Shown one piece after another: positions 1 to 32,990 of a stretch of DNA of 32,990 bases. The translations under genes were made by a program, and so were the position numbers. Origin of the DNA: an uncultured Bacteroidota bacterium (GTDB lineage: Bacteria > Bacteroidota > Bacteroidia > AKYH767-A > OLB10); assembly GCA_903847585.1 (NCBI GenBank), contig CAINEC010000054.1, positions 1 through 32,990 of the forward strand. Direction: 5' to 3'. The notes below the pieces were generated by a model. The model was not told the DNA's origin and ran no database searches. It worked only from the letters and a program-made list of their open reading frames with translations. The number at the start of each line of letters is the position of its first letter. Position 1 is the stretch's first letter.

Positions 1-32
1 AAAAGCTGATCGTTTTGTTCATTATCAGACAT
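1..32 (-). CDS. Possible start of a gene running off the window edge
   Basis: On the minus strand an ATG at 32-30 opens a frame reading MSDNEQNDQL before the window ends. It lies 17 nt downstream of the folB stop and in the same direction, so it could be the next gene of the gltX-glnS-folB operon. Ten codons are too few to identify a family, and chance cannot be excluded. Confidence 0.3.
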   Translation of the reverse strand, partial: MSDNEQNDQL

Positions 33-49
33 GGGCGTATGTTTCTTTT

Positions 50-406
50 TTAATTTTTTGAATATCCTACTTCTACAACTGCTTTTCCTATTCTTCCATT
101 TACTGGAGGATTAAATTTTGTCACCAATACTTTTATCGCTCTCGCATTTGGCATGTATTCTTTCATACTGTTTAATATTCTACCAGCAGCATGTTCTATT
201 AGTTTACTTCGGATGGCCATTTCCTTTCTAACTCGATTATGCAACTCTACATAATCAGCAGTGTCGTTTAGATCATCACTGCTCACCGAATCAGAAAAAT
301 CAAAATCGATAATTACATCTACCGAAAATCGTTGACCAATTTTTCCCTCTTCTTCCATGCAACCATGAAGGGCATAGCATTCTATGTCACAAACCGATAA
401 ACGCAT
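50..406 (-). CDS. folB: Dihydroneopterin aldolase (FolB)
   Basis: A 118-aa protein of normal length for FolB, which converts 7,8-dihydroneopterin to 6-hydroxymethyl-7,8-dihydropterin plus glycolaldehyde in cytoplasmic folate synthesis. Visible family signatures are the N-terminal YALHG segment, the acidic-glycine stretch before GQRF (residues about 18-27, which carries the active-site Glu), the LIEHAAGRI helix (about 69-77), and the C-terminal PPVNGRIGKAVVEV, which contains the expected lysine. The start codon is 1 nt from the glnS stop, so it is almost certainly the third gene of a gltX-glnS-folB operon. No other start fits better. Family assignment is firm; whether it also has epimerase activity cannot be told. 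Confidence 0.9.
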   Translation of the reverse strand: MRLSVCDIECYALHGCMEEEGKIGQRFSVDVIIDFDFSDSVSSDDLNDTADYVELHNRVRKEMAIRSKLIEHAAGRILNSMKEYMPNARAIKVLVTKFNPPVNGRIGKAVVEVGYSKN

Positions 407-407
407 C

Positions 408-2078
408 TTAATCTTTCTTTTGTTCTTTCGCCCAAGCGTCTTTCAACGTCACGGTTCTGTTGAATACTAGTTTTTCAGAAGTGCTTTCTTTGTCTGGACA
501 GAAATATCCTTTTCTGATAAACTGAAAATAATCACCAGGATTGTTTTCCTTCAACGACGGCTCTACATAAGCGTTAGTTATTATCTGCAAGCTATCCTTA
601 TTGATAAAATCTTTAAAATCCCCTTCTTCGGATGCTGGGTCCTCCACATGAAACAATCGATCATATAATCTGATCTCCGCAGGCACAGCGTGTTTTGCAC
701 TTACCCAGTGAATAACTCCTTTCACAACGATTCCACTTGTGTCACTTCCGCTTTTACTCTCCGGAAAATAAGTACAATGTATTTCCGTTACATTATTGTT
801 TTCGTCAACTTTGAATTCGTCGCAACGCACAATATACGCGTGCTTCAAACGCACTGAAAGACCTGGACCTAATCGGAAAAATTTCTTTGAGGGCTCTACC
901 ATAAAATCTTCGCGCTCTATCCAAAGTTCTTTTGAAAAAGGTAACGGACGTGTACCACCGTTATTTTCTGCCTCCGGATTATTCTCACCTACCAACGTTT
1001 CTTCTTGTCCTTCGGGATAATTAGTAATAACAAGTTTAATTGGATCAAGCACCGCCATCACACGATTAGCACGCTTGTTTAAATCTTCGCGTACGCAAAA
1101 TTCTAAAAATCCAACATCAATAATATTCTCTCTTCGTGCAACACCTACTCTCGTTGCAAAATTGCGAATACTCTCTGGCGAATATCCTCTTCTTCTCAAT
1201 CCACTAATCGTTGGCATTCGCGGATCATCCCATCCGTTCACATAATTTTCTTTCACAAGCTGTAATAATTTACGCTTGCTCATTACAGTATAATTTAAAT
1301 TCAATCGGGCGAATTCATGTTGCTTACTTGGAAAAATTTCCAATTGCTCAATGAACCACTCATACAAGGGTTTATGCACTTCGAATTCCAGCGTACAAAT
1401 CGAGTGGGTGATTTTTTCAATCGAATCACATTGTCCGTGCGCAAAATCATACATCGGATAAATACACCACTTATCACCTGTACGATGATGGTGAGCATGC
1501 TTAATACGATACATAATTGGATCACGCATATGCATATTCGGCGAAGCCATGTCAATCTTTGCACGCAATACTTTCTCTCCATCTTTATACTCGCCATTTT
1601 TCATGCGCGTAAACAAATCGAGATTCTCCTCCACACTTCTATCACGGTAAGGGCTATGTGTTCCTGGCTCCGTAGGTGTTCCTTTTTGCGCAGCAATTTG
1701 TTCGGGCGTACTATCATCTACATACGCTAATCCTTTTTTAATTAACGTCACAGCAAAATCATAAATCTGATCGAAATAATCCGAAGCATAAAAAACATTT
1801 GCCCATTCAAAGCCCAACCATTTTACATCGGCTTTAATACTCTCTACGTATTCTGTTTCTTCTTTCTCTGGATTGGTATCATCAAAACGTAAATTCGTTG
1901 TTCCACCAAACTCCTGTGCTAATCCGAAATTTACACAAATCGATTTCGAGTGGCCAATATGTAAATAGCCGTTAGGCTCCGGCGGGAATCGCGTTAACAC
2001 TCTTCCACCGTGCTTCCCGTTTTTTATATCTTCTGCAATAATTTCTTCGAGGAAATTAGGGCCTTTTTCTGTGCTCAT
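408..2078 (-). CDS. glnS: Glutaminyl-tRNA synthetase (GlnRS)
   Basis: A 556-aa class I aminoacyl-tRNA synthetase that charges tRNA-Gln with glutamine. It shows [13 protein letters not shown] (HIGH motif at about residues 40-43) and the KMSKS counterpart VMSKRKL near residue 265, followed by the anticodon-binding beta-barrel region. The length matches bacterial GlnRS (about 550 aa). The [12 protein letters not shown] wording is specific to GlnRS rather than GluRS, which reads PSPTG. It sits between gltX and folB with 1-nt gaps on both sides, indicating one transcript. Having a true GlnRS means that Gln-tRNA(Gln) does not depend on transamidation by GatCAB in this organism. Confidence 0.97.
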
Positions 2079-2079
2079 T

Positions 2080-3612
2080 TTACTTGTTTAATTTTTCAGT
2101 TGCCAACTTAATTCTGTTGATGGTTTCTTCTTTTCCGAGTAGCTCTGTCATCATAAATAAATCAGGTCCTCCTGATTCGCCACTTAATAATACTCTGAAT
2201 AATTGTAATACCTCGCCTGGTTTGATTTCATTACTCGCTGCTGTTGCTTCAAATGCCGCTTTTACATTATCTGCTTTAAATTCTTCAACTGCTTGTAATG
2301 CTTGCGGAAGTACAGTATAAAATGCTGCTGATTTTTCATTCCAGCGTTTCTCAATTACTTTTTGATCGTAACTCGTTGGAGCTTCAAAAACGGCTTTACT
2401 CTTTTCATATAATTCACTTTCAAACTGGCAACGATCTTTTACCCATTTTACAACAGCTGTTACAAAGTGTAAATCGCGTTGAATATTTTGCGCAGTTAAA
2501 ACCTCCGCGAAGCGGGACGCGATATCGGCATCCGACTGCATGCGTAAATATTGCTCGTTAAACCATTTTGTTTTTTCAGGATCGAAACGTGCACCTGATT
2601 TATGTACGCGCTCAAACGAAAAATTCTTTATCAAATCCTCCATCGACATTACCTCTTGTTCTGTTCCTGGATTCCATCCTAATAACGCTAACATATTAAC
2701 GAACGCCGAAGCATAATATCCTTTCTCTCTGTAACCCGAAGAAATTTCTCCCGTCGCAGGGTCTTTCCATTCCAACGGAAAAACTGGAAATCCTAAACGA
2801 TCTCCATCACGTTTACTTAACTTTCCATTTCCTTCTGGTTTTAATAACAATGGAAGGTGTGCATACTGCGGCATCTTGTCTTTTAATCCCAGATACTCAT
2901 AAATTAAAATATGCGCAGGCGCCGATGGTAACCATTCTTCTCCACGAATCGCATGCGTAATACCCATCATAATATCATCCACAATATGTGCTAAATGATA
3001 CGTAGGCATTCCGTCTGCTTTGATTAAAACTTTATCATCTACTAAATCACTTTCAAAACTCACTTCATCACGAACCATATCCGTAAATGAAACTGTTTTT
3101 CCTGGCTCTACTTTTAAACGGATAACCTGTTTCTCTCCCGACTGAATTCTGTTTTCTACTTCTTCTTTCGATAAAGTTAAACTGTTATCCATACTCAACC
3201 TCGATTTACTATCGTACTGCCAAGTATGTTGTCCGTTTGATTCTGCTTCTTTACGTTTTGCTTCTAACGCTTCCGCCTTATCGAAAGCAATATATGCATG
3301 ACCTTTCTCTAATAACTGATTCGCATAATCCTGATAATACCCTAATCCTTTTCGCTCACTCTGACGATACGGTTCATGTGGACCTCCAAAACTTACTCCT
3401 TCATCAGGGATAATTCCGCACCAGTTTAAAGCATTAATAATATACTCTTCTGCTCCCGGCACATAGCGATTTTGATCTGTATCTTCTATTCTTAAAATAA
3501 ACTGACCGTTATGTTGTTTGGCAAACAAATACGCATAAAGAGCTGTTCTAACTCCTCCCATGTGTAAAGGGCCAGTTGGACTAGGTGCAAATCGGGTACG
3601 AACTAATGACAT
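2080..3612 (-). CDS. gltX: Glutamyl-tRNA synthetase (GluRS)
   Basis: A 510-aa class I synthetase that charges tRNA-Glu. The N-terminus reads [15 protein letters not shown] (HIGH-equivalent at about residues 17-20), and the KMSKS-equivalent KLSKRDGDR lies near residue 265. Both are typical of discriminating bacterial GluRS, and the length is normal for Bacteroidota. It is the first gene of the gltX-glnS-folB group: a good promoter lies 24-31 nt upstream of the ATG, and glnS begins 1 nt after the gltX stop. Tandem paralogous GluRS and GlnRS genes would allow both to be expressed together. Confidence 0.97.
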
Positions 3613-3635
3613 CGCTTCACTTAATTTTAGAGTGA

Positions 3636-3643
3636 CAAAGATA
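3636..3643 (-). promoter_or_regulatory. gltX operon promoter, -7 element
   Basis: Read on the minus strand this is TATCTTTG, a perfect Bacteroidota -7 box (TAnnTTTG), 24 nt upstream of the gltX start in the 60-bp gap before the MORN-repeat gene. No clear TTG is present near -33. It probably drives gltX, glnS and folB together. Confidence 0.65.
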
Positions 3644-3672
3644 GTTATCTAATGTAATAAAGAATAAAAAGC

Positions 3673-5184
3673 TTACTCTCCTACTTTTACTCCTTCGAGG
3701 CGCTGTAAATTATCGGCTTTATAAACAGAAGTTAAAACTAACTCTCCATTTTCATCAAACGATTTAAAAATACCGTCTTTTAAGCCCATGCGGAAATTTT
3801 TTTCTTCTTTCAGTTTTCCATTATCATAGTAATAACGATGCTCTCCATTTTCTAAACCATCAAAATAACTGCCTTCAAAAGCCAGTTTTCCATTCTGATA
3901 ATATTGTTTCCACTCTCCATCCATCTTACCATCTACATATTTTCCTTGCGCGATGTATTCACCGTTTTTAAACTTCCATTCTCCGTCACGTTTTCCATCT
4001 ACATAAAGTCCTTTTGAAATGAGCGTTCCATTTTCATCATACTCCAACGACTCACCATCTTCTTTTCCTTTAATGTAATTTTCCTCTCGTAAAAGTTGAC
4101 CTGATTCATAATACCATTTCCAGTTATTATCAGGTAAATTATTTTTATACGATCCTGTCTGTTCTACTTTTTGAGAAGGATAATAGAACGTCCATTTACC
4201 ATCTCTTTTTCCATTCTTAAAACTACCTTTTGATTTTACTTTTCCATCGGGATAAAAATACGTCCATGCACCCTGCTGTAATCCATTACCATCAATGATT
4301 CCTCCCTCAGCAACAACTTTATTTTTCTCATATAATTTCGATAAAACGATTATACCTGAATCATTATACTCTCGATAATATCCTTCCATTACTCCGTTGA
4401 TAATATTTACGGATGATTTTGGTCGGCCGTTATTATGGTATTTACGATTGATTTCTAAACTCACATTATTCTGCTCATCGATGACTAACTCACCATTGCG
4501 CCAGTTTTCCATTTTTAATACAAAACCATCAGTACCATAAGTTTTAAAAAATCCATTCTTCTTATCGTCTTTCCAGGTACCTTCTTCTATCAGAATAGTA
4601 TCATTCAAAAACGATTTCCAAACGCCTTGTTTAAAACCAAATTTATCGAGTGAATTAAATCTATCGACAGCTACGAGTGTCCCTTTATTGTATTTGATCA
4701 AGGATACTAAACGACCATCTGCGGCGTATTCCATCCCATAACCCTGTTCTTGTCCGTTTTTAAAATGTTGTACTTTTTGCAAGTATCCCTTCGGATGATA
4801 ACTCTTAAAAATACTGTCTTTAACCCCTTTATTCATCCATTGTTCAAAAGCGGGCTGGTTATTCGGATAGAACTCTTTTTTCCAACCATTTTCCTGGCCT
4901 TTGATGTAATTAATTTCAGAAGTTTTTTGTCCGTTTTCACTGTAAAAAATCCATTGTCCATCAAGGATTCCATCTACTCTGTTTCCTTCCGATTTTAACT
5001 GTCCATTTTGATAGTAAGCCTTCCAGTTTCCATCTGGTTTTCCATTCTTAAAATATCCTTCGGATGCTAACCTGCCGTTATCGTAAAAAAACTTTTTTAC
5101 CTCTGAAACTTTCGACAAAGTAGTATCTTGCGCTCTGAGAAACAGCGGTAAAAACAGAAGCAGAAGAGAGATAATTTTTTTCAT
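3673..5184 (-). CDS. Secreted MORN-repeat (YwqK-like) protein
   Basis: A 503-aa protein with a clear signal peptide (MKKIISLLLLFLPLFLRAQ) followed by about 18 tandem repeats of roughly 23 residues. The repeats have the pattern YYxNGxLxxEGxYxxGxxDGxW, the MORN_2 variant annotated as 'toxin-antitoxin system YwqK family antitoxin'. That name is historical; there is no toxin gene beside it here. The signal peptide and beta-hairpin repeats suggest an exported solenoid-like protein in the periplasm or outer membrane. It has its own promoter (-7 box at 5196-5203) and is separated from gltX by 60 bp that contain the gltX promoter. The precise function is unknown. The family call is secure, the role is not. 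Confidence 0.85.
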   Translation of the reverse strand: MKKIISLLLLFLPLFLRAQDTTLSKVSEVKKFFYDNGRLASEGYFKNGKPDGNWKAYYQNGQLKSEGNRVDGILDGQWIFYSENGQKTSEINYIKGQENGWKKEFYPNNQPAFEQWMNKGVKDSIFKSYHPKGYLQKVQHFKNGQEQGYGMEYAADGRLVSLIKYNKGTLVAVDRFNSLDKFGFKQGVWKSFLNDTILIEEGTWKDDKKNGFFKTYGTDGFVLKMENWRNGELVIDEQNNVSLEINRKYHNNGRPKSSVNIINGVMEGYYREYNDSGIIVLSKLYEKNKVVAEGGIIDGNGLQQGAWTYFYPDGKVKSKGSFKNGKRDGKWTFYYPSQKVEQTGSYKNNLPDNNWKWYYESGQLLREENYIKGKEDGESLEYDENGTLISKGLYVDGKRDGEWKFKNGEYIAQGKYVDGKMDGEWKQYYQNGKLAFEGSYFDGLENGEHRYYYDNGKLKEEKNFRMGLKDGIFKSFDENGELVLTSVYKADNLQRLEGVKVGE

Positions 5185-5195
5185 GGTGAACAGGG

Positions 5196-5203
5196 CAAAT
5201 ATA
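5196..5203 (-). promoter_or_regulatory. Promoter -7 element of the MORN-repeat gene
   Basis: On the minus strand this reads TATATTTG, a perfect match to TAnnTTTG, 12 nt upstream of the ATG. The transcript would have a very short leader. No TTG is obvious at -33. Confidence 0.55.
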
Positions 5204-5671
5204 CCTCAAGGGAATTACAGAAAATTTAAAAAGCTCAAAATCTTTTCTTCACAAACATTAAATACTAATTAAATAATTATTTTAAATAAATGATATGTTA
5301 TTATATGTCCTGTTAGTATCGTTAGTAAATAGAATAGTTAATAGTTGATTTTAGATGTTATTACACCTTATTAACATTTAATGAACAACTAATAAGGATT
5401 TAAATAACTGATTATCTGAAATAACACGAAGTAATACACAATTGTTCATTACTCCTTTAGTATCTTAATTATTAATAACTAATTTAGTTTTTGATTGATC
5501 AAATAGTTCATAAACTTTTAAGAAAACCTAGAAAATAAATTTTGTCGATTGGGTTTTAATAATAAGCAGTGCATGATTTAACTTTCCAAATATGTTTTTT
5601 GAAAGCTTTCCACAATTAAATGCGGTTATTAACATATGATTGAACACTGTTATTAACATCTGTTTAAACAG
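5204..5671. other. AT-rich intergenic region between divergent genes; possible replication origin or regulatory region
   Basis: About 470 bp with no convincing gene. It contains a very AT-rich stretch around 5265-5310 and three direct copies of TTATTAACAT (5368-5377, 5626-5635, 5650-5659), each one mismatch from the loose DnaA-box pattern TTATNCACA in its first nine bases. It also has a DnaA-box-like CTTTCCACA (5606-5614) and a perfect 12-bp palindrome CTGTTTAAACAG (5660-5671). The parS cluster 5 kb away makes an origin thinkable, but the boxes are weak. It could equally be a plain divergent promoter region. Confidence 0.3.
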
Positions 5672-5700
5672 TTGTTGATTAACTTGATTTATTACCTTTG
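5672..5700 (+). promoter_or_regulatory. Promoter of the RlmI-like methyltransferase gene
   Basis: TTG at 5672-5674 and TACCTTTG at 5693-5700 are separated by 18 nt, close to the Bacteroidota -33/-7 arrangement. The start ATG is at 5705, so transcription would begin at or within a few bases of the start codon and the mRNA may be leaderless. This also argues against an upstream TTG start at 5672. Confidence 0.65.
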
Positions 5701-5704
5701 TTTT

Positions 5705-6586
5705 ATGTTACTACTAACACCTGAACACTTTAAAGACTACGAGTTAATCGATTGTGGCGACTTTGAAAAATTAGAACGTTTTGGAAAATACATTACTATT
5801 CGTCCTGAGCCTCAAGCTGTTTGGAGTAAAGTTTTATCTGATGGTGAGTGGAACAGATTAGCACATGTGCGATTTAAACCTAAATCGAGTTCAGCAGGGA
5901 CATGGATTAAATTAAAAGAAATGCCGGATCAATGGAGAATTTCTTACGATTTAGCGGATACTAAAATTATGTTTCGTTTAGGGTTAACATCCTTTAAACA
6001 TGTAGGTATTTTTCCCGAGCAGGCAGTTAATTGGGATTTTATTTATTCGCAAATTCAAAAGATAAAAAAGGACACACCTGAACCTAAGGTACTTAACTTA
6101 TTTGCTTATACTGGAGGAGCAACCTTAGCGGCGAAAGCTGCAGGTGCTGATGTCATCCATTTAGATTCTATTAAACAAGTAGTAACGTGGTCGAAAGAAA
6201 ACATGGATTTATCAGGTTTGAATAATATTCGATGGTTAGTAGAAGATGCAATGACATTTGTTCGTCGTGAAGTAAAGCGAGGAAAAAAATACAACGGAAT
6301 TATTTTGGATCCTCCTGCATACGGTCATGGACCAAATGGTGAGAACTGGAAATTAGAGGAGATGATTAATGAAATGATTCATGGAGTAGCTCAAATACTA
6401 GAAGAAAAAGAATCGTTTTTAGTCTTAAATACTTATTCCTTAGGTTTTTCTGCATTAATAATTCAAAACCTTTTAAAAGAAGCTTTTGGCAAAAGAGGTA
6501 TTAATGCTGAATTCGGAGAAATTTATTTACAAGCAACTTCTGGAGTAAAACTTCCATTAGGTGTTTTTGGTCGACTGAAAGTGTAA
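5705..6586 (+). CDS. Class I SAM-dependent methyltransferase, RlmI/COG1092-like
   Basis: A 293-aa protein whose Rossmann core begins at about residue 133 with VLNLFAYTGGATLAA (SAM motif I). It continues through an acidic end of strand 2 (HLDS) to the catalytic-type motif IILDPPAYG at about residue 205. This is the pattern of the RlmI family (COG1092), which methylates 23S rRNA cytosine or related targets. The N-terminal 90 residues do not show the PUA domain of E. coli RlmI, so the exact substrate is open. The ATG at 5705 was chosen because the promoter -7 box ends 4 nt before it. It stands alone behind its own promoter. Confidence 0.8.
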   Translation: MLLLTPEHFKDYELIDCGDFEKLERFGKYITIRPEPQAVWSKVLSDGEWNRLAHVRFKPKSSSAGTWIKLKEMPDQWRISYDLADTKIMFRLGLTSFKHVGIFPEQAVNWDFIYSQIQKIKKDTPEPKVLNLFAYTGGATLAAKAAGADVIHLDSIKQVVTWSKENMDLSGLNNIRWLVEDAMTFVRREVKRGKKYNGIILDPPAYGHGPNGENWKLEEMINEMIHGVAQILEEKESFLVLNTYSLGFSALIIQNLLKEAFGKRGINAEFGEIYLQATSGVKLPLGVFGRLKV

Positions 6587-6629
6587 ACTTTTCATTGTTT
6601 ATAACGTACTAAATACCTCTTTAAAATCG

Positions 6630-6660
6630 TTGATTTTAAACGATGCTAATTTTACTTTTG
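6630..6660 (+). promoter_or_regulatory. Promoter of the large DUF4175-like gene
   Basis: TTG at 6630-6632 and TACTTTTG at 6653-6660, 20 nt apart, fit the Bacteroidota consensus. The ATG follows at 6668, so the leader is only a few bases long. It may also transcribe the HATPase gene and ybeY downstream. Confidence 0.65.
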
Positions 6661-6667
6661 TGTACAC

Positions 6668-9600
6668 ATGCAAGCCAATAAAGGATATCAGGAAATTTTA
6701 GTTAAGCTCGATGCTTTTATTCGGAAGTATTATAAAAACCAGTTACTACGTGGAACTATTTATTCGTTTTCACTGTTACTGAGTTTTTATTTAGTACTGA
6801 CAGTTTCTGAATCGTTTATTTGGTTTAATCCTACTATTCGCTCTGTATTTTTCTGGAGTTATATTCTTACCGCTGGATGGATACTTTACAAATGGATTTT
6901 CACTCCGCTCTTACTTTTAAATAAGATTGGAAAAATTATTTCTTACGATGATGCGGCAAAAATTATTGGTCAGCATTTTACAGATATCAATGATAAACTT
7001 TTAAATACACTTCAGTTATTTGATTCGTTGGAAAAAAATGATCAGAACAATGAATTATTATTGGCTTCTATCGAACAAAAAAGTAAACAACTACGACCTG
7101 TACCTTTTACGAGTGCTGTTGATTTAAGTAAGAATAAAAAGTACATCAAGTACGCATTACCATCGCTACTAATTCTGATTGGAATTTTAATTATTGCACC
7201 AGGATTAATTTCAGATTCTACCAAGCGAATTTTATTTCACAATACGCAATTTACAAAGCCAGCTCCTTTTAAATTTACGATTACCAATAATAAACTTCAA
7301 ACAACACAATTCGAAGATTATTCATTAGAAGTAAAAGTGAATGGAAAAGAAATTCCGCAAGAAGTTTATATTGAGTATAACGGTAATACCTTCAAGTTAG
7401 ACAAAAAAGATAAACTCAATTTTAATTACGTATTCAGAAATTTGCAAAAGAACACTCCTTTTCAATTAATGGCAGATGGATTTTATTCTGATGAATTTCA
7501 AATTGAAATTATCCCTAATCCGTTAATCGTTCAGTTTTCAGTTGATTTAAACTATCCAGCCTACTTACAAAAGAAAAACGAAAGTATTAAAAACACAGGC
7601 GATTTATACATCCCAGCAGGAACACAAGTAAAATGGAATTTCGGAACGCAGAATACTTCGCAATTAGATGTTCGATTTGGTGATACTATTTATCATCTGA
7701 ATCAGAATAGTGAGAATGAATTTATTTTTCAAAAGCGATTAATGAATGGATTACAATATTCAGTTCGCTCTGTGAATTCTTATATCACTTCAAAGGATTC
7801 GATGGCTTATACTATCAATGTGGTGCCTGATCAATACCCTACTATTCAAACAGAAGAACAAAAAGATACGACCTCTTATCAAAAATTATTTTTCAGAGGA
7901 ATTACCCGTGATGATTATGGAATCAGTAAAATTAATTTCCAATATCGATTTATTAAGCGTGATGGACAATCTGTAAATGAAAAGATAAATTCCGTTGCTA
8001 TTAATTGTAATCATACACTTCAAGAGCAATTCTTTTATTACTGGGATATAAGCACAGTCGGAGTTAAACCGGGCGATGAATTAGAATATTATTTTGAAGC
8101 TTGGGATAACGATGGAGTTTCGGGTCCGAAGAGTGTAAAATCGCAAGCAGCAGTTTTCAAAGCACCATCATTGGGTGAACTAGCACAAGATGCTGAGCAG
8201 AAAAATAAAGCGTTGAAGAATGAAATGGAATCAAGCATCCGCAAAGCGAAAGAACTTCAAAAAAGCTTAGATGCGATTCAAAAACAATTACTCAATAAGA
8301 AGAATCTTGATTTTGAAGACAAGAAAAAAATCAACGATGTATTAAAACAGCAGAAAGAACTGGAGAAGAAAATTCAGGAATTAAAAGAAAAGTACGAGCA
8401 GAATAACCAGCTTCAAAACGAAATGAAGTCGCCCGACCCTGAATTAGCAGAGAAAGAAAAACAGCTTGAAAAATTATTTGATGAACTAATGACACCTGAA
8501 ATGAAAAAGATGATGGAGGAATTAGAAAAATTAATGGCCGAAGTAGATAAAGAAAAAATCCAGGAGAAGATGAATGAGATGAAGTTTGATACGAAGGATT
8601 TAGAAAAGCAACTAGAGCGTACGCTGGAACTTTATAAGAAGATGGAGTTGGAGGAGAAAATGAAGGAAACAGCAAATCAATTAGAGGAACTTTCAAAAGA
8701 GCAGAATAAGTTAGCTGATCAGGCAGAAAAGAAGGATGCTAAAGCGGATGAAATAAAAAAGGACCAACAAGATTTGAATAAGAAGTTTGATGATATTCAA
8801 AAGAGCCTTGATGATATTGAAAAGAAAAATCAGGAATTAGAATATTCTCAGGATATGAAAAATTTTGATCAAGAGCAGAAAGACATTGATCAGGATATGA
8901 AGAATAGTGAGAACCAGTTAAACCAAAGTCAGAGTGGTAAAGCGAGTAAATCGCAAAAAAGTGCTGCTAAAAAAATGCAGGACTTAGCAGATAAAATTCA
9001 ACAACAGCAACAACAACAGCAACAACAACAAGAGCAGGAAGATGAAAATGCTTTAAGAGCTTTATTAGAGAATTTATTACGTTTCTCTTTTGATCAGGAA
9101 AAATTAATGCAGGATTTACGAAGTGTAGATATTAATGATCCTAAGTTTTTAAAGATGTCGCAACAGCAACGAAAGCTTAAGGATGATGCAAAAGTGCTGG
9201 AAGATTCTTTATTAGCTTTAAGTAAGAGGGTAGCTAAGATATCATCCACGGTTAATGAGGAAATCACCAACATTAACGCGAATACTGAAAAGGCTATTTT
9301 CAATTTACAAGATCGACAAGTACAACAAGCTCGTTCGAACCAACAGTATGTAATGACATCGGTCAATAATTTGGCGTTAATCCTAAGTGAGTCGCTGGAC
9401 CAGATGCAACAGCAAATGATGCAACAGATGCCAAGTAACTCATCTTGTAAAAAACCTGGGCAGGGTCAGCCTAAGCCTGGACCAAGTGCTGGGGATATAA
9501 AGAAGATGCAGGAAAAGTTATCGCAGCAATTAAAAGAAATGAAGGAGAAAATGGCGAAGGGCGGTAAAGATGGCAAAGGCGGTCAGGATGGACAAAAAGG

Positions 9601-10024
9601 AATGAGCGAACAATTAGCGAAGATGGCTGCTCAACAAGAAGCGCTTCGAAATATGTTACAGCAGTTGGATAAAGAACAGAATAAGGACGGACAAGGAAAG
9701 TTGGGCGATTTGCAGAAAATTGCCAAGCAAATGGAAGAAACGGAGAAGGATATTGTTAATAAGCGTATCACAGATTTAACTTTAAATCGCCAGCAAGATA
9801 TTTTAACCAGGTTGTTGGAATCTGAAAAAGCAGAGAAAGAACGAGAGCAAGATCAGAAGCGTGAATCATTTGAAGGAAAAGATATGACCCGCTCCTCCCC
9901 TCAATTTGAAGAGTATAAGAAGGCCAAAATGAAAGAAACAGAATTGTTGAAAACCATTCCGCCATCCTTTAATAATTTTTACAAAAACTTAGTTAATTCG
10001 TATTTCCAAAGTATCGGAAATTGA
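6668..10024 (+). CDS. Large membrane-anchored coiled-coil protein (DUF4175-like)
   Basis: A 1,118-aa protein. Three hydrophobic segments occur near the N-terminus (about 27-47, 57-80 and 160-180), followed by a beta-rich domain (about 190-500) that probably lies outside the cytoplasmic membrane. From about 510 to 790 there is a long, highly charged Lys/Glu/Gln coiled coil, with a run of ten glutamines near residue 780. A second coiled-coil region, interrupted by a Gly/Lys/Gln-rich linker (about 940-985), extends to the C-terminus. This layout matches the uncharacterised DUF4175-type proteins of Bacteroidota. The function is unknown; an envelope scaffold is a reasonable guess. It lies 21 nt before the HATPase gene, suggesting cotranscription with it and ybeY. 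The CAA/CAG run at about 9000-9032 could be prone to slippage. Confidence 0.75.
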   Translation: MQANKGYQEILVKLDAFIRKYYKNQLLRGTIYSFSLLLSFYLVLTVSESFIWFNPTIRSVFFWSYILTAGWILYKWIFTPLLLLNKIGKIISYDDAAKIIGQHFTDINDKLLNTLQLFDSLEKNDQNNELLLASIEQKSKQLRPVPFTSAVDLSKNKKYIKYALPSLLILIGILIIAPGLISDSTKRILFHNTQFTKPAPFKFTITNNKLQTTQFEDYSLEVKVNGKEIPQEVYIEYNGNTFKLDKKDKLNFNYVFRNLQKNTPFQLMADGFYSDEFQIEIIPNPLIVQFSVDLNYPAYLQKKNESIKNTGDLYIPAGTQVKWNFGTQNTSQLDVRFGDTIYHLNQNSENEFIFQKRLMNGLQYSVRSVNSYITSKDSMAYTINVVPDQYPTIQTEEQKDTTSYQKLFFRGITRDDYGISKINFQYRFIKRDGQSVNEKINSVAINCNHTLQEQFFYYWDISTVGVKPGDELEYYFEAWDNDGVSGPKSVKSQAAVFKAPSLGELAQDAEQKNKALKNEMESSIRKAKELQKSLDAIQKQLLNKKNLDFEDKKKINDVLKQQKELEKKIQELKEKYEQNNQLQNEMKSPDPELAEKEKQLEKLFDELMTPEMKKMMEELEKLMAEVDKEKIQEKMNEMKFDTKDLEKQLERTLELYKKMELEEKMKETANQLEELSKEQNKLADQAEKKDAKADEIKKDQQDLNKKFDDIQKSLDDIEKKNQELEYSQDMKNFDQEQKDIDQDMKNSENQLNQSQSGKASKSQKSAAKKMQDLADKIQQQQQQQQQQQEQEDENALRALLENLLRFSFDQEKLMQDLRSVDINDPKFLKMSQQQRKLKDDAKVLEDSLLALSKRVAKISSTVNEEITNINANTEKAIFNLQDRQVQQARSNQQYVMTSVNNLALILSESLDQMQQQMMQQMPSNSSCKKPGQGQPKPGPSAGDIKKMQEKLSQQLKEMKEKMAKGGKDGKGGQDGQKGMSEQLAKMAAQQEALRNMLQQLDKEQNKDGQGKLGDLQKIAKQMEETEKDIVNKRITDLTLNRQQDILTRLLESEKAEKEREQDQKRESFEGKDMTRSSPQFEEYKKAKMKETELLKTIPPSFNNFYKNLVNSYFQSIGN

Positions 10025-10045
10025 AGTTAGATTTGTACCGCTTAA

Positions 10046-10456
10046 ATGTCGACCACCATGCAAATACAGTCAAAGCCAGAAAACATCAATGTAGTTGAGA
10101 AATTCATCGACGACTTAAAGGTGAAACACAATCTTCACGAGGAATGTTATGGGAATATGTTGGTAGCCGTTACCGAGGCTGTTAATAATGCTATTAACCA
10201 CGGTAATAAGGCCAATCCTGAAAAGTTGGTAGATATTAAATTCGAAGTGGATGATGATCAATTTGGATTTACTATTTCTGATGAAGGACATGGATTCGAT
10301 TATTTAAATCTTCCTGATCCAACAGATCCAGAGAATATAGAGAAGCCAAGTGGACGAGGAGTATTTTTAATGAAGCATTTAGCTGACCAGATTATTTTTT
10401 CAGAGAATGGTCGCGTAGTAGAATTGTATTTCAGAAATGTCGTACCAAGCGAATAA
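10046..10456 (+). CDS. Small ATP-binding protein, RsbW-like anti-sigma kinase fold (HATPase_c_2)
   Basis: A 136-aa stand-alone GHKL ATPase domain. The N-box is EAVNNAINHGNKANP (residues about 47-61), the G1 box is DEGHGFDYLNLPDP (about 82-95), and the G2 region is GRGVFLMKHLAD (about 111-122). These are the marks of RsbW/SpoIIAB-type serine kinases, which bind sigma factors or phosphorylate STAS-domain antagonists. No STAS partner or sigma factor is adjacent. The gene overlaps ybeY by 20 bp, so the two are translationally linked. The ATG at 10046 is used; an in-frame ATG at 10058 is also possible. The family is clear, the target is not known. Confidence 0.8.
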   Translation: MSTTMQIQSKPENINVVEKFIDDLKVKHNLHEECYGNMLVAVTEAVNNAINHGNKANPEKLVDIKFEVDDDQFGFTISDEGHGFDYLNLPDPTDPENIEKPSGRGVFLMKHLADQIIFSENGRVVELYFRNVVPSE

Positions 10457-10883
10457 GAAAGGCGAAATCTATTTTTTTACAGAGGACATCGAGTTCAACC
10501 TTGATGAAAAAAAGAAAGTAACTCAGTGGATAAAAGACACTGCTGAGGAATATACTTTTGTCATTGATAATATTAACTACATTTTCGTTTCTGATAATTA
10601 TTTATTGGAGTTAAATAAGAAGTATTTAAAGCATAAGACACTTACTGATATTATCACTTTTGATAATAGTTTTTTTAATCTGGGACTTTCAGGCGATATC
10701 TATATTAGTGTAGAAAGAGTAAAGGAAAACGCTGTTAAATACAAGGTTGAGTTTCACGAGGAATTATGTCGTGTCATGATACATGGCCTATTACATTTAT
10801 GTGGTTTTAAAGACAAAACGGCTATTGATAAAGACAAGATGATTGAAGCTGAAAATATGGCTCTTTTAAGTTATAATTTGTAG
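10437..10883 (+). CDS. ybeY: Endoribonuclease YbeY (rRNA maturation factor)
   Basis: A 148-aa single-domain metalloprotein of the UPF0054 family, involved in 16S rRNA 3'-end maturation and ribosome quality control. The core motif MIHGLLHLCGFKD is at about residues 113-125, and the preceding LSGDIYISVERVKENA segment matches the family. The usual zinc-binding motif is HGxLHLxGYDH; here the third histidine position reads Asp-Lys, which I recall as common in Bacteroidota YbeY, so the metal site may be completed differently. The start overlaps the upstream HATPase gene by 20 bp. mnmG follows on the same strand after a 127-bp gap containing a parS site. Confidence 0.92.
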   Translation: MSYQANKKGEIYFFTEDIEFNLDEKKKVTQWIKDTAEEYTFVIDNINYIFVSDNYLLELNKKYLKHKTLTDIITFDNSFFNLGLSGDIYISVERVKENAVKYKVEFHEELCRVMIHGLLHLCGFKDKTAIDKDKMIEAENMALLSYNL

Positions 10884-10986
10884 TTCATTATTTTTCATTT
10901 TAGTTTTTTATTAACCAATTTACCCTTCATTTTTCTTATATATTTTATTGATTAGTAAATAGTTGACCCCTATTTTTTTCTTACTT

Positions 10987-11002
10987 TGTTTCACGTGGAA
11001 CG
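10987..11002. promoter_or_regulatory. parS-like centromere site 1
   Basis: TGTTTCACGTGGAACG matches the near-universal ParB site TGTTTCACGTGAAACA at 14 of 16 positions. It lies 9 bp before the mnmG start, probably in the 5' leader, so bound ParB could also affect mnmG transcription. Confidence 0.7.
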
Positions 11003-11010
11003 CTAAGAAA

Positions 11011-12882
11011 ATGATGGATCAAGAATACGATGTAATTGTAGTTGGAGCTGGGCATGCAGGCTGTGAAGCAGCAGCAGCAGCAGCGAATATGGGGTCAAAA
11101 ACCCTGTTGGTTACAATGAACATGCAGACTATAGCTCAAATGAGCTGTAATCCTGCAATGGGTGGAATTGCTAAAGGACAAATAGTTCGTGAAATAGACG
11201 CTTTAGGGGGTTATTCTGGAATAGTAAGCGATAAATCCGCTATTCAATTTAGAATGCTTAATCGCTCTAAAGGTCCAGCAATGTGGTCACCTAGAACGCA
11301 AAATGACCGTATGCTTTTCGCCTCAGAGTGGAGACAAGTGCTTGAAGGACTTCCGAATTTGGATTTTTGGCAGGATATGGTTTCCTCTTTAATCATCGAA
11401 AACGGTGTTTCACGTGGAATCATCACTGGAATGGGCATCAAATTCAGAGGGAAATCGATAGTACTTACTAATGGAACCTTCCTGAATGGTATTATACATA
11501 TAGGAGAGAAGCAATATGGTGGCGGAAGAGCGGGTGAAAAGGCTTCTACGGGTATTACAGAGCAATTAGTAGAGCTCGGATTTACTGCTGGTCGCATGAA
11601 AACAGGCACCCCTCCTCGTCTGGATGGTAGATCACTGAATTATGAGGTAATGGAAGAACAATTTGGTGATGAAAATCCTGAAAAGTTCTCTTACCTTGAT
11701 AATGGTTCACTCAAAGAACAACGCAGTTGTCATATCGCTTATACTAACGAGGAAGTTCATTCAATTTTAGCGACTGGTTTCGAGAAATCGCCCATGTTTA
11801 CAGGCAGAATTCAAGGGTTAGGACCTAGATATTGTCCTTCAATCGAAGATAAGATTACTCGTTTTTCTGAGAGGGACCGTCATCAGTTATTCGTTGAGCC
11901 TGAAGGTTGGAATACAGTCGAAATTTATTTGAATGGTTTTTCTAGTTCCCTACCAGAGGAAGTTCAATATGCCGCATTACGTAAAATAAAGGGTTTTGAG
12001 AACGTTAAAATGTTCAGACCAGGTTACGCCATCGAATATGATTACTTCCCTCCATTGCAGCTTAAACACACATTAGAAACGAAGCTAATAAAAGGGCTGT
12101 TTTTCGCAGGTCAGATTAATGGCACGACCGGATATGAAGAAGCGGCTTGCCAGGGATTGATGGCTGGTATCAATGCTCATCAATATGTAAACAGTAAAGA
12201 AGAATTTGTTTTAGATCGCTCAGAAGCATATATCGGAGTTCTAATAGATGACTTAATTACGAAAGGAACTGATGAGCCATACAGGATGTTTACCAGCCGT
12301 GCTGAGTTTAGAACGCTACTTCGCCAGGATAATGCTGATTCAAGATTAACACCGAAAGGAATTAAATTAGGTATTGTGGATGAGCATAGGAAAGCCCTGT
12401 TCGAAGATAAAATGAAGTCAATTCAAGAAGTCACAGATATTGTAACAAATCATAGTATTTATCCAGATGAGATAAATGAATGGTTAAAAACATTAAATAC
12501 AGGCGAATTGTCTCAAAAAACGAAAACAAAACAAGTTTTATCTCGTCCACAAATCGATTTAAATACATTAATTAATAATTCTCCGTCATTAAAAGGCAAA
12601 CTTGAAGAGTATTTATCAAAAATAGATGTTTTAAATGCTGTAGAAATAGATGTTAAGTATGAAGGATATATTGCCCGTGAACGAGATCTTGTAGAAAAGA
12701 TGAATCGTTTAGAATATATTAAGTTAAATGATAGTTTGGATTATAACTCGATCGAGAGTTTATCCCTGGAGGCAAGACAAAAGCTTTCTCAAATACGTCC
12801 AGCTACATTAGGACAAGCTTCTAGAATTAGTGGTATAAACCCTTCTGATATTTCTGTATTAATGGTCTATATTGGTCGTTAG
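11011..12882 (+). CDS. mnmG: tRNA uridine-5-carboxymethylaminomethyl synthesis enzyme MnmG (GidA)
   Basis: A 623-aa FAD protein that, with MnmE, installs the cmnm5 group on wobble U34 of certain tRNAs. The N-terminal dinucleotide-binding motif is VVGAGHAGCEAA. The family signatures GGGRAGEKAS (about residue 168) and GQINGTTGYEEAACQG (about 370) are intact, and the length is normal. ATG at 11011 or 11014 both fit; 11011 is chosen because the FAD motif then starts at the usual distance. An upstream TTG at 10963 would put the parS site in the coding frame and is unlikely. parS-like sites lie before, inside and over the stop codon of this gene. The classic neighbours rsmG, parA and parB are not in the window. 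Confidence 0.97.
   Translation: MMDQEYDVIVVGAGHAGCEAAAAAANMGSKTLLVTMNMQTIAQMSCNPAMGGIAKGQIVREIDALGGYSGIVSDKSAIQFRMLNRSKGPAMWSPRTQNDRMLFASEWRQVLEGLPNLDFWQDMVSSLIIENGVSRGIITGMGIKFRGKSIVLTNGTFLNGIIHIGEKQYGGGRAGEKASTGITEQLVELGFTAGRMKTGTPPRLDGRSLNYEVMEEQFGDENPEKFSYLDNGSLKEQRSCHIAYTNEEVHSILATGFEKSPMFTGRIQGLGPRYCPSIEDKITRFSERDRHQLFVEPEGWNTVEIYLNGFSSSLPEEVQYAALRKIKGFENVKMFRPGYAIEYDYFPPLQLKHTLETKLIKGLFFAGQINGTTGYEEAACQGLMAGINAHQYVNSKEEFVLDRSEAYIGVLIDDLITKGTDEPYRMFTSRAEFRTLLRQDNADSRLTPKGIKLGIVDEHRKALFEDKMKSIQEVTDIVTNHSIYPDEINEWLKTLNTGELSQKTKTKQVLSRPQIDLNTLINNSPSLKGKLEEYLSKIDVLNAVEIDVKYEGYIARERDLVEKMNRLEYIKLNDSLDYNSIESLSLEARQKLSQIRPATLGQASRISGINPSDISVLMVYIGR
11406..11421. promoter_or_regulatory. parS-like centromere site 2 (inside mnmG)
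   Basis: TGTTTCACGTGGAATC matches TGTTTCACGTGAAACA at 13 of 16 positions, with the central CACGTG intact. It lies within the mnmG coding sequence. Alone it would be weak; its support comes from the three other sites within 1.6 kb. Confidence 0.5.
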
Positions 12883-12896
12883 TTCCACGTGAAACC
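12881..12896. promoter_or_regulatory. parS-like centromere site 3 (over the mnmG stop codon)
   Basis: AGTTCCACGTGAAACC matches TGTTCCACGTGAAACA, the Bacillus-type parS, at 14 of 16 positions and overlaps the TAG stop of mnmG. Confidence 0.7.
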
Positions 12897-12938
12897 ATTA
12901 AAATAAGACAAGTGAAAATAAATGAAAATATAAAGAGT

Positions 12939-12954
12939 TGTTCCACGGGAAACA
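12939..12954. promoter_or_regulatory. parS-like centromere site 4
   Basis: TGTTCCACGGGAAACA matches TGTTCCACGTGAAACA at 15 of 16 positions; the only change is in the central hexamer. It lies in the 79-bp gap between mnmG and the next gene, 7 bp before that gene's ATG. Confidence 0.65.
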
Positions 12955-12961
12955 TTAACAT

Positions 12962-13846
12962 ATGGAGAAACTAACCAGCTGCCCGGTTTGTCTGGGAGAA
13001 AAATTTAAGGAGGTCTTATCTTGCACTGACTATACAACAACAAAAGAAGAGTTTGTTATTTGTCAGTGTTCTGATTGTTCTTTTCGATTTACTAATCCTC
13101 GACCGGATATAAACGAAAGTGGTAAATACTACCAATCGGAAGATTATATTTCGCATACGGATAGTAAAAAAGGACTTTTAAATAAGCTTTATCAGATTGC
13201 TCGTGACTATATGATCGCAACAAAATATAAGTCGACAGTTAAAAAATACAATGCTAAATCTTTAGTTGATTATGGTTGTGGAACAGGTGATTTTCTAAAG
13301 TATTGTATTGATAAAGGGCATAGTGCAATTGGATTAGAAATAGATGATAGTGCAAGAAAGATTGCATTAAATAAAGGCTGTAAAGAAGTTTACGAACCCT
13401 CGCATTTAAGTAATATATCATCAGATTCAGCTGATATAATTACCCTGTGGCATGTATTAGAACATATACATGACCTACACCCAACCGTAAAGCATTTTAA
13501 TCGGATATTAAACGCGAACGGAACACTAGTTATAGCAGTTCCTAATCACGAATCACATGATGCAAAATACTATGGTAAATATTGGGCAGCCTATGATGTT
13601 CCACGTCATTTATACCACTTTAATGTTGCTTCAATGACACGACTTATGAGCGATGAAGGGTTTAAATTAATTGAGACAAGGACCATGAGACTTGATCCTT
13701 TTTATATTGCTTTGTTGAGTAATAAGTATCAGTCAGGAGGAATGAATCCAATAAAAGCAATTTATATTGGCTTAGTATCGAACCTCAAAACACTCTTCAA
13801 TATAAGAAATAGCTCATCCATCATTTACATATTCAAAAAACAATAA
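12962..13846 (+). CDS. Class I SAM-dependent methyltransferase with N-terminal zinc ribbon
   Basis: A 294-aa protein. Two cysteine pairs at the N-terminus (CPVC at 7-10 and a CxC/SDC group at about 34-39) form a likely zinc ribbon. The methyltransferase domain follows, with motif I LVDYGCGTGDFLKYC (about 101-115), the acidic residue of strand 2 (GLEID) and LWHVLEHIHD (about 161-170), as in Methyltransf_11/23 proteins. Such two-part proteins often act on sugars, lipids or small molecules; the substrate is not evident. The C-terminus carries a hydrophobic segment around 255-270. The next gene starts 2 nt after its stop, so the two are likely cotranscribed. Confidence 0.8.
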   Translation: MEKLTSCPVCLGEKFKEVLSCTDYTTTKEEFVICQCSDCSFRFTNPRPDINESGKYYQSEDYISHTDSKKGLLNKLYQIARDYMIATKYKSTVKKYNAKSLVDYGCGTGDFLKYCIDKGHSAIGLEIDDSARKIALNKGCKEVYEPSHLSNISSDSADIITLWHVLEHIHDLHPTVKHFNRILNANGTLVIAVPNHESHDAKYYGKYWAAYDVPRHLYHFNVASMTRLMSDEGFKLIETRTMRLDPFYIALLSNKYQSGGMNPIKAIYIGLVSNLKTLFNIRNSSSIIYIFKKQ

Positions 13847-13848
13847 GC

Positions 13849-14901
13849 ATGAAAAAACTTTTTACACTTTTATTTTTAAGCATTTGCCTATTAAGCAATG
13901 CACAAATAACCATTACAACTGCCGACTTACCTACAGCGGGGTCTAGTTATATTTTGGCTTCTGATACCGTTTATTCAGATTTAATAAGCCCCGGTGGCCC
14001 TAATCAGGTTTGGAATTATTCTCAACTAGCTAACCATGGTCAAGATACTTTAGCTTTTCAAGCAGCAGCCGGAACTACCTATGCTTCTAGCTTCCCTGGT
14101 GCTAATCTCGCAGTAAATAGCCCTGCAGATAGCGTCTGGGCTTATTTTATAAGCAATACAAATGGTTTGTATTTGAAAGGTGTTTATACGTACAGCGCAG
14201 CAGGATTTGGAGGCGTTTCTAATACCGCTTTAGTTTATAATCCTTCTCAGATATATGCCCCCACACCATTTACATATGGCAACACGCGTAATGAGGTTTC
14301 ACGTTTTCAATTAGATATTAATTCAACAACACCCCATATTCGCGTTATTCATAGAACAGAATCTACGCTGACAGGTGATGGTTATGGAAGTATTACAACA
14401 CCATATGCAACATATTCAAACACCATTCGAATTAAATCAGTCGATCTTTCATACGACTCCATTTATGTTGATTTGTTGGGCTTTGGGTTTTACACCTTGG
14501 CGCAATCGCAGCAATCGCAGGTATCAAGTTATAAGTGGTATAAGAACGGAAATCCATCGCTTGTATTAAGCCTAAATGCAGATAGTCTTGGAATTAATGT
14601 TTCTGGGGCAGACTTTTTATTCGTTCCGGGCGCAACAGGAATAAATAATTTATCGAGTCAAGAAAAGTTAAAGGCTTATCCCAATCCTGCAAACGACTTA
14701 TTAGTAATTGAAATTCCTTCTGAATTAAAATCGCAAGCAACGATTCAGATTTATAACAATGCAGGACAATTAGTAAATAATGTATCTGTATCAGATATTG
14801 ATCAATATATGTTGGATGTGAAACAATATCCAGCAGGATTGTATTCGTATATTCTGACAGGCGCTAAAACATATAGCTCTCGATTTGTTGTTCAACATTA
14901 A
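13849..14901 (+). CDS. Secreted protein with T9SS type A sorting domain
   Basis: A 350-aa exported protein. The signal peptide is MKKLFTLLFLSICLLSNAQ. The middle is Ser/Thr/Tyr-rich and beta-like, with no domain I recognise. The C-terminal 75 residues start with LKAYPNPANDLLVIE and run through IYNNAGQLV and YPAGLYSYIL, the standard Por-secretion (type A) sorting domain that directs cargo through the type IX secretion system. The protein is therefore released or attached at the cell surface. It begins 2 nt after the zinc-ribbon methyltransferase gene. The cargo function is unknown. Confidence 0.85.
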   Translation: MKKLFTLLFLSICLLSNAQITITTADLPTAGSSYILASDTVYSDLISPGGPNQVWNYSQLANHGQDTLAFQAAAGTTYASSFPGANLAVNSPADSVWAYFISNTNGLYLKGVYTYSAAGFGGVSNTALVYNPSQIYAPTPFTYGNTRNEVSRFQLDINSTTPHIRVIHRTESTLTGDGYGSITTPYATYSNTIRIKSVDLSYDSIYVDLLGFGFYTLAQSQQSQVSSYKWYKNGNPSLVLSLNADSLGINVSGADFLFVPGATGINNLSSQEKLKAYPNPANDLLVIEIPSELKSQATIQIYNNAGQLVNNVSVSDIDQYMLDVKQYPAGLYSYILTGAKTYSSRFVVQH

Positions 14902-15162
14902 TCATTGAACAGCGACTAAATCCAACTTTATTTCATTGGTTGGAATAGTTGCATCTGGAAAAGGAATCCGCTGTGGAACATTCTTAGCGATATCACAATA
15001 CAAATAGAATAAAAATTCTTTATCAGTATAACGCTTACGGATAGCCGTATTTTTTGGAATTCTGTTCAAATAACTATTCGATTCAAAAAAGCTATAAACA
15101 CCTCGTTGTGAGACATTTGCAACGGGGTGTGGTATTAAACGATAACGACCTTGAATGTATAT
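14902..15162 (-). pseudogene. Probable 3' remnant of an unidentified gene
   Basis: The minus strand is open for 86 codons between an in-frame TGA at 15165-15163 and a stop at 14904-14902. It contains no ATG or GTG. Its translation looks protein-like: SQRGVYSFFESNSYLNR, then KRYTDKEFLFYLYCDIAKN, ending in EIKLDLVAVQ. In another frame just upstream the strand reads STFDIEYTFKVVIV before a stop, as if a frameshift had split a longer gene. I do not recognise the family. It fills most of the 346-bp gap between the T9SS cargo gene and rsmI. A chance open frame cannot be excluded. Confidence 0.45.
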
Positions 15163-15247
15163 TCAATGTCGAAGGTTGAAAATACAATGTAAAATAGAAT
15201 AAAGCACATTCAACTAATTTGTAGTATTGCAAATAAGAAAAACAACT

Positions 15248-15913
15248 ATGCTAACGCTTGTACCAACGCCCATCGGAAATTTACAAGACATCACGCTGCG
15301 AGCGCTCGAGGTTCTTAAAAATGCCGATTTGATTTTAGCAGAGGACACACGCACAGCTCGTTTTTTATTACAACATTTTCAAATAGAAAAACGAATTTTA
15401 TCTCACCATCAGCATAACGAACACAATGCTTTGAAGGAAGTGATTCGTTTGTTAAAAGAAGGAAATAAGATTGCACTCGTTTCTGATGCAGGAACCCCCG
15501 CTATTAGTGATCCCGGTTTTTTAATTGTTCGTGAATGCATCAAAGAAGATATTGAAGTTTATTGTTTGCCAGGACCAACAGCATTTGTTCCTGCTTTAGT
15601 TATGAGCGGGCTACCATGTGATAAATTTGTGTTCGAAGGATTTTTACCGCAGAAGAAAGGTCGTCAATCGCGCTTTTTATTTTTAAAAGAAGAAGAGCGT
15701 ACCATCGTATTTTATGAATCGCCATTTCGATTAGTAAAACTATTGGAGGAGGTGATGGAACATTTTGGAGCAGATAGAAAATGCGCTGTTTCGAGAGAGC
15801 TCACAAAGATGTTCGAAGAAACGCGACGTGGAACAGCAGAAGAGCTTTTCCAACATTTTTCGGCGCATCCGCCTAAGGGCGAGATTGTAGTTTGTGTAGC
15901 AGGAAAAGAATAA
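15248..15913 (+). CDS. rsmI: 16S rRNA 2'-O-methyltransferase RsmI
   Basis: A 221-aa tetrapyrrole-methylase-fold enzyme that 2'-O-methylates C1402 in the decoding centre of 16S rRNA. The start MLTLVPTPIGNLQDITLRA, AEDTRTARFLL (about residue 33) and ALVSDAGTPAISDPG (about 78-92) are the family's hallmark motifs. The protein is shorter than E. coli RsmI (286 aa) because it lacks the C-terminal extension, which is usual in Bacteroidota. ATG at 15248 is chosen because the conserved region begins there; a TTG 21 nt upstream would add only a non-conserved leader. A parS-like half-match (15927-15942) lies just after its stop. Confidence 0.95.
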   Translation: MLTLVPTPIGNLQDITLRALEVLKNADLILAEDTRTARFLLQHFQIEKRILSHHQHNEHNALKEVIRLLKEGNKIALVSDAGTPAISDPGFLIVRECIKEDIEVYCLPGPTAFVPALVMSGLPCDKFVFEGFLPQKKGRQSRFLFLKEEERTIVFYESPFRLVKLLEEVMEHFGADRKCAVSRELTKMFEETRRGTAEELFQHFSAHPPKGEIVVCVAGKE

Positions 15914-15943
15914 TCTCTAATTAAATTGTTCCACGCTAAAAAC

Positions 15944-15977
15944 TGTTGTATATACAACAATTAAAGTTTTATCTTTG
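15944..15977 (+). promoter_or_regulatory. Pirin promoter with palindromic operator over the -33 element
   Basis: A perfect 16-bp palindrome, TGTTGTATATACAACA, occupies 15944-15959. A TTG inside it (15946-15948) is 21 nt upstream of TATCTTTG (15970-15977), a perfect -7 box, and the ATG is at 15991. A dimeric repressor on the palindrome would block the -33 contact. Palindromes of this size are typical of MarR- or TetR-type regulators; no such regulator gene is in the window. Confidence 0.65.
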
Positions 15978-15990
15978 CGTCCTCAGAAAT

Positions 15991-16833
15991 ATGAAAACAG
16001 TAAAAAAGATAATTGCTTCTGAAAAGAAGAACCTTGGCCCCAAACAATTTGTGATGAGTCCGCTGCCCAATCAGTGGGTTGGACAAATCAGTCCGTTTAT
16101 CATGTTAGATCATTTTGGTCCACAGCATATTCCTGCTGGCGAACCATTTTTTGTTCCTCCACATCCCCACCGTGGATTTGTTCCAGTGACAATTTTATTC
16201 GACGGAGAAGTGGAGCACAAAGACAGTGTTGGTAATATTGGAAGAATAAAGGGTGGCGACGTTCAATGGATGACAGCGGGAAGCGGTGTTGTTCATTCGG
16301 AGGGTGCTCCTGAAAGTTTCTCGAAAACAGGAGGCGTTTTACATTTAATTCAACTTTGGATTAATTTACCTGCTGCGCATAAAATGACAGCGCCTTCATA
16401 TCAGGAAATTAAATCGGATTCAATCCCAGTTTTAAAAGAAGGACGAAGTCAAGTTCGTGTTATAGCTGGTAAGTATAAAGATTTGCAGGGGCCAGCAAAA
16501 ACATTTTCACCTTTATCCTTGTTACATATCTCTATTCCCGAGGGAGAAGAAGTAACCATTGAAGTTGAAAAAGGGTTTAATGCATCTTACTATTTAACGA
16601 AGGGCGAAACAATCATAGATGATTATGAGGTACCAGCTCAACATCTTGTTTGGTTAAGTGATGAAGGAACTAATATAACAGTAAAGGCTATACGTGATTC
16701 TGAATTGTTATTTATGGCAGGAGAGCCAATCAATGAACCTCTTGTTTCTTACGGACCATTTGTAATGAATAGTAAAACAGAAATTATACAAGCCATACAC
16801 GACTACGAAAACGGGTTAATGGGTACTTTATAA
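15991..16833 (+). CDS. Pirin family protein
   Basis: A 280-aa two-cupin pirin. The iron-binding motifs are present: HPHRGF at about residues 56-61 and HSE at about 101-103, with FDGEVEHKDSVGN between them. These provide the three His and one Glu of the N-terminal metal site. Bacterial pirins include quercetin 2,3-dioxygenases and regulators of central metabolism; the activity cannot be chosen from sequence. The start at ATG 15991 is fixed by the promoter just upstream. The nitroreductase gene follows after 9 nt and the pair ends at a strong terminator, so they form a two-gene operon, plausibly a stress or electrophile response. Confidence 0.9.
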   Translation: MKTVKKIIASEKKNLGPKQFVMSPLPNQWVGQISPFIMLDHFGPQHIPAGEPFFVPPHPHRGFVPVTILFDGEVEHKDSVGNIGRIKGGDVQWMTAGSGVVHSEGAPESFSKTGGVLHLIQLWINLPAAHKMTAPSYQEIKSDSIPVLKEGRSQVRVIAGKYKDLQGPAKTFSPLSLLHISIPEGEEVTIEVEKGFNASYYLTKGETIIDDYEVPAQHLVWLSDEGTNITVKAIRDSELLFMAGEPINEPLVSYGPFVMNSKTEIIQAIHDYENGLMGTL

Positions 16834-16842
16834 AAAATAAAA

Positions 16843-17409
16843 ATGAATAAAACAGCAACAACACAATATCCTGTAAATTCTCTTATAAAAGAAAGATGGA
16901 GCGCTCGCGCCTTTTCAGATAAAAATATTTCAGACGAATTATTAAATCAATTTGTTGAAGCTGCATCTTGGGCAGCCAGCAGTATGAATGAGCAACCATG
17001 GATTTATTATGTTGCGCATCGTGGAACAGAAGGTTTTAATCAAATGTTGGAATTATTAATGCCAGGCAATAAAGCTTGGGCAAAAGATGCAGCTGTTTTA
17101 ATGATTTCATTAGCAAAGAAGAATTTTTCTAACGGCAACCCTAACCGTCATTATATGCATGATGTAGGAGCGGCTAATCAAAATCTAATGTTAGAAGCTA
17201 CCGCAAATGGTGTCCTTGGACATTTAATGGGAGGCTTTGATGTAGTAAAGACAAAAGAAGTTTTTAATCTTGAAGAAGAATTAGACCCTGTGGTTATTAT
17301 TGCTTTAGGCTATCCAGGAAATGCAGAACAACTTCCAGCGCCATTTAACGAGCGTGAAGCAGCTCCTCGTATGCGAAAAGAGTTAAGTGATATATTGGTG
17401 AGAAAGTAA
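16843..17409 (+). CDS. Nitroreductase family protein
   Basis: A 188-aa FMN-dependent oxidoreductase of the nitroreductase superfamily. It shows RWSARAFSDKNIS near the N-terminus (FMN phosphate-binding Arg-Ser-Arg type motif), then AASWAASSMNEQPW at about residues 43-56, and GVLGHLMGGFD followed by ALGYPGNAE near the C-terminus. The length is normal. Such enzymes reduce nitroaromatics, quinones or enones with NAD(P)H. It is cotranscribed with the pirin gene (9-nt gap) and followed 21 bp later by a terminator hairpin. Confidence 0.9.
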   Translation: MNKTATTQYPVNSLIKERWSARAFSDKNISDELLNQFVEAASWAASSMNEQPWIYYVAHRGTEGFNQMLELLMPGNKAWAKDAAVLMISLAKKNFSNGNPNRHYMHDVGAANQNLMLEATANGVLGHLMGGFDVVKTKEVFNLEEELDPVVIIALGYPGNAEQLPAPFNEREAAPRMRKELSDILVRK

Positions 17410-17430
17410 TAGTAAAATTTAATAAATAAT

Positions 17431-17470
17431 AAAGCGGTGGAGTTGAGTTTATGGCAAAATCCACCGCTTT
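17431..17470 (+). terminator. Intrinsic terminator after the pirin-nitroreductase operon
   Basis: AAAGCGGTGGA (17431-17441) and TCCACCGCTTT (17460-17470) form a perfect 11-bp stem with an 18-nt loop, followed by TGTTAT. The stem is GC-rich in otherwise AT-rich DNA. The 3' end reads CTTTTG rather than a long T run, and the A/T symmetry means that it could also work from the other strand. Confidence 0.75.
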
Positions 17471-17510
17471 TGTTATATATCATTTAGAGAATAAAAAAAC
17501 ATTTTAAAAT

Positions 17511-17518
17511 TATGTTTG
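17511..17518 (+). promoter_or_regulatory. Promoter -7 element of the T9SS type B surface protein gene
   Basis: TATGTTTG is a perfect TAnnTTTG box 29 nt before the ATG at 17548, downstream of the terminator. The -33 element is weak. It probably drives both the surface protein and the SprF/PorP gene. Confidence 0.5.
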
Positions 17519-17547
17519 TTTATCGAATAAATATTTCCTAGCCCTAA

Positions 17548-20500
17548 ATGAATCGACTTATTATATTCAGATATGCAGTTTTTTTATTAATTCTGTTTCC
17601 CATTTTTTCTCAAGCCCAAAACCTTCAAAACAACCAATGGCGCTTTGGAACTACCGGGGCTGTTGATTTTAATACGGTGCCACCAAGCTTTGTTCCAGGT
17701 TGTCCTATTTCAACGTCCGAAGGCAGTGCATCTGTTGCTGATAGATTAACTGGGGCACTGCTGTTTTATACAAACGGAGTTACTGTTTGGAATGCTAACA
17801 ACCAGGTAATGCCTAATGGAACGGGTTTGTTAGGCGGTGCGGCAGCAACATTGTCATCTACAACTGCCGCGGTTATTGTTCCAAAACCAGGTAGTAATAG
17901 TTTGTTTTATATTGTAACAATAGATCAACAATTTAATGGTAACGGTGTCAGATATAGTGTTGTTGATATGACCTTGAATGGCGGATTGGGTGATATTGTT
18001 ACTGGTCAAAAAAATATTTTTCTGTTTCAAACTAATTCTGAAAAGTTGGAAGTTGTTCCTGCTTCGGATGGAATAAGTTATTGGTTAATCACACACAATA
18101 ATCCTGGTAATTCATTTTATTCATTTAAAATTGACAATACTGGCATTCAAACCAACCCTGTAGTTAGCCAAATAGGAGGAGTCCAAGGCAATGGTGCAGG
18201 CCACATGAAAATAAATAAGCAATTCAACAAAATTGCTATGGGCTTATTAAATGTAGGAGCAGGCGCTACTACCCAAATTGAACTATTTGACTTTAATAAT
18301 ACTTTAGGAATTATTTCAAATGCTATGATTTGGAATTATAATTTCCCGGTTGCACTAATCTACGGAGTTGAGTTTTCACCAAATGGAGAAGTTTTATATG
18401 TGAGCGACCTTCAAAATTTAGTGCAATATGATATAACACAACCTACATCATTAGCCATAGAAAACTCTGCATACCTGGTTTCAAATTCTAATAACACGAG
18501 TTTGCAGTTAGGAATAGATGAAAAAATATATGTCAATGCTGGAAGCTTAAATGCTATTAATTGCCCCAATAAATTAGGCGCTGCTTGCGGTTATCAAACA
18601 AATGTTATAGCTAATCAAACAGGTGGTGGAGGCTATGGTTTACCCAAATGGGTTTATTATGCAGATGATGCGCCACTATCAACCTACCAAACAATAATTT
18701 TCAATGAAAATTGTTTTGGAGCTATTACTCAGTTTTTTATTGCAGACACCAACGGTATTTCAAGTATTACCTGGAACTTTGGAGACCCAAATTCAGGAGC
18801 AAACAATACTTCGACGAGCTTTAATACCACTCATACTTTTTCACAAATTGGCTATTATAATGTTCAGGCAATAATCGGTAATGCCTGTGGATTTGATACT
18901 TTATTTTTAGATTCTTTGCCAATTGTCAATCCTTGCACTCCATTGGTTAGCCAATGTGATGTTTATCAGTACACCGGTGCTGTGCAACAATGGACAGTGC
19001 CGACTGGAGTAGATACCTTACGAATAAAAATGTGGGGTGCTGCTGGTGGAGGTGGAGCTGATCCCATTAACAATGCTGGTGGTGGTGGCGGTTTTACTGA
19101 ACTTGTTGTTCCTGTTATTCCAGGACAAGTAATAGATATAACAGTTGGTGGTGGAGGTAAAAGAGCAGTCGGAGGTGTTGGAGGAGTTGGAGGTTGGCCT
19201 AGCGGAGGAAATGGAGGCTCTGGAAACAGACCTGATGGTGGCGGTGCAGGTGGTGGTGGTCGTTCGGAAGTTGCGATAGCAGGAATCACTTACGGAATTG
19301 CTGGCGGCGGCGGTGGAGGTGCTTACAATCGTTCTGGTGGTGGTGGTGGCGGAGCAGTTGCAGAATTTACTTCAGCAAATAATACTTTTAACTTGAATGG
19401 ATTTGGTGGTACACAGATAAGTGGTGGCGCACCGTCTTCAAATACGCTTTGTCCGCACCCTGTAAATGGAACTGCGGGTAGTTCTTTGCAAGGAGGAACA
19501 GGTGCAACGGACTTAGGGGGAGGTATCAATGATCGTACAGCTGGTGGTGGCGGTGGTGATGGTTACTATGGAGGCGGCGGAGGTGGAAGTCATGATGGAT
19601 GTTTTGGAGTAGGAAGTACTGGTGGTGGCGGTAGCGGTTATGTTTGTACAAGCTGTGTTGGTGTAACAGGCACTATGATAACTGCAGGTTTTTTCGGTGC
19701 AGCAGCAAATGCTTCTGATCCTGTACTAGCCAGCTACCCAGGAATAGCAACAGGAGTTGACAACCAAAATGGTGGCGACGGTTTAGTATATATCTGTTAC
19801 GGTAATTGTACGAGCACTTCATCTACAATAAGTGTTACAAGTTGTGGAAGCTATACAACCCCAAGCGGAAATGTTTTAACCACTGGAGGATTCTATATAT
19901 ATACAGACATTATTCCTAATGCTAGTGGTTGCGATAGTATTATTACAATTAATTTGACAATTAATCCAGTATTTAATGTTCCACCACAAATTATAAGTTC
20001 ATGTAACACATATGCATCACCGTGGGGAACAGTGTACACACAGAGTGGAACTTATAGTAATACCTACACAACAACAAATGGATGTGATAGTATCGTTACA
20101 ATAAATTTGACCATCAACAACCCTGTAACAACAGCACCACAAACAGTAAGTACATGTAATAGTTATACAGCAGCGTGGGGTACGGTGTACACACAAAGCG
20201 GAACTTATAGTAATACCTACACAACAACAAATGGATGTGATAGTATCGTTACAATAAATTTGATCATCAACAACCCTGTAACAACAGCACCACAAACAGT
20301 AAATACATGTAATAGTTATACAGCAGCATGGGGCACGGTGTACACGCAAAGTGGAACATATAGTAATAACTATACAGCATCAAATGGATGTGATAGTATC
20401 GTTACAATAAATCTCACCATCAACAATAGTGTAACAACAGCACCACAAACGCTAAGCGAATGTAATAGTTATACCTCAGCATGGGGAACAGTATATACGC

Positions 20501-21624
20501 AAAGTGGAACATATAGTAATAACTATACAGCAGCAAATGGATGTGATAGTATCGTTACAATAAATTTAACCATCAACAATAGTATAACAACAGCACCACA
20601 ATCAGTAAGTTCATGTAACACATATGCATCGCCGTGGGGAACTGTGTATACACAAAGTGGAACGTATAGTAATACTTATACAACAGTTAATGGTTGTGAT
20701 AGTGTCATCACAATTAATCTTACCATCAACAATAGTATAACAACAGCGTCACAAATAGTGAGCGCGTGTAATACTTATACCTCAGCATGGGGCACCATTT
20801 ACACACAAAGTGGTTCGTACAATAATAGTTATACAACCATATATGGCTGTGATAGTGTTGTTACAATAAACCTAACAATAAATAATAATCCAGTTGCTAC
20901 TACAACAGCAACACCTGACACTTGTGGAAAGGATTTAGGAACAGCAACAGCGGTTGTAAACGGAAGTAACGGTCCTTATAGTTATAGCTGGTCGAATGGT
21001 GCCAACACGAATGCGATTACAAATCTTTCAAGTGGGAATTATTCCGTTATCATCACAGATAATAATGGTTGTACTACTACTAATCAGATAACCATAACAG
21101 CCATTCCTGCTCCTACTTTAACAATTCCTTTTTCGCCACAAACAATTAATCAAGGAGAAAGCGTTTCACTATCTGTTAGTGGAGCAGCAACCTATAGTTG
21201 GTCGCCAGCAACAGGACTTAGTTGTACTACTTGTACAAATCCTATTGCATCTCCAGTAAGTAGCGCAACATACACCGTAACAGGTACAGATTTGAATGGT
21301 TGTACCGCAACAGCTAGTATAACTATTTTAATTGATTATAATTGTACAGAAATATTTGTACCAACTATTTTCTCTCCTAACGGTAACGGACCTGAGAAAA
21401 ATGAAAGCGTTTGTGTTTATAGTAATTGTATTCAAGAAATGGAGTTTGCTGTCTATAACAGATGGGGACAACAAATCTTTATTACTAACAATCCACAACA
21501 GTGTTGGGATGGTACGTTTGCCGGTAAAGAATTAGCTACTGGTGTATACACCTACCGTTTATATGTAAAACAACTTGATGGTATCATTGTAAGCAAATCA
21601 GGAAATATCACACTTGTAAAATAA
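17548..21624 (+). CDS. Large surface protein with PKD, Gly-rich, tandem-repeat and T9SS type B (CHU_C) domains
   Basis: A 1,358-aa exported protein with signal peptide MNRLIIFRYAVFLLILF...SQAQ (1-24). Residues about 30-370 look like a beta-propeller-type region. A PKD-like domain lies at about 400-460 (ITWNFGDPNSG). A glycine-rich block runs from about 495 to 750, with many GGGGG runs. Seven repeats of about 51 residues follow (about 765-1124; motif CNxYTxxWGTVYTQSGTYxN ... NGCDSIVTINLTINN). Then come an SprB-type repeat (YSYSWSNGANTNAITNL), an Ig-like domain and the C-terminal gliding-motility-associated CHU_C domain (FVPTIFSPNGNGPE ... WDGTFAGKELATGVYTYRL), which is the T9SS type B sorting signal. 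The SprF/PorP gene starts 4 nt later, the usual SprB-SprF pairing for such adhesins. A role in adhesion or surface motility is inferred. Confidence 0.85.
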   Translation: MNRLIIFRYAVFLLILFPIFSQAQNLQNNQWRFGTTGAVDFNTVPPSFVPGCPISTSEGSASVADRLTGALLFYTNGVTVWNANNQVMPNGTGLLGGAAATLSSTTAAVIVPKPGSNSLFYIVTIDQQFNGNGVRYSVVDMTLNGGLGDIVTGQKNIFLFQTNSEKLEVVPASDGISYWLITHNNPGNSFYSFKIDNTGIQTNPVVSQIGGVQGNGAGHMKINKQFNKIAMGLLNVGAGATTQIELFDFNNTLGIISNAMIWNYNFPVALIYGVEFSPNGEVLYVSDLQNLVQYDITQPTSLAIENSAYLVSNSNNTSLQLGIDEKIYVNAGSLNAINCPNKLGAACGYQTNVIANQTGGGGYGLPKWVYYADDAPLSTYQTIIFNENCFGAITQFFIADTNGISSITWNFGDPNSGANNTSTSFNTTHTFSQIGYYNVQAIIGNACGFDTLFLDSLPIVNPCTPLVSQCDVYQYTGAVQQWTVPTGVDTLRIKMWGAAGGGGADPINNAGGGGGFTELVVPVIPGQVIDITVGGGGKRAVGGVGGVGGWPSGGNGGSGNRPDGGGAGGGGRSEVAIAGITYGIAGGGGGGAYNRSGGGGGGAVAEFTSANNTFNLNGFGGTQISGGAPSSNTLCPHPVNGTAGSSLQGGTGATDLGGGINDRTAGGGGGDGYYGGGGGGSHDGCFGVGSTGGGGSGYVCTSCVGVTGTMITAGFFGAAANASDPVLASYPGIATGVDNQNGGDGLVYICYGNCTSTSSTISVTSCGSYTTPSGNVLTTGGFYIYTDIIPNASGCDSIITINLTINPVFNVPPQIISSCNTYASPWGTVYTQSGTYSNTYTTTNGCDSIVTINLTINNPVTTAPQTVSTCNSYTAAWGTVYTQSGTYSNTYTTTNGCDSIVTINLIINNPVTTAPQTVNTCNSYTAAWGTVYTQSGTYSNNYTASNGCDSIVTINLTINNSVTTAPQTLSECNSYTSAWGTVYTQSGTYSNNYTAANGCDSIVTINLTINNSITTAPQSVSSCNTYASPWGTVYTQSGTYSNTYTTVNGCDSVITINLTINNSITTASQIVSACNTYTSAWGTIYTQSGSYNNSYTTIYGCDSVVTINLTINNNPVATTTATPDTCGKDLGTATAVVNGSNGPYSYSWSNGANTNAITNLSSGNYSVIITDNNGCTTTNQITITAIPAPTLTIPFSPQTINQGESVSLSVSGAATYSWSPATGLSCTTCTNPIASPVSSATYTVTGTDLNGCTATASITILIDYNCTEIFVPTIFSPNGNGPEKNESVCVYSNCIQEMEFAVYNRWGQQIFITNNPQQCWDGTFAGKELATGVYTYRLYVKQLDGIIVSKSGNITLVK
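20002..20919 (+). repeat. Six in-register 153-bp tandem repeats
   Basis: The codon for the first Cys of each protein repeat recurs at 20002, 20155, 20308, 20461, 20614 and 20767, an exact spacing of 153 bp (51 codons). A more diverged seventh copy starts at 19843, 159 bp before. Neighbouring units share long identical runs, so copy number can change by recombination while the reading frame is kept. Confidence 0.9.
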
Positions 21625-21628
21625 TAAT

Positions 21629-22660
21629 ATGAAAATACGTTCACTGCTCATCTGCTTTTTCTTGTTGCTTTCAATTATAAGCAATGCGCAGGATATACAT
21701 TTCTCATTTGCAGAACGCAATCCGCTTGTGTTAAATCCTGCATTAGCGGGGGCCAACTTCAAAAAAGAGGCTACCTTAAATTATCGTAATCAGTGGAGCA
21801 GCCTTGGAGACCCTATTACTACTACTTCACTCGGATTTTATTCTCGTTTAACAAAACAGCGTAGAAATATCGGTAATACATTAGCGCTAGGATTACAGTT
21901 TGTAAACGATAAATCAGGCAATCCTTCTATTTCAAGCAATAGTTTTTCGTTTATTCTAGCGGATCATATTCAGATAAGTAATGAAAGTAAGATAGGCGTT
22001 GCTCTTAGTGCAGGATATTCGCAACGTGCCATTCGTATAAATGATGGTCAATGGGCGACACAATATAACGGTACCGCCTATGACCCATCGTTAGGTAGTG
22101 GAGAGTCGTTAGAAAGTACCGAGTTTCGTTATCTTGATTTAGGAGCTGGTATTGTTTATACCTTTATAGAATCAGGGCGAACATTTTCTCAAAGCGAATC
22201 ACGAATAATAAACGTGGGCCTTTCGGCATATCATCTTAACAGACCGAATAATTCTTTTTATGATCTAAATACAGATCGTTTACCTGTTCGTGTAAGTGCG
22301 TTTGCATCTGCAGAACGTGGAATACCGGGAACAAATGGAGCGGTATTACCGGGAGTATATTATCATCAACAAGGATCAGCAAATCAATTATTAGTAGGAG
22401 CGCTTTATAAATTTAGAATCACCGACGATACAAAATATACAGGCTTTAATAAACCTCTTTCTGTTTCATTTGGTTTATTCGGCCGACTAAAAGATGCAGC
22501 TATATTTAAGTTAATGTTGGACTGGGATCAATACTCGTTTGGGTATTCTTTCGACTTTAATACCTCAGGATTGAATGAGTATAGCAGCGGTTTTGGAGCG
22601 AATGAAATTTTTCTTCGTTTCAGAATGTCAGAGGGTGGTCCGTCTAGATTTTCGAGGTAA
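21629..22660 (+). CDS. PorP/SprF family type IX secretion outer-membrane protein
   Basis: A 343-aa protein with signal peptide MKIRSLLICFFLLLSIISNAQ. The diagnostic start of the mature part, DIHFSFAERNPLVLNPALAG, is followed by YRNQWSSLG. The rest has the alternating pattern of an outer-membrane beta-barrel. PorP/SprF proteins are needed to secrete or hold particular type B cargo such as SprB. Here the gene starts 4 nt after a CHU_C-domain adhesin, so it is most likely its dedicated partner. The mazF gene lies tail-to-tail 14 nt away. Confidence 0.92.
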   Translation: MKIRSLLICFFLLLSIISNAQDIHFSFAERNPLVLNPALAGANFKKEATLNYRNQWSSLGDPITTTSLGFYSRLTKQRRNIGNTLALGLQFVNDKSGNPSISSNSFSFILADHIQISNESKIGVALSAGYSQRAIRINDGQWATQYNGTAYDPSLGSGESLESTEFRYLDLGAGIVYTFIESGRTFSQSESRIINVGLSAYHLNRPNNSFYDLNTDRLPVRVSAFASAERGIPGTNGAVLPGVYYHQQGSANQLLVGALYKFRITDDTKYTGFNKPLSVSFGLFGRLKDAAIFKLMLDWDQYSFGYSFDFNTSGLNEYSSGFGANEIFLRFRMSEGGPSRFSR

Positions 22661-22674
22661 AAAATGTTGTGATT

Positions 22675-23010
22675 TTATAAATCTAAAACAACGCGAATGT
22701 TGTTTTTAAGTGTTACTATTTGCTCTTTTGTGAGCGTACTAAGTTTCTTAATTAATCGCTTGTTGTCAATAGCCCTAATTTGATCAACAAGAATGTCAGA
22801 TGCAGCATCAAGTTGATTTGTTTTTAAATGGACGCGCAGCAGTTCTATTTCTGGTTTGACTTGAGAGGTAATTGGACAAATTAATGTGGATGGGTGAAAA
22901 TCATTAAGCAAGTTTGTTTGAATAATTACAACAGGACGTTTTTTACCAGGCTCGGTTCCTCGTGTTGGGTTAAGGTCTGCAAGCCAAATATCATATTGTT
23001 TAATTTTCAT
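22675..23010 (-). CDS. Type II toxin, PemK/MazF family endoribonuclease
   Basis: A 111-aa protein with the MazF core. The N-terminal strand is YDIWLADLNPTRGTEPGKKRPVVIIQ (Asp-Leu-Asn-Pro and Gly-x-Glu-x-Gly-Lys-x-Arg-Pro motifs). SHORT segments ICPITSQ and LVDQIRAIDNKRL follow, as in sequence-specific mRNA interferases. Its start overlaps the end of the antitoxin gene by 11 bp, the usual antitoxin-first arrangement. The pair would act in stress response or in stabilising this locus. The cleavage sequence cannot be predicted from the protein. Confidence 0.92.
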   Translation of the reverse strand: MKIKQYDIWLADLNPTRGTEPGKKRPVVIIQTNLLNDFHPSTLICPITSQVKPEIELLRVHLKTNQLDAASDILVDQIRAIDNKRLIKKLSTLTKEQIVTLKNNIRVVLDL

Positions 23011-23230
23011 CTACTAGTTTTTCAAATTCACTTAATATATCCATCGAATCCTTTCTAGTAAGTTTAGATTCTCTAAGAAGTTGTTTTTTTAAAAGCTTCC
23101 TTTTGTTGTAAAGGTTGTAAATACTTACCGCTTCATTAATATATCGGTTTCGCGCAAGATTAAGTTTTGAAGTTATCTCTTCTGCCTCGTCAAAAATTTT
23201 ATCATCAAGTTTTAATGAAAGTGTTTTCAT
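23000..23230 (-). CDS. MazE-like ribbon-helix-helix antitoxin
   Basis: A 76-aa protein starting MKTLSLKLDDKIFDEAEEI, a ribbon-helix-helix type N-terminus (beta strand, helix, then the helix of RNRYINEAVSIYN). A charged, probably flexible C-terminal tail would wrap the toxin. ATG at 23230 is chosen because the RHH motif starts there and a promoter lies just upstream; extending to 23275 would read through that promoter. It overlaps the mazF-like toxin gene by 11 bp. It is expected to neutralise the toxin and repress the pair's own promoter. Confidence 0.85.
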   Translation of the reverse strand: MKTLSLKLDDKIFDEAEEITSKLNLARNRYINEAVSIYNLYNKRKLLKKQLLRESKLTRKDSMDILSEFEKLVDEN

Positions 23231-23244
23231 AGTCTGCTTTTTTA

Positions 23245-23271
23245 CAAAGGTACATACCAAAAGTATATACC
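23245..23271 (-). promoter_or_regulatory. Toxin-antitoxin promoter with overlapping inverted repeat
   Basis: On the minus strand TACCTTTG (23252-23245) is a perfect -7 box, 14 nt before the antitoxin ATG. Directly over and upstream of it lie two 9-bp arms, GGTACATAC (23249-23257) and GTATATACC (23263-23271), which are inverted at 8 of 9 positions with a 5-bp spacer. This is the expected place and shape for an autoregulatory RHH operator. Confidence 0.65.
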
Positions 23272-23319
23272 ACAAGAATAATGATAAATAATCTGTGGTG
23301 TAGCCTTCCGAAAGCCCTA

Positions 23320-24117
23320 CTACAACGCCTTCTTAATCTCATTCATCTCCGCCTCTACCTTCTCAATCTTTTTCAGAATCTTATCGCGCTCCCAATATTT
23401 ATCAGGAATCTCGCTGCTGAGGTAGTTGCAAAATTTCCAGACTTCTCTAATCTCGTTTACGGAAACATCATAAGCTTCGTAAAGTGGATTCAACGATTGT
23501 AGTGTTAGACTTTTTTTCTTCTTGATGTTGTTATTCGCAACTTTAAAAACAACACCATCATCTTCCGTCAGGAAAATATAAGCCTGTCCATCTTTAATGT
23601 CGTAGAAGTTTTCTACATACTCTCCAATCACCCAACTCTTATCGGGTATCGGTAACATCGAGTCGCCACTGATTTGAAACATTCTATACTTGCGCTCACC
23701 AAATAAAATCGGTAACTGAAAGGTAGGAAGCTTCTTGATGAAATCAGGATCAGCATACCCGCTCTTATAACCTGCTTTTGCTTTGATAGGAACTACTTCA
23801 ATATTTTCTTTATTGTTGCTGTCAACCGTAGTTGCCAATACGCGCAGCTTCGCACCCGTTACAAATACATCGTGCCCTCGTTCTAATTCCGAAAGTTGAA
23901 ATTCGGATACGCGCGACAAATCAATTTTCACCAGCGTGTCTAAACTCATCTTAAAAAATTTCGAAAAAGAAACCAGCGCTTCCAACGTAGGATTTTGTAC
24001 GCTACCATTCTCATAACTGTTAATTGTGGAACGACTAATACCTAGTTCGATTGCTACCATGTCCTGCGTAAGCTTGCGACGCTGACGAAGTATTTTAATG
24101 TTGGAGTTGAAGTACAT
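23320..24117 (-). CDS. XRE-family repressor with LexA-like S24 self-cleavage domain
   Basis: A 265-aa protein. An N-terminal helix-turn-helix (about 6-61; MVAIELGISRSTINSYENG) is followed by a linker and a peptidase S24 domain. The autocleavage bond is probably Ala115-Gly116 (IKAKAGYKSG), the nucleophile Ser153 (SGDSMLP) and the general base Lys192 (VVFKVANN); spacings of 38 and 39 residues are close to those of LexA. The C-terminus adds a charged helix. It is divergent from dinB, with 82 bp between them that carry one copy of the bipartite element also found before the dnaE operon. It is thus the likely DNA-damage-responsive repressor of the DinB-DnaE module. It is XRE-type rather than winged-helix LexA. 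Confidence 0.88.
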   Translation of the reverse strand: MYFNSNIKILRQRRKLTQDMVAIELGISRSTINSYENGSVQNPTLEALVSFSKFFKMSLDTLVKIDLSRVSEFQLSELERGHDVFVTGAKLRVLATTVDSNNKENIEVVPIKAKAGYKSGYADPDFIKKLPTFQLPILFGERKYRMFQISGDSMLPIPDKSWVIGEYVENFYDIKDGQAYIFLTEDDGVVFKVANNNIKKKKSLTLQSLNPLYEAYDVSVNEIREVWKFCNYLSSEIPDKYWERDKILKKIEKVEAEMNEIKKAL

Positions 24118-24130
24118 ATTAAAATTTGGT

Positions 24131-24166
24131 TATATTACAGCCTTTCAAATAGATTGTATTACCGCC
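24131..24166. promoter_or_regulatory. Bipartite element A between the S24 repressor gene and dinB
   Basis: TATATTACAGCC (24131-24142) and GATTGTATTACCGCC (24152-24166) start 21 bp apart. The same two blocks, with the same 21-bp offset, occur at 25428-25463 upstream of the dnaE operon (10 of 12 and 12 of 15 positions identical). Nothing else in the window shows this arrangement. It is the likely operator of the S24 repressor. Confidence 0.65.
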
Positions 24167-24199
24167 AAAACTAAAAACAATTTTTTAAAGAAACAAATC

Positions 24200-25378
24200 A
24201 TGCAAAAAGACAGAACAATTGTACATATGGATCTGGACAGTTTTTTTGTTTCTGTTTCACGACTGGAAAATTCCGCTTTACACAACAAGCCCGTTATTGT
24301 GGGTGGCACTAGTGATCGAGGTGTGGTAGCCGCTTGTAGTTACGAGGCCCGCGCCTTTGGTGTGCATTCTGCCATGCCTATTAAACTCGCCCGCCGACTT
24401 TGTCCCGATGCCATTATTATTCGTGGCGACTATGACCGCTACTCGTATTATTCAGAAGTGGTCACCGATATTATTAAAGAAGACGTTCCTGTTTATGAGA
24501 AGTCGTCGATTGATGAGTTTTATATTGACATGACCGGTATGGATCGTTTCTTCGGATGTTATAATTATACTTCGGAGTTGCGTCAGCGTATCATGAAAGA
24601 AACAGGGCTTCCTATTTCCTTCGGATTATCAGAAAATAAAACCGTATCAAAAGTGGCTACCGGGGAGGCAAAGCCTAACGGACAAAAGAAGATTGATTTT
24701 GGAGATGAGAAAGTTTTTTTAGGTCCGCTTTCCATAAAGAAAATTCCGATGGTGGGTGATAAAACGTACACGCTCTTGCGCAGCATGGGTGTTGAACGCG
24801 TATTTACGTTACAAGAAATGCCGCCCGATCTTTTAACAAAAGTGTTAGGCGAAAACGGATTTGTCCTTTGGAAAAAAGCCAATGGCATTGACAATACTCC
24901 CGTAGAACCTTATAGCGAACGCAAGTCGATTTCAACAGAAGAAACGTTTGAACAAGACACAGCCGATGTAGTATTTTTAAAATCCTTGCTGGTAAAGATG
25001 ACAGAGAAGCTGGCCTTTCAACTGCGTTCGGAGAATAAACTAACGGCATGCATTACCGTAAAGATACGCTACTCTAATTTTGATACACATACTACCCAAT
25101 CACGCATCTCGTATACCTCTTCCGACCATACGCTTATTGCAAAAGCAAAGGAGCTTTTTGATAAGTTGTATGAACGCCGGATGTTGATTCGATTAATTGG
25201 AATAAGGTTTAGTCATCTGGTAGGTGGCGGAAATCAAATCAACCTTTTTGAAGATTCCGAAGAGATCATTAATCTGTACCAGGCCATGGATCATTTGCGG
25301 AAAAAGTTTGGAAATACCGCCGTTTTGCGCGCCGTTGGACTAAAAGGCGATCAAAAAAAGAAATCAGACAATCAATAA
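24200..25378 (+). CDS. dinB: DNA polymerase IV (Y family)
   Basis: A 392-aa translesion polymerase. Catalytic carboxylates are visible in VHMDLDSFFVSV (Asp11, Asp13) and SSIDEFYIDMTG (the Asp-Glu pair, about residues 99-110). The helix-hairpin-helix region (IPMVGDKTYTLLRSMG) and little-finger domain follow. QINLF at residues 346-350 is a beta-clamp binding motif. ATG 24200 is chosen because conserved sequence starts there; an upstream in-frame TTG would add 34 unconserved residues. The divergent S24 repressor and downstream dnaE suggest a damage-inducible mutagenesis set, analogous to the LexA-ImuA-ImuB-DnaE2 module of other bacteria but with an intact DinB in place of the inactive ImuB. Confidence 0.95.
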   Translation: MQKDRTIVHMDLDSFFVSVSRLENSALHNKPVIVGGTSDRGVVAACSYEARAFGVHSAMPIKLARRLCPDAIIIRGDYDRYSYYSEVVTDIIKEDVPVYEKSSIDEFYIDMTGMDRFFGCYNYTSELRQRIMKETGLPISFGLSENKTVSKVATGEAKPNGQKKIDFGDEKVFLGPLSIKKIPMVGDKTYTLLRSMGVERVFTLQEMPPDLLTKVLGENGFVLWKKANGIDNTPVEPYSERKSISTEETFEQDTADVVFLKSLLVKMTEKLAFQLRSENKLTACITVKIRYSNFDTHTTQSRISYTSSDHTLIAKAKELFDKLYERRMLIRLIGIRFSHLVGGGNQINLFEDSEEIINLYQAMDHLRKKFGNTAVLRAVGLKGDQKKKSDNQ

Positions 25379-25427
25379 GTTACAAGTTTTTTCGGGTGGG
25401 AATTTGGTTTTCTGAAAACAGAAAGAC

Positions 25428-25463
25428 TATATTGCAACCATCATGTTTGATTGTATTACAATC
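25428..25463. promoter_or_regulatory. Bipartite element B upstream of the small membrane protein-dnaE operon
   Basis: TATATTGCAACC (25428-25439) and GATTGTATTACAATC (25449-25463) match element A with identical 21-bp offset. The second block is a perfect inverted repeat, GATTGTA and TACAATC around one central T. TTTG at 25446 and TAGAATTG at 25468-25475 form a plausible promoter (18-nt spacer, one mismatch at -7), so a protein bound here would cover the polymerase site. Confidence 0.65.
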
Positions 25464-25504
25464 TTTATAGAATTGTTGCCTCAAACTGAATTGGTTGATC
25501 GTCG

Positions 25505-25542
25505 CGTTGCCGTGTAGCTAAGGAAGGAGTTACACGGTAGCG
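25505..25542 (+). other. RNA hairpin in the dnaE operon leader, purine-rich loop
   Basis: CGTTGCCGTGTAGCT (25505-25519) pairs with AGTTACACGGTAGCG (25528-25542) over 15 consecutive base pairs (three are G-U), closing an 8-nt loop AAGGAAGG. No T run follows, so it is not a standard terminator. It lies between element B and the 46-aa gene and would be in the transcript if the promoter at about 25446-25475 is used. Confidence 0.6.
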
Positions 25543-25584
25543 GGATAAAAGTAGTAAAAGCAGAAACACTAAACACTTCATATC

Positions 25585-25725
25585 ATGGATTCATTAGACT
25601 TAATTCTGACAGCCTTGCGCTACACACCCGTTGCTTTAATGCTTGTTTCATTAGCAGGACTTCTTTACTTACAAATCAAGGAAGCCTATCTGCAAAAAAA
25701 CACGCGTTACCAACGTCGTTATTAA
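25585..25725 (+). CDS. 46-aa single-pass membrane protein in the dnaE operon
   Basis: ATG at 25585 opens a 46-codon frame. It has a short polar start (MDSLDLILTALRYTP), one hydrophobic helix of about 18 residues (VALMLVSLAGLLYLQI, residues about 16-31) and a basic tail ending RYQRRY. The positive tail suggests an N-out, C-in inner-membrane orientation. It sits between the shared bipartite element and dnaE, 37 nt before the dnaE ATG, so it is probably made together with the polymerase. I know no family for it. SOS-induced small membrane proteins elsewhere act as division inhibitors, but that is only an analogy. Confidence 0.6.
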   Translation: MDSLDLILTALRYTPVALMLVSLAGLLYLQIKEAYLQKNTRYQRRY

Positions 25726-25762
25726 TCAAAGGAGCTAATGTTTATTTCAATCGGCTATTCTT

Positions 25763-28700
25763 ATGTTTTTGAACTGTCATTCATGGTTCAGCTTTTACTA
25801 CGGAACAATGTCGGTAGAACAGCTCCTGCAAGAAGCTAAACAGCAGGGACTGAAAAAAATTGCATTTACCGATATTAATAATACTTCTGGCATTCTTGAT
25901 TTTGTTCGGCTGGCGCCGCAGTACGGGATTCAACCAATTGCGGGAATTGCATTTCACGATGGCGATGATCTAAGGTTTATCGGCCTTGCTCAGAACAATG
26001 AAGGGTATGAAGAGCTGAATATCTTTCTTTCTTCTTGCTTAAAAACCGCTTCGGAAAAAAATCAAACATCGGGTAACCGCGATGCCGTTATACCAGATCG
26101 AGCACCGATGTTTAAAAATGTATTTGTCGTTTATCCGACCAGCGCTCCCTTTTTAAAAACAGTTTCGTTTGAATCAATTGCTTTTGTTGGTAAGCGTGCT
26201 CAACGAGGAGAGCTGATGAAGGCCAGAGCATCCAAGGAAAAGAAGAATCCACAAAATGCATTAAGAGATTACGAGTACATTGGGGTTCGAGAGGAAGAGT
26301 TGTTACAGATACAATTTTCGTTTTCTCCTAATGCTTATAACAAGTGCGTCGCCCTTTGTCCGGTAACAGTGCGCAATAAAACAGATCATAATATTCATCG
26401 CCTATTAACAGCAGTAGGGAAAAATGAATTATTAAGTCGTGTACCTGCTACCGTCTTTTGTAAGGAAGACGAAACATTTAGGTCGGAAGCGGATATTCGT
26501 GAGCGTTATAAAGAGTATCCCGAGATTATTCGAAACACAGAAACGATTCTAAAAAATTGTCATCTTTCGTTCGACTTTCATAAAAGCAAGAATAAACAAT
26601 GTTTCACGGGAAGCAAAGAGTTGGATGCGGCGCTCTTGAAAAAAGAAGCCTATAAAGGAGCAACGAAAAGATATGGCACTCGCCTGAGTGAAAAAATAAA
26701 AACGCGTATCGAGAAAGAATTAACCATGATTATTGATCTTGGTTTTTGTGCGTACTTTTTAATTAACTGGGATATACTTCGTTTTGCACGCAAGCGAGGG
26801 TTCTTTTACGTTGGAAGAGGAAGTGGTGCTAACAGCATGGTGGCGTATTGTTTAAATATTACCGATGTAGATCCCGATGATCTCGATTTATATTTCGAAC
26901 GGTTTATTAATCCGTATCGGCAAAACCCTCCCGACTTCGATTTAGATTTTTCGTGGAAGGATAGAGATGAAATCACCAATTATATTTTCAACCGACACGG
27001 AGAGAATCATGTGGTGTTGATGGGAACGTATACAACATTTCAAAAAGATGCGGTGATACGTGAGCTAGGAAAAGTGTTTGGTTTGCCGAAAGCGGAAATC
27101 GATGCGCTACAGAACACAGGTGACTATACTACCGCTGGTGAATATGGGAAGTTGATTTTAAAGTATGGTGCGCTCATAAAAGATTTTCCTCATCACCTGA
27201 GTGTGCATGCAGGAGGAATAATTATTTCGGAGAAACCCATCTATGCGTATACAGCATTGAACTATCCACCCAAAGGATTTCCAGTTACGCAGTTTAGTAT
27301 GTTGGAATCAGAAGATGTTGGCTTGTATAAGTATGATATTTTAAGTCAGCGGGGACTAGGCCACATTAAAGACACCATCGAACTTGTAAAGAAGAATAAA
27401 GGAATTGAGATTGATATTCGAAGGATTGAAGAGTTTAAACAAGACGAAGCCATCAAACAATTAATAAGAGACGGAAGATGCATCGGCTGCTTTTATGTGG
27501 AGAGTCCTGCGATGCGCATGTTATTGAAAAAGTTAAACGTAGATCAATACATACAACTCGTGGCAGCGAGCTCTATTATTCGTCCTGGTGTAGCTAGCAG
27601 TGGTATGATGCGCGAGTATATTTTGCGAACACACCATCCGGAGAAAAGAACGTATATACACCCCGTTATGAAGGAGCTGATGGAAGAAACCTATGGTGTG
27701 ATGGTGTATCAGGAAGATGTGATTAAGGTAGCGCATCATTTTGCTGGATTGGATTTATCAGAGGCAGATGTATTGCGAAGAGGAATGAGTGGTAAGTTCC
27801 GATCGAGGGAGGAGTTTTTAAAAATAAAAAATCGTTTTTTTGATAATTGCAAAGAGCGAGGATATACGGAAGCTATTACGAGTGAAGTATGGCGACAAAT
27901 AGAAAGCTTTGCGGGCTATTCGTTTTCAAAAGGACATTCAGCATCGTATGCGGTGGAGAGTTATCAGAGTTTATATTTGAAAGCGCATTATCCGCTAGAA
28001 TTTATGGTGGGCGTGATTAATAATTTTGGTGGCTTTTACCGAACAGAATTTTACGTACACGAAGCGCGTATGTCGGGAGCAACGATTGCACTGCCTTGCG
28101 TGAACACGGGTGAATATTTAACCAGTATTGAAGGCGAAGTCATCACATTAGGATTTATTCATTTAGCAGGATTAGAATATGACACAGCTACATCAATAGC
28201 CCTCGAGCGAAATAAAAACGGATCATTTACTTCGTTGCATGATTTCATGAATCGAATAAGTATTGAGTTAGAGCAGTTGCGTTGTTTGATACGCATCGGT
28301 GCGTTTCGATTTACAGGAAGAAGTAAGAAGCAGTTGTTGTGGGATATTCATCTGAACATGGAGCAAGGAAAGAAGACCGTGGTGCGACAAGAATTATTTC
28401 AGCAGGAGTTACCGAACTATCAATTGCCAACGTTGCATCATCACGATTTAGAAGATGCATTGGATGAAATAGAGCTGATAGGATTTCCGGTGTGTTCTCC
28501 GTTTCGATTACTAAAACAGGCGCCTGAAAAATTTTCGAATCCTAAAATAAAAGTAAATGAAATGTCAAAACACGTAGGGGAATATGTGTGTATACTTGGC
28601 TATCTTGTTACTATCAAACCTACGCGCACAGGCAAAGGCGAAGCAATGTCGTTTGGTTGTTTTATAGATGAAGAAGGCGCTTTTGTAGACACCACTCATT

Positions 28701-28852
28701 TCCCGTTAACTCTTAAAAAATATCCGTTTAGAGGAAGAGGAATTTATTTGATAACTGGAAGAGTAGATATTGAATTTGGCTTTTGCAGTATAACGGTTTC
28801 GGGTATGGAAAAACTGGCGACGATGGGGAGAGATGATCTTTCAAAAATTTGA
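25763..28852 (+). CDS. dnaE: DNA polymerase III alpha subunit, second-copy/ImuC (DnaE2)-like
   Basis: A 1,029-aa C-family polymerase, shorter than a replicative DnaE (about 1,160 aa) and of the size of error-prone ImuC/DnaE2. An N-terminal PHP domain starts LNCHSWFSFYYGTMSVEQL. The palm motif is GRGSGANSM (352-360), then PDFDLDF with catalytic Asp393 and Asp395; the third Asp is in KYDILSQRGLGH. A C-terminal OB-fold-like region lies at about 945-1010. ATG 25763 is chosen because homologues begin there. An AAAGGAG ribosome site at 25728-25734 is unusually strong for this phylum but serves an out-of-frame ATG at 25738. The 3' end is duplicated at 29877-30041. Its partnership with DinB and the S24 repressor is inferred from context. 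Confidence 0.9.
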   Translation: MFLNCHSWFSFYYGTMSVEQLLQEAKQQGLKKIAFTDINNTSGILDFVRLAPQYGIQPIAGIAFHDGDDLRFIGLAQNNEGYEELNIFLSSCLKTASEKNQTSGNRDAVIPDRAPMFKNVFVVYPTSAPFLKTVSFESIAFVGKRAQRGELMKARASKEKKNPQNALRDYEYIGVREEELLQIQFSFSPNAYNKCVALCPVTVRNKTDHNIHRLLTAVGKNELLSRVPATVFCKEDETFRSEADIRERYKEYPEIIRNTETILKNCHLSFDFHKSKNKQCFTGSKELDAALLKKEAYKGATKRYGTRLSEKIKTRIEKELTMIIDLGFCAYFLINWDILRFARKRGFFYVGRGSGANSMVAYCLNITDVDPDDLDLYFERFINPYRQNPPDFDLDFSWKDRDEITNYIFNRHGENHVVLMGTYTTFQKDAVIRELGKVFGLPKAEIDALQNTGDYTTAGEYGKLILKYGALIKDFPHHLSVHAGGIIISEKPIYAYTALNYPPKGFPVTQFSMLESEDVGLYKYDILSQRGLGHIKDTIELVKKNKGIEIDIRRIEEFKQDEAIKQLIRDGRCIGCFYVESPAMRMLLKKLNVDQYIQLVAASSIIRPGVASSGMMREYILRTHHPEKRTYIHPVMKELMEETYGVMVYQEDVIKVAHHFAGLDLSEADVLRRGMSGKFRSREEFLKIKNRFFDNCKERGYTEAITSEVWRQIESFAGYSFSKGHSASYAVESYQSLYLKAHYPLEFMVGVINNFGGFYRTEFYVHEARMSGATIALPCVNTGEYLTSIEGEVITLGFIHLAGLEYDTATSIALERNKNGSFTSLHDFMNRISIELEQLRCLIRIGAFRFTGRSKKQLLWDIHLNMEQGKKTVVRQELFQQELPNYQLPTLHHHDLEDALDEIELIGFPVCSPFRLLKQAPEKFSNPKIKVNEMSKHVGEYVCILGYLVTIKPTRTGKGEAMSFGCFIDEEGAFVDTTHFPLTLKKYPFRGRGIYLITGRVDIEFGFCSITVSGMEKLATMGRDDLSKI

Positions 28853-28975
28853 GATTACCAATCTGATTCGATAATTTATTAATATTTATATACTTTAGTA
28901 CATAAGAAATAACACTGCGTCAATACACCCAATAACGACAACTGGATAATATTTATAGCGGGCATAAGATAGTCA
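28688..28975 (+). repeat. Direct repeat, left copy: dnaE 3' end plus downstream DNA
   Basis: The last 165 nt of dnaE and about 120 nt beyond its stop recur at 29877-30160. The coding parts align without gaps; the downstream parts share TTATATACTTTAGTACATA and TATAGCG with small indels. The two copies bracket the methyltransferase gene at 29010-29771. Confidence 0.85.
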
Positions 28976-29009
28976 GCTCTAATTGTATGACGACATATCA
29001 CGACAAAAA

Positions 29010-29771
29010 ATGGACATTGTAAAACATAACCAATCAGCTTGGGATAATTACGTTGACAAAAAAGACCGTTGGACAATTCCTGTTTCCGAACAAGAATTAG
29101 AAAACGTAAAGAATGGAAACTGGAATATTGTTTTAACACCGAAAAAACCTGTCCCTCACAATTGGTTTCCCGATTTGAAAGGTTTAAAAATTTTAGGACT
29201 TGCATCTGGTGGTGGACAACAAGGACCAATTCTTGCAACTTTAGGGGCAGACGTTACTATTTTTGACAATTCCGAAAAGCAGTTACAACAAGACAAAACG
29301 TTAAGCGACAAATTTGACCTTGACATAAAAACAGTTCAAGGAGATATGAAAGACCTTTCATTGTTTGCGGACAATTCATTTGACCTGATTTTTAATCCTT
29401 GTTCAATACTCTTCGTTGACAATGTTTTGCCAGTTTGGAAAGAATGTTTCCGAGTTTTGAAACCAAATGGAATTTTAATGACTGGTTTAATCAACCCAAT
29501 TTCATTTCAACTTGACGAAGAATGTTTGAAACTAATTTACAAGCAACCATTTTCAGACCTGTACTCATTGCCGACAGAAAAATTAGAAGAATTGAAAAAT
29601 AACAATGAAGCTTTGGTATTTGGACATAGTTTGACAGACCAAATTAGCGGACAATTAGACGCTGGTTTTAACTTGACAAATATGTATGAAGACAATTGGG
29701 GAGGAGAAAGTAAAATGGATGATTTTTTCCCTGCCTTTATAGCGACAAGAGCAATAAAAAGAATACAATGA
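29010..29771 (+). CDS. Class I SAM-dependent methyltransferase (accessory module 1)
   Basis: A 253-aa protein with SAM motif I ILGLASGGGQQGPILA (about residues 62-77), the acidic end of strand 2 (TIFDNSEKQL), motif VQGDMKDL, and FDLIFNPCSILFVDNV with VLKPNGILMTG, typical of Methyltransf_11 proteins. ATG 29010 is preferred over a TTG 27 nt upstream because homologues of this type start at MDIVKHNQSAWDNYV. It stands alone between the two copies of the dnaE 3' end and ends about 20 nt before a boundary motif shared with the next module, so it looks recently acquired. Substrate unknown; small-molecule or drug modification is possible. Confidence 0.8.
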   Translation: MDIVKHNQSAWDNYVDKKDRWTIPVSEQELENVKNGNWNIVLTPKKPVPHNWFPDLKGLKILGLASGGGQQGPILATLGADVTIFDNSEKQLQQDKTLSDKFDLDIKTVQGDMKDLSLFADNSFDLIFNPCSILFVDNVLPVWKECFRVLKPNGILMTGLINPISFQLDEECLKLIYKQPFSDLYSLPTEKLEELKNNNEALVFGHSLTDQISGQLDAGFNLTNMYEDNWGGESKMDDFFPAFIATRAIKRIQ

Positions 29772-29793
29772 TAGATGGAAGTACAACTGGTTC

Positions 29794-29822
29794 TAACAGC
29801 ACATTTGCAATAGGCGGGGTTT
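29794..29822 (+). repeat. Module boundary motif, copy 1
   Basis: TAACAGCAC (29794-29802), 10 nt, GGCGGGGTTT (29813-29822). The same pair with the same spacing closes the second module at 32893-32921. It follows the methyltransferase stop by about 20 nt. Its function is unknown; it may be a recombination or integration site. Confidence 0.6.
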
Positions 29823-29876
29823 ATCTTCGTTGATTTCTAATTCGTTTTCTAAAGAAATGTTTTTCTTAAAAGCATA

Positions 29877-30041
29877 GACACTACTGCTTTTCCGATAACG
29901 TTTAAAAAATATCCGTTTAGAGGACGAGGAATTTATTTGATCACCGGAAGAGTAGATATTGAATTTGGCTTTTGTAGTATAACGGTATCGTGTATGGAAA
30001 AACTGGCTACGGTGGGGAGGGATGATCTTTCAAAATCTTGA
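29877..30041 (+). pseudogene. Detached second copy of the dnaE C-terminus
   Basis: An uninterrupted frame of 54 codons plus stop matches the last 54 residues of the intact DnaE at 48 positions (DTTAFPITFKKYPFRGRG ... GRDDLSKS). There is no start codon or promoter, so it is a fragment. Of 18 base differences, 10 are silent, more than expected for drift in a dead copy. It therefore probably came from another strain's functional dnaE allele, or is the original end displaced by an incoming one. Confidence 0.85.
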
Positions 30042-30160
30042 TATTACCAATCCGATAATTTATAAATATTTATATACTTTAGTACATACGAAATAAAACT
30101 GCGCCAATACAGCCAAATTCGGAAATATAAGGAAGCTTTATAGCGTGTATAAGGTAGTTA
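29877..30160 (+). repeat. Direct repeat, right copy: dnaE 3' end plus downstream DNA
   Basis: Counterpart of 28688-28975. Beyond the stop codon it keeps TATTACCAATC, a shared AT-rich block and TATAGCGTGTATAAGGTAGT, matching TATAGCGGGCATAAGATAGT on the left. Immediately at its end begins the 10-bp inverted repeat that brackets module 2. Confidence 0.85.
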
Positions 30161-30166
30161 TAGGGC
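30157..30166. repeat. Left arm of the inverted repeat bracketing module 2
   Basis: GTTATAGGGC here is the exact reverse complement of GCCCTATAAC at 32887-32896. Between them lie the spacer hairpin and the methyltransferase-nuclease pair. Arms of this sort resemble recombination core sites, though they do not fit the integron GTTRRRY core. Confidence 0.5.
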
Positions 30167-30230
30167 ATTGTAAAAAGACCGACAAACAATCAAAATACCG
30201 ACAGACAAAATGAAAGACAGCCGACCCTTC

Positions 30231-30295
30231 GCAAAATTAAAAGAGGTGTTTTGCCAGCCCACAAGCCTAAACAAAAACACCACATTTAATTTTGC
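30231..30295. other. Long interrupted hairpin in the spacer before the restriction-modification genes
   Basis: GCAAAATTAAA (30231-30241) pairs perfectly with TTTAATTTTGC (30285-30295). After a 3-nt internal mismatch on each side, GGTGTTTTG (30245-30253) pairs with CAAAAACACC (30272-30281) with one bulge, leaving an 18-nt loop. The surrounding spacer (about 30180-30350) is strikingly C-rich on the plus strand, unlike the rest of the window. It holds no convincing gene. Confidence 0.65.
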
Positions 30296-30416
30296 CCGAC
30301 CGCTCCAAAGCCCACCCACCACCCGACAAATAGACCGTTGACAATTTGACGGCAACTTTAGAGGCAAAAACGGATTTAAAATTTAACTTTACAACATTAA
30401 CGAATTGACAATATAG

Positions 30417-31592
30417 ATGGCAAAAAGTGATTTAGCAAAGGCGAAAAATGGGAAAAACGATGAGTTTTACACACAATATCACGATATTGAAAATGAAATC
30501 AACGCCTATTTAGAATATGACCCAAATGTTTTTAAGGGTAAGACAATATTGCTACCCTGTGACGACCCAGAATGGAGCAACTTTACGAAATTCTTCGCGC
30601 AAAATTTCCAACGACTAAAAATAAAAAAACTTATAAGCACTAGTTTTGCTCACGAAAGCAAAAATATTAAAAGTAATTATCAGCCAACACTTTTTGAAAC
30701 TAATGACCCCCAATTTGACCGTAAAAAAACCATAGTGAACGGTAAAATATTTACTTTGGAAAAGGATAAAACAGGTGACGGAAAAATTGATGTAAATGAT
30801 TTAGAGTGGCAATACTTAAATGGTGACGGAGACTTTAGAAGCGAAGAGATAAAAAAATTAAGAGATGAATCAGATATAATTATTACGAATCCACCATTTT
30901 CTTTGTTCAGAGATTTTTTAGCGTGGATAGTCGAAGCCAATAAAAAATTTGTGATTATTGGTAATATGAATGCCATTACATACAAAGAAGTTTTCCCATT
31001 AATCAAAGATGATAAAATGTGGACAGGCAGTAGATTTAACAAGAGATTAAATGGCAAGAATATGACATTTTTAGTCCCTGACAATTATGCTTTAAGTGGA
31101 ACAGAAGTGGAACTAAATAATGAAGGAAAAAAAATGATTAGTGTTGCTGGCACAGGTTGGTTTACGAATCTTGACCACGGTATAAGACACCAGTTTTTGC
31201 CGCTTATGACAATGGGGGATAATATCAAATTCAGCAAACACAAAGAAATTAAAGGACAAGAGTATAAAAAATATGACAATTACGATGCTATTGAAATTCC
31301 ATATACAGATGCAATTCCAAGCGACTATGATGGTGTTATGGGAGTTCCTATAAGTTTTTTGCCGAAATATAATCACGAGCAATTTGAAATAGTCGCATTA
31401 GGAATTGGCGAGGGGAATTTTACACCAACAAAAAAATACGCAAAATTTAGAGACCCGAAAACAAAAAAAATTATATCGGACAAACGAGATTTTCTATTGT
31501 ATGTAAAAGATGAAGATGGAAAATATTTGACCGCTGATGATTACATAGTAAATAAAGTTTATGCAAGAATACTTATAAAACATAAAAAATGA
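30417..31592 (+). CDS. Adenine-specific DNA methyltransferase, EcoRI family
   Basis: A 391-aa protein resembling M.EcoRI, which makes N6-methyladenine. The N-terminal [16 protein letters not shown] (13-28) is characteristic. [13 protein letters not shown] (about 44-56) stands in the SAM-binding position, and the catalytic [12 protein letters not shown] contains NPPF at 158-161. The length is somewhat above M.EcoRI (326 aa). It overlaps the nuclease gene by 4 bp (ATGA), so the two proteins are translationally coupled, as in restriction-modification operons. The likely role is protecting host sites from the partner nuclease. The recognition sequence cannot be deduced. No clear promoter was seen; TAACTTTA at 30384 is a weak candidate. 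Confidence 0.85.
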
Positions 31593-32752
31593 TAACAACA
31601 TTAAAAACAGAAATTAGCGTAAGGGAAATTTGTGAAGGTTTCGTTTATAATTCGCTTGAAGGTAGAGGTCTTTTTGGATTGTCAGGTAAATTGACAATAC
31701 AACCTGAATACCAAAGAAACTATATTTATGCTGACGGAGTTAGGGATGTCCGCGTAATTGAATCTATTCTAAAAGGCTATCCATTAGGTTTAATTTACTT
31801 TAATAAACCGAGTGCAGATACGCTTGAAGTGTTGGATGGTCAACAACGAATCACAAGTTTTGGTCGGTATGTTACTGGTAAATTTGCCATTAAAGATGAA
31901 AATGGAATGGAGCAATATTTTAGTGGTATTGCCAAAGACAAACAAGAAATTATTTTAAATACAAAACTACTAATTTACGAATGTGAAGGAACAGAAAGTG
32001 AAATCAAAGAATGGTTTAGAACCATAAATATTGCTGGTGTCCCACTTAACAACCAAGAATTGCTCAACGCTGTTTATTCCGGTCCATTTGTAACTCTTGG
32101 TAAAGCAGAGTTTAGTAACAGTCAAAATGCAAACATTCAAAAATGGAGTGCTTATATTTCTGGCAGTGTTAACAGACAAGCGTTTTTGGAACAAGCTCTC
32201 GATTGGGTAAGTAAAGGCGAGATTGGCGACTATATGAGTAAACATCGCAGAGAGGACAACATAGATGAATTGAAGACTTATTTTAATAGTGTAATTGATT
32301 GGATTTCCACAGTATTTACTGCTGTTGAAAGCGAAATGTGTGGTCTTGAATGGGGGCGTTTATACGAACTTTATCATAGCAAGCCTTATAGCCCTAAAGT
32401 TGTTTCAGGGAAAGTTAAAGATTTGTATGCTGACCCATATGTAAAAAATAGAAGAGGCGTTTTTGAATATATTCTAGGAGGTTCAACAGACACTAAACTT
32501 TTAGACGTGAGAGTATTTGACGAGGCAACTAAAAAATCTGTTTATGGTAAACAAAAAACAGAAGCAGAGAAAAAAGGAATTTCAAATTGTCCGTTGTGTG
32601 CAGTTGGTAACAATGCAAACAAAAATAAAATATGGTCATTAGCCGAAATGGATGCTGACCACGTTTCTGCTTGGAGCAAAGGCGGTGCGACAGACATCAA
32701 GAATTGTGAAATGTTATGTAAGACACACAACAGAGCGAAAGGAAATAAATAA
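31589..32752 (+). CDS. DUF262-HNH nuclease, putative restriction partner of the methyltransferase
   Basis: A 387-aa two-domain protein. The N-terminal DUF262 (ParB/Srx-like, GmrS type) shows QPEYQRNY (38-45) and the signature DGQQRITSF (83-91), which in related proteins binds or hydrolyses nucleotides. The C-terminal HNH nuclease has zinc ligands CPLC (334-337) and LCKTH (376-380) around the catalytic [12 protein letters not shown] and NCEMLC, followed by HNRAKGN. Both domains appear intact. Its ATG overlaps the methyltransferase stop in ATGA. DUF262 nucleases act in modification-dependent systems (GmrSD, SspE); here the partner is an EcoRI-type methyltransferase, so cleavage of unmethylated sites, or of differently modified DNA, are both possible. 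Confidence 0.85.
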
Positions 32753-32990
32753 ATGCCAGCGCACTTTACAAGCACAATTAAAAACCGCACAGCCAATGCA
32801 CAGACCAAAGTTTTTAATAGAGCTTGCAAAGCCAACGCACAACGACAGACACCAATGGACAGACAAGCACGACCAATAAAAACAACGCCCTATAACAGCA
32901 CCTACCCAAAAGGCGGGGTTTCGTGTTCCAAAGACAGTTTTGTGGTTAATGAAACATTAGTTTTTCAAATCAAGTTTTGCGGTAAAAGTC
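32753..32990. other. Gene-free end of module 2 with boundary motif
   Basis: No convincing gene. It contains the right arm of the inverted repeat, GCCCTATAAC (32887-32896), and boundary motif copy 2: TAACAGCAC (32893-32901), 10 nt, GGCGGGGTTT (32912-32921). The sequence just after the nuclease gene is rich in GCAC/GACA words, like the spacer before the module. The following 70 bp may begin another copy of the post-boundary segment seen after 29822, but similarity is low. Confidence 0.55.

Follow-up and report, generated by a model that had tools for sequence, protein, structure and literature searches.

A 46-residue membrane microprotein leads an SOS-type dnaE operon in uncultured Bacteroidota and may act as a division brake

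The operon of an SOS-type dnaE gene in an uncultured Bacteroidota genome opens with a short gene whose product is predicted to be a single-pass membrane protein of 46 amino acids. Within the window, by which we mean the whole stretch of DNA analysed (32,990 nucleotides), this gene occupies positions 25585–25725 of the forward strand, where a frame running from ATG to TAA encodes MDSLDLILTALRYTPVALMLVSLAGLLYLQIKEAYLQKNTRYQRRY. The case for it draws on the open reading frame itself, homologues found in place in other genomes, purifying selection, hydropathy and charge, and an AlphaFold model. As its best-supported role, and by analogy with known systems, we propose that the microprotein may be a division brake of the SidA/YneA kind that acts during DNA repair, a reading to which we assign a probability of roughly 0.4. 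The wider claim, that the Bacteroidota would here have their first division checkpoint protein under SOS control, one of a new membrane microprotein family leading a mutagenic polymerase operon, is more tentative still.

The microprotein ATG lies 206 nt past dinB and 121 nt past an operator-like palindrome, and its stop codon is separated from dnaE by a gap of 37 nt in the window. The earlier note had described a 46-residue frame with a transmembrane helix and a basic tail between the operator and dnaE; sequence, hydropathy and charge all agree with that description. The upstream dinB gene (24200–25378, forward strand) encodes a Y-family polymerase IV (Pfam IMS and IMS_C) with a C-terminal QINLF clamp-binding-like motif, read from the sequence. 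Downstream, dnaE (25763–28852, forward strand) encodes a 1029-residue SOS polymerase of the DNA polymerase III alpha type (Pfam DNA_pol3_alpha, finger, HHH_6 and PHP), which scores above the cut-off of TIGR00594 and below that of the error-prone subfamily PRK05672 (503 bits against a cut-off of 939). No match to the ImuA model NF033429 was found in the genome. At the carrier loci the order is operator, then microprotein, then dnaE, with dinB in a variable position: adjacent in the window, L032 and L035, about 2.7 kb away in L034, and not found nearby in G005 and G007. The microprotein is thus constantly linked to dnaE and optionally to dinB.

Two further features lie downstream of the operon. 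The last ~180 nt of dnaE together with ~65 nt of downstream sequence (28686–28932) are repeated 1.19 kb further on, at 29875–30116, with 88–91% identity, and the two copies flank a methyltransferase-domain gene (28983–29771) in what looks like an insertion or duplication scar. The region 30417–32752 contains an EcoRI-methylase-family gene (PF13651) followed directly by a gene for a protein with GmrSD_N and HNH domains, a probable restriction-modification pair beside the SOS cassette.

Homologues of the microprotein occur in three genera within one family of uncultured Chitinophagales-like Bacteroidota. Six genomes besides that of the window (G000) carry it: G004 (98% identity, E 1.7e-24), G007 (1.8e-9), G005 (2.7e-6), G020 (1.6e-5), G012 (1.4e-4) and G016, where a contig end cuts the gene; in the others it stands directly 5′ of dnaE. 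Locus L031 encodes an identical microprotein. The earlier note had named lack of conservation in relatives, or stop codons inside the frame, as grounds for giving up the gene; we found intact homologues upstream of dnaE instead. Between the window and L032, eight codons differ synonymously and one non-synonymously (dN 0.0095, dS 0.30), and the probability of at least 8 of 9 differences being synonymous is ~1e-4 at a 25% background. Because synonymous changes dominate within the genus, the microprotein appears to be under selection. Conservation in place and the synonymous excess rule out a chance open reading frame, and the 46-residue frame is a real gene.

The microprotein matched no Pfam or NCBIfam family, known toxin families included, at an E-value of 0.001, and its profile matched no PDB chain. 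A tblastn search of plasmid and phage collections was likewise without a match, and we rejected a phage or plasmid origin on this ground. By sequence, the microprotein represents a new protein family, of a size so small that standard gene callers may miss such genes.

Its distribution is narrow. A set of 80 dnaE loci taken from named genomes contains five with the microprotein (L031–L035) and 75 without; in the order that was searched, related dnaE genes stand without it except in the seven carrier genomes. On the DnaE phylogeny, the carriers fall on a single branch with full support and require one change only, and no member of the carrier clade is without the gene, which indicates a single origin with no loss seen. 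Four members of the genus that lack the SOS-type dnaE (G001, G002, G003 and G006, three of them less than 90% complete) also lack the microprotein. When 395 genomes were drawn from across the class, and another 395 from across the phylum, only weak partial matches came up (E 1.7e-4 or worse). The expectation of a conserved short frame upstream of dnaE2-like genes is therefore borne out in one clade, and a wide or general feature of Bacteroidota dnaE2 operons is rejected by the draws and by the 75 dnaE loci without it. Hydrophobic short frames 5′ of dnaE at other loci (e.g. L044, L048, L070 and L081) appear to be chance frames, AT-rich or overlapping. Taken together, these comparisons show that the microprotein gene is young, clade-specific, selected and tied to its SOS-type dnaE.

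A profile scan placed an SOS-type operator, TATATTGCAACC-N9-GATTGTATTACAATC, before the microprotein gene (25428–25463, forward strand), and a second copy was identified by profile scan and genomic pattern search in the divergent S24-repressor/dinB promoter (24131–24166, forward strand). When the 32-bp pattern was searched with up to three mismatches in the 3-Mb genome of the window, exactly two matches were obtained, at 24131 and 25428, so that the repressor promoter and its target share the operator. G004 also has exactly two, at S24/dinB and at microprotein–dnaE. In G005, G007 and G020 both promoters carry the operator, the microprotein copy being exact and the dinB-side copy having two or three mismatches; G005 contains a third site with three mismatches (L170), whose adjoining sequence matched no cassette gene. 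In L034 the operator is just 6 nt from the ATG. In G012 the operator was matched at S24/dinB only, with none directly before the microprotein gene, and expression there would require either transcription that runs on from dinB or a degenerate site. The same genome has a tandem duplication before the microprotein gene (L035, 4580–4652) that ends in TGTATTACAGC and resembles two operator half-sites.

The gene divergent from dinB (23320–24117, reverse strand) encodes a repressor with HTH_3 and Peptidase_S24 domains (Pfam, 1.5e-13 and 9.5e-7), the non-canonical LexA type of Bacteroidota. Repressors of this architecture run the SOS response in the phylum (PMC8565304). By eye, its sequence contains KAKAG-Y, GDSM and VVFK, putative candidates for the Ala-Gly cleavage site and the Ser-Lys dyad expected of such a repressor; structural comparison matched the HTH part only. 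No canonical LexA DNA-binding domain was found in the genome, and S24-domain matches elsewhere are limited to the C-terminal region of one long helicase-like protein (L178, 1–1932, on G000:C6). On the other side of the repressor gene, 22675–23275 (reverse strand) holds a PemK/MazF-like toxin gene (PF02452), which together with a short upstream frame probably forms a toxin-antitoxin pair of type II. Because the strict operator pattern occurs at two genomic sites only, the microprotein gene would stand closest to the promoter in an SOS regulon that has two operators and is run by the Bacteroidota "non-canonical LexA". The earlier prediction that the microprotein is induced together with the polymerases gains support from the same two matches, and co-induction, as inferred from sequence, is well supported.

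The gap between operator and microprotein also contains a strong leader hairpin with a 15-bp stem, GCCGTGTAGCT...AGTTACACGGTAGC (25509–25541, forward strand). It occurs as a single copy in each of G000 and G004 and was absent from all other genomes searched. Since it is confined to these two closest genomes, the hairpin is probably not part of the core mechanism. A known RNA element in the leader was considered and rejected, as no Rfam family matched.

The homologues are 37–48 residues long and share a common layout, comprising an acidic amphipathic N-terminus, an R-Y-x-P motif, a transmembrane core of about 17 residues and a short basic tail whose sequence varies. Ten positions are invariant in the alignment: M1, D2, D5, R12, Y13, P15, L26, L27, Q30 and E33. 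The N-terminal stretch 2–13 is amphipathic in all members (muH 0.48–0.55, net charge −1). The hydrophobic core spans residues 15–31, with a 17-residue Kyte-Doolittle mean of 1.98, and is not amphipathic (muH 0.14 or less). The tail has a net charge of +4 in the window protein and of +2 to +4 across members; beyond the (K/R)E at the membrane edge (E33) it extends for 4–15 residues, conserved in neither sequence nor length. AlphaFold modeled a single helix over residues 3–45 with a mean pLDDT of 80.6. The protein is accordingly predicted to insert as a small single-pass inner-membrane protein, with a topology that, from the positive-inside charge rule alone, is probably N-out/C-in. Conservation thus lies in the N-terminus and the membrane core rather than in the predicted cytosolic tail, a pattern in keeping with a partner that lies in or across the membrane.

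These properties suggest how the system could work. Upon DNA damage, the S24 repressor would undergo RecA-stimulated self-cleavage, as inferred from its family (PMC8565304), and both operators would open. Judging from gene order and operator position, the transcript from the second operator would yield the microprotein first and DnaE after it. The microprotein would insert as one helix, probably N-out/C-in, and its amphipathic N-terminus, R12-Y13-x-P15 and one transmembrane face could bind a membrane partner. An SOS-induced single-pass protein with a conserved surface in and outside the membrane would best fit a brake on a membrane machine. Late-divisome proteins are the best-documented targets, being hit by SidA, DidA, YneA, SosA and ChiZ (PMC4211646, PMC13396833, PMC6851548), and small integral membrane blockers of late division such as YneA, SosA and ChiZ are a widespread SOS output (PMC13396833). 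By this analogy, the most likely partner would be the late divisome or a septal wall synthase of the FtsW/FtsI class, and division would be held back during translesion synthesis, as happens with SidA in Caulobacter and with YneA in Bacillus. It was not until 2021 that the SOS response of Bacteroidota was described (PMC8565304); a word search of that study returned "division" once, in the introduction, and no inhibitor appears to be reported there. For the division checkpoint that the phylum is so far missing, the microprotein is a small and specific candidate that can readily be tested. If the proposal is true, division arrest and error-prone synthesis would come from one transcript, and mutagenesis would be coupled to a membrane process.

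Several points speak against a division brake. The gene is found in three genera only, and Bacteroidota outside them whose dnaE locus is of the same type must do without it or with something else. A low-information single helix fits many membrane roles. In G012 the gene has no operator match immediately in front of it. Finally, searches of Pfam, NCBIfam and PDB revealed no likeness to a known family.

The main rival, which we nevertheless consider unlikely, is a membrane-active SOS peptide of the TisB/DinQ kind that lowers membrane potential and ATP and thereby slows growth or promotes persistence. DinQ, an inner-membrane peptide of 27 residues under SOS regulation, causes membrane depolarisation (PMC3567139), and the microprotein resembles such peptides in its size, single helix, SOS control and amphipathic N-terminal segment. 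Its membrane core, however, is not amphipathic, and a strong toxin as the first gene of a polymerase operon would be costly. TisB- and DinQ-type loci also need antisense RNA and long processed leaders, whereas here the operator can lie within 6 nt of the ATG, the hairpin is limited to the two closest genomes, and Rfam gave no match. An equally unlikely alternative is some other membrane role, as a regulator of a transporter, a protease or envelope stress, or, when DNA is damaged, as an aid to chromosome segregation or to natural uptake of DNA; the single conserved helix is compatible with this, but no gene of these kinds is linked to the microprotein at its loci.

The earlier note had also raised anchoring of the polymerase, in which the basic tail would act as a membrane tether or local recruiter holding DnaE, DinB or DNA near the membrane. 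The constant operonic linkage with dnaE and the positive tail are in keeping with such a role, but the tail is unconserved and offers no conserved cytosolic surface, and most related dnaE loci do without the microprotein, which together argue against anchoring. Known mutasomes rely on clamp contacts, and DinB here carries a clamp-binding-like motif of its own. We consider anchoring improbable. Of the two other roles raised in that note, delayed division agrees best with published SOS microproteins (SidA, YneA and SosA), and no feature pointed specifically to a damage signal. Least probable of all, the frame would serve as a leader whose translation tunes dnaE expression, through translational coupling or attenuation for instance, and the peptide itself would have no role: the frame is short, always 5′ of dnaE and sometimes close to it, but the spacing from its stop to dnaE ranges from 37 to ~390 nt across loci, which argues against translational coupling, while amino acids and transmembrane character are kept across genera, synonymous changes are in excess within the genus, and no known RNA element was matched.

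The cassette resembles imuA-imuB-dnaE2, with a repressor, a Y-family polymerase and a dnaE-type polymerase under SOS control (PMC8565304, PMC10421592); here, in contrast, a dinB-type Pol IV replaces imuB, imuA is missing from the genome, DnaE falls below the error-prone-subfamily cut-off, and the operon includes a membrane microprotein. The regulation is like that of the Bacteroidota non-canonical LexA regulon, in which an HTH_3 and S24 repressor is divergent from dinB and polymerases are targets, but the operator TTRCARYC-N9-GAYTRTAWTAC is unlike the motifs published so far, CTAA-N5-TTAG and GGA-N5-TCC (PMC8565304), and the regulon is reduced to two operators.

Among small SOS membrane proteins, TisB and DinQ of E. 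coli are also short hydrophobic helices whose production the SOS repressor controls (PMC3567139); the microprotein differs in its polymerase operon, its non-amphipathic core and, from the sequence alone, no indication of a processed leader or antisense RNA. YneA, SosA and ChiZ are likewise bitopic and SOS-induced, and block late division (PMC13396833, PMC6851548), whereas the microprotein is much shorter and has neither a LysM domain (Pfam) nor an extracellular domain. Pfam, NCBIfam and PDB-profile searches gave no match that would tie the microprotein to SidA, and these collections, to our knowledge, hold no dedicated SidA model. SidA of Caulobacter crescentus, which is controlled by the SOS repressor, is a very small protein that crosses the inner membrane once and binds FtsW (PMC4211646), and by hydropathy and the AlphaFold helix the microprotein is predicted to be single-pass as well. 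It differs from SidA, which has 29 residues, in its length of 37–48 residues, its basic tail and its place in a dnaE operon. By type, then, the microprotein joins the SOS membrane microproteins, and what sets it apart is that its gene comes first in the operon of an error-prone polymerase.
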